Below, piece by piece: positions 1 to 64,000 of a stretch of DNA of 64,000 nt (within the stretch, counting starts at the first letter, position 1; every line of letters begins with the position of its first letter). The stretch is from an uncultured Akkermansia sp. (GTDB lineage: Bacteria > Verrucomicrobiota > Verrucomicrobiia > Verrucomicrobiales > Akkermansiaceae). Location: the NCBI GenBank assembly GCA_947628035.1, contig CANQYL010000001.1, positions 19,465-83,464 of the forward strand, read 5' to 3'. The position numbers and the translations under genes are program-made. The notes under the pieces are model-generated. The model saw only the letters and a list, made by a program, of their open reading frames with translations, was not told where the DNA came from and ran no database searches.

Positions 1-3000
1 GATGCCGCGACTGCGGGCACGCTGAACCTGAAGGGTGAATTGAAAGGACTGAATGGCTTGGATGCCGGCGGCGGAAAGATCGTGGTCGGCGGCGCGGCTA
101 CGGATAGTCTCACGCTGGTGAACGGCTTCACCTTCAAGGGGAATGTCGATTTGGCGACGGGTACGGAGGTCACGGTGTCGGGCAGCGCGCCCATCACCGT
201 GAAGGTTGACAGCACGAATGCGGAGAAAACTCTGACGCTGGGGGTGACGTTGGATTACAACCAGAAGGAAATGTTGACACCCGAATCGGGGAAGGTCGTC
301 TTTGACATAACGGAGGGGACGGTGAAGTTGGGTGCGAAGCAAATCCTGGCGGGCTTGAGTGGGAGTGGCGGCAGCATCACATCGAGCGACACCACAACGC
401 AGGAACTGGCGCTGGTCGGAAGCGGGTCAAAGAAGTGGAGCGGCAACATCGGTGAGAGGGTGAACCTCACTGTTCGCGACATAACAGGTGATTTTGAACA
501 GACCATCGGCAGCTTCGGCACAGACGCGGGCACGAACGGCAGCATCACTGTGGAATCAGGTACCCTGAAGATCACCGGCGACATGTACACCAGCGGTCTG
601 ACCTTGGGTACGTCCAGCGGAGGGACGGGCAGTTTGACCTTGGAAGGAACAAATAAGACGTACCGTGTGGGCGGTGATATCAAGCTACTGGGAAGTGACG
701 CCGGGTTGACCTTGGGTAGCGGCGTTACGCTGACACTGACAGGGAGCTTCACGAGCGAAGGTGGTGCGTTGAGCGGGGGCGGTACATTGAAGTACAGCGG
801 GGCAACGGAGGGCGACACCTACAAAGATTTCGCGGTGGATCTGAAGGATGGCATCACGCTGGATGTGGAGAGAGGAAACCTCGAGTTCAAGGGGAATACC
901 GACGGAAACGCCAAGTTTGTGGTCGGCAAGGAGGGCGAAACGGCTGCCAAGCTGAAGATTCACTCCACCGTGGCGGATGCCGCCAACAGTGAAGGTCTGT
1001 CGGATTTGGATGAGTCCCTGCGGAATAAGACACGCAAGGTGGGGAGTGTGGAGTTGAAGGGCGGCGAACTCGTGCTGAGCGTGGATGGGACCAACGTGGA
1101 GAACGTCTATCTCGCCCATCTGAGCTTTAACGACACTGCGGATGACGAAACGTCCGGCGGAACCATCACCGTGGAGAGCGGGAACCTGATCCTCGGCGGA
1201 CTCAACGGCAGCACGAAGGATTCGATTGATGCGAAGGGCGGCACCATCACCCTCGTGGGTGGCACGGGCGGTGAAGATGACTACGCCGGCACGCTGAGCG
1301 GCGAGGTGAAATTCCAAGGTTCGACGACCAGTAAGCAGATCTTGTCGGGCAACGTGACGGGCAATCTGTCGGTCTCGGGCGGTGAGTTGACGCTGAGTGG
1401 GGAGCATGGGGATATCACCCTTGATAGCGCGGCCGTGACGGGCGGCAGCCTTGTGGTGAATAAGGGGACGATTACGAAACTGGCGGGCGATAGCAGCTCG
1501 GCAGGCACGCTGAGCGTGACGGGAGCCGTCGCTGTGAGTACGGTGGATGGCACCTTCAACACCGGCGTGATCAACGTTGGAGAAAACGGCGTGCTGACGC
1601 TGGGAGGTAACGCGAGCATTAAGGCGTTGACCGGTACGGCTACAAGCGGCAGCATTGCGAGCGGCAAGATGGAAGGTGAGCAGACCCAGGCCATCACGCT
1701 CACTCTGGCGGGCGACAGCACGGGGAAGGCGAACTATGCGGGCAGTGTGGACGAGTACGTGGACATTAAGATGATCGGCTCGTCCACCACCATGTCGCAG
1801 GAGCTGAGCGGCGAGGTGAAGGGCAATGTGACCGTGAATAACGGCACGCTGACCCTGAATGGGACGTACGGTGAGACTTCAGGCAAGGAAATTAAGATCG
1901 AAGTCTCCACCAGTACTCCGACCGACGCGACTCTCGTGCTGGGCGGGACAGGTGATCATACGGTGAATAGCACGGTGACATTCACGAGCGGTACGCTGGA
2001 GATTGGCAGTAATGCGAACGTCACGCTGAAGACCTTGAACCTCGGCTCGAGCGGCGGTACCAGCACGCGGGATCTCACCGTGAACGGCAAGCTCACGCTG
2101 GAGAATGCGATTAGCAACGGCAGCCTGCACAAGCTGAGCTTGGGTAACAATGCCACGATGGACATGAAGAACAGCGCCCTGACGCTGGATACGCTGGCGT
2201 GGACGGGTTCGGCGACGTTGGATCTCGACTTGGACGCCAGTCTCAGTGGCAGTAACGGCGCGAAGATCACTCTGAGTGCGCTGTCGGCAGGGAGCGACAA
2301 ACTGACGATTTCTCTGAACTGGGGTGATATCAAGGCAGCCGTGGAAAGAGGAGTCGGCAGTGAGGATGGAATTAAGTATCAACTCTTCAGTTTCGCCGGC
2401 AGCAGTCTGACTGAATTCTCTGAAAATCAGCAGAAGCTGTTCAATGTTGACCTCGGCAGTGACGCCGGGGCGTGGAGTGCATCCATCGACAAGGATGGTT
2501 ACATCGTCTTCAAGCAGGCGGAAGGGGTGAAGATTTGGGAGGGAGCCGACGATCTGAATTGGACCAACGGAGGGAGTGGCTGGAAATTGGTGGGTGGCGA
2601 CACTGCTGTCCAATTCGTCGAGAATGACGAGGCCATTCTCGCCGGGACAAAGACAGAAATGCCCATTAACGTGACGGTGACGGCAACGGAGGGTGACAAC
2701 GATCTGGACGTCAAGAAGGTGACGATTCAGACGGGCGACTACGCCTTCAGCGGAGGCAAACTGGCGATTGCCGAGGGGCTTTCCATCACCACCGCGTCCG
2801 GTTCGAAGCTGAGTTTCGGGAATGAGACCGTCATTGACGGAACGGTGGGCAGCACGAGCGGGAACAGCGTACTGAGCGCGGGCTCCGGCGGCAAGCTGAC
2901 GCTGGAGGATGGGCTGGGGAGCAACACCTTTAGCGGCAGTTTGGAGCTGGCGGGAGGCGAGATCGTGCTGAACGGGGAGACGAACGGCGGGAAGCTCGAG

Positions 3001-6000
3001 ATGGGCGCAGACGGCGGCACGTTGACGGTGACGAGTGCAACGGGCAGGTTCGATGGAGCGGTCTCGGACGGTGGGTCCGGGGGCGACCTGAAGATGGGGG
3101 CGGGAGACGGCACGGTGGCGCTGAGCGGCACGATGACGGGTGCGATCGATTGGAATGGGAGCACTAGCAACGGGAGTAACAAGGAGACTCTGGAGGTTGG
3201 ACAGAAGAATCAAACTGGAGATTTGGCTGACCTGAGCGTGGGCGGTCTGCGCGGCGGGTACAAGGGCGACAGCTCCTCCTCGGGCACAAATCCCCAGCGC
3301 GGCAGCGTGACGAGTGAGGACGGACACGACCTGACCATCACGGGGAATGATGCAAAGAACACCTTTGATGGGAAGGTGAGCTTAGTGGGCAGCCTGACCA
3401 TCGGTACTAGCGCCGATGGAGTATCGAGTCCGGCGCAGCAGACCTTTACGGGCGAGACGACCCTGAGTGACGTTACCGTGAACGCGGGCAGCACGCTCAC
3501 GCTGAATGGGACGACGACGGCGTTGACCGGCAAGCTGGACGGCGACGGTACCTTGAGCCTCGGGACGAGTTTGACGCTGGGTGACGCGAACCACAGTGCG
3601 CAAGGGATCGGCACGCTCAGCATGGGCACAACCGGCAAGTTGAGTCTGGGTCAGAACACCACCCTGACCGTGGGCAACCTGACCGGGGGTACGGGAAGTA
3701 GCATCAACGCGGCGACCTCGGCTACGGGCAACAAGCTCGTGCTGAACTACGCGGGTGGAGTGCCCGGCACGTACGATGGGAGCATCGGCGTGGATCTGGA
3801 GTACAACAGCAGCAATGACTTCACGCTGGGCGGCACGAACGCGGTGGGTGGCAAGCTCACCAAGAGCGGAACCGGCAAGCTGACCGTGAGCACGGATACG
3901 GCACTGGGCGAGGTGACGGTGAACGGGGGTGAGTTGGCGCTGGGAGCGGCGATGACTCTTGGCGTGACGAATGTGACCGGCGGAACGCTGACGCTGGGAG
4001 CGAATGCGACACTGGGTAACCTGACCGGCTCAGGCGACAGCACCACGGTGACGGGGAAGAGTCTGACTCTCACTACGGCGAACTACACCGGCAAGTTGAC
4101 GGCGACGGACCTGACTGTGAATGGCACGAGTACATTGAAGGACGCGACGTTGGAAGGCACGCTGACGGTGACGGGTACGCTGACCATCGACAATGCCGGC
4201 ACGGTGGATGCGAAGGGTTTGGGCAACGGAGGAACCATCACCGGCGGCAAGCTGACCCTGAGTGGGAGCAACGACATCACCTCCGGTGCGACGATCGGCA
4301 GTGAGCTGACGTACACGAGCACGGGCGCATCCAAGCTGACGGGTGCGGTGACGGGTGCGGTGACGGTGGATACTGCCACCGGCAGCTTGACGCTGGAGAG
4401 TGCGTTTGGTTCGACCGCGAAGGCAGCGAGTGCGACCCTGAAGCAGGGCACGTTGGAGTTGACCGGGGGCGGCGAGCTCGAGCTGACGGCGAAGAATGGT
4501 GACGACGTTCCGGGCGGTACGCTGAAGGTGAGCGGAACGCAGAGCGTGAAGCTGACGGAGCTGACGGGCAGTCTGACGGGGCTGACCCTGGCGAACGGAT
4601 CGACCCTCGACCTGAGCGCGCTGACGGCGGCGGATTTGGGTGTGGTGAGCATCACGGAGGCAGATGGGGCGCAGAATGCGACCATCAAGGTGGGGATGAC
4701 GAACGATGCCACCAAGACCCTGACGAAGTTGACGCTGGATAAGAATTCGCTGAGCGCCGGCAAACTGACGATTGATTTGACCGGCATCAACCTGAGCGAC
4801 ATCGGCGCTGATGGCAAGCAGTTGTTCGATGGAACAGAGTTCCTCGGCGTTTCCGGCTGGACGGACAAGATCGGTTGGCACACGGATAATCAGATTGAGG
4901 ATCGTCACTACCTCGAGCTGGATAGCACGAGCGGCGTGCTGAAGTACATCGACGCGGGCAATAAGATCACGCTGGATGGAACGACGGGCGGTGGTACAAC
5001 CTACAACTGGAACACCGAGACGGAAAACAAGATTTGGAGCGTCGGGCAGGCGGGGATGACCTCATTCAAGGGCGCGACGGATGAAGTCGTGTTCATCGAT
5101 GAGCCGGCGGAAGGTGCCACTGCCAACACCGTGACCGTCGATAGCACGAGCGATGGCGGCGTGAAGGCGAAGAGCATGACCGTGGAGAGCGGTACGTGGA
5201 CGTTTACGGGAGGTTCGGTGACGGTGGACGGAACCGGCACGTTGACCCTCGGAACGACGGGCGTAGGAGCGAAGAACGCGACCGTGACCTTTGAGTCGGC
5301 TCTGACTGTCGGCGGCGCGACCACGGTGAACACCGGCAGCTCGCTGACCCTGAAAGGTGCGAGCACGTTGAAGAGTCTGGCGGTCGAAGGCAGCGTGACG
5401 GTGTCCGGCACAACCACGTTGGAAAGTTTGACAGGCACAGCAGGCACGGTGAAGGTGGACGGTGAAGCAGGCTCCTTGAGCGTGACGGGGGCGCTGGACG
5501 ACTTCGGCGGCAGCCTGACGCTGAACGGCGGCGGCAAACTGACCGCAACGAGCACGACGGCGAAGGAAATCACCGTGACGAACGGCGGTACGCTGGACGG
5601 CGGTACGGGCTTGCAAGCCAAGCTCGATGCGAGCAGCACGGGTGACATCACGGCGCAGGGTACCTTGACCCTCGGCGGCACGACGTCGGGCGCGCTGAAG
5701 GTGGAGGGAACCGTGACGGGCAACAGTGCGGGTGACTTGAGCGTTGCGGGAGTGCGAGATGGAACGAGCACCGGAACGTTGAAGGGAACGCTGACCGTGA
5801 CCGACAACGATACGGGCAACAGCTTCAGCGGCACGGTGACGGATCTGGTCCTCACTGTGGGCAGCGAAACCGTCGAGGCACAGCAGAGCTTCACGGGGGC
5901 GACGGTGACCCTGACGAGCGCGGATGTGAAGAAGGGCAGCTTGACCCTCGGCGGAACGGAGTCGAGCACGATCACGGGCACGGCGAGCGTGGCAGGAGAC

Positions 6001-9000
6001 AGCACGCTGACGCTGAGCGGCACGAGCAACACCATCACGGGTGCGCTGAGCGGCGACGGGACGTTGGATGTGACGGGCGCGACCACGTTGACGGCGGGCG
6101 GCAGCATCGGCACGTTGAAGGTCGGTGCGGTAATCACGCTGAACGGCGATTTGACCGTCACCACGATGGGTGGCGGCACGGGAAGCATCGCGGTGGCGGC
6201 GGACAAGACGCTCACGGTGAACGGCTGGACGGCGAGTCAGTCGTTGACCGGGCTCACGCTGAACGGCGGGGCGACCTTGGATTTGAGAGGAATGACGAGC
6301 GGCACGGCGGATATCGGAACCCTCACGGGGACGGGGCTGGAGGCGGATAAGAAGGCGACCGTGAAGATCAGCAATGTGTTTGAGGGGACCAACAACCTCG
6401 TGCTCGACATCGATGCACTGAGTGGGTTTTACAGCAACAAGCTCCAGTTGGATGTGAGCGCGCTGAACCTGTCATCGAGCTCCTCAGCCAGCACATACAC
6501 GCTCTTCAGCGGCGGCGACATCAGTGGTTTGCTGAACAGCATTGAACTCACCGGGACGGCTGGATTCGGTTTGGACGAACACCACGTCCTGCGGTTAACG
6601 GCGGAGGGCGTGCTGGAGTACAACGTGAGCGACAGCACACTCGTGTGGGACAAGGACGAGACGAAGGATCACACGTGGGAGGCGAGTGGCAGCCGGGATT
6701 GGAAGGGCGGCTTCACCTTCACGACCGGGACCGACAGCGCGAAGTTCGGGACGGAAGGCTTGGGTGATGCGAATACGGAGACCGTGACCCTGAGCGGCGA
6801 GGTGAAGGCGGCGAATGTGACAATTGAGTCTGAGGGCTACACCTTCGCGATGAACGGCGATGACGGCTCGCCCGACAGCTTGACCGTGAGCGGAGAGCTG
6901 AAGCTGGAGAAAGCTACGACCTTCAATGCGACCGTGAAGGTGGAAAGCTCGGGCAAGATGACCGGAAACGGGGACTTGACTCTCGGCATGGGCGGCAGCC
7001 TCACGGTTGGTACCGCGCTCAAGGCGACCAGCGAAGCAGACGGCGGAGCATACACGGGCACCATCACCCTGAATGGCGGCAAGTTGACTGCGGAAGGTGA
7101 TGTGAAGGTTGGTACGGGCACGGGTGGCACGCTGCACGGCAATGGCTCAGGTCTGACCGCGAGCTTGAGCGACAGCGGTGCGCTGACGGCGGAGGGAACG
7201 CTGAACCTGACGGGCACGACGACGGGAACGGTGAACTTGGCGAACGGCGCGACCGTGAAGGGCGACGCGACGAGCGGCGTGACCGTGGCGGGCATCACCG
7301 GCGGCAGTACGGGTGATGGCACGGCGACGACGCTGGGCGGGACGATCACCGTCAGCGACGAGGCGACCACGGAGAGCCCGTACCAGTACGGGGGCAAGCT
7401 GGCTGAGGATCTGGAGCTGACGGTCAGCCAGGGCAAGCAAAGCCTTGAAGCGACCGGGCAGACGATGGCGAAAGTCACGGTGGGAACCAGCGGCGAGCTG
7501 ACCCTGGCGAGCGGCACAACGGTGTCGGGTGAGGTGAACGTGGGCGGCACGCTCACATGGACCGGCACCCTGACGGCGGGGTCGTTGACGGGTGAGGCAA
7601 CGGCTCTCGGTGGTAAGGATGTGTCCCTAGTGTTGTCGGGCAGCGGCAGCAGCTACGGCGGCACGCTTACCCTGAGCGGCTTGACCGTGAGCGGTACGCA
7701 TACGCTGAAGGAGGGCTCCGTGGGGGCTCTGACTGTGAACAAGAACGCCACGTTGACGCTGAGCGGCACGATGACCGTGACGGATTTGAAGGGCGGTACG
7801 GACGCGGCAGGAACTGTTGAAGGCAGCGTGGGCGGTACGGGCAAACTCGTGCTGGATTACACGAGCGCGGCGGCTCAAGGCGGATTTACGGGCACGGTGG
7901 GAACCGAGCTGGAATTCAGCGGTGCGGCGAGCGACGCGGGTGCAGACACAAACAAGGGCTTTACGCTGGGCACCTTCAGCGGGTCGACGTTGACCGTGAA
8001 GAGCGGAGCCTTGACCATCACCGGGGAGCTCATTGCGGCGGACGGAGTGGCCGTGACGCTGGGTGAGAAGAGCGCCCTGACCCTCAATGGCGGCACGGTG
8101 AAGAGTTTGGATGCAAACAGCAAGGGCGCGCTGACGATCGGCGCAGACACCAGCCTGACAACGGCGGCGGGCACGTTGAGCAAACTCACCCTGAACGCGA
8201 AACTCACGGTAAACGGCGGCACGCTGGAGGCGAGCGAGCTGGAGATCGGTACCGGCGGCGCGCTGGAGCTCACTGTGACAAAAGCAGGAGAGCCGGAGGG
8301 AACCCCCACCGGCGCTAACCTGGCGATCGGCATAGCGTTGGGCAAACTGACCGACGACAAGAAACTGACCCTGACCCTGACCGGTCTGGACAGAGACGAT
8401 CTCACGGGCAAGGGCTACCAACTCTTTGAGGCGAACGACTGGGGTGAAGGTCACTGGGATCACTTGACGCTCGAGGTCAGCGGGGTAACGCTCAGCAGCT
8501 ACGAGGAATGGAAGATCGATTCCTCGTCCGGTGTGCTGACGCTCGTCACCGTCGAAGGTGATCTGGTCTGGGCCGGCACGCAGAGCAGCCACAAGTGGTC
8601 CGCATCCAAGGATGACAAGAACTGGGATCTGGGGGACCATAAGGGTGTCGAGTACGGCGACAATCGCGGCGTTGTGTTCACGAGCGGCACCGATGTGTCC
8701 ACGACCGTGGAGGTGGAAGCGGGCACGGAGGATAAGCTGACCGTGGCGGGGATGACCGTGGGTCAGGGTGATAGCGATGCTGCGAATTACACCTTCACGG
8801 GGGACGCGTTGAGTGCGACCACGCTGGCTATCGGAGGACAGGCGAGTGCGACCTTCGAGAACACCGTCACATTCAGCGGCGAGTTGAGCGGCCAGGGAAC
8901 CTTGGGCGTGGGGACAAACGGAAACGTGATCCTGAGCGCGGGCGGCGAAATCGGCGGTGTGGAGATGAGCGCCGGCACGTTGACGATCGGCGATACGAAG

Positions 9001-12000
9001 ACCCTGACGACGGAGACCCTGGCGACGAAGAGCTTGAGCGGGACGGGAACATCTGCGCAGATCAAGGGCGGGACGCTGTCGTTGACCGACGCGACCGGCA
9101 CGGGGAGCTTCGCGGGCAGCATCAGCAGCAACTTCACGTATGAGGGGACGTATGGGACTGAAAACCTCTCCTTCACCCTGAGTGGGAAGTTCGATGGGGG
9201 GACGCTGACGGTGTCGGATGGGAAGCTGAAGCTGACCGGGACGACGAGTCTGGGCAGCGGAAGCCAGAGCGTGACGGTGAGCAGTGACGCCGAACTCGAG
9301 CTTTCGTCAGCCGAGCAGACGGTTGATGCGACGTATCTGACCCTGAACGGAACGCTGACGATGGGCGGTGCGACGAAGAACACCGTGAGCGGCGGCATTA
9401 CGCTGGGCAGCGGAGCCACGCTCGACTTTACGGCGGGCTCGGGCAACAACGTGAGCGGCGCGGTGACGATGAACGGAGGCACGCTGAAGTGGACGGGCAC
9501 GCTGGAGGTCGGCGGACTCGCGGATGGTACCAGTGTGGCAGGCAGCACGCTGAGCGGCACGAGTCTGACCATCACGGCGGGCGGTCAGGGCGGTCAGAGC
9601 TACGGTGGCGATCTCAGTTCCGTGGCGGTGACGATGAAGGCGTCTGCCAACACGGACACGCAGACCTTCACGGGGACGAGCTACAGCAACGACTTTACGG
9701 CGGAGAAGGGAACGCTGAAGTTCGAGAACGCAGGACCCGTTACGTTGAGCGGGACGACCGTTACGACGTCGGAGGACGGCGTGATTGAGTTCACGGGCGA
9801 CGGCAGCATCACGAACCTGAGCGGCACGGCGGGAACCGTGAAGAGTACGGATGGGACCAAGAGTTTGACGCTCGGCGGCAGTTACAGCGGGACGCTGGAT
9901 GTGGAGGGCACGCTGAAGGCGGACGGCGGGAGCGGGTTCACCTACACCGGCACGGATGGCGAGGCGGGCAAGTTGGAGGTGAGCGATGAGAAATTCACCA
10001 TCGGCGAGAATGGCCTACTGACGGTCGGTGACCTGACGGGCAGCGGCACGGTGAAGAAGGCTGACACTGACACGACCGGCAAGCTCGTGTTGGGCTACAC
10101 GGGTTCGAACGGCAGCTTCGGTGGCAAGATTGAGACCGCGCTGGATTACACGGGCTCGGGCTCCTTCACGATGGAAGCCGAAAGCGCCGTGTCGGGCGCG
10201 ATCACGGTGAATGGCGCAGGCACGCTGAAGTTCGCGAAGGCGTTGGGCAGTGGTGATTCGGCGAAGAACGTGACCCTGACGCAGGGCACGCTGGAGCTGG
10301 CAAACGGCAGCAACGTGGCGCTCACCACCGGCGGCGAAGAGGCGAGGAAGCTGAGCGTGGCGGCCGGCGAGCCTGATGGTAGCTCGGTGGTGAAGGCGAG
10401 CGGGCAGAGCGGCGACGTATCGCTGTCCGACCTCACCCTCGCGGCGGGCAGCACGCTCGACTGGACGGATGCGACCCACAAGCTGACGGTCAAGGACATC
10501 ACCCTGAGCGGCAATGCGACGATCAAGTTGTCGGGGTTGACCTCGTACACGAGCGGCAGCACTACAACCCTGCTGACCTACGACGGCATGCAACCCTTGA
10601 ATTTGGAGGGTCACACGCTCACGATCGAGGTGTCGGATGACTTCCTGTGGTCGTTGGTGACGCAGGGCGACGGGGAGACGGGATTCCGGCTCTTCGACGG
10701 ATTGACTCAAGCTATCACGAATGGTGGGTTGACGCTGGGAAGAACAAACAGTGCGGAGTACACCTCGAAGCTGGGCGACTTCGCTTTGACATTGGGCAAT
10801 GACGGTGTACTGAAATGGGTGCAGAATAACATCGTGCTCGAGTTTGATGGGAAATCGCCACTCACGTGGAAAGCGAGCGACGCCGATGGAAACCACGAGT
10901 GGAAGAACACGGGTAAGAATAACAACCAAGAGGATTGGCAAGAGAACGTGACGGCGCAGTTCAATAGCTCGTGGGACATCGCTGTCACGCTCGAGGGCGC
11001 GGTGAACGCCGAGGCGGTCCGGGTGTTGCAGGGCACGTACACCTTCACGCCATCGACGACCGCTGGGGGAACGAACAGCCTGACTGTGGCGAAGGATCTG
11101 AGCGTGGAGAGTGACGCCGGTGTAACCTTTGACGCGACAGTGACTGTGGAAGGCAGTCTGACCGGCGAGGGTGACGTCACGCTCGGTGCGGGCGGCGATG
11201 TGACTGTGACGGAGGCGTTGACGGGTGAGCCGAGCGGCTTCACGGGAACCTTGACGCTGGACGGCGGCAAGCTGACCGCGGAGGGCGACGTGACGATCAC
11301 CATGGGTGGTACGGCCAGCACGCTGAACGGCAGAAAGAATACCGAGGGGTCGACAGGCTTGACGGCGGAGCTGACCGGGGAGGGCACGGGTGCGTTGACG
11401 GCGGAAGGGACGCTGACCCTGAAGGGCACGACCAAAGGAACCTTGACCGTGGCGAGCGGGGCGACCGTGAAGGCGGAGACAAAGCTTGTAGATGATACGA
11501 ATCAAGCTCTGAGTGTGGCGGGCATCAACAGCGATGACTCGAACGGAACGCTGAGCGGTGAGATTACGGTGACGGGATCGACCGGCAGCTTTGGCGGCAA
11601 GGTGGAGAATCTGACCATCACCGTGGACGACGGAAACGGCGGTACGGCAACGCAGGCCTTCACGGGCACGGATGTGACCATCACGAAGGCGACCATCGGC
11701 GCGGGAGACACGCTGACCTTGAGCGGCGGCACTGTAACGACTGCCGATGTGGCGGGTACGTTGAGCATGGGTGGCGGGACGTTGAACGGATTGACCGGCG
11801 GGGGTACGTTGGAGCTGACCGGTGGGGTTACGCTGGGCGGCGATGGCAGCATCGGCAACCTCACGGGAAGCGGCAAGCTCACGGGAACTTCCACGCTGAC
11901 CTTGAACTATGCGGACACCGGGACCGGCACGTTCACGGGCGAGTTGGCGACGAATCTGACCTACGGCGGAAGCGGGACATTCACCGTGGAGAAATTCACG

Positions 12001-15000
12001 GGCAACGAACTGTCTGTGACCGGGACGGGCACCTTAAACGTCGGCAAGGCGGGCGTGAGCGGGGGTGATGGCACGGATCTCACCTTCGGGGACGGTGAGA
12101 GTGACGAACTCACCTTGAACAACGCGACCGGTACGTTGAACCTGCAGGGCAAGAGCGTCACGCTCACGGCGACGGGAACCAATCTCGATCTCCAGGCGGG
12201 TACGCTGAAGCTGAGCGGCACGGCGTCCAACACCGTGACGGGAGACATCACGCTGGGTAGCAATGTCACCCTGAACTTCGCGAACGGATCCGCCACGAAG
12301 AATGAGGTGGACGGCGTGGTGAACCTGAGCAGCGGTGAGCTGACATGGACGGCGGGCGAAGCGGGATTGACCGTGCAGGGCTTGAAGGGCAGCGGCACGT
12401 TGGAAACGGGCACGCATTTGACCATCGACGGCAAGGGCGACACGTACGAGGGTAACCTGGGCAGTGTGACGAACGTCACGATGAACAGCAGCGAGGGGAA
12501 CGCCAAGCAGAACTTCAGCGGCGCGACTGATAACTTCAGCAATGTCACCTTCACCGCGAAGAAGGGCACGCTCGCATTCACCAACAGTGCTGCGGTGACG
12601 CTCAAGGAGGTGGTCGTGGAGGAGGGCGGCACGGTGAGCCTCACCCAAGGCGGCACGATCACGAGTTTGAAGAATGGCGATAGCGGGAACCTGGGCGGAA
12701 CCGTGGACGCGTCGGGCAAGAGCTTGACCCTCACCGGCGCGGACTTCAGCGGCACGGTGAAGGCGGAGGAGCTGACCGTAGGCTCCTCGAGCGGCGGGGA
12801 TAAGTTGAAGAACGGCGGGATCAGCGGCAAGCTGACCGTGAGCGGGAAGAGCTTGACGGTCGGCGGGGAGCTGAGCGTCGGGGATCTGGGCGGAACCGGC
12901 AGCATCGACGGCGAGGGAACACTCATCCTGAAGAACAGCAGCGCGCTGACGGGCGGGGATATGGCTATCACCACGATCCTCGACTTCCAAGGCAGTGCGG
13001 ATGCCACGCTGAACAATTACACAGGGAAGAGCGTGACGGTGAACTCCGAACAAGAGAAAACTCTCACCTTGGGGACAGCGTTGACCGACGCGAAGGTCAC
13101 GCTGGAGAAGGGCACGCTGAAACTGAAGGGCGATGACACGCTCAGCCTCGAGGATACGACAGGAGACGGTGGGATATTGGATTTGAGCGAGGCAAGCAGC
13201 GCCGTGACGTTGACCGGGGTCGGCGCCGGAACGACGATCAGCGAGCTGAAACTGGGCGACCACGAGCTGGTGCTCAACGCCGATGTGACGGGACCTTTGT
13301 CGGTGACCAAAGTGACGGGCAAGACAGGCGAGGGTGGCGCGTTGAGCGGTACGATCAAGCTCAACGTCAAGGGCAGTGGGACAAGCTACAGCAATGCGCA
13401 CCTGAAGCTCGACGCAAGTGCCTTGGAAGGTTGGGGAGACAGCAAGTTGACCATCGAATTGCACGAGGTAGACGGATCCGGTCTGCTGGAGTGGTTTGAG
13501 AAGCAGTCGAGTAACAAGCTGACCCTGTTCGAAGGCACTTACCCGACTCTGGATGATATCAGCATCGCGGGTCTGACCATCACGGACGAATACAAGTGGA
13601 AACTTGATGGTGGTCAACTGTACTTGGAGAGCTTCCTCAGTAGTGATCTCACGTGGAAGAGCAGCGACGGCAAATGGACGATGGAGGAGAGCGACAAGGA
13701 TTGGGAGGTTAAAGCCGGAGATACCGATACGCAGATGTCCATGTTCCATAAGGACAGGAACCTCGTCTTTGGTAGCGGGGGCGCGACGCCCGGAACCGTC
13801 ACCCTGAGTGGGACAGCGGAGGGCTCGTCCGAGTTTGCGGCGTCGGGCATGGAGGTGAGCGCGGACGGCTACACCTTCCAGGGCGATAGTAGCACAACTT
13901 GGACGGAGACGCTGAAGGTGTCCGGCGCCCTCGATCTGAGCACCGGGACGACGACCTTTGCGCTCGGAACCACGGTCGGTTCGCTGACCGGATCGGGTGC
14001 GCTGACGGTTAACGGCACGACGTTCGAAGTTGGGTCGCAAATTACCAACAGCTACACAGGAAAGGTGACGTTGGAGAACGGCGCCACGCTGAAGCTGACC
14101 GGGGTGAATACATTGGGCAGCTTGGAATTGACCGGCACGACGGGCAACACGCTGACTCTCACGGGTGAACCCACGAAGAGCCTGACCGTGACGACGATGA
14201 GCGGCAGCGGCAGCGCGACGCTGAACGGCGGCACATTCAACCTCGGCGGCACGATGACCGGCACGCTCACGGTGGGAACGGATGCGACCTTGAACGGCAG
14301 CACTCAACTGAGCGTGGCGGGAGTGAAGGGCACCACGGGCACGTTGAAGGGCACGATCACTGTGACCGGCAAGAGCGATGACAACAGCTTCGGCGGCACG
14401 GTGAGCGGATTGAACATCACCGTGGACGGCGGAGACAACGGCGCGCAAGCGAGCCAGAAATTCACGGGGAACAGTGTGAGCTTGGGGACCACGGAAGTGA
14501 AGGAGAACGGCACGCTGACGCTGAGCGGCACGGGCAACACCATCACGAGTCTGAGCGGCGGCGGTACGTTGGAGGTGCAGGGCTCGACGGAATTGGAATT
14601 GGGGACAGGTACTAATGAGATCGGCTCGTTGAAGGTGGGTGGTGAGAGCACGGAGGTGACACTCGGCGGCAATCTGACGGTGACCGATCTGGAAGGCAAC
14701 GACAAGGCAAGCATCGTGAAGAGCGCTAGCGGCAAGGATGACGCGACCCTCACCCTGAAATATGCGACTGGAATGCCTGCGGGCAAGTTCGACGGCACGA
14801 TCAGCACGAATCTGACGTACGAAGGTTCGGGAAGCTTCACGGTCGGTACCTTCACGGGGGCGACGTTGAAGGTGAACAACAGCGGCAGCTCTAGCAACCT
14901 GACCATCACGAATGCGGTGGGGGATGCAACCTCTGCCACGGTGGACGACGGCAAGCTGACGCTGTCGGCGGGCGGCACGCTGGCGGCGCTCAATAGCAGT

Positions 15001-18000
15001 GCGGGCAGCACGGACGGCGAGGTTGAATCGGGGAATACTCTCACCGTAAACAGCGGTACGTACAGCGGCAAGTTGACGTCGACGGGCTTGACCCTCGGCG
15101 GGACGTTCACCTTCAAGGGAACCGGGGCTGATAATGACGTGGGCGCACTGTCGCTCGGCGGCAACACCCTGACCTTGGACGGCGGCAAGCTGAGCGTGTC
15201 GAGTCTGAGCGGTGAGGCGGGCAGCGTCGTGAGCGGCACGGCGGAGGGCACCCTGACCTTGAAGGACAAGGTGGGCGGCAGCTTCGGCGGGACGATCAGC
15301 AGCAACTTCGTGTACGACGGCACGAAAGATGATGGCTACGCCACGTACGAGCTGAGCAAGGGCTTCAGCGGCGGGAACTTGACCGTGCAGGCGGGCACCT
15401 TGAAGCTCGCCGCAGCTTTGGATGGGAGCAAGACCAAGAGCGTGGATATCAGCGGGAACGGCACGCTGGAGCTGACGGCGGGCGGCACGATCACGAGCTT
15501 GAAGGGCACGGGCGCGCTCGTACTGAAGAGTGACACGACCATCACGGCGCAGACGCTGAGCAGTACCGATGGGCTGAAGAGCTTGGATCTGACCGGGAAG
15601 CTCACGCTGAAGACCGTTACGGGTGGGTACGACTTCGGAGCGTTGACCTTGAGCGGCGCGGCGAGCATCGACTTCGAGTTGAACGCGGCGTCGGATGCGA
15701 ATAAGACGCTGAGCGGCACGCAGGTGAAGCTGGACAGCATCACGGGGTTGACCACAGATCCGGGCGGCGAGAAGCAGCTCACGCTGAACATCACGAAGGA
15801 TATCCTGGATGCCTTGAAGGTACAGAGCAATGGAATGGGCGGCTTTTGGAAGCTCTTTGACGTGAGCGGCTGGGGAGGTAAAGGTGACTGGAACACGAAG
15901 GTCGACCTGAAGCTCGTCGGAGAAGGAGAAAGCGGTCAAGCTTTGAACACCGAGAATGGCTGGGAGTTGTATCTGGATGCGGACGGTCAACTGCACTACG
16001 ACGACGTGAGCAGTACGCTGACGTGGAACGGGACGGACAACACCTGGGATCAGGAGGACGACTCGGATCCGGATAACGCGGATGATTGGAACGTCGGCAA
16101 GAACGGCGGTACGGCGGACTTCATCAAGGACAAGAAAGTCGTGTTCGACGGGAACGGAGCGGGAAATATCACCATCAAGGTGAGCGAGGGCATATCCGTG
16201 CAGGACATGACCGTGTCGGCTGACGGGTACGCCTTCACCAATCCGGAGGGAGGAAGCTCCACGCTGGCGGTGAAGGGCACGCTGACGCTGGGTGCGGCAG
16301 AAGGCGTTTCTACGCCGGAGACGAACACCTCGTTCGGGGTGACCACCAATGTCGGAACCCTGAGCGGCAAGGGTGACCTGACCCTCACGGGTCACATGAC
16401 TGTGAGCGAGGATCTGACGAACGCCTACACGGGCAAGGTGACCATGAACGGCGGCACCTTGACAGCGAAAGGCACGCTCGCGGGCGAAGTCACTGTGAAC
16501 AGCGACGGCACGCTGGAAGGCAGTCCGAGCGGTCTGACGGCGCAGTTGAACAGCGCGAGCACCGGCACCCTCACGGCGAAGGGCACGCTGAACCTCGGCG
16601 GCACGACCGGGGGAACGGTGGCTGTGGATGGGAGTGCGGTCTTGACCGGCGGGTCGTTGGCTGGTTTAGTCACGACGCCTCTCAGCGTTGCGGGAGTGAG
16701 CGGCGGCGGTGAGCTGAAGGGCAGCATCACCGTGACCGGCAAGGGTGAAGGCAACAGCTTCAGCGGAAAGGTGACGGATCTGACCATCACGGTAGGCGAT
16801 GGTGCCAACGCGGACGATGCGGCGCAGACCTTCGCGGGGAGCAACGTGACCTTGACGAGTGCGGAGGTGAAGAGTGATGGCACCCTGACTCTGACCGGTA
16901 CGGGTGAAAACGTGAAGGTGAACAAGGCGGCTGTGGAGGGCACCCTGAAGATGGCGGGCGGCAGCGTGAAGGATCTGAGCGGTGAGGGCGCGTTGACCCT
17001 GACGGGGACGGTGACCGTGAACACGGCATCTGATGGCTCCACTGCACCGAACAGCATCGGCAGCGTTGTGTTCAATGAGAACGGTGTGCTGTCGCTGACC
17101 GGCGATCTGGAGACGGGGGCGCTGTCGGCGACGACGGAGACTTATAAAGGCAGCATCGCAGGCGGTGGTACGCTGACCCTGAATGATGCGACCGGAGGGC
17201 CCTTCGGCGGTGAGGTGAATGCGAAGTTCACGTACAACGGCATGGGAGGCGAGATCAAAGACTACACCCTGAGCGGCAAGGTGCACGACAACGCGATCAC
17301 CGTCAGTTCCGGACACCTGAGCATCACGGGTCCGAACGGAGCAGATGATGTCAAGACTCTGTCCTTCGCCGGAGACCACCTGAGTGTGGGCAGCAGCGCG
17401 ACCCTGACGCTGGGTGCGGCGGACACCGTGGAGGATGTGACGATCACCGCGAGCACGGCGTTGAACTTGGATGGTGCGCTGGAGTTGAAAGGCTCGAAGA
17501 ACAACAAGGTGACAGGCGATGTCACGCTGGATAGCGGCACGCTGACCTTCGGGGCGGTAACCGGAGGCAAGAACTCCATCAGCGGCACGTTGGACTACAC
17601 GGGCGGCACGCTCGCGTGGGAGGGCACGTTGGAGGTCGGTTCCCTGAAGGGCAGCAGTGAGATTAACAGGAGCACCGATAAACTGACCATCACGGCAGGA
17701 ACAGAATCCACGGCGTACACGGGTAAGGTGACGCTGGATACCCTGACCGTAAACGTCGGCTCGCAGACGCTGAATGGCGGAACGGATCTGAATAGGTTGG
17801 AGGTAACCGGAACCCTGACGCTGGGCGGCGAGACGGGCAAGGACAACACCGTGGATGCAGCGAGTGTGACGGGAACGTTGATCGTGAACGGTACGGGCAC
17901 CAACTCCGTGAAGGGACTGACCGGAACGGGTAAGGTGGAGGCGCAGGGGAATCTCACGCTGGGCACGGGGACGAGCTTCACGGGTACGCTGGACATCACG

Positions 18001-21000
18001 AGCGACAAGACCGTGACGGGCGATGGTGCGTTGAGACTGGGCGCTCTGACCGGGCAGGGCGATCTGAAGCTGGCTAGCTCGGCAACCACCCTGACCCTGA
18101 CCACCGGGACGAGTGATTACGGAGGTATGCTGGGTGTGGATGGCGCAGGCAGCACGAATGCGAGCCTGTCCGTGACGGGCGGCAGCCACAGCTTCACGCA
18201 GAAGCAGACGCTCGCCGAGGTGTCCCTGAGCGGCAGCGCCACGCTGAATCTGTCGGACAGCAGTGTGAGCGCCTTGAAGGGCGGAGCGGGAACGCTCGGG
18301 CTCTCGGGAAGAACGTCGATTACGGTGGCGAGTGATGCGTCCTCTCTGACGAAGTTGAGCCTGGCGGGGAGCAGCGTGACCACGCTGAAAGGCACGCAGA
18401 ACCTGGAGGTGGGAACCTTGGCGCTGACGGGGGATGCGACCTTGGCGATGGATCAGACGCAGGGTGATGGTTTCGCGCGACTGAAGTTCGCGAGCAACGG
18501 CACGCTGAACTTCGCACAAGATGCGGAGTTGACCTTGCAGTTGCAGGTGAGCGGTCTGGACGACATCCTCAAGGGTGGCTCCGGGAAGCTCCAGCTTGTC
18601 GATGTAAGCGGTCTGGGATCTGGGAGCAAGACCGATGGCTGGACGGAGAAATTCAAGATCGGTTGGAGCGATACCACCAAGGAAGATCTCCTGAAGAACT
18701 TCACGTTCTCCCTGGATGAACAGGGCAAACTGGCTTGGACGATCAGTGCGGATGCCGCGCTGACCTGGGACAACAAGGACGGCTCCGATGACGGCAAGCT
18801 CACGTGGAAGGACACCGACGGCGATGCCGAGTGGAACGTCGGCGGTTCGTACACGGTATTCCAGAGCGGGCACAAGGTGGTGTTCGCGGCGGCAGCCAAC
18901 ACGGACGTGAATCCGTACGAGATTACCGTGGATGAGGGCGGAGTGGCGGCGGACGACATGAGCGTGCAGACCAGTGGCGCGTCCTACAAGTACACGGGAG
19001 CCTCCATCACCGCCGAGACTTTGGAGATTCAGACGGGTGCGACCGCTACCTTCGGGAATGCACTGACCGTGAGCGGAGCCCTGACCGGTCTGGGAACGCT
19101 GGGCGTAGCGGGAGGCGGCACCGTGACCCTTACGAATGCGGGCACTGCCTTCACCGGGACGGTGAACTTCGCCGGAACGGAGGATGACAGCGTGGGGACG
19201 TTGAAGCTCGGCGCGGCTGCCACGGTGGGCGCATTGAGTGGAACGGACGGCTCCATCACGGCTGACAGTGCGGTGACCCTCACGCTCGGTACGGGCACGG
19301 GAGATGTGATCCACCTGACGACGGAGGACGATGTCACCATCGCGGTGAGCGGCGGAACGCACGGATTCACCGATGCCACGCTGGGCGGCACGCTGAACGT
19401 GTCGAGCGGAACGGTGAGCTTCAGCGGGACAAGCACGTTGAAGTCTCTGGCGGGAGCTGTGCAGTTGCAGGATGCGGCGAAACTCACCGTTGACACGCTG
19501 ACGAGCGGCAATGTCACTCATGATGGCACGAGGACCGCGACCTTGGAGGTGAAGAGCTTTGACGCAGATTACGACGACCAGATCTCGGGCGTGGATCTCA
19601 CGTTCTCGGGAACGAGCGGCTCCTTCGGCGGAACCTTCAACGGCGGCAAGCTCACGGTGAATGGGAGCAGCACGCTGACGGTCGATGCGGTCGCAAGCCT
19701 GACAGCGACGAGCACGGCGATCGACGGCACGCTCGTGCTGAACGGAACGGTCAGTGACTCCCTCGGCGGGATTACCTTCGGAGCAAGCGGCAAGCTGACC
19801 ATCGGAGATGCGCAGCATAGCACCGCGAGCCTGACGCTGAACAACGCGAGCTTGACCGGCGGCACGATCGATGGCACCGGCACGCTGACGCTGAGCGGCA
19901 CGAACAGCGTTGTCAACAGCGTCTTCACCGGCGAGAATCTGACCGTGAATGTGGATCAGACGGGGTCGCAGAAGCTGACCTTGTCGGGAACAGGGGAGAT
20001 CAAGCTGAAGGGAATGGTCATCGGCGACGGCAACAAGAGCGCGGACGGAAAGGCCGATGCGCAGGTGTATGTATCTCGCAGTACCGGAGCCAAGTGGCTC
20101 GGAGATGTCGAGGTCAAGCAGGATGGCGAGCTCGTCATTACGACGAATGACTACCAAAATTGGAAGTGGTGGACGAGAGATCAGGATTATCCGACTGAAC
20201 AGGCCAAGACAAAGGTGCACGGCGACGGTGCGCTGGTGTTTGAAGGAATCTTCGGAACCAATGTGGCCAGCGACATGGTCAAGGCTCTGATCGAAACCAA
20301 CGAGACTGAAAGCGCCCTGGCGAAGCTTATCCTTCGCAGCAGTGGCAGCAGCGGTGCCCAGTACAATGATTGGGGAGAAAGCATGGCGGGCGTAGCGGAT
20401 ATTCTGGTGGAGAACGGCAGCACCTTGACACTGCATGTTTGGAATGCTCTGGGTGCGATGTCGAGTACAAGCACAGGCTCCACCAAACTCGAGAATAATC
20501 ATACGATTCACTTGACCGGCACCGGTCTCAGTAGTAGTGGCGGGGCTTTGGAAGTCCAGTTGAATGCGTGGCTGATTTGGGACATCGTCTTGGGGGACAC
20601 CGGGGCGACCATCAACACAAGTACTGGCGATTTGTACTTCTCCGGCGAGCTGAATTCAACGGAGACGCAGACGCTCACCAAGAAAGGCGGCAAGCTGATG
20701 CAGTTGCGCGATACGTTCACAACGGCGGCGAGTGCGAAGGGCGTCATTGACGTGACGGAGGGAACGTTGGAACTCAACTACGCGGATGGGAGTCAGACTG
20801 TGGCGAACAGCTCCAGCGCGAATGAACTGAAGGACTTCGGGGTGAAACTCTCCGGAAGCAAGTTGGTCGTGGGCACCAATGAAAGCGGACAAGGCTACAA
20901 GGCGACAGGCGATTCCTACACCGTGAACTACCTCGAAGGTGACTCGGATGCCAGCAGCATCACTGTTGGTAGCGGCAATAATTCGAACGTGCAGGAATTG

Positions 21001-24000
21001 GTCATCAACTACTCGGACACCACCGCCAAGACCGTGAAAGCCGACGTGACGGCGAATGGCAGCAAGCTCCTCTCCCTCACGAAGGCGGGGTCGGGTAAGC
21101 AGACGATCACGGGCGAATTCAGCGGCAAGGATGTGACGGTGAACGGCGGCGAGTTGGTGCTGGACGGCGGTTCGAATGCGAAGAGCATCAGCGGCGCGGT
21201 GACGTTGGCTCAGAATGCGAAGCTGACCTTGGGCGGAAATGCCACGGTGACGGGTGCGGTGACGGCGAACGGCGAGCTCACCCTGCAGGGTGACACGACG
21301 GTCGGCAGCTTGAGCGGCACGGCGACGGGAGCTGTGGTGTCGGCGAGCGGGCATACGCTCACCGTGGGCGGAGGCTCGTACAGCGGGTCTCTGACGGCGG
21401 GCACGCTGGCGCTGAGCAACGACTTTACCTTCGGCGGCACGGCCGCTACGAATACGGTCGATACGCTGAACGTGGGGACTCACACCCTGACGCTGAGCGG
21501 CAAGTTGACGGCGAAGGATCTGACGGCGGACGCGACCGGCAAGGTGAGCGGCACCGGGACGTTGACGCTGGATAACGACACGCAGGCGCTGAGCGGCGTG
21601 CAGGTCACGATCGACACGAATCTGGTTTACGCGGGCAGTCAGAATGTGACGCTGAGTAAGAAGTTCGGCGAGAGCGGAAGGACGCTCGATGTGAAGGATA
21701 GCGGAGGCACGCTGACGCTGAGCGATGGCGGGACCATCACGAAGCTGACCGCGGGCAGCTCGGGTGCGAGCGGTAAGCTGGTGTTGACGAAGGGAGCGAC
21801 CATCGACGCGATGGAAGGGGCGCTGACGAGCTTGAGCGTGGCAGGCACGCTGAAGCTCGGGACGCAAGAGAAGGCGTTCGACTTCGGGGCTGTGACCTTG
21901 AGCGGCGCGACCACGTTGGAGTTTGCGGTGAGCAAGGACGCAGATACTAGCACTCTGAGCGTCACGAAGGTGAAGGCGAGCAGCATCACGGGTCTGACGA
22001 CCGGAGGACCGGACGATGTGCAGTCGCAGCTCACGCTGAAGATCACGAAGGATATCCTGACGGCTCTGGAGGGCAATACGACGGGCTGGCAGCTCTTCGA
22101 TATCACCACTAAGGACGAAGGGTGGAACAAGAGCATCGTGCTGGATCACTCGAGTGCGGATGATGGTGAAGGTGGCTTCATCAACGGACACGAGCTGTAC
22201 CTGGATGAGAACGGTTACCTGCACTACGTTGACGCGAGCAATGTGCTGACGTGGAACGGACAGGACAACACCTGGGATGTGGAGAGTGTGACGGATGATG
22301 CCCAGAAGGACTGGAACGTCGGCGATCATGGCAGCACCGCGAACTTCATCAAGGACAAGAAGGTCGTGTTCGGTGATCTTGCCGAGGAGAAAGGGGCGAA
22401 CAAGGGGATCATCTTCAGCGGCGAGCTGTCGGTGGGCGACATGGATGTCACGGCGACGGGGTACGCCTTCACCGGGGATGCGGATAAGGATGGAAAGACC
22501 AACAGCCTGACGGTGACCGGTGCGCTCGACCTGCAGCAGTCGACGAGCTTCAGCGGGACGGTGAAATTCGAGGGCACCGTGAAGAGCGGAGGGGAAGCTG
22601 ACCTGAAGGTGGCGGGAGGAAAGGTGACGTTCACGCAAGCGCTGAGCAAGGGTGATTCGACCGACGGCTTCAAGGGCGACCTGAATGTGGCGGGCGGCGA
22701 GGCTGTGCTGAACGCGGGCGGCAACATCAGCGGTCTGACGGTGGATGGCATTCTGACCTTGGGCGGAGCATTGACCACGGCCGGCTTGGATGATACCCAG
22801 GCGGGTAAAGGAAGCATCAAGAACTTGTCCGACACGCAGAAGGGCAGCTTGACGCTGGCGTACGTCGGCAATGATGGAGGCGAGTTCACCGGCGCCATTG
22901 GGGTGGACTTCACGTACGCCGGAACGCAGAGTAGTAATCAGACTTACACCCTGAGCGGCGCATTCACGGGCAGCACGTTGACCGTGGAGAGCGGCAGCCT
23001 CGTCATGGGGTATGAGGAGTCGACGACCGACGAAGGCACCAAGCTGGATCTGAGCAAGGTGACGATTTCGGTGACGGGCGGTGAGCTGACCGTGGGTGAC
23101 GGTGGACTGGGTAGCCAGGTGGACCATGTAACGGTGGGCTCCATCGACATGAACAGCTCCACCGGCACGCTGACCTTGGCGGGCGACAAGAGCAACACCG
23201 TGAGCGGCGACTTGACCGTGGGTGATAAAGCGATCGATGGCAGCGCGGCCGTGCATCTCGGCGGGAACGCTTCTGTGACCGGGACGCTGACCTACAACGG
23301 CGGCACGTTGGATTGGACTGACAATTTGACGGCGGGTGCGCTGAGCGGTAGCGGGACGTCGCTGAAGCTGGATGCGACGGGCAAGAATCTGACCCTCACC
23401 GGCGGTGGGGAGCCGGGTCTGCAGAGTAACTTCTCCGGCGAGTTGACGGCGGGCAGCCTCACGGTGTCCGGCGGAACGCACGTGCTGAATGGCAAGGTCA
23501 CGCTGAGCGACACTGGGGTGCCGGATGCGAAAGACAGCCTGACGGTGGGTGGAGGAGCGGAACTCACGCTGGGCGGCAGCGGGAACAGCCTCGAGACAGT
23601 CATGGTGGGAGGTACGCTGAAGATGACGAAGGGCGGCACGATTACGGACTTGAAGGGCACGGGCGCGCTCGTGCTCGGCGGCAGCGTGACGATCGCGAAG
23701 CAGACGCTGAGCGGAGAGGCTGAAGGGCTGACGAGTTTGAGTCTGGCAGGGAAGCTCACGCTGGAGAGCGGTGTTTACGACTTCGGAGGGCTGACCCTGA
23801 CGGGTGCGACGGAGCTCGACTTTAAGCTGAGCGTGACGAAGGCGGATAAGACGCTGAGCGGCACGACAGTGAAGCTGGACAGCATCGCGGGGTTGACCGC
23901 AGTGCCGGGCGGCGAGAAGCAGCTCACGCTGGACATCACGGAGGGTATCTTGGAGGCCTTGAAGGTACAGACCGGCGAGGATGGCAAGCAGGGCGGCAAA

Positions 24001-27000
24001 TGGCAGCTCTTCGACGTGAGCGGCTGGGATGCGAGCTCGAGGGGTACCTGGAACAAGAATGTCGACCTGAAGCTCGTCGGAGACAATTTGAACACCGAGA
24101 ACGGCTGGGATCTGTATCTGGAATCGGATGGTTATCTGCACTACGAGGACGCGAGCGATGTGCTGACGTGGAACGGGGATGACGGCATCTGGGATGTGGA
24201 GGATGACTCGGAAACGGCTGGCGGGGACGATTGGAACATCGGCTCTCACGGCAATACGGCGGACTTCTTCGCAGAGGGCGCAAAGGAAGTCGTGTTTGGC
24301 TCAAAGGGATCGGGAAACATGACCATCAATGTGGACGGCGGGAAGACGGTGGAGACCATGACCGTTCAGACTGATGGCTACACCTTCAATAAGAACACAG
24401 GCATCAATGACAAGCTGACGGCGGGTACGCTGAATCTGGCTGTGTCAGGCGGCGGGCAGACGGGAACCACCTTCGGGGTGAAGACATCGGTCGGAACCCT
24501 GACCGGAACGGGCGACATGGTCCTGACGGGCAACATGGAGGTGACGGGAGAAGCGGATGCAGCTCTCAGCGGCTACAGTGGTAAGGTGACCTTGAAGGGC
24601 GGCAGTCTGAAAGCCGCCGGCACGTTGACGGGTGCCGTCACCGTGGGCACTGGGGGAGGCACGCTGGAGAGCGGCAAGACGGGCTTGACGGCTACGTTGG
24701 ATGGCTCGGGAATCGGCGCCCTCACGGCGAAGGGCACGCTGAACCTGAAGGGAACGACCGGGGGAACGGTGGCTGTGGATGGAACGGTGAACGCCGACAG
24801 CCTGAGCGTCGCGGGAGTCACGGGCAGCGGCACGCTGGAGGGCAGCATCACCGTGACCGGGACGAATGCGAGCGAGTTCAGCGGTACGACGACGGATCTG
24901 ACGATTGTGTTGGACAATGGCGCGAAGCAGACGTTGAGCGGGGCGACGACCGATCTCACGGCGGCAACCGTCGGTAATGACGCAACCCTGACGCTGAAGG
25001 GGGCGACCACGAGCCTGAGCGGTACGCTGACGGGCACCGGTACCTTGGACCTCGGAACGAGTCTGACGCTGAACGGCACGGCTGAACACACGATCGGCAC
25101 GCTGACCTGGAACGGAAGCAGTGAAGGAAGAAAACTGACCATCGGCAGCGATGCGACGCTGACGGTGAATGATCTGGTTGACGCTACGCCGGAGGACACC
25201 AACGGAACGATCGATGGCACCGGCACCTTGAAGCTCGCGCATGCCAAGACGGGCACCGAGACGAGTGATACGAAACCGGGAAGCTACAGCGGCGCCATTG
25301 CGGCTGCGCTGGAGTACACCGGCAGCGGGGATTACACGCTGAGCGGCGACCTGAGCGGTGCGCTCACCGTGAGCGGCGCCGGCAAGCTGACCGTGAGCAC
25401 GGACACCACCCTGGCAGCGGTGACCGTGACGGCGGGCGAGCTGGAGCTGAGCGCGGCGACGAGTTTGGGCGCGACGCAGGTGAACGGCGGGACGCTGGCG
25501 CTGGGAGCGGACGCGACACTGGCGAGCCTGAGCGGCGCGAACAGCTCGGTGAATGCCGGGGGGCATAACATCACCGTGGAAGGAACGACCGGTTACAGCG
25601 GCGACATCACGGCGAAGGATCTGACCTTGACGCAGGGCGGCAGTCTGAAGAACGCGACCTTGAGCGGCAAGCTGGATGTGAACGGGCAGACGCTGACCAT
25701 CAGCGGCGCGGTCGAGGCGACGGATCTGGGCGAGACGGGAACCATCACGGGCGGTACGCTGACCCTGAGCGGGAGCAACAGCATCGAATCCAGCGTGGCT
25801 ATCAGCAGTGACCTGACGTACACGAGCACGGGCACATCCAAGCTGAGCGGAGCCTTCACGGGCAGCAGCCTGACGGTGAGCAGCGGGACGGGTTCGCTGG
25901 AGCTGACGACAGCCCTGACGGATACGACAAGCGTGACGCTGACGTCGGGCACGCTGACGGTGGCGAAGGGCAGCGAGGTGAAGGAATTGGACGGCGCGAA
26001 CGCAGGCAAGCTGGTCGTTTCGGACGCTGGCACGAGTGAGGGTCAGGCGTTGACCATCGGCTCGCTGAAGGGGACGCTGGGTGAGTTGCAGCTCGGGACG
26101 GGCACGACCACGATTTCGGCGCTCGATTCTGCGGGCGGCAGCTTGACGAAGCTAAGCCTGGCGGCGGGCAGCGTGCTGGATGTGAGCGCGCTGGAGGCGA
26201 TCACCCTCGGCACCGTGACGGCAACGGAAGGCGCGACCATCAAGGTCGGGATGAAGGACGACGTGCTGACGGCTCTGACGCTGAGTGCGGATTCGCTGAG
26301 CGGCGCCGGTAAGCAACTCGCGATCGACCTGACCGGCATCGACCTGAACAAGATCGGCGATGAGGGCAAGCACCTCTTCGCGGACAAGAACGACTGGACG
26401 GGCAAGGTCACGCTGAAGGGCTACACGGATGCGGATCGTCACGTGCTGCACCTGATGAAGGACGGCAGAATCGTGTACACGACGCTCACGGGTGAGCTGA
26501 CGTGGAACGGGACGGACGTGACCGGCGTCTGGGGCGGAGCCGGCGACGGCAAGGATTGGAACATGGCGACGGCCGGCGTGGGCGCGGCAACGACGTTCAA
26601 GAACGGCGAGGATTCCGTGGTGTTCGACGAGACGGGCAAGAAGATGGCTACGGTCACGGTGAGCGGCGCGATCACGGCGGTGGACATGACCGTGAAGGCC
26701 GACGGGTACACCTTCGCGCAGAACGCGGACGACGGAGTGGATAGCTTGTCGGTGACCAAGCTGACGCTGGATGTGACGGACGGGACGACGGGAACCACCT
26801 TTGGGGTGGACACCACCGTGAGCGGGACGTTGACCGGCGCGGGCGACATGACTTTGACGGGCGCGATGAGCGTGGGCGTGGAGCTGACGGATGCCTACAG
26901 CGGTACGATCACGCTGAAAGACGGCGGCAGCCTGACGGCGAGCGGCACGGCGAAGGTGAAGGTCGGTGACGGAGAAAACAACAGCGTCACAGGCAAGGAC

Positions 27001-30000
27001 AAGGAGCTGGCCGTGCATCTGCAGACGGACAGCACGGGCAGCCTGACCACGGCGGGAACGGTGGCGATGTACGGCACGTTGGGCGGCGCGCTCACCGTGA
27101 GCAGCGGCACCACGACCGCGAATAATTTGACGGTGGGCGGATTGAACGGCAAAGGCGCGGTGGACGGCAACACGCTGACGATCACGGGAACGGGCGGCAG
27201 CTTCGGCGGCGCGCTGACGGTGGAGACACTGGTCGCTTCCGGCACGCAGACCCTCACGGGGACGGATTACAGCGGAACAGACTTCAACGTGAGCGGCGGG
27301 CTGACGCTCTTCGGCGCGGTGAAGATGGAGAGCCTGACCGGCGGAGGCACGCTGACGAAAGGCGGCGCCGATTTGAGCCTGAGCTTCAGCAACAAGGCAT
27401 CGACGGAGGAGGGTATGCAGACCTTCAACGGCGAGCTGGGGGCTGTCGGCAGCATCACGGTGACGGACGGTGCGCAGGGCTTCTCGCAGGCGTTCAGCGG
27501 CGATCTAAGGGTGGGCAACAGCGAAGGTGCAGACGCTACGCTCGTGATGAGCGGTACGGTGACGGGCGGCGCGATTGCGGTGGATTCCGACGGCACGCTC
27601 GTGCTGAATGCGGCGGGGAACACCGAGACAGGAATGACGCTGGTGAACGGCGGCACGCTGACCATCGGCGATGAGGATCATAGCGACGCGAACTTGACGC
27701 TGGATGGCGAGAACCTGGCGGGCGGCACGATCAACGGACACGGCACGCTGACGCTGACCGGTGAGGGCAGCATCGCCAGCACGGTTGCCAGCGGTGCGCT
27801 CAAGCTCGTTTCCTCCGGCACGCAGACTCTGACCGGTGATGTGACCGTCGCGAGCGTCACGGCGGGCGCGGGCACGCTGACGCTCGGAAGCGTGGGCGTC
27901 GACAAAACGTTCACGGGTTCGCTCGTCATCGGCGACGACGATAGCGACACGATCGATTCTACGGTGGAGGTGTTGACGGATGGTCAGAAGAATACCAAAG
28001 GCATCACTGTGAACCGGGATGGCGAACTCATCGTCAAGACCACGAGGGGATGGGGAGGCACCGGAGTCACCAATACCGTGACCGGTGAAGGCACGCTGAC
28101 ATTCAGCGGGGTCTCTAATACATCCGGGGCGGATGATACGTACTTTGAGGCGTTGGTATGGGGTCTTGCAAACCCAGCTAAACACATCGGCAACGTCAAG
28201 CTGGACAACAGCTCGATTGTGACGGATTCCGATAGCGCTCGCTTTGGCAATATCGACAACCTTTGGATTGGAAGTGGATCTTCTCTGACGGTGACGAAGG
28301 CAGATGTGTTCTCCGCTGGCACGAATACCCTGCACCTGAATGGAGCCGGGGCGGATGGTCGTAACGGTGCGTTGGAGCTGACCAACAGCGCCGATGAAAG
28401 CATGAGCTGGACTCTCGTGTTGGACGGCGACAGCACGATCGCGAAGGCGTCCGGGTCTCTGAGCTATACGGGGACGTTCAATGGAGGCAGTGAAGGGAGC
28501 AGCCACACGCTGACGATGGCGTCGGGCACTCTTGAACTTGGCGATGGCTTCACGACGGCAGCCGACTCGACGGGAGCCCTCAAGGCGGCTTCAGAAGCGA
28601 CGATCTCCCTGAACTACACGGAGACGGACGACAGCAAGCAGCTCGCCCACTACTCGGTGGCTCTGGATGGCGGAACCTTGCAAGTCGGGGATGGCAGCTA
28701 CACCGTGAACTTCCTCGATGGAACGACAAGTGGAACCATCACGGGTACCGGCGCCTTGGTCATCGACACCACGGATGTTGAGGATGCCGAGAGCGTGACG
28801 GCTGACGTGACGGGCGGCAACCTGAGTCTCACGAAGGCGGGGGCGGGAACGCAGACCATCACGGGCAGCTTCGACGGCAAGGATGTGAGCGTGACCGGCG
28901 GCACCTTGGAGCTGGCGAGCAGCGGCGCAGGCGCGACGACGCAGATTGGCGGCGGCGTGACCGTGAGCGGCGATGGGGCGAACCTCACGCTGAGCGGCGC
29001 GGGTGACAAGACCGTGGAGGGTGCGGTGAGCGTGAGTGGAAACGGCAGCCTGACCACGAGCGGCGGTAACGTGACCCTGAACGGGACGGTGACAGCCGAT
29101 GGCGGCAGCATCACCTTGGACGGCAGGAGCGTGACACTGGCGCAGGGCGCGGCGAGTGTGACGAACGTCGGCACGCTGACCTTGCAGAGCGGAAGCATAA
29201 GCGGGGGCGGCGATAAGGACGATAACCCCGTCGATATCACGGTGAGTGGCGCGGGTTCGACACTAGCGATCGCGGTGACGGACGCTGACTTCAACAGTGG
29301 CGAGAAAGACGTGAACGTCACGCTGACGGGCGGCGCCGGCATCGACCTGAGCGGGATGAAGAACACCACCGAAAGTGCGGTGGAGGTGCACCTCAAGAAC
29401 ATCACCGTGAGCGGCGATACGGCGGGCAACCTGACCTGGGGCGAGGTTGATAGCGTCGGAGCCGGGCAGATCGTGCACGTGGACACGCTGAAGGGGTCGA
29501 TGAACTTCGGCAGTGCGGACAATGAGATGGCGAGCGGGCAGGAACTGCACCTTTCGAACATTGTGAATGCAGCGGACGCTTCCATCAACGTGTATGCCGG
29601 CGAAGGCTCCAAGGTTTACGTCGACAAGGTCGTTCAGAACGCCGGAGACGGCAGCATCAGCATGACGGGGGCGGGCACTCTGCACGTGGACGGAAAGCAT
29701 GGCGACGGATTCCACAAGACCGGAGCGGGCAACTTCGTGTTGAACAGCCAACTGAACGTGGATGCGGGCGCCGGGCTGTACATGACCTACGAGGGCGGAC
29801 TCACCTTCGGGGAAATGGACGCCAATGGGAACGTGCTGACAAGCACGCAGGTTTCTATCTCGAATGGAGCCATCCTGCGCTACGGGGCGGAGAACGCAGG
29901 ACATCGTCTGTGGTTGGATGAAAATATCTTCAGTGGACATAGCGATGGTGGACTCGTCCTCTACCTCAAGGACATCTGGACAAACTTCAAGGGTGAATTG

Positions 30001-33000
30001 ACGAGCGATAACGGATTTGATCTCGGCATCGTAAGCGAAACAGCAGATGGCAGCCTCAACTTCAAGGAACTCATCAGCTTCGCCGAATGGGCAGGGTCGG
30101 ATGACAAGTGGTGGGTGAAATGGGAGCCGTATCATGAGACCGGAACCTATCACCTGCACTTCTGCATCGATCCGAATGCGGATATCCAGTTCTCCGCGCC
30201 CGCCTGGGACAGCGAGTGGGGTACAGCAGGACTGGTCAACGCACCGAACTTCGAAACGCTAGATAGAAATTCCGTGTGGAACGGAGTGAAGGAGGACGGA
30301 AGCGACGACTTGTTCAACTCCTCCGATGAAGGAACGGACTTCACGGCGCACTGCCTCGAGCTGAGCGAGAATGACAAGTACAAGAATGAGCAGAAGGGCG
30401 CGAGGACTCAGATCCGGCTGACGCAGGGCGCGGCGGCGGACGACACCTATGCGACCGTGCTGGGCGGACGTCTGATCAGTAATGAGACGGATTTGGTCGA
30501 ATACAGAGGCTCGAGCTACATTGAGTTCCTGTACGATGGGACGGCAACGAACAATCACCTGCACATGCTGGTGGGCGGGTCGAGCTGCACGGTGCAGGAT
30601 CTGACCGGGAGGTCCGAGTTCAGCGGGGACAGTCACATCCAGCTGGATACGACCGTGGCGGAAGGCGGCGATCGGAAGGGCGCCAAGGAGGGCGTGGTGG
30701 ACTACATCGTGGGCGGCAACCACGTAAACAACAGCACGTTCTCCTTCGTCGGCGACAGCTACATCAGCGTGTTCAAGGGGACGGTGCTGGGAGGCATCGT
30801 GGGCGGCAGCACGCTGACGAGCGGCACGAGCATGAGGGAGTTTGACGCCTTCCTCGGCAACACGCACATCTTCATCTACGACGTGCTGAGCAATGATGGA
30901 GCGCATCAGCCGGGAATATCCGACGGCGCAGATGAGGATGACACGTACTTTGCAGCGGTGGTGGGCGGCAACGCCTGGATTGACTCCACGGGAGTCATGG
31001 AGGGGCAGGAGGCTGTGCTGCCGAAGTTCCGCGGCAATACGAACATCACCATCGACCTGGTGAATGCGCAATCCAAGGGTGAAGCGGAAGAAGACAAGAC
31101 GGTGGTAGACGTCGCGGCGCCGGACGGAAGCTTCGACAAGGCGATCGTGGGCGGCAACTTCACGGCGGCAGCGGCTACGACGGGCGACGAGGTGACACAG
31201 CGCAACGCCATGTTCACGGGCGACACGAACATCACCATCAACGCAGGGGAAGGACACGTCTTCACCGCAGGCATCAACGGCGCGAGCCGACGCGAGGCGG
31301 GTCGGGGCGGCAGCACGACCTTCCACGGCGATACGCACATCACCATTAACGGCGGCACGTACGAGGAGGCGATCGCCGGCGGCGTGTGGTTCGGTGAATC
31401 CGCGAGCGGCAACCATACGCTCGACTACGCCGGCGACACGCACGTCACGCTGGAGGACGGCAACTTCTTCCGCGTGGTGGGCGGTCACTACACGCTCGGA
31501 GGCGGCGGAAGCGCCAACGAGACGACGGTGGGCGACACGAACGTGACCATCAGCGGCGGCAGCTTCAACTCGCGTGAGGGCGCCGGATTGGGTGATCAGG
31601 CCGACATCGGCATCGTGGCAGGCGGCGACTTCTACCGCAACGACGGCGGCGACAAGAATGACCGCGACGGTGGTACGAATGTGAGCATCACGGGCGGCAC
31701 CTTCAACGACATCCACATCGTGGGCGGCGACTATGCGAACTTCTCCGGCGAGGAGAGCGCGAAAGCGAGCATCAGCGGGACGACGAAGCTGACGATCGGT
31801 TCGGATGCAGAGGGCACCGAGAATAACGTCGAAATTACCGGCGTGCTGGTGGGCGGCAGCTATCTGACGGATGAAGGCGCGGGCGGAAGTCTGAGCGTGG
31901 GAGGGGTGGAGCTGACCATCAACGGCGGAACGATTTCCAGAGAGACGAGCGGTGACCACGTGCACAACGAGCTGGCCGTGGTGGGCGGCAGCATGCTGAT
32001 TGACACCGGCGCGTCGAGCGGCGGTCACAACCTGCTGATCGGCAGCTATGATGGGGAGTTCACGAGCGGGACGACGCACTTGAGCATCACGGGCGGCACG
32101 ATCGAGGGCTCGGTGGTGGGCGGCAGCTACACCAGCGACCACCGGCACAACGCGGCCGAAGACACGCGCGGACACAGCAACGTGTTGGCGTCCGGCGACA
32201 TCACCATGGAGCTGACCGGCGGAACGATCAACGGCAGCGTGTACGGCGGACACTACAGCGAGGTGAAGGATCACTCGGACGTCCTCGTGCTGGGCGAGAT
32301 CACGATCAACGTGGATGGCAGCGAGGTCCACGGCGACATTGTGGGCGGCAGCTACCGCGCCACGAGCTCCGGCTTGTACGGCTCCGGCGCCGACGTTGAA
32401 CCGACGTGGGGATTGCAGGACAAGGACACCATCACCATCAAGCTGACGAGCGGATCGCTGGAGGGCAATGTGTACGCTGCGGGCTGGCACGAGAGCATTG
32501 CGGAAGGTGGGGAGAACGCGCTGAATTCGCTGACGGACACGGTCAGTGTGACCTTGGGCGGCGAGTTCACGTTCACCGGCGAGGGCATACTCTCCGGCGG
32601 CTACCACAAGGCGAGGTACGGCGAGCCGGGCGACACGTCATCCGTGAAAACAGCGACGTTGACCGTGACGGGAGCGGATGCGAGTCTGGCGAACATGACC
32701 CTGCAGGACTTCGACGAAGTGAACGTTGCGGACGGCGTCAGCGCGAGGGTGGCGGGACTCATCCTGCACGCGTATGATGTGACGACCTTCACCAAGAGCG
32801 GTGCGGGCGAGCTGGCTCTCATCGGAAGCGACGAGGGTATGGAGATCGCCGGAAACGTCGCCCTCACGGGAGGTACGCTCACCTTCGAGAACGCGAACAA
32901 CACCGTGACGGGGACGATGAGCGGCGAGGAGGGCAGCGTGCTGAACCTGACGCACGCGGATGAAGGCGCCCCGGCTTCGCTGAGCGCGGCCGCGATGGAC

Positions 33001-36000
33001 GGAGACTTCACCGTGCAGAAAGCGGGCGACGCGCTGAACCTGACGATCACGGCGGGTGCGGAGACGGCGGATGAGGCGACTTACACGCAGGCGTTGGATC
33101 TGGGCAAGGGAACGCTGACGATGAGCGGCGAGAATACCCAGACGATGGGCGGCGCGCTGACGGCTGGAGCGGTGACCGTGACGAGCGGCGAGCTGGTCTT
33201 GTCCGGTGAGGACAACAAGATCAGCGGCGAGGTCAGCACGAGCGAGGGCAGCAAGCTGACGCTGGGCGGCGCGACGAGTGCGGGTTCGCTGACGGGCGCC
33301 GGCACGGTGGATGGCGCCGGCACGACCCTGACCCTGACGGGCAGCGATGAAAAGGGCGACTTCTCCGGTGAATTGACGGCGGCCGAACTCACCGTGACGG
33401 GCGGAGAACACGAACTGAGCGGCACGGTTACGCTGACCAAGCGGGTGGTGGATGTAGAGGGCGGCGAACTGACCATCAGCGGCGGCGCGATCGACCTCGA
33501 GAGAGCCACGGTGACCGGCACGCTGACGCTGACGCAGCGCGGCACGATCACGAACTTGGCGGGCACGGGCGCCCTCGTGCTCGGCGGCGGTACGACCATC
33601 AAGGCGCAGACGCTGAGCGACGGAAGCGGTCTGACGAGTTTGAGACTGACCGGAAATCTCGCGCTGGAGAGCGGTGATTACGACTTCGGGGCGTTGACCT
33701 TGACGGGTGCGACGGATCTCGACTTCGCGCTGAGCGCGGCGGAGGATAAGACGCTGAGCGGCACCAAGGTGACGCTGGACAGCATCGAGGGCTCCGACCA
33801 GCTCACGCTGAACATCACGAAGGACATCCTGGATGCCTTGGCGACACAGACGACGACGGATGGTAAGCAGGGCGGCTTGTGGAAGCTCTTCGACGTGGGG
33901 ACCACGACCGAAGGTTGGAACAAGGACGTCGAACTGAAACTCGTCGGCGACGGCTTGCAGATCGAGAACGGCTGGGAGTTGTACCTGGATGCGGAAGGGC
34001 AGTTGCACTACGAGGACGCGAGCGAGGTGATGACGTGGAACGGGGATGACGACACCTGGGATGCGGAGGACGACACGGATCCGGCTAACGCGGACGATTG
34101 GAACATCGGCGAGAACGGCGGTACGGCGGACTTCATCGCGGGCAAGAATGTCATGTTCGACGCGACGGGGGCGGACTACACCACCGTCAAGGTGAGCGGT
34201 GAGAGGACGGTGGGAACGATGACCGTCGCGATCGGCGGCTACACCTTCAATGCCGATGACTCGGAAGAAACGGTCGACAAACTGACGGCGAGGACGCTGA
34301 AACTGACGGAGACCGATCAGGAGAAGGGAACCACCTTCGGGGTGGAGACCGAGGTCGGAACTCTGACCGGAACGGGCGACATGACCGTGAAGGGCAAGAT
34401 GACCGTGGGCGATGCGCTGACGGAGGACTACACGGGTGCGGTGACCTTGAACGGCGGCAGCTTGACAGCGAGCGGCACGCTGACGGGTACACTCACCGTG
34501 ACCGGCAAGGGCACGCTGACCGGCAGCGGGGATGGTCTGACGGCTACGTTGACGGGCTCCGGCAACCTGACGACGGAGGGAACGGTCAACCTCGGCGGAA
34601 CGACAACCGGCAAGCTGACCGTGAGTGACGGAACGACCACCGGGTTGGAGGGTCTGAGCGTAGGGGGAGTGAACGGAAACTCCGGCACGCTGGCGGGTAC
34701 GCTCACCGTGACCGGGACGGGCAACAGATTTGGTGGGAAGGTGGCTTTGACGGGCACGTTGACCATCGGTCCTGCGAATCAGAATACGATCATGTCCATG
34801 CAGGCCTTCTATGGCGAGACAAGCTTGGCGGATGTGGTCGTGACGGAGGACGGCACCCTCACGCTGGAAGGGGCGACGACGACCATGAGCGGCGCGTTGA
34901 GCGGCGACGGTGAGTTGTGCCTCGGGACGAATTTGACACTGGGCGGCGTGGACAACACGACGCACAGCATCGGCACGCTGACCTGGAGCAGCGAGGAAGG
35001 TGCAGGGAAGACCCTGACGATTGGCGACGGAGCGACGTTGACGGTGGAGAAACTGTTGAACAGCGGCAATGGCGTCAACGGAACGATAACCGGCGGCACG
35101 TTGGAGCTCGCGTATGGCGGTACGGAGGCGGGAAGCTACAGCGGCGACATCGGGTCTGTGCTGGAGTACACCGGCAGCGGGGATTACACGCTGAGCGGCG
35201 ACCTGAGCGGCGCGCTCACCAAGAGCGGCGACGGCAAGCTGACCGTGAGCACGGATGCCACACTGGGTGCGGTGACCGTGGAGGCGGGCGAGCTGGAGCT
35301 GAGCGCGGCGACGAGTTTGGGCGCGACGCAGGTGACCGACGGAACGCTGACGCTGGGAGCGGACGCGACACTGGCGAGTCTGAACGGCGCGAACAGCTCG
35401 GTGAATGCCGGAGAGCATAACATCACCGTGGAAGGCGAGACCGACTACACGGGCAGCCTCACGGCGGGTGATCTGACCCTGGAGGCGGGCGGCAGACTGG
35501 CGGACGCGACCTTGAGCGGCAGGCTGGATGTGAACGGGCAGGAGCTGAGCATCGGCGGCGCGGTCGAGGCGACGGATCTGGGCGAGACGGGAACCATCAA
35601 GGGCGGTACGCTGACCCTGAGCGGGAGCAACGACATTGTGTCCGGCACGGCTATCGGCAGCGAGCTGACGTACACGAGCACGGGCGCATCCAAGCTGACG
35701 GGTGCGGTGACCGGGAACGTCACCGTGGAGACCACGGGCAGCCTCGAGTTGGCGCATACCGACTTGGCGGAGATGACCGTCACGCAGGGCAGCCTGACCC
35801 TGAGCGGAAGCAAGGTGGATGTGGAGAAGGCGACCTTGACCGACGGCGCGCTGAGCGTGACCAACGGCGGTGCCTTGCACGATTTGACGCTGGGCGAGGG
35901 GTCGACCCGCGAGTTGACTGTCGGCGGAAATGTGAGCGTGGGAGCCATGAGCGGGAGTCTGACGGGATTGACCCTGGCGGACGGCGCGAAGCTCGACTTG

Positions 36001-39000
36001 AGCGCGCTGATGGCGGCGGACCTCGGTAAGGTGACGTTGAGCGGCGCGTCGGCGACCATCGCGGTCGGGAATTTCGACAACGCCCCGACGCTGCTGACGC
36101 TGGGTGAGGGTTCGTTGAGCAGCGGCATGCTGAACATCGACCTGAGCGCCTTCGAGGATCTGGCTGTATTCGCCGATGAAGGCAAGCAGTTGTTCGCGAG
36201 CGGCGACTGGACGGAGAACGTCACGCTGACGGGCTACTCGGATGAGGATCGTCACGTGCTGCACCTGACGGCGGACGGCAGGATCGTGTACACGGAACTC
36301 ACGGGTGAGCTGACGTGGAACGGGACGGACGCGACCGGCGTCTGGGGCGGCGAGGGCGACGGCAAGGATTGGGACATGACGACGGACGGAGTGGGCGCGG
36401 CAACGGCGTTCCGGAATGAAGGGACGGAGTCCGTGGTGTTCGGCGGCACGGGCGCGGGAACGATCACGGTGAATGGCTCGATCACGGCGGCAGAGATGAC
36501 CGTGAAGGCCGACGGGTACACCTTCACGCAGGACGCGGCTGACGGCGCGGATCGACTGAGAGTGCTCAAGGACCTGACGCTGGATGTGACGGACGGGACG
36601 GAGGGAACCACCTTCGAGGTGGACACCACCGTGGCAGGAACGTTGACCGGCGCGGGCGACATGAACCTGAAGAGCGCGATGATCGTGAGCGGTGCGCTGA
36701 CGGATGCGTATGCCGGCACGATTACGCTGGAGGGCGGCAGCCTGACGGCGACCGGCGAGACGAAGGTGAGGGTCGGTGACGGAGAAAACAACTCCGTCAC
36801 GGGCGCTGCCGGAGAAGGAGGACTGACCGTGCATCTGCAGGAGAGCAGCACGGGCAGCCTGACCACGGCGGGAACGGTGGCGATGGACGGCACGTTGGGC
36901 GGTGCGCTCACCGTGAACGGAGGCGCCACGACCGCGAATGATTTGACGGTGGGCGGATTGAACGGCGAAGGCGCGGTGGACGGCAGTAAGCTGACCATCA
37001 CGGGAACGACGGGCGGCAGCTTCGGCGGCACGCTGGATGTGGAGGCGCTGGTTGTATCCGGCACGCAGAGCTTCACGGGCACGACGAACGCGGTGGGATC
37101 CGCGACGGTGAACGCCGGTGAGCTGAGCTTCACGAACGCCCTCACGGCGAGCGGAACGGTGACCGTGGGCGACGGCGGCGAGACGGCGGACAGCACGTTG
37201 ACCCTGTCGGCAGGCGGCACGATCGGCAGTCTGGCGGTGGCCGGCGACGGCGCGGTGAACATCGGCGAGGCGCAGAACCTGCAGGTGAAGAAACTGAACG
37301 GCGCGGGCAGCATCACGGGCGGAACGTTGACCGTGGAGACGGATGCGGAGGGAGGCAGCTTCGGCGGCGCGCTGGATGTGGAGGCGCTGGTCGTTTCCGG
37401 CACGCAGAGCTTCACGGGCGCGACGAACGCGGTGGGGTCTGCGACGGTGAACGCCGGTGAGCTGAGCTTCACGAATGCCCTCACCGCGAGCGGAACAGTG
37501 ACCGTGGGCGACGGAGGCGAGACGGCGGACAGCACGTTGACCCTGTCGGCAGGCGGCACGATTGGCAGTCTGGCGGTGGCCGGCGACGGCGCGGTGAACA
37601 TCGGCGAGGCGCAGAACCTGCAGGTGAAGGAGCTGAGCGGCGCGGGCAGCATCGCGGGCGGAACGTTGACCGTGGAGACGGATGCGGAGGGAGCGCAGAG
37701 CTTCAGCGGAAGCATCGGCAGCGACCTCGTGTACAACGGCACGGGAGCGGACAGCAGCCTGAGCGTCTCCGGGACGCTGGGCGGGGATGTCACCGTGACG
37801 GGCGGCACGCTGGAGTTGGTGAGAAGCGACGCGAGCGTGGCGGCGCAGGCGACGGGCAAGCTGACCGTGAGCGGAGAGAACTCGAGATTTGTCCTGAGCG
37901 GCACGGGCGTGACTCATGTGCAGAGCGCGGAGGTGACGGGCGGCACGATATCCATCGAGGGCGGACAGCTCGTGGTGGACGACGCGATGACACTGAGCGC
38001 GGGCAGCGGGCTGAACATCCTCCTGGGTGAGGCGACCGCCGAGAACGCGAGCGCGGCACGTCTGGCCGGCAACGAGAAGAGCATCACGCTGACGGGCGAC
38101 GGGAAGCTCGGGCTGACCTTCGGAGGGGAGGACGGAACGGAAACCCTGAAGCAGGGGACGTTCTACCTGGTGAGCGGACTTGACGTCATGAACGGGGATG
38201 CCTCCAGCTACTTTGACACGCAGGCGATCGAAACGTGGGTGGGGAGACAGGGTCGCGGGATTGACTGGCACCTGAATTTTGAGGGAGGACGCCTCGTGCT
38301 CGACCTCGCGGAGAAGGTGGCGGACGACTGGTACTGGGCTCCGGACACGGAGACGGATCCGAGCGATCCCGAGAAGCCGGAAGACAAGCCGCTGGTGTGG
38401 GGAGACGGGAATACGGAGCACTTGCAGGACGGCGAGGGCAATGATGTGAAGCCGCCCGCGAAGCCGGACGAGGTGCCGGTGGTGCACTTCACGGATGAGA
38501 AGAAGGGCGGCAGCACGGTTGAGGTGCAGGGTCAGGCATCCGCCTCGGGTATCGTGGTGGAGAGCGGTGACCACGTCTTCACCGAAGGCACGAACGCTGA
38601 AGGCACGAACGGCAGCATCAACGTGACCGGCGATCCGGAATCCGCGGGCGCCAGCGGCTACACCGGCAAGCTGACGGTGGAGGGCGGTTCGGCGGAACTG
38701 CAGGTGGAGACCAACATCAAGGATGTGGAACTGAAGGGCGGCAAGCTGACGCTGAGCCACGACAAGGCGCTGCATGAGGACGTGAATGTGAAGGTGAGCG
38801 CCGGTACGCTGGCATTCGGCGAGAAGGAGAGTGCGCTTGACGCTGAGACCGGCGACGGCGAGCTGCACGCGACACCGTGGCAGAACAAGGTGTCGGTGAC
38901 CAAGGACGCCTTGCTGGATGTGCAGGTGGGCAAGTCCTACGTGCAGTTCATCGAGAAGGCGGAGCAGAAGGGCGAGACTGTCGACAAGATCGAATATGTC

Positions 39001-42000
39001 GCACCGGACGCGAGCCAGGCGAACAAGGGCGCGAAACTGGGCGACGCGGAAACAACGCTGGATTCCGGAACGGAGAAGGAGAGCATGAGCATGCTGGAGA
39101 GTGCGGTGCACACCGGCATCCGCAAGAGCGGGCGCTTTGACCTGACGCTGGCGTGGAATGCGGCGCAGGCGCAGCCCTCGGGCATCGCGTTCTTCTCGAT
39201 GCGCTCCGGGAGGGAAACCACGAACGCGATCCGCGGTAGCATCGAGGTCGTTGAGGGTCTGCTGGCGTACAACATCACGGGCGATGCCGATACGACGACG
39301 GAGTTCGCCGAGATCACCGATGCCGCACGCACGGGGAACATCGAGATCCACCGCGGGGCGACACTGCGCATCACGCAGACGGCCGGAACGGTGGAGATCA
39401 ACCGCGCGTTTGCGACGGCCGGCGAGGAGAATGCGGACGTGGAGAAGCTGCTCGGCGACAACTACGTGGCACGCGTCGTGATCGGCGATGCCAAGAACGA
39501 CGAGACCACTTACCACGTCACTCAGGACAACAGCGGCTTTGAGGGTGTGCTGGAGGTTGTCGGCAACGAGACGAGAAGCGTGGCGCAGTTTGCGAGCGCG
39601 GAGGCTCTCGGCGGCGGGAAGACCGACCTGAAGCTCGGCGGACGCGCCATCGTGTTCGATGAGACGGGTGAGAGCGGCAACGAGACGGAAGCCACGCTGA
39701 AGAGCATCAACGTGACCGGAACGAACCTCATCGGCGGGTACAGCAGGATGGCTCCGGAGGACGACCCGAATGCGAAGATTACGTTGAACGGTAAGCTCAC
39801 GGGCGAGGGCGTGATGGCGAACGCGCAAGGAACGGATGCCGCCAACACGGCCTTCCACCACACGTACGCAGGCGACCTGAGCGAGTTCACCGGCACGATT
39901 GTGGCGGGTCTGGCGACGGCGCAGACGAGGAACGCGGAGGGAGCGGTTTCGGATTCGAGCTGGGCGCTGAAGCAAGTGGTGGCGGAAGGTGCGGATGTTG
40001 GCAAGGGAGTTGAGCTCGGCTTCAACCTGGCCGGTAACGGTAAGGTGAGCCTGAGCGGAGAGACGGAGGACGGAACTTCCGTAGCGCTCAAACTCACCGG
40101 CAGCGTCGGCGATGATAAGTTGGGTCAAGAGCTCGCTCTCGAGAACGCGGGGGCGGAGGACATCGTCCTGTCCGGCGCGAGCACCACGACCGGCGCGCTG
40201 ATCACGGGCGAGGGGACGGAGGAAGCAGCAGCCGGCGGCTTTGTGCTGGACGGTGAAGGCGCGACCTGGAACGGCACGGGACTGGAGGGCAACGGAACCT
40301 TCACCCTCAAGGAAGGTACGCTGACCAGAGGCAGGAGCTTCAATAAGGGCGAGGGTAGCAGCATCGTGGTGGATGCCACGGGCGTGGTGGACGTGAGAGG
40401 CATGCAAGCGGGTACGCTCGGCGATATCACCGTGGACGGCTCGGAGAGCGGACAGCTCGCGGGCGTGAGCGGCGACATCACGACGGGAGACCGCAAGGTG
40501 ACGCTGAAGTTCGGCAAGGAGAACGTGGGAAGCTCTGCCGACGAGGGCAATGCGCTGATCGTCTTTGACGAGGAGAAGGGCGGGTCGTTGAAGGTGGAGC
40601 AGGGTGGTGAGGTTAACGGCGACGGCAATGTCAGCAGCGGTGTGGTGCTCGACTTCTCCGAAGAAGGGTTTGTTGAGGTCCTCACGAGCAACAAGGATAA
40701 CAACAGCTACCTGCACATTGTGGACGGCGGCGAGCTCGACTTCTCCGGCTTCACGGAGGGAGACTTCAAGAGCCTGCTGAAAGCGAAGGATAGGGAGCAT
40801 ACGAGCGGCTACGGCGCCCTGCTGGATGCGCTGGGCTACACGATCACGGGGTCTGCCGACGGCGACCTGATTCTCTCCGGCTTCTCGTCAGACGTGTATC
40901 TCGTGCTGGGAGAAGGCGAGTACGGCGGACGTGACGGCAATGTCACGGTGGGCGCCAACAGCGGAGAGATGGAGCAATCTCAGTCCGTGGTGGTGGATGA
41001 GGGGCAGACGCTGAACCTCACCTTCACGACAGGGACGGGCGACAATGGCACGAACGACACGGATGTGACCCTGAAGAACCTCGTGGGTCTGGAGGACTCC
41101 ACGCTGAATGTCACCAAGGACAGCGGAGTGGAGGGAGACGTGACGGTGACCTTCGACAACTCCATCGTGGAGAAGGATGCGCTGAACGGCACGGGATGGA
41201 GCGACGGGCAGGTGACGGACGGCTCGCACACCGTAAACGGCACGGAGCAGGACGGCTTCGACGTGCGCGGCATGGACACGACGTTTGAAGGCACCGTGAA
41301 GGGCGGCGAGGGTGTGAACTTCGAGAAGAAGGGCGACGGACAGTTGACGCTCGGCAGCGCGGAGACCGGCAACGGCGGCATCCAGGCTCAGGGCGACCTG
41401 ACGATCGCGGATGGCGGAATCACCGTGCAGGGCAATGCCGCGGGCGGCAACACCGTGGACGAGCTGAAGTTCGCCTACGACGAAAAGACGGAGACGGGTG
41501 ACGCGTTGAAGGACAACACGGGACTGACCCTCACGAACGGCGCGGACATCACCGTGCACGACATCGTGGAGGGCGGGACGCCCGCTGAGGGAGCGGAAGG
41601 CACGGTCGGCGGCGACATCACGCTCGGCAAGGACAGCGTGTTCACCTTCGACAACTCGGCGAAGGAGACGGAGAGCGGCGAGCACGTCGGCACGACGCTG
41701 AGCGACACGACCTTCAAGGCCGGGGCGGACACGGAGGGCAAAGATGAGCCCAAGCTCGTGGTGGGAGGCAATAAGGAGGGCGCTGACGGAATCCAGAGCG
41801 GGTCGAGTCTGACCCTGGACGGCGCGCAAGCCGGGCTGGATGGAGTTGGCATGGATGTGAAGGACGGCGCGGATGTGACGCTCTCCGGCGGCGCGGTGGC
41901 GAAGGACAGCGACATCACGGTGTCCGGCGACAGGACGAGCGGCAAGAAGGATGAGAAGACAGGCAGTAAGCTGACGGTGACAGGCGAGGGCTCGTCCATC

Positions 42001-44073: not shown

Positions 44074-44079
44074 GCATGT

Positions 44080-44114
44080 ACGATGGACGATGGACGATGG
44101 ACGATGGACGATGG
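44080..44114 (+). repeat. Heptad tandem array (ACGATGG)x5
   Basis: acgatgg repeated five times directly after the giant gene stop. Confidence 0.97.
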
Positions 44115-44206
44115 AAGCGAAGCGGTAGCGTAGCGGAATTTCCGGGAACACAGGTGCGGTGACAGAAAGAAAGCGGCAGGAGGAGACGGCACCCGACGGT
44201 GACTTG

Positions 44207-44239
44207 GCAGAATCAGCTTCTGACGAAGCGTGATTCTGC
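44207..44239 (+). other. Perfect-arm hairpin carrying a copy of the giant gene's last bases
   Basis: GCAGAATCAGCTTC-TGAC-GAAGC(G)TGATTCTGC, a 14 bp stem with one bulge. CAGAATCAGCTTCTGA also occurs at 44058-44073 as the terminal codons. Confidence 0.75.
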
Positions 44240-44246
44240 AACTATG

Positions 44247-44400
44247 TACGAATTACGAATTACGATTTGGATGCTAGCACGCTACGCGCGGGGGAGCAGA
44301 GCGATAGCGTAGCGGGCGGTAAAGCGGTTGGACAAAAGCGCAGCTTTTGCCCGAAGGGCTCAGCGCTGATGGAGCGGCGCTGAGTCAAGATGGCATCGCA
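44247..44400 (+). repeat. Modular intergenic element, copy A
   Basis: acgaattacgaattacgatttggatgctagc...gggggagc...GCGGGCGGTAAAGCGG-TTGGACA-AAAGCgcaGCTTTTGCCCGAAGGG-CTCAGCGCtgatggagcgGCGCTGAG-TCAAGATGGCAT. Confidence 0.8.
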
Positions 44401-44499
44401 TAGTTCCGGAAACTTTCCTTGTAACATCCTTCCGTGATTTCACCTGCTACCGATGCCTACGCATCGCACGGCCCGCGCCAGCGGCGCGCGAATCCTTCA

Positions 44500-44523
44500 C
44501 ATCGTCCATCGTCCATCGTCCAT
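44500..44523 (-). repeat. Inverted heptad array (CCATCGT, reverse complement of ACGATGG), about 3 copies
   Basis: catcgtccatcgtccatcgtccatg; opposite orientation to 44080..44114. Confidence 0.95.
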
Positions 44524-44710
44524 GAATTGATTTACGATTTGGAGAATTCGCGCTGCGTGCGGGGGAGCGGAGCCTCAAGTTTCGCAAAAATCGTCATGAG
44601 AAATAGACATTGACTTGCAGCGAGGTCCGTGGTAAAAGGAAAGAAGGATGAAATCTGAGGCGAAGGAGGGATGTCCTCTCAGTCCTTTTGGAAAGAATAT
44701 AACGGCGCCG

Positions 44711-46155
44711 ATGAACATTAAAGAGATAGAGAGGCTTGTAGAGAGGGGAGAGAGTGCAACGCTTGAGTTGAAGCAGAGCACGGGGGAACTCCATAAAGGG
44801 ATGGAGACGGCATGTGCCTTCCTCAACTCTGATGGTGGATGGTTGCTCTTTGGCGTAACCCCCGGGATGAAAATTATTGGTCAGGAAGTGACAGACAGGA
44901 CACGACAGGAGTAGCTGCTGCCCTGCGCAAAATGGACCCGACCGTTGAAGTCGAAGCAGTATATGTGGAAGTTCCCGGCAGACCGCGTCATTACGTAATC
45001 GCTCTCTATTTCGATCCCCTCCGGTGTACGAACGGTCCGTACTGCTACGATGGTCGTCCGTTTTACAAAGTAGAGAGCACGACGGTGCTGATGCCGCGTA
45101 TTCTGTATGAGGAGAAATTACGCCGGAGCAACCCTCAACGATTTAGTTGGGAAAACACGCTTGCCAACGGGATCGGACCGGAAGACTTGGACATGGAGCT
45201 CATGCACCAGACTTTGTACGATGGCATTAGTCACCGCATTCCGGCGTCAACGATGGTGCTTCAGGATCCTGTAAAGATTTTACGCAAAATGGGAGTTGTC
45301 GGGGACAATGATGTGCTTTCAAATGCAGCCCTCGTCCTTTTTGGAAAAGACCCCGCTTTGAGACACCCCCAGTGCAGGGTGCGTCTTGCTCGTTTTGAGG
45401 GTACGGATAAAATAGTGATTCGGGATCAGACGGTTTGTGCGAAAAATCTTTTCGAACAATACAATGCCGTTGTGGATTTTTGTTTGAAGCACCTCAATCT
45501 CAGTGGACGCGTGGAAGGGGCTTTTCGCATGGACACTCTCACGGTTCCCATGGACGTGATTCGTGAGGCGGCGGTGAATATGCTGTGCCATCGTTCGTGG
45601 GAGGCTCAGAATATGGTTCCCACGGTGGCCATTTACGAGGATCGTATCGTGTTCCAAAATCCGGGTGCTTTCCCCTATGGTACGCAATGGCAAGATTATG
45701 CGGACAATCGGCTTAATTCCCGTCCGCCGAATCCAACCATAGCGGATGTTTTCTACTGTCGTGGAATCATTGAAAGCTGGGGACGCGGCATTGGATTGAT
45801 TATGGAAGAATGCCGCAAGAAGGGATTACCTCCTCCCTCATATGAAACCTTAGCTTCCTCTGTTAGTCTGATCATCCGATTTAAGGCCAACCTAGGATAT
45901 TTAAGGAACTCTGCGACGCAATCAGCGAAGGAAAGCGCGAGCGCGCGACGTATCCGAGAAAAGATTCTCGCTTTTTGTAGCGAGCCGCGCAGTATGCAGG
46001 AGATTACCGCTATGCTTCGGATGAAGAGTGTAAACTGGGTACGCAGTAAATATGTTCTTCCTCTCCTCGGCTCTGAATTAAAATACACTCAGCCGGATAG
46101 ACCTAAAAGCAGGACTCAGAAATACGTTGCAACATCGAAGTCATACGAATCGTGA
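44711..46155 (+). pseudogene. AlbA_2-type (Schlafen/divergent AAA-like) ATP-binding transcriptional regulator, interrupted by a 1-nt frameshift
   Basis: MNIKEIERLVERGESATLELKQSTGELHKGMETACAFLNSDGGWLLFGVTPGMKIIGQEVTDRTRQE* (ends 44914) continues in the neighbouring frame as VAAALRKMDPTVEVEAVYVEVPG... to 46155, including REAAVNMLCHR and SWGRGIGLI. One G missing at about 44909-44911 restores the frame. Confidence 0.8.
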
Positions 46156-46156
46156 A

Positions 46157-46302
46157 CATCGATGGACTGCATAAGTTACTGTATAAGTTCTATTCAATCA
46201 CTGTATAAGTTAATTGGTTTATTGTTAATAATTAACGTAATCTATGGCATCGATGGACTGCATAAGTTCTGTATAAGTTCCACCAAGTTACTGTATAAGT
46301 TA
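46157..46302 (+). repeat. Six CTGYATAAGTT 11-mers in two 91-bp-spaced blocks
   Basis: CTG(C/T)ATAAGTT at 46167, 46179, 46201, 46258, 46269 and 46291. Each block starts CATCGATGGACTGCATAAGTT (46157 and 46248). Confidence 0.93.
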
Positions 46303-46341
46303 AGATCCCAAATTCCGGGCGGCATTTTTGGGTGCTAGCGT

Positions 46342-46455
46342 GTGAGCTATGCGGAGCATAAGCACTATGTCTTACCACTTCTGGAATCCCATCTGGAGCT
46401 AACAATTCCTGAGACTCCAAATAGCAGACAACAAAAATATAAAACGAGGGGAATG
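46342..46455 (+). pseudogene. Orphan C-terminal fragment of a second AlbA-type ATP-binding protein
   Basis: ...KHYVLPLLESHLELTIPETPNSRQQKYKTRG parallels ...SKYVLPLLGSELKYTQPDRPKSRTQKYVAT at the end of the 44711..46155 gene. Confidence 0.65.
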
Positions 46456-46486
46456 AAAATCACCCCCAGTCATCACCCCCAGTCGG

Positions 46487-46605
46487 GGCGCCTTCGGCGC
46501 CTATTTACGATTTACGATTTGGATGCTAGCGCGCTGTGCGCGGGGGGGGGGGGGGGGGGGGCGGAATTTTGGAAACAAGGCGAAAGGCTGGTTAGAAAGG
46601 TACAT
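46487..46605 (+). repeat. Modular intergenic element left of AbiE, with G20 tract
   Basis: GGCGCC-TTC-GGCGCC-TATTTACGATTTACGATTTGGATGCTAGCGCGCTGTGCGC then 20 consecutive G (46542..46561), cggaatttt...gttagaaag. Confidence 0.9.
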
Positions 46606-46746
46606 TGAGATTTTTGGTCATTGTTCTTATAGAAAAAAGTAATATTTTCATATAAAGATATTTCATATAATTATCTTGTTTTATTTAATTTATGAATGAT
46701 TGAAAAATTATCTTGAATGCGGAGAAAATTATGTTAAACTCAGGAC

Positions 46747-47382
46747 ATGATGGGGGTGGCAACAAGTAAGCTTTCTTTGGAAAGAAAAATCCTCAACTAT
46801 CTGCGTCGTTGGGGAAGGGGCTGTGTTTTTTCCAACAGCGATTTTTTTTCGCTTTCCAATGATGCGAACGTTGCGTGTACACTGAACCAGCTCAAAAAAC
46901 GGGGTACAATACGTCAATTATGGCGCGGACTCTATGACTATCCCAGATACAGCAAACTACTCAGGGAATGTCTTGCGCCCGATTTGCGACTTGTCGCTGC
47001 CGCACTCGCTCGTAAATACAAATGGCACCTACAACCCTCGGGGAGTGCGGCTCTCAATTATTGGGGACTCAGCACGCAGCTCCCCACACGGCCGCTCTAC
47101 TTCTCGAGTGGTCCCAATCGTTTTTACAGGATCGACAATCGTACGATCGAGTTCAAGCACGTTTCTTCGAAGCAATCACAGCTTGGCGATGAACAGTGCG
47201 AGCTCTTTATTCAAGCCATCAAGGAACTGGGAGACTTGAGTCTTTCTGACGCCTACCTTCCGAAAATCAAGACGATTCTTACTCCGGAGCTTATCCGGAG
47301 TCTCAACAAGGCGACCCCTTTGTTGACTGAAAAGCTTCGCTCATCCATTCGTACCATGATCATGCTTTCCGCCAATGAATAA
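46747..47382 (+). CDS. AbiEi-like antitoxin (DUF6088 / type IV TA antitoxin family)
   Basis: N-terminal winged-helix-like region and QPSGSAALNYWGLSTQLPTRPLYFSSGPNRFYRIDNRTIEFKHVS. Overlaps the downstream nucleotidyltransferase by 8 nt. Confidence 0.82.
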   Translation: MMGVATSKLSLERKILNYLRRWGRGCVFSNSDFFSLSNDANVACTLNQLKKRGTIRQLWRGLYDYPRYSKLLRECLAPDLRLVAAALARKYKWHLQPSGSAALNYWGLSTQLPTRPLYFSSGPNRFYRIDNRTIEFKHVSSKQSQLGDEQCELFIQAIKELGDLSLSDAYLPKIKTILTPELIRSLNKATPLLTEKLRSSIRTMIMLSANE

Positions 47383-48406
47383 CTTTATCAATCGCCCTAA
47401 ACGAGAACGACTCGAGCTTATCGGTCAGACTGCAGCCAGGCTGGATATGGATCCTGCTGCGATTGAAAAAGATTTCTGGGTTTGCTGGATATTGCAGCGT
47501 TTGTTTCAGTCTCCTTTGAAAAAATCCATAATCTTCAAGGGGGGAACATGCTTATCCAAGGTATATGGTCTCATTAAACGTTTTTCGGAAGATATAGATC
47601 TCATCTTGGATTGGTCTGATTTCTGTACCGAATATGATTTGAATCCGGGGCAGCACTATGGGAAATCCGGCAGAGAGAGGATGATGGAAGCTCTGGATGA
47701 ATGGAACGCGCAGCAGATTGCACAAAAGATTCTCCCGGCCGTTCGAGATTGTTGCGGCGATGTCTGTTCCGCTGACATATTTCAAGAAACTCCGGAGATC
47801 ATTGCTGTTACCTACCCGAGAAATTACGAGTCTTCATACATCAGACCTCGTGTCTTGCTGGAAATAGGTCCGAAAGCCGCCTGGAACCCGCATGCGGAAC
47901 ACACGGTGCGTCCATACATGGCAGAGATATATCCTCACCTGTTTCATGGAGCGGAAACAAGCGTTGTAGCGAGCACAGCCGAACGATCTTTTTGGGAGAA
48001 AATCACTATTCTCCATTCACAGGCGAACCGTCCTACTGCTTTGCCGCTACGATATGCCCGTCACTACTATGATGCCGTTATGATGGCGCGAAACGACGCT
48101 CTTAAACAAAGGGCTTTTACTGATGTGAGGTTGCTTTACCAAGTGTCATCTTTTAAGTACTACTTTTACCGATCGGGTTGGGCTGATTATCCCCATGCTG
48201 TTCCAGGCTCCATGCATCTGATGCCATGCGAGACGATCAAAGCTGACTTAGAACTTGATTATGCAAAAATGAAAAAAGAAATGCTTCCGCACGATGCTCC
48301 GGAATTTTCTGTCCTCATAGAAGAAGTCGCAAAATTAGAGCTAGAGGTCAATCAATTGCCTCCGCTTCATCTCAATGTCAGGAATTATCCGACTATGGAG
48401 TTTTGA
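47375..48406 (+). CDS. AbiEii/AbiGii-type nucleotidyltransferase toxin
   Basis: KKSIIFKGGTCLSKVYGLIKRFSEDIDLILDW: diagnostic GG(T)xLSK...RFSEDIDL motif. Confidence 0.92.
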   Translation: MNNFINRPKRERLELIGQTAARLDMDPAAIEKDFWVCWILQRLFQSPLKKSIIFKGGTCLSKVYGLIKRFSEDIDLILDWSDFCTEYDLNPGQHYGKSGRERMMEALDEWNAQQIAQKILPAVRDCCGDVCSADIFQETPEIIAVTYPRNYESSYIRPRVLLEIGPKAAWNPHAEHTVRPYMAEIYPHLFHGAETSVVASTAERSFWEKITILHSQANRPTALPLRYARHYYDAVMMARNDALKQRAFTDVRLLYQVSSFKYYFYRSGWADYPHAVPGSMHLMPCETIKADLELDYAKMKKEMLPHDAPEFSVLIEEVAKLELEVNQLPPLHLNVRNYPTMEF

Positions 48407-48426
48407 AGTAATGGCGAGGGGAGGGG

Positions 48427-48496
48427 CGGCTGACGGTGACTCGTCGGCACCGCACTGCCTCCTCACCCTACGGGCAACGCATACGCGTTGTCCAAC
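48427..48496 (-). repeat. Modular intergenic element, copy D (inverted)
   Basis: Reverse complement reads GTTGGA-CAACGCgtatGCGTTG-CCCGTAGGG...GAGTCACCGTCAG; preceded by CGCACGCGAAGCGGGCGGTAAGGGCGG. Confidence 0.75.
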
Positions 48497-48550
48497 CGCC
48501 CTTACCGCCCGCTTCGCGTGCGCCCTGTACGGGGCCGTCGGGCGTCTTGC

Positions 48551-48680
48551 CTATTTACGGATTACGATTTACGATTTGGATGCTAGCGCGCTGTGCGCGG
48601 GGGGGGGGGGGGGGGGGCGGAGCGGGAGCGTGGCGAAATTTTCGGGAACGGGCGTAAAAGGTAGCTAGAAAGCGGCGGGA
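48551..48680 (+). repeat. Modular intergenic element right of AbiE, with G19 tract
   Basis: TATTTACGGATTACGATTTACGATTTGGATGCTAGCGCGCTGTGCGC then 19 G (48599..48617), cggagcgggagcgtggcgaaattttcgggaacgggcgtaaaaggtagctagaaag. Confidence 0.92.
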
Positions 48681-48778
48681 GTTACACGATGCCGGGTTCA
48701 ATGCCTTTGATTCTTCCATCGGATTTCTCTACGTATTTGAGATTGACAGGTTGCCTTCGACGGACTAGAATTCTGCTC

Positions 48779-49042
48779 ATGTTGATACAAGCCAGTCTCG
48801 GTTCTCCCACTCAATGGTTCATTTTAGCGGTCATTGTGCTCATCGTATTCGGAGCGAAACGTCTGCCGGAGATAGCACGTAGTCTCGGGAAAAGTCTGGG
48901 CATTCTGCACAAGGCGAAACGCGAATTCGAGGAGGAACTTCTCAGGGCTCAGCAACCCGAGTCCGGGGCAAAAGACACTTCACCGGAGCTTGAGGCGAAA
49001 GAAACAAACCCTGCTCCCAAGGACAACGGCGGTGGCGCCTAG
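48779..49042 (+). CDS. tatA: TatA/E-family twin-arginine translocase subunit
   Basis: MLIQASLGSPTQWFILAVIVLIVFGAKRLPEIARSLGKSLGILHKAKREFEEEL: one TM helix, FGAKRLPEIARSLGKSLG amphipathic motif, acidic tail. Confidence 0.93.
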   Translation: MLIQASLGSPTQWFILAVIVLIVFGAKRLPEIARSLGKSLGILHKAKREFEEELLRAQQPESGAKDTSPELEAKETNPAPKDNGGGA

Positions 49043-49050
49043 TGGCGCGG

Positions 49051-49142
49051 GGCGGCTGAACGCCGCCTATTTACGATTTACAAAGCCCACGAGGGCTCGG
49101 AGTGGGATTGGACATAATGCGTGAGCATTTTGCCCGCAGGGC
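49051..49142 (+). repeat. Modular intergenic element, copy E
   Basis: GGCGGC-tgaac-GCCGCC-TATTTACGATTTAC...AAAGCCCACGAGGGCTCGGAGTGGGA-TTGGACA-TAATGCgtgaGCATTTTGCCCGCAGGG. Confidence 0.78.
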
Positions 49143-49159
49143 GCTGAGGCAAAGCGGTT

Positions 49160-49385
49160 GACGGCCCCGTGTGGGCGCACGCGAAGCGTGCGGTAAGACC
49201 GATTGGACAATAGCACAGCTTTTGCCCGAAGGGCTCAGCGCCGATGGGGCGGCGCTGAGTCAAGGTGGTGCTGAAGCGTCAATTTACGATTTGGATGTTC
49301 GCGCGCTATCGCGCGGGATGCGGAGCGGGAGCGCAGCGGAATTTTTGGGAACGGGCGTAAAGGATAGCTAGAAAGAGACGAGAAT
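49160..49385 (+). repeat. Modular intergenic element, copy B plus adjacent TTTACGATTTGG module
   Basis: CGCACGC-gaa-GCGTGCG-GTAAGACCGA-TTGGACA-ATAGCacaGCTTTTGCCCGAAGGG-CTCAGCGCC-gatggggc-GGCGCTGAG-TCAAGGTGG, then CAATTTACGATTTGGATGTTCGCGCGCTATCGCGCGGGATGCGGAGCGGGAGCGCAGCGGAATTTTT. Confidence 0.82.
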
Positions 49386-49452
49386 GATGCCATGCCGGGT
49401 GCACTGCTTTGCTTCCATCGTCCATGAAAACGAGTGGGGTAGATGACAAAAC

Positions 49453-51984
49453 TTACTCCGGCACCTCTTCCGCCACATCTTCGTCCGGCAAGTTATCCGG
49501 ATCTTCGGCGACATCATCGTCCGTCATTTCCGTCGTGGCGTCATCAGCCAGGGGGTCGTGCTTCGTGCAGAGGGGACGAGGTTTGGAAAAGTCAGCCATG
49601 GTTTCCGTGTAGGCGCTTCCCTGGTATTCGCAGCCGGAGTGGGCCACCATACCTGTATCACGGCAGAGACGGATGCCCAGTTTTCTGGCTCCGGCGGCTC
49701 GCGTGCGGATATTTGTCATGGCGTAGCCTCGGGTGGCAGCGCTCTGCATCACTCCCACCCAGAGGGGGAGAGCCAGCGTTCCTCCGTACGCTTTATCCGC
49801 AATGGTGACGGGGCGATCAAATCCCACCCACACCGCCGCCGTGAGATCGGACGTGAAGCCGCAGAACCAGGCGTTTCTGTATGCGTTGGTCGTGCCGGTT
49901 TTACCGCCGCAGGGGAAGTGAAAACCGAGGCGTTGCATGCTTCCGGCTGTCCCGCCCGGTTTGGTAATTTGCTGGAGAATGGCACAGACAGCGTTCGCCG
50001 TCCGTGTTGAGAGCACACGCCGCACCGTTCCCGGATTGCGCCAGAGCACGTGTCCCGTGGAGTCCGTGATGCTTTGGATGATGAAGGGAGTGGGACGCAC
50101 CCCCCCATTCGCGAACATCGTGTAGGCAGAGGCCACCTCCAGGGGAGAAGCCTCCCAAGTGCCCAGATAAATCGTCGGACCCGGCTTCTTGGCGGTTTTC
50201 GGGAAACCCGCCATGAGCCCCGTGTTGATCACATTGTCCAGCCCGGCCCTGTTTCCCACGCGCACCGACATCGTGTTGCGGCTTTTCAGAAGCCCCCATC
50301 CCGCCGGGTGCATACCCGTGAACTTTCCGTCGGAATTGCCCGGGAACCAGCGACGAGCCCCGGTTATTTCTCCGGGCTGAATGCGGTCATCAGAGACGGC
50401 GCTCTGCGGGCTTCCGCCATGTTCAAAGAAAGTGGAGTACACGATGGGTTTGAAGATGGAACCCACCTGACGTCTGCTCTGCACCGCGCGGTTCAGCGGA
50501 CTTTCCTTGCTGTCTCTTCCTCCGACAACTGCCAGCAGGGCTCCGGTTGCATTGTCGATCACCACGCATGCTGCCTGCACATATTTCGGTCTCGCCTTCT
50601 CCGCTTCCTCCGGCGGGAGCTTCGCCAGATAAGCGCGGTACTGCGCCCGCGTCTGATGCGGATAATTTTTCCGTTTTTCAAGGATATCCACCAGTCTCGC
50701 GTCCAGCTCGCGCATGACATCATCCTGCAGATCCACATCCAGCGTCGTGCGCACCACGAGTCCTCCGGCATACATGGCGTCCTCCTTCACGTGTTGCTGC
50801 TGAGCATCGAGCATGTCGAGGATGTGCGAGACCTCACTGCGGATGAGATCCAGCGCGTAATTTTCCATGCCGCGCAGCTCCGGCTTTTGTGTGCGGATGG
50901 GTTCAGCCCGTGCCGCGCGGTACTCATTGCGCGTGATGTGCCCATTTTCAAACATGAGCTTGAGCACCTTGTCCCTCTGTATTTTTGCGGAGGAAGGATT
51001 GCGGTACGGAGAAAACTCGTTGGGACTGCACACAATTCCGGCGAGCATGGCGGATTCTCCGATGGTGAGCTCGCGGGGACGTTTGTTGAAGTACCCCTTG
51101 GCTGCCTGTTTCAGCCCCAAAAAGGTATGGCCCCAGAATACACGGTTGATGTAGCAAGTGAGGATGGTCTTTTTATCGTAAGTGGCCTCAATACGCCGCG
51201 CCAGCGCCATCTCCGTGAGTTTGGCGTCGAAGTTTCTTTCGCGGTGGTTGTAGGTGTTCTTCGCGAGCTGCATGGTGAGAGTGGAGGCTCCCTGCGTGGT
51301 GCGATGGTGCTTGAAGACCTGAGCGATTGCGCGCAGGACGCCACGAGGATCGATGCCGCCGTGTTTCCAGAAAGAGCGGTCCTCCTGTATGATGAGGGCC
51401 TTGATGAAGTAGGGGGGCACTTCGGAGTCCAGGTCGTCAATGCTGCGTCGGTTTTCTCCGTGCAGGGTTCCTATCTCGTTCCCCTTACGATCCAGTACAA
51501 TGGTGCGTTCCGGCATTCGCAGTATTTGCGTGATGTCGTACCTCTCCGCCTTGATGCCATACGCCACGGCAAGCAAGATGCCCAGTACGACTCCCACAAA
51601 AGAAAAGCTGATGACGATCCGCACGAGCTTCGGCAAAGTTCGTGTCAGAAAGTAGATGAACCGAAACGGCAGGGTCAGGAGCAGCCAGACGGCCCGCCAT
51701 ACGCTGAGACCTTTCCGCGGCGGATTGCGAAACTCCTCCAGCGGGTTGCTCTCCCGGAAGTGCCTCGTGTATTGCCTCTGCGGCAGGGGACTCCCGAAGG
51801 GCGATTCCGGTTCAGGTTCCCTCGCTTCCCCGGAGTGTGATCCGTACTCCTCGTCCGCCTCCTCCTCATCATCCGTGAACTGAACCCTCACCCGCGCGCG
51901 CGGCTGAGCCTGAGCATACAGTTCATCCTCACTCTCGCCGGTGAACGACGCTGCATTGCGGCTCTGTTCGGGTTTGTAACGCAT
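49453..51984 (-). CDS. Bifunctional class A penicillin-binding protein (transglycosylase/transpeptidase)
   Basis: EDRSFWKHGGIDPRGVLRAIAQ...QGASTLTMQLAKNTY (GT51) and QVGSIFKPIVYSTFF, KSRNTMSVRV, GKTGTTNAYRNAWFCGFT (transpeptidase SxxK/SxN/KTG). Start placed at MRYKPEQS. Confidence 0.93.
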   Translation of the reverse strand: MRYKPEQSRNAASFTGESEDELYAQAQPRARVRVQFTDDEEEADEEYGSHSGEAREPEPESPFGSPLPQRQYTRHFRESNPLEEFRNPPRKGLSVWRAVWLLLTLPFRFIYFLTRTLPKLVRIVISFSFVGVVLGILLAVAYGIKAERYDITQILRMPERTIVLDRKGNEIGTLHGENRRSIDDLDSEVPPYFIKALIIQEDRSFWKHGGIDPRGVLRAIAQVFKHHRTTQGASTLTMQLAKNTYNHRERNFDAKLTEMALARRIEATYDKKTILTCYINRVFWGHTFLGLKQAAKGYFNKRPRELTIGESAMLAGIVCSPNEFSPYRNPSSAKIQRDKVLKLMFENGHITRNEYRAARAEPIRTQKPELRGMENYALDLIRSEVSHILDMLDAQQQHVKEDAMYAGGLVVRTTLDVDLQDDVMRELDARLVDILEKRKNYPHQTRAQYRAYLAKLPPEEAEKARPKYVQAACVVIDNATGALLAVVGGRDSKESPLNRAVQSRRQVGSIFKPIVYSTFFEHGGSPQSAVSDDRIQPGEITGARRWFPGNSDGKFTGMHPAGWGLLKSRNTMSVRVGNRAGLDNVINTGLMAGFPKTAKKPGPTIYLGTWEASPLEVASAYTMFANGGVRPTPFIIQSITDSTGHVLWRNPGTVRRVLSTRTANAVCAILQQITKPGGTAGSMQRLGFHFPCGGKTGTTNAYRNAWFCGFTSDLTAAVWVGFDRPVTIADKAYGGTLALPLWVGVMQSAATRGYAMTNIRTRAAGARKLGIRLCRDTGMVAHSGCEYQGSAYTETMADFSKPRPLCTKHDPLADDATTEMTDDDVAEDPDNLPDEDVAEEVPE

Positions 51985-52000
51985 ACTCCGACCTCTCAAA

Positions 52001-53338
52001 TCATTCATCCTCCGCGGCGGCGCCCTCAGCAAACAACTCGTAGGCGATGGAATCCACGATCTCCACCGTGGCATACTCTCCGACAGGCAGCTTCGGATCC
52101 ACGTGTACGGCTCCATCCACGTCCGGCGCATCCCACTCCCCGCGTCCTATCCCCGGCGCATCCACCAGGACGCGCATCCGCTTGCCCACGCATCGGCGAC
52201 CGACCTCATCCGCTATCTGAGCCAATATCATGTTCAACTCGTTGGCTCTTCTCTTTTTTGTGGCGGGGTGCACCTGGTTCGGCATCTTGGCGGCCAGCGT
52301 CCCCTCTTCCCGCGAATACGGAAATACGCCTGCCCTTTCAAACTGAAACTCCCGAACAAATTGACACAGCTCCTCATGGTCGGCCTCGGTCTCCCCGGGC
52401 AAACCGCTGATGAATGTGGTGCGCAATCCTATTCCCGGAACCGTCTCCCGCAGTTGTCTCAACAGGGCTTTGATATCCTCCGCTGAAGTCCGCCTCCTCT
52501 GCTCGTGCAAAATGTGCTCTGCTATGTGCTGCAGCGGGATGTCCACATACTTTGCCACTTTTTCGCATTCGGCGAATGTGTCTATCAATTCTTTCGTCCA
52601 ATGCGCCGGATGGGTGTAGAGAACTCTCACCCGAAAATCCCCCCGGATTTCATTCATCGCCCTCAGAAGGCTCGAGAGCGTTTCGCCGCTCTCCGCCCGA
52701 TCCAATCCGTAGCAGGTGGTGTCCTGGGCAATCAGGTTGATCTCTCTCACCCCTTCCCGCACCAACGTCTCCACCTCCCGCAGGATATTGCGCTGCGGGC
52801 GGCTTCTGTGTCTGCCGCGGATGCGAGGTATGGCGCAGTAGGCGCATGCGTGATTGCATCCTTCCGCTATCTTGACATACGCGGTGTGCCGAGGGGTATA
52901 GCGGAACCTCCTTTCCCCGAAATCGGGCACAATTCTGGACACCTTCGTGCTGTAAATTTTCTTTTCTCCTCCCGCCATGATCTCCTGCGCAATCTTTCCC
53001 ATCCTCCCTACTTCATCGACCCCCACAAACGCATCGACCTCCGGCAACGACTTGACCAACTGCTTGGCGTACCTTTGCGACAAACAGCCGGTCACGACGA
53101 TCTTCTGCTCCTCCGGCGCTTCTCCGCGGTCACGTGCTCTTACCTGTTCGATAATCGTGTTGATGGCTTCCTGTTTCGCCGCGTCAATGAAGGCGCACGT
53201 GTTGATGATCATCAGTTCCGCCTTTCTTCCATCCTTCACCTGTCTCATCCCCTCGTGCAGCAGGCTGCTCGCCATCACCTCCGAATCGACCAGATTCTTG
53301 GCACATCCCAACGTGATCATGGCAAATCTGCTGCTCAT
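52001..53338 (-). CDS. rimO: Ribosomal protein uS12 methylthiotransferase RimO
   Basis: MSSRFAMITLGCAKNLVDSEVM, INTCAFIDAAKQEAINTI, radical SAM CNHACAYCAIPRIRGRHRSR. Start placed at MSSRF. Confidence 0.93.
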   Translation of the reverse strand: MSSRFAMITLGCAKNLVDSEVMASSLLHEGMRQVKDGRKAELMIINTCAFIDAAKQEAINTIIEQVRARDRGEAPEEQKIVVTGCLSQRYAKQLVKSLPEVDAFVGVDEVGRMGKIAQEIMAGGEKKIYSTKVSRIVPDFGERRFRYTPRHTAYVKIAEGCNHACAYCAIPRIRGRHRSRPQRNILREVETLVREGVREINLIAQDTTCYGLDRAESGETLSSLLRAMNEIRGDFRVRVLYTHPAHWTKELIDTFAECEKVAKYVDIPLQHIAEHILHEQRRRTSAEDIKALLRQLRETVPGIGLRTTFISGLPGETEADHEELCQFVREFQFERAGVFPYSREEGTLAAKMPNQVHPATKKRRANELNMILAQIADEVGRRCVGKRMRVLVDAPGIGRGEWDAPDVDGAVHVDPKLPVGEYATVEIVDSIAYELFAEGAAAEDE

Positions 53339-53466
53339 GCGCCCCATTCTATCATACCTGCCCTTGACCGTAAATGCCAAATATGAGAAACGACTGCTGA
53401 AGTTTCCTTGCAATCGTCGTGTGATTTGACGTTGCAAAGGTTCGTGGTGTTTGGTAGCATAGGGAT

Positions 53467-54996
53467 GTGAAGGTCAGTTTGCGAGTCATCATGTTGTTGC
53501 TGATCACCGGCATGGTGTTCTGTCAGGAGGATGACGACACGATTGTGGAAACGGGACAATCCGGCGAGGTCGGAGACAAACTGGAGGACCAACCCCAAGT
53601 GGATGACTTGCCTGCCTGGTTGATCGATATTCCGCCGGATCCTGAAGACAGCGTTCCGGATATACGCAAACCACTGCCAACACAGTACATCGCGGAAGAT
53701 AAACACGTCGTTTCGACGTCGCGCATGTTCTCCGTGAGCGGAGGGGATGTGCTGCGCATGGGAGCCATCGCTTCTCACGCAGATGACTTGAGGAAACACT
53801 TCAACAACCTGCTCGGCATCAAGGACGCCTGGAAATACTCCATCTCCATCCGCCTCTGGGGAACGACCGCTGACCCTGCGAAGCCGAATCCTATCCACAC
53901 TCGCGTCCGCATCATCGGAGAGGAACCCAACCTCCAGATCCGCATCTTTGCCGGCGGGGGAATCGACCTCCCCAAGATGGACGCCGCCATTGTGACGATG
54001 CTCCTCTACGAATACGCGTTGCGCGGCATCAAGCCCAACGCTCTGCCGGACTTTTTGGAGCTGCCTCCCTGGCTCGTTACCGGTGTCCAGCAAGCGATGC
54101 TCTGGAGGGCGGGGCAGGTCGATCGCAGACTCTACAGAAATCTCTTCAACAAGACCGACATGATGGCTCCGGAGGAGCTGCTTGGCATCCCCAACCCCCG
54201 GACGCTGGACGCCGGTTCCCTGCAGATGTACGAAGTTTCGTGCGGTGTGCTCATCATGGGGCTTTTGCACCAGAACGACGGGCAGGAGCGTCTCCGGAAC
54301 CTGTTGGGGGAAGCTCTCACCATTGAGGGGGAACCCCGGGAGATGATCGCCGCCCATTTTCACGAACTCAGCGTGGACAAGACAACCTTCAGCAAATGGT
54401 GGGCGTTGGAACTCGCCGCTCTCGCGATGCCCGGTTCCGCCGAGATGCACACCCCGCTGGAAACGGAAAAATTACTTGCCGAAGCTCTTCTCCTGACGGG
54501 GATGGAACAAGAATCTCGCCTGCCTTTTTCTGTGAGTCTCGATAAGTTGGAGGAGGTCGTGAAATTACCGGACTGGTCTCGACAACTCCGATCCTGCATG
54601 AGCCGTTTGGTCGAGCTCAACCTGCGCGCCTTTCCCGGCTACCGCTCTATCATCACGGAGTACTGCCGAGCTATCGCCGAGCTTTCTCGCGGCACTCCTG
54701 TAGCTGAGGTTGAAAAAATCCTGGCGCCCCTGCGTGAGTTACGCTCTGCCTACCAGGAGGCCTCCATTCGCGGGAGGGATTTCCTCGACTGGTTCGAGAT
54801 CACTCGACTCGGCGAATCTCAACCCGCTAACTTCGATTCCTACGTGGAGGCTATGCACATCCTGCGCAACGACTCCCCGGGACCGGATACCCCCATGAGC
54901 CGCTACCTGGACGACATTGAGCTCCTCCATTCCCTCAGCCCCGGCGATCCGTTTCCCGACTCCCTACTCTCCAAAAAATCCACCAAAAAGAAATGA
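53467..54996 (+). CDS. Hypothetical secreted protein
   Basis: 509-aa ORF with N-terminal hydrophobic signal-like MKVSLRVIMLLLITGMVFCQEDDD (possible lipobox-like LITGMVFC). Stop overlaps the rnhB start (ATGA). Confidence 0.75.
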   Translation: MKVSLRVIMLLLITGMVFCQEDDDTIVETGQSGEVGDKLEDQPQVDDLPAWLIDIPPDPEDSVPDIRKPLPTQYIAEDKHVVSTSRMFSVSGGDVLRMGAIASHADDLRKHFNNLLGIKDAWKYSISIRLWGTTADPAKPNPIHTRVRIIGEEPNLQIRIFAGGGIDLPKMDAAIVTMLLYEYALRGIKPNALPDFLELPPWLVTGVQQAMLWRAGQVDRRLYRNLFNKTDMMAPEELLGIPNPRTLDAGSLQMYEVSCGVLIMGLLHQNDGQERLRNLLGEALTIEGEPREMIAAHFHELSVDKTTFSKWWALELAALAMPGSAEMHTPLETEKLLAEALLLTGMEQESRLPFSVSLDKLEEVVKLPDWSRQLRSCMSRLVELNLRAFPGYRSIITEYCRAIAELSRGTPVAEVEKILAPLRELRSAYQEASIRGRDFLDWFEITRLGESQPANFDSYVEAMHILRNDSPGPDTPMSRYLDDIELLHSLSPGDPFPDSLLSKKSTKKK

Positions 54997-55622
54997 GCAC
55001 GACCCCGGACATGCACTTTGAACAGGAGGCGCATACCGCCGGTTACCGCACCGTCTGCGGCATCGATGAGGCCGGGCGCGGTCCGCTGGCGGGTCCCGTA
55101 GTGACGGCTGCCGTCGTGCTCCCCGACGGCTTTTCCCTCCCCGGTCTCAATGATTCCAAACAACTTTCCGCCCGGCAGAGAGAAGCGCTCTATGAGGCGC
55201 TCATGCAGGACTCCTCTGTGAAAAAGTCGATCGCCTCCGCGTCCGTGGAGGAAATCGACCGCCTCAATATCCTGTACGCAACGCACCTTGCCATGGCGCG
55301 CGCCGCACAAGGCTTGCCTCTGCCTCCGGATTTTTGCCTCATTGACGGACTTCCCGTGCCGAATTTCCCCTTTTCCTCGCGCTCCCTCGTGAAGGGAGAT
55401 GCCCGTTGCCTGAGCATAGCTGCCGCAAGTGTGCTGGCCAAGGTCTATCGTGACCGACTCATGCGCGACCTTCATCCCCTCTTTCCGCATTACGGCTGGG
55501 ATCGCAATGCCGGCTACGGAACCCGTGAACATCTCGCCGCCATCCATACCTATGGAATTACTCCACACCATCGCCGCTCGTTTGCGCCTGTTGCACAGAT
55601 GGCGCTGCCCCTGGAATTCTGA
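54993..55622 (+). CDS. rnhB: Ribonuclease HII
   Basis: GYRTVCGIDEAGRGPLAGPVVTAAVVLPDGFSLPGLNDSKQLSARQRE. Confidence 0.95.
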   Translation: MSTTPDMHFEQEAHTAGYRTVCGIDEAGRGPLAGPVVTAAVVLPDGFSLPGLNDSKQLSARQREALYEALMQDSSVKKSIASASVEEIDRLNILYATHLAMARAAQGLPLPPDFCLIDGLPVPNFPFSSRSLVKGDARCLSIAAASVLAKVYRDRLMRDLHPLFPHYGWDRNAGYGTREHLAAIHTYGITPHHRRSFAPVAQMALPLEF

Positions 55623-56046
55623 GGAAACGGCTCCGGACAAGCAGTACCGCGGAGCTTATGCGGAGCTCGTGGCGGCTTCCTTTTTGCGCGCCCATGGCTT
55701 GCGCATCCTGCGCTGCAACTTCCGTTGGGGGCGGCGCGGTGAGCTTGATATCGTGGCGCGGGACGCCGATTACCTCGTCATTTGCGAGGTTAAAAGCACC
55801 ATATCTCCTCAATTCGGCGCCCCCTCTCGCGCCATCAATCACTCCAAACGTCGACTCCTGCGCATCGGCGCATGGAATTGGCTTTCCCTCCTCGGTCGTC
55901 GCGTTCCCGTCCGTTTCGATGTCGTAGAGGTCTATCTCGCCCCATCCTCGGCGCCTCGGGTGGAGTGGCGACAAAACGTATTTCCTCTGCGCGCGGCGGA
56001 GGATGCGCCTCGCACCGACAGGAATTCGTCGCCTCTCCGAGTGTAG
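55552..56046 (+). CDS. YraN/UPF0102-family endonuclease-fold protein
   Basis: YAELVAASFLRAHGLRILRCNFRWGRRGELDIVARDADYLVICEVKS: GE(L/I)D...FVEVK-type motif. Overlaps the 3' end of rnhB. Confidence 0.88.
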   Translation: MELLHTIAARLRLLHRWRCPWNSEETAPDKQYRGAYAELVAASFLRAHGLRILRCNFRWGRRGELDIVARDADYLVICEVKSTISPQFGAPSRAINHSKRRLLRIGAWNWLSLLGRRVPVRFDVVEVYLAPSSAPRVEWRQNVFPLRAAEDAPRTDRNSSPLRV

Positions 56047-56139
56047 AGGCTTGCAGCGGCGTCGGGGATGCCATCTCTATCTATTAGGTGTCATGCCCTT
56101 GCGGCTCTCTGTGTGTTGTGCTACTCTGAGTGTCGAGGT

Positions 56140-57423
56140 ATGGACGATACACTCATTACGCACATCAACGCACGTGAGATTCTGGACTCGCGTGGAAACC
56201 CGACGGTAGAGGCTGAGGTGACGCTTCGGTGCGGTATTTGCGCCCGCGCGTCCGTCCCCAGCGGAGCTTCCACCGGCTCGCATGAAGCCAAGGAGTGGAG
56301 GGATGGAGAGCGCGAGCGGTACGGGGGAAAAGGAGTTGCTCTCGCGGTGCGCCACGTGCAGGAGGAGCTGGCCGTTGCCCTGCGGGGACTGGATGTCACG
56401 CAGCAGGAGGAAATCGACCTCAGGATGCGAGAGATCGACTCAACTCCGCAAAAGGAACGTCTCGGAGCCAATGCCATATTGGCCGTCTCTCTGGCCGCGG
56501 TGCGCGCCGCTTCTCGCGCCGTGGGGCTACCCCTCTATCGATACATGGGCGGCGTGGGGGCGCGCACCCTTCCCGTACCGATGATGAATGTGATCAACGC
56601 CGGGGTCCATTCGGATGCTCCCATTGATTTCCAGGAGTTCATGATCGTTCCGCGGGGAAGCTCCGGCTTTCGGGAGGCCTTGCGCTGCGGCAGCGAGATC
56701 TTTCATTCCCTCGCGGAAGTCCTGCGTGCCAAAGGATACAGCACCGCTGTGGGTGATGAAGGCGGGTTTGCTCCGTCCCTCCCCTCCGTGCGGCACGCTC
56801 TGGATGCCATCATGAGCGCCATATCCCGTGCCGGATACCGACCGGGGGAAGATGTCATGCTCGCGTTGGATGCGGCTGCCAGCGAATTCTACGACGCGCC
56901 ATCGCATCGCTACATCATGCGCAAGAGTGGCGGGGAGTCCCTCAGCTCCCACGAACTCACCTCCCTGTACGATGAGCTTATTTCAAACTATCCCATCATT
57001 TCCCTTGAAGACGGCTGCGCAGAATCAGACTGGGACGGTTGGTTGCACTTAACCCGCACCCTCGGCGAGCGCTGTATGCTCGTGGGGGACGATCTCTTTG
57101 TGACGAATCCCCTCTTCCTGCGCCGCGGGATCGAGCAAGGCATTGCCAACTCCATCCTCATCAAACCCAACCAAATTGGAACCCTTTCAGAAACCTTTTC
57201 CACCATCAACCTCGCCGCCTCTCATGCGTATTCTCCCATTATTTCCCACCGCAGCGGAGAGACAGAGGACCCCTTCATCGCCGACTTAGCTGTGGCGGTG
57301 AACGCCCCTTTCATCAAGGCCGGCTCTCTGTCGCGCTCCGAACGCCTCGCCAAGTACAACCGCCTCCTGCGCATCGAGGAAAATCTCGGTCGCGCTGCTC
57401 TCTTCGGAACAGGGGCGAAATGA
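56140..57423 (+). CDS. eno: Enolase (phosphopyruvate hydratase)
   Basis: [95 protein letters not shown]. Confidence 0.97.
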
Positions 57424-57449
57424 ACCTTGGGCGGCACTGACGCCGTGCT

Positions 57450-59293
57450 TTACAAAGCTGAGGGTATTTCGCGCTTCAGGTCAGACGCCTTGCGCCCTTT
57501 GCCATCTCCGGCTATGCGCTCCAGCACCACATCCCGATAGCTCATGCCTCCCGGTATCATCGGCAGGACGTGTACATCATGCGGTACCATCACGTCCAAA
57601 ACGTACGCCTCATCGGCTTCCAGCATACGCTTGACGGCAGGCGCAAGTTCATCGGGTTCCACCACTCGCTCGCACTTCACTCCAAAGCCCTCGCAGATCA
57701 CGGGGAAGTTCGGATAGATGAGCTCGGGCGTGTGGTGAGTGGGGTCGTATTTTGCCTTGGGGTCGGCCAGGAAGGTGTTGGCGCGGTTGGAGTCGTACTT
57801 GAGATCCTCCCATTGCACGACCATGCCGAGGTGCTGGTTATCCATGATGATGCACTTGATGGGCATACGCTCAATGTGGATGGTTCCGAGCTCCTGCACG
57901 TTCATGAGGAATGAACCATCCCCATCCACGTTGACCACGGGCAGCTCCGGGTGCGCCACGTGCGCCCCCATGGCCGCCGGCAAGCCGTAGCCCATGGACC
58001 CCAAGCCGCCGGAGGTCGAAAATCTCCGAGGCTTGTCAAACTTAAAGAACTGACCCGTGAACATCTGGTGCTGTCCCACGCCGGTGCAGACGATGGCGTC
58101 CTGTCCCTCCAACTGGCGGTAGAGCTCCTCCACGACCTGCTGAGGCGCGATCTCGTGCTCCCTCTTTTCGTAGGTGAGGGGGTAGTCTTTCTTCCATTTC
58201 TCGATGATGCCGAACCACTCGGGTCGGTTCTCCACAGCGTACGGTTTCACGGGGTGTCCCATGGCCTCCAGCCGTGCGTTGAGGAAAATAAGGGCTTCTT
58301 TCGCATCAGCTCGTATCGCCAACTCCACGACCTTGTTTTTGTTCAGTTCCGACGCATCGCAGTCGATGTGAATGATGCGCGCGTGTTCACAGAAGTTTTT
58401 CACCGCCCCCGTCACACGATCGTCAAATCTCGTTCCAATCGCCAGTACAACGTCAGCCTCATTCACCGTATTGTTAGCAAACACAGGTCCATGCATCCCC
58501 AGCCAGCGTACGGAAAGGGGGTGATTTTCCGGCATCGCACCCACCCCCATCAGCGTCGTCGCCACAGGACTCTGCCACCGCTCCGCCAGTTCCCGGAGTT
58601 CCGAAGCCGCCTCCGCCACCACAACGCCGCCGCCCGCGTAGATAGCAGGTCGCTTTGCAGACAGGAGGATCGGAAGAGCTTTTTCCAGCTCCTCCTTCGG
58701 CAGCTTGATGTCCGGGTGATACCCCGGAAGATCCATCTCTTGTTCAAAATCCGGCTCAATGCTCACCTCCTGAAAATTCTTCGGGATGTCAATAACCACA
58801 GGTCCCGGTCTCCCGGTGCGAGCGATGTAGAAAGCTTCCTTCACGATACGCGGTATATCCTCTACTCGCGTCACCAGGTAGCTGTGCTTTACAATCGGTG
58901 CGGTCATCCCGAACACGTCCGTCTCCTGAAATGCCGAGCTGCCGATGAGAGGCTTGCCCACCTGAGAGGTTATCGCCACCATGGGAATTGAGTCCATGAA
59001 GGCGTCCGCGATCGGTGTGATCAGATTCGTCGCGCCGGGACCGGAGGTGGACATGCAGACCCCCACCTTCCCGGTGAGCCTTCCGTAACCCTCCGCCGCA
59101 AACCCCCCCCTTGCTCGTGGCGGGGCAGGATGGTCCTTATCGAAGGTTCTTTGCTGAGCGCCTGATGAATGGGCATACTGGCTCCGCCCGGGTAGGCAAA
59201 GACGACTTCAACTCCTTCTCTCACTAAACTCTCCACGAGAACTTCGGCTCCCGTCATCTTCTTATCTCTCTGCTGGTTTTCTTCTTTGCTCAT
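57450..59293 (-). pseudogene. ilvB: Acetolactate synthase large subunit, interrupted by a frameshift in a G8 tract
   Basis: [46 protein letters not shown]...RHEQGGG | [35 protein letters not shown]... The two parts lie in different frames. Adding one G to the G8 run (C8 on + at 59103..59110) joins them. Confidence 0.92.
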
Positions 59294-59474
59294 AATAAAT
59301 CTCGCGCTCATACCGTCCGGGTGAGGACATCCCTCCCGCACAGACTGCTCCGCATTCTAGCAAATATCAACCCGTTTGAAAAGCCTAGATTTCAGTTTGA
59401 ATTTTGTACACTCACATCCGTCCCAAGAAAAAGCGCTCCCAATACGCGGTTATCGACAGACGATGCAACACAAT

Positions 59475-59740
59475 TCATTTACGATTTGCAATTTACGATT
59501 TGGAAATAATGCGCGCCGGAAGCGCGGGATATGCAATGCGCAAGCATTGGTGGTGGGAGAAATCATGAGTGGTTTCTGGTTAGAAAGGCTGTGTTCACGC
59601 CATGCCGTCTTGACTCACCGCCGCCCCATCGGCGGTTGCTTCGGAGTCGCCTCACGACTCCTCATCCCTTCGGGCAAAAGCTGCGATTCTGTCCAATCCA
59701 CCTCCGATCCCTCGGGGGCTTTGCCGATTTACTTCCTTCA
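59475..59740 (-). repeat. Modular intergenic element, copy C (inverted core) with TTTACGATTT module at its left
   Basis: Reverse complement of 59604..59720: AAAGCCCCCGAGGGATCGGAGGTGGA-TTGGACA-GAATCGCAGCTTTTGCCCGAAGGG-atgaGGAGTCGtgaggCGACTCCgaagca-ACCGCC-gatggggc-GGCGGT-GAGTCAAGACGGCATG. The + strand has CATTTACGATTTGCAATTTACGATTTGG at 59478. Confidence 0.78.
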
Positions 59741-59991
59741 TCCAGAGGAAACGCATGGGGAAGGGGTCGAATGAGCCCGGCGAAGTTTTATGGGGACACG
59801 TGTGACGTACAGCATCCCGTCTGCAGAAAAACTCAACGCATGATACCGAGGAACAATCAGGGCAAAACTGATGTGGCAGCAAAAAATCTCATTCCTGAGG
59901 TCTGTCCGTTCAAAAAGGTTGCGGCTCGAACCGGGAGACGCCATCGCCGTGAGTCATTCAGCTTCGCTTATGTATGCGGATTCCCGCGGGG

Positions 59992-61209
59992 CTACAGCAC
60001 ATTGCCCCATTGAGGGAGAGGTTGGGGGAGGGAGAGAGCACATATATTATCAATGAGGCGTTGCCATTCCTTCTCCCCTTGGAGGATTTCAATGCGGATG
60101 TGTAAAAAGAAGATCGGTACGTCCATTTCGTCCGGTTTGAGGAAGCGAACAGCATCCTTCTCTGTGGTCACGATGAGGTCGATGGCTCTGTCCGCACAGC
60201 GCTGCACAAACATGTCCATCTCAGTTTGATCGAACCAGTGGTGGTCCGGATAACGTCTGCGGATTTCAATGTGTGCTCCTTGATCTTCCACCAGCTTTTC
60301 AAAGCTCTCCGGTCGTGCTATCCCGCTCAGACAGGCCACATATTTGCCGCGCAAAGCCTCCAAAGGCATCTTCTCCCCCGTGAACACATTTTCTAAGTAG
60401 TCCGGTGTGTGATTCGTCACGATGATGTCCGCGAGCTTGTTGTATTTTCGTATCGTTGCTATCAGCTCGTCCTGCGGCTTACCCTCGCTCTTGGTGAGGA
60501 TGATGTAACTAGCTCTCGCCAGACTCTTCCGCGGCTCCCTCATTGTCCCGCGAGGCAGGAGCGCTCCCGTCCCGAAGGGAAAGCCGCAATCCACCAGCAC
60601 GATGTCCACCTCATGACGCAATTTGAGATATTGCATCCCGTCATCTAATATCAACGTGTTGCACCCCAACTGCTCAATGGCGAAGATACCGCTCTTGACC
60701 CGATCTTTGTCCACCAATACCGCTACACCATCCAGATTGCGAGCCAGCATGTAAGGTTCGTCTCCGGCATAGAGGGGAGACAGATACCTCGCTTTTCCAT
60801 CGCTCGCTATCTTCGGAATATTTTTGATGCGCTTTCCCTGTGCGTTGTGCCACTGTTGCGGCATCGGCAAATCAGCGCTCTTGTAGCCCCGTGTCAGGAT
60901 GGCGCATTTCCGTCCCCGCGCCGCCAAAGTGCGCGCAAGCAGCTCAACCACGGGTGTCTTCCCTGTGCCACCGGCTGTGATGTTCCCAACACTCACCACA
61001 AACGTCCCCAGGTAGTGCACCGTGCGTAGACGACGTCTGAACAGGAAGAGTCGGACCTTCACGATGAGATAAAACACAAAGGAACCCATCCGTAATATGC
61101 AACGCATCAGCCACGCCCGGAACCCATGCGCCCGGTTAAAGATGACATCCGTCCCCCACTCCTCCAGCTCGTCCATGCGCGACTTCATGCCGTCCCCCAT
61201 CATACCCAT
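59992..61209 (-). CDS. lpxK: Tetraacyldisaccharide 4'-kinase
   Basis: FVVSVGNITAGGTGKTPVVELLARTLAARGRKCAILTRGYKS, GDEPYMLARN, TLILDDGMQYLKLRHEVDIVLVD. Confidence 0.95.
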   Translation of the reverse strand: MGMMGDGMKSRMDELEEWGTDVIFNRAHGFRAWLMRCILRMGSFVFYLIVKVRLFLFRRRLRTVHYLGTFVVSVGNITAGGTGKTPVVELLARTLAARGRKCAILTRGYKSADLPMPQQWHNAQGKRIKNIPKIASDGKARYLSPLYAGDEPYMLARNLDGVAVLVDKDRVKSGIFAIEQLGCNTLILDDGMQYLKLRHEVDIVLVDCGFPFGTGALLPRGTMREPRKSLARASYIILTKSEGKPQDELIATIRKYNKLADIIVTNHTPDYLENVFTGEKMPLEALRGKYVACLSGIARPESFEKLVEDQGAHIEIRRRYPDHHWFDQTEMDMFVQRCADRAIDLIVTTEKDAVRFLKPDEMDVPIFFLHIRIEILQGEKEWQRLIDNICALSLPQPLPQWGNVL

Positions 61210-61247
61210 TCATCCCCTGTCTGTCAAGGAATTCGCACGCCGTCCAG

Positions 61248-61330
61248 GGCAAACGCATTAGAAATGCGTTTGCCTATTTACGATTTACGATATGGGGAGT
61301 TCGGCGGCTACGCCGCGAATTTGGCGAACG
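61248..61330 (+). repeat. Intergenic element: 12-bp perfect hairpin plus TATTTACGATTTACGA
   Basis: GGCAAACGCATT-aga-AATGCGTTTGCC-TATTTACGATTTACGATATGGGGAG-TTCGGCGgctaCGCCGcGAA. Confidence 0.88.
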
Positions 61331-61589
61331 AGAAGACTTCTTGAGATCCGTCATCATGATGACCGTTAGTTGTCACGATTTTTGATAGGCGTCAACGATG
61401 ATATCAAGCAATAAGGGCATTCTCTCCGTTGATGAGCTTCTCTCAAATGCGTTTACCCTGCACGCCGTCGGCGCGGGATATTCGATGTGGACGCATCAGT
61501 GGTGGATTCAATCATGGGCTGTTGCTGTTAAGTCATGCCGTCTTATCGGCTTTGCAACATCGTCCATGGCTCGATTGATGCAAAAAACA

Positions 61590-61641
61590 ACAAAAATGTT
61601 AAACATATTTGTAAAAAATGTCGGCAGATTAACAAAAATGT
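61590..61641 (+). promoter_or_regulatory. Candidate activator sites upstream of glutamine synthetase
   Basis: ACAAAAATGT-taa-ACATATTTGT imperfect palindrome (61590..61612), then another ACAAAAATGT at 61632..61641, 42 bp from the first. Confidence 0.5.
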
Positions 61642-61720
61642 ACAATTATAGGAAGCAAGATCTCTCGGGGAGAAAAATAAATGACTGATAGATAAGGGAG
61701 GTTGAGTAATTTTTCAGGAT

Positions 61721-61736
61721 TGGCACGGTATTTGCT
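61721..61736 (+). promoter_or_regulatory. Sigma-54 (-24/-12) promoter
   Basis: TGGCACG-GTAT-TTGCT matches the consensus TGGCACG-N4-TTGCW exactly, about 30-70 bp before the glnN start candidates. Confidence 0.85.
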
Positions 61737-61768
61737 GGTATGGAGATAGAGGGAGAACTCCGGAAGGA

Positions 61769-63913
61769 GTGAAAACTTTATCAACGAACGAACAAACAAA
61801 AATAGCCATGGCAAACGAAGCGACAATCGGGGCAGAGGAGAAGCTTTCCGCGATGTACGGGAGCGACACCTTTGGGATCAAGACGATGGAGAAATACCTC
61901 TCCAAGAGTGCCTTTAAGAAGATGCTTGTCACTGTTCAACGCGGGGGCAAGTTGGACATGAGCATAGCGGATGAGGTGGCGCAGGCGATGAAGGTGTGGG
62001 CACTGTCGAAGGGAGCGACGCACTACACGCATTGGTTCCAACCGCTTTCGGATGCGACGGCGGAGAAGCACGACTCTTTTGTGGAGCCGGATGGCAAGGG
62101 CGGCATGATATGTGAGTTTACGGGTAAGAACCTGATTCAGGCGGAGCCGGATGCGTCGTCTTTCCCTTCCGGCGGCATACGCGCCACCTTTGAGGCTCGT
62201 GGTTACACGGCGTGGGACCCGACCTCTCCCGCCTTCATCAAACGCACGGAACACACCGCGACGTTGTGCATTCCCACGGCATTTTGTTCGTACACGGGCG
62301 AGGCGTTGGACAAGAAAACACCGTTGTTGAGGTCGATGGTAGCCGTATCGAAACACGCCGCGCGCGTGTTGCGTTGCTTCGGCGTGGAGCCCAGTTGTGT
62401 CGAGAGTAACCTCGGTGCCGAGCAGGAGTACTTCCTCATTGACCGCAACCTGTACTTGCAGAGACCGGATTTGATTGAGACCGGGCGCACTTTGTTCGGA
62501 TGTTTGCCGCCCAAGCACCAGCAGATGGAAGATCACTATTTCGGTTCCATCAAAGAGCGTGTGTTGGAATTTATGAACTCCGTGGATCAGGCACTCTGGG
62601 CACTGGGCGTACCGGCCAAGACTCGACACAATGAAGTGGCGCCGGCGCAGTTTGAGATTGCCCCGCTCTACGAAGCGAGTAACGTGGCGGTGGATCACAA
62701 CGTGATGATCATGGATGTTCTGCAGAGGCAGGCTCTCAAGTTCAATCTCGTTTGTCTGCTGCACGAAAAACCGTACGCCAGCGTCAACGGTTCCGGCAAG
62801 CACAACAACTGGTCGCTCGGAACCCCGGAGTTGGGCTCGCTCTTTTCGCCGGGCAAGACACCGCACAGCAACCTCCTCTTCCTCACTTTTCTCGCATGCG
62901 TGATCCAGGGTGTGGATAAGCACGCCGATCTCCTGCGAGCCTCCATCTCCAAAGCCGGAAACGATCACCGTCTCGGGGCCAACGAAGCGCCGCCGGCTAT
63001 CATCTCCATTTTCCTCGGTGATCAGTTGGCCGATATCATCGAACAGATCAAGGCGGGCGGAGCCAAGAGCTCCGCGACCAAGACCACCATGGAACTCGGC
63101 GTCGACGTGCTGCCTACCTTGCCGAAAGACACGACCGACCGCAACCGCACCTCGCCTTTCGCCTTTACCGGAAACAAGTTTGAGTTCCGTGCCGTCGGGT
63201 CATCGCAGACCTGCGCCTGGCCCATGGCTGTGCTCAACACCATCGTTGCCGAGGCGCTGGATGAGGTCGCTACCAAGCTGGAGCCGGTGGTCGGCAAGAA
63301 GAACTTCAATTCTGTGGTCAGTTCCCTCATCAAGAAGATGATCATCGAGCACGACCGCATCATCTTTAACGGCAACGGCTATTCCCAGGAGTGGATTGAG
63401 GAGGCGGAACGGCGCGGACTGCCCCATCTCAAGACCACCCCGGAAGCCCTCGAGGTCCTTTCGCGTCCGGATACCATCAAGCTCATGAAGAAGTACGGTA
63501 TCCTCTCCAAGGCGGAGCTGTTAGCTCGCAAGGAGGTTCAGGTCGAGAGCTACCTCAAACTCATCCACATCGAAGCCAAGACCTGTTTGAACATGCTTCA
63601 AACCATTTACCTGCCGGCTGTCGCCGGACAGATGACAGAAATCTGCGGAACGGTAGCCTCCATCAAGGCTGCCGGTCTCAAGGCCGGTCTCAAGGCCGCA
63701 GAGGAGCAGGCTAACGCCGTGGGCAAACTCTACGACGAGTTGCCCGGCAAGGTGCAGGCCCTCCAAGCTGCCATCGATAAGGGTTGCCCCGTGTGCATGA
63801 AAGAAGCTATGGAGTCAGCCCGCGAAACCGTTGATGCCCTCGAAGCCATCGTGGATGCCGACCTCTGGCCGGTTCCCACCTACGCTCAGATGCTCAACAT
63901 CCACAGCAAATAA
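61769..63913 (+). CDS. glnN: Type III glutamine synthetase
   Basis: KKMLVTVQRGGKLDMSIADEVAQAMKVWALSKGATHYTHWFQPLSDATAEKHDSF, LGAEQEYFLID, PAKTRHNEVAPAQFEIAPLYE, KPYASVNGSGKHNNWSLGT. Start may be GTG 61769 or ATG 61808. Confidence 0.95.
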   Translation: MKTLSTNEQTKIAMANEATIGAEEKLSAMYGSDTFGIKTMEKYLSKSAFKKMLVTVQRGGKLDMSIADEVAQAMKVWALSKGATHYTHWFQPLSDATAEKHDSFVEPDGKGGMICEFTGKNLIQAEPDASSFPSGGIRATFEARGYTAWDPTSPAFIKRTEHTATLCIPTAFCSYTGEALDKKTPLLRSMVAVSKHAARVLRCFGVEPSCVESNLGAEQEYFLIDRNLYLQRPDLIETGRTLFGCLPPKHQQMEDHYFGSIKERVLEFMNSVDQALWALGVPAKTRHNEVAPAQFEIAPLYEASNVAVDHNVMIMDVLQRQALKFNLVCLLHEKPYASVNGSGKHNNWSLGTPELGSLFSPGKTPHSNLLFLTFLACVIQGVDKHADLLRASISKAGNDHRLGANEAPPAIISIFLGDQLADIIEQIKAGGAKSSATKTTMELGVDVLPTLPKDTTDRNRTSPFAFTGNKFEFRAVGSSQTCAWPMAVLNTIVAEALDEVATKLEPVVGKKNFNSVVSSLIKKMIIEHDRIIFNGNGYSQEWIEEAERRGLPHLKTTPEALEVLSRPDTIKLMKKYGILSKAELLARKEVQVESYLKLIHIEAKTCLNMLQTIYLPAVAGQMTEICGTVASIKAAGLKAGLKAAEEQANAVGKLYDELPGKVQALQAAIDKGCPVCMKEAMESARETVDALEAIVDADLWPVPTYAQMLNIHSK

Positions 63914-63937
63914 TCTGAAATGCGAGTATTTCTCGCT

Positions 63938-63973
63938 ACCGGCAGCTCCGAGTGGGGCTGCCGGTTTGTCTTT
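63938..63973 (+). terminator. Rho-independent terminator downstream of glnN
   Basis: ACCGGCAGC-tccgagtggg-GCTGCCGGT followed by ttgtcttta. Confidence 0.8.
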
Positions 63974-64000
63974 ATGCCTCCTCACAGTCCGCGTCGGTAC

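Follow-up and report, generated by a model that had tools for sequence, protein, structure and literature searches.

The centromere and operator parC of R1-type plasmids consists of two clusters of direct repeats of about 11 bp, which flank a short AT-rich spacer. At the AbiE toxin-antitoxin locus, AbiEi binds an operator made up of inverted repeats in the promoter (PMC3985639, PMC7319586). Bacterial Schlafen-minimal histidine kinase-wHTH proteins have already been described as a defence family; in at least 1017 taxa, Schlafen-kinase-winged-helix proteins are reported to be neighbours of BREX and related defence systems, and anti-phage work on bacterial Schlafen proteins is cited (PMC12839542).

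The locus considered here lies in the window, i.e., the whole 64,000-nucleotide stretch of Akkermansia DNA that was analysed. Its Schlafen gene resembles the proteins of the defence family in having SLFN_AlbA_2, HATPase_c_4 and a C-terminal domain of winged-helix type, and on plasmids its relatives form part of type I restriction and BREX operons. It differs from them in being frameshifted and in adjoining an AbiE locus, and also in the repeat array that follows it, such arrays not being described for the family in the available part of the source (PMC12839542). As in parC, this array has two clusters of repeats of about 11 bp around an AT-rich spacer, but it is chromosomal, stands 3' of a gene and not 5', and has a unit sequence private to its gene. 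A parC-like partition site was rejected, as ParM/ParR genes are absent from the neighbourhood.

The array and the gene that precedes it

The motif CTGYATAAGTT is present in six exact copies on the plus strand, at 46167, 46179, 46201, 46258, 46269 and 46291, and a scan of the whole 2.36-Mb Akkermansia genome gave these six only. With one mismatch allowed, 0.4 copies are expected by chance in the window, and six were reached in 0 of 100 shuffles. The copies are the best-preserved units of two tandem arrays, each of four units of about 12 bp. Block 1 (46157–46213, plus strand) begins with the lead CATCGATGGA, followed by units at 46167 and 46179, a degenerate unit at 46190–46200 and a unit at 46201; in block 2 (46258–46303, plus strand) the units at 46258 and 46269 are followed by a degenerate one at 46280–46290 and the last at 46291. 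Between them lies a plus-strand spacer of 44 bp and 70% AT (46214–46257), containing the CATCGATGGA lead of block 2, an imperfect palindrome GTTAATAATTAAC (46224–46236) and a perfect one, CATCGATG. The opening sequence CATCGATGGACTGCATAAGTT stands at 46157 and again at 46248, at a distance of 91 bp, and the repeat finder TRF reports 46166–46212 with a period of 12 and 4.1 copies.

The third, degenerate unit of block 2 reads CCACCAAGTTA in the window; its counterpart in the related genome G090 is CTATCGAGTTA. Both resemble the unit significantly (p 0.004 and 0.008 against shuffles); that of block 1, CTATTCAATCA, does not (shuffle p 0.10). Since each block is a four-unit array of about 12 bp, the spacings of 12 and 22 bp correspond to one and two unit lengths. 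The helical phasing proposed in the initial annotation is thus correct as far as the near-helical period goes, but the phasing is a by-product of a unit length of 11–12 bp. In G090, the 12/22 spacing is found in both block 1 and block 2, so the 11 bp in block 2 of the window goes back to a later 1-nt indel in the window lineage.

The upstream ORF ends with a stop codon at 46153–46155, and the array starts 2 nt further on, at 46157. The gene to which this ORF belongs combines Schlafen AlbA_2 with HATPase_c_4, ends in a Fic-like_C tail and is frameshifted within the AlbA_2 domain. The 5' part (44648–44914, plus strand) matches SLFN_AlbA_2 (PF04326, E 1.1e-10), and the 3' part, in another frame of the same strand (44839–46155), contains HATPase_c_4 (PF13749, E 9e-19) and a Fic-like_C domain (PF21247, E 8e-7), here called tail A. 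The initial annotation had six 11-mers at these positions, in two blocks 91 bp apart with an identical opening, directly after the stop codon of an AlbA-type gene that is broken, and all of this holds: the copies are exact, and the AlbA_2 and HATPase_c_4 parts are in different frames.

An intact homologue of 523 aa occurs in G090 (L071), and related Schlafen genes are present in rabbit-gut Akkermansia genomes. The body of the window gene is 95% identical to the G090 homologue, and the last ~40 residues diverge. All six orthologues examined end in another tail, tail B, and the window gene ends in tail A (45982–46155, plus strand), the stretch 45982–46213 being 95.7% identical to L077:3825–4056. 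A remnant of the ancestral Fic-like_C tail B is left past both array blocks, at 46353–46482 on the plus strand; this orphan is 94.6% identical to the expressed tail of L071 (4204–4333), matches positions 34–62 of PF21247 and ends in 13-bp units ATCACCCCCAGTC. From this comparison, tail A has evidently taken the place of tail B at the window locus. The AlphaFold structure prediction for the tail is of low confidence (pLDDT 61).

The neighbouring genes are an adhesin ORF, the Schlafen gene, AbiEi/AbiEii and TatA. The adhesin-like ORF is a single frame of 14,677 aa (40–44073) with an autotransporter-like C-terminus and internal repeats (339 bp, twice, at 37011–37698). A dispersed repeat, TTTACGATTTGGATGCTAGCGCGC...GCGGAGCGG, is found in nearly every intergenic gap (44241–44315, 46509–46570, 48549–48642 and 49282–49375), and truncated copies of it form the junctions of both orphan tails. 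Tandem arrays of the 7-bp units ATGGACG and CATCGTC and a G tract of 20 nt are intergenic too (44076–44115, 44500–44523 and 46542–46561). The 3' ends of L012, L013, L014 and L071–L076 carry 13-bp C-rich arrays TCATCCCCCCCAG (in L014 TCCCCCTATGATA, at least 13.5 copies); in tail-B Schlafen genes, these arrays run across the stop codon and code for C-terminal extensions that vary.

Distribution of the array and its relation to the AbiE locus

Within the genus, the exact array was found in the window genome (G000), G090 and G096 only, the genomes compared being MAG assemblies. Both blocks are present in G090 and one in G096, where tail A and block 1 stand at a related adhesin locus without the gene body. 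The difference between G096 and the window is exactly the 90 bp between two identical copies of CTGTATAAGTTAA, as expected from a deletion between direct repeats. When G000 and G090 are compared, the units are no better conserved than the spacer. A set of 388 genomes of the phylum gave one match with 2 mismatches (G138), which was taken as chance.

None of 72,556 plasmids gave a match to the array, and the phages searched likewise contained nothing like it. A mobile or phage element was therefore rejected; four matches to viral contigs look unrelated on reading. Plasmid iterons were rejected as well, because no replication initiator was found among the flanking genes examined and the plasmids and phages searched gave nothing similar. 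Of the operator or iteron layout read from the sequence at the outset, there remains a real two-block direct-repeat array that goes with the AlbA-type gene and has a near-helical period; the plasmid iterons do not remain.

A role of the array for the AbiE locus, as an operator bound by AbiEi, was also considered. Like the known AbiEi operator, it is a repeat close to an abiE locus, and abiEi starts 445 bp 3' of it on the same strand. However, it consists of direct repeats, lies 445 bp upstream and is not conserved with abiE. The AbiE pair of the window (46563–48407) is 97% identical in G090 (L136:4828–6672), where it is inverted and located upstream of the Schlafen gene, from which a HigBA-like pair separates it; its upstream region is conserved there (93% over the aligned stretch), but the array is absent from it. 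The array does not stay with the abiE promoter; on this synteny the abiE operator was rejected, and in our opinion binding by AbiEi is extremely improbable. A 15-bp direct repeat at 46646–46675, just 5' of abiEi and conserved in G090, fits such a role better and is a candidate AbiEi operator. The comparison of the window with G090 also reveals a rearranged defence/TA locus after the giant adhesin gene.

Short-period arrays beside Schlafen and Fic genes

Comparable arrays were found at the same place near other AlbA-type genes, as the initial annotation had proposed to check. They are enriched beside Schlafen and Fic genes, have periods of 10–13 bp and sense-oriented units specific to the winged-helix class, and the layout of two blocks with an AT-rich spacer recurs among them. 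In Akkermansia, genes of these two types ending in a winged helix carry the arrays 3' of the stop codon, 5' of the start codon or within the linker that leads to the winged helix; the window array itself lies within 150 nt of a gene ending in a winged helix.

The 3' ends and flanks of related genes were scanned for tandem repeats and counted at one TRF threshold. A 10–13-bp array within 150 nt past the stop codon was found in 9 of 21 Schlafen genes of the genus, picked by homology, and in 0 of 61 control ORFs (p 1e-6); at the threshold used, 12 of the 21 have no 3' array. Without the orthologues of the window gene, 6 of 18 Schlafen genes retain one (p about 7e-5, calculated by hand). Arrays within the ORF, for the most part in the linker that leads to the Fic-like_C domain, occur in 12 of 18 Fic genes as against 0 of 62 controls (p 3e-10). 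The control ORFs were taken from 30 loci within the genus, picked only for a chance 11-mer. Outside the genus, linker arrays were found in 15/30 genes, and flank arrays are rare (3/30 on the 3' side, 4/30 on the 5' side).

Periods cluster at 10–13 bp in all three positions, the score threshold also disfavouring very short periods: they are 11–13 bp in 17 of 20 arrays of the 3' flank and 10–12 bp in 8 of 9 arrays of the 5' flank. Two blocks with an AT-rich spacer of 35–61 bp are found, as in the window, at L012, L013, L021 and L022, and in L121 and L123 one gene has the same unit both in the ORF and in the flank. In the linkers, 12-bp units before the winged helix encode tetrapeptides (TPQV, TEQV, NETI, SEKM), and the linker repeats of plasmid-borne relatives from several phyla are likewise tetrapeptide-coding 12-bp units. 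Four plasmid-borne Schlafen-HATPase-wHTH genes within type I restriction and BREX operons (L233, L234, L236 and L239) each have a tetrapeptide repeat immediately before the winged helix. This class of arrays linked to winged helices, to which the six repeats of the window belong, is apparently undescribed in the searchable open-access literature.

Unit sequence follows the type of winged helix, and in the other genes with arrays the C-terminal domain is a recognised DNA-binding winged helix. Fic-like_C genes tend to have YAAG-containing units in common in their flank arrays (GGACAAGCTACA, ACAGGATAAGT, ACCGAACAAGTT, CCCAACAAGTAA, AAACATAAGA), and genes with HTH_24/MarR-like winged helices have different ones (AATTGCGCTTTA, AATTGCGCCAT, AATGGCACTATA). 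On the sense strand, flank units are more alike within than between winged-helix classes (p 0.0007 with class labels at the phylum level based on C-terminal motifs, p 0.001 within the genus only, both uncorrected for kinship); on the antisense strand, no within-class excess of similarity was found (p 0.85). This permutation test is independent of any chosen motif and is preferred to a Fisher test on a motif picked after viewing the arrays, which, with Pfam-based classes, gives p 0.002 without L126 (a broken-linker array, no true 5' flank). The window unit groups with those of Fic-like_C genes (mean z 1.45 versus −0.32 for the others, p 0.012, uncorrected for kinship). Its nearest relative is the 10-bp CTGCACAAGA from the linker of the closest paralogues, with 9 of 10 positions identical (shuffle p 0.001).

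These data also bear on a possible RNA-level element, in which the RNase domain of the Schlafen protein would bind or cleave the transcribed array, in the manner of type III toxin-antitoxin RNAs. The flank arrays are on the sense strand beside a predicted RNase gene, and for bacterial Schlafen-kinase-wHTH proteins a function as defence RNases is described (PMC12839542). On the other hand, neither strand folds above shuffles (fold z about +1) and there is no Rfam match at the gathering threshold, the unit sequence tracks the winged-helix class, and arrays are also found beside Fic genes without a Schlafen domain. We consider this explanation very improbable; type III toxin-antitoxin RNA repeats proper were rejected because of the fold value and the downstream position of the array.

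Proposed recognition by the winged helix and competing explanations

A recognition site has one strong rival, the strongest of all: the flank arrays may be functionless repeat DNA from coding linkers, left outside the gene by slippage and tail exchange. In the window this would make block 2 the linker, and the orphan tail the end, of a headless second copy. It agrees with the wide occurrence of tetrapeptide linker repeats, including those of plasmid-borne relatives from several phyla, and with the L071 locus of G090, where block 2 and the orphan tail share one open frame of 105 aa. Orientation on the sense strand only agrees with a coding origin, and in one frame the units read T-V-stop-V, which is near TxQV. 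Against it, the 3' arrays of L021, L022, L024 and L026 follow complete winged helices, and no second winged helix was found in 66 of the 67 downstream regions (the matches at L012 and L013 in this search are the C-rich repeat itself). Furthermore, many arrays inside ORFs have periods of 10 or 11 bp, repeating the DNA and not the peptide. On the other strand the window unit is encoded by no gene in 76 genomes, and an antisense coding repeat (T-Y-T-V) was rejected for the same reason. In L015 the related CTGCACAAGA is in frame, but in three species the window array stands outside the gene and has steps of 22 bp.

A decayed coding repeat had been named as the alternative in the initial annotation, and it stands in part: related units do encode TxQV-type repeats in Fic/Schlafen linkers. 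However, these units are also found in non-coding DNA beside genes whose tails are complete, which decay by itself does not account for. On balance, we regard displaced linker DNA as a substantial possibility, though a doubtful one. A silent cassette, i.e., an orphan winged helix after every 3' array, was rejected; it is found in the window/G090 lineage only and in 0 of 66 other downstream regions.

Another explanation is that the repeats act in phase variation and as edges for recombination, the number of units shifting the frame of the winged helix and flanking repeats permitting tail swaps. Since 10 or 11 bp is a common length of linker units, the frame depends on how many of them there are, and in this respect the non-3n tandem units of the relatives are like coding contingency (simple-sequence) repeats, since they shift the frame of a C-terminal domain. 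Thus, G077:C16 (L180) has one 10-bp unit fewer than G002:C84 (L015) and G079:C63, and its tail is out of frame; the Fic gene L111 (G084) has a shorter 11-bp array than L107/L108, also with the tail out of frame. The replacement of tail B by tail A, the 90 bp between CTGTATAAGTTAA copies by which G096 differs, and repeats on both sides of the tail in L123 and L205 are consistent with recombination. Schlafen/Fic genes with 10- or 11-bp linker arrays (L180, L015, L111 and L107/L108) are, on this evidence, candidates for phase variation; the unequal unit numbers come from different species, so that switching within a population is an inference. The window array differs from contingency repeats, being non-coding and past the stop codon, so it cannot switch the frame of tail A. 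Moreover, frame switching leaves the two-block non-coding arrays unexplained, and downstream silent tails are not general. As an explanation of the arrays as a whole, it seems improbable.

The tie between unit sequence and winged-helix class suggests that the tail recognises its own array. In our opinion, the array may tentatively be regarded, with slightly less than even confidence, as a site recognised in cis by the C-terminal winged helix of the gene alongside. In the window it is probably a relic, since the gene is frameshifted and its tail was exchanged. The near-helical spacing is the ground for proposing cooperative binding: the gene's own winged helix would bind the array cooperatively on one helix face, or would bind it on the transcript. 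The outcome could be autoregulation or tethering, in which the protein is kept near its own gene. The binding, the form of nucleic acid bound and the consequence are what we infer from comparison of sequences. Class-specific units could also have been passed down with the gene family, or be copies of the coding repeats in the linkers. In the open-access literature searched, no account was found of the control of expression or targeting of Schlafen-kinase-winged-helix proteins.

A wider proposal, which we consider rather unlikely, is that Schlafen/Fic winged-helix genes in general carry their own recognition arrays, made of short repeats at helical spacing, whose sequence co-evolves with an exchangeable tail. 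Such arrays could stand in the 5' or the 3' flank or within the coding linker; the TPQV/TEQV/NETI repeats would partly be by-products of these DNA or RNA recognition arrays, and the non-3n versions would double as on/off switches of the tail. If this is true, the tetrapeptide repeats of the linkers would be explained, and frame switching would be a second way to turn these genes off. If the winged helix does read a private array beside or within its gene, the ligand of many such proteins would become readable from sequence.
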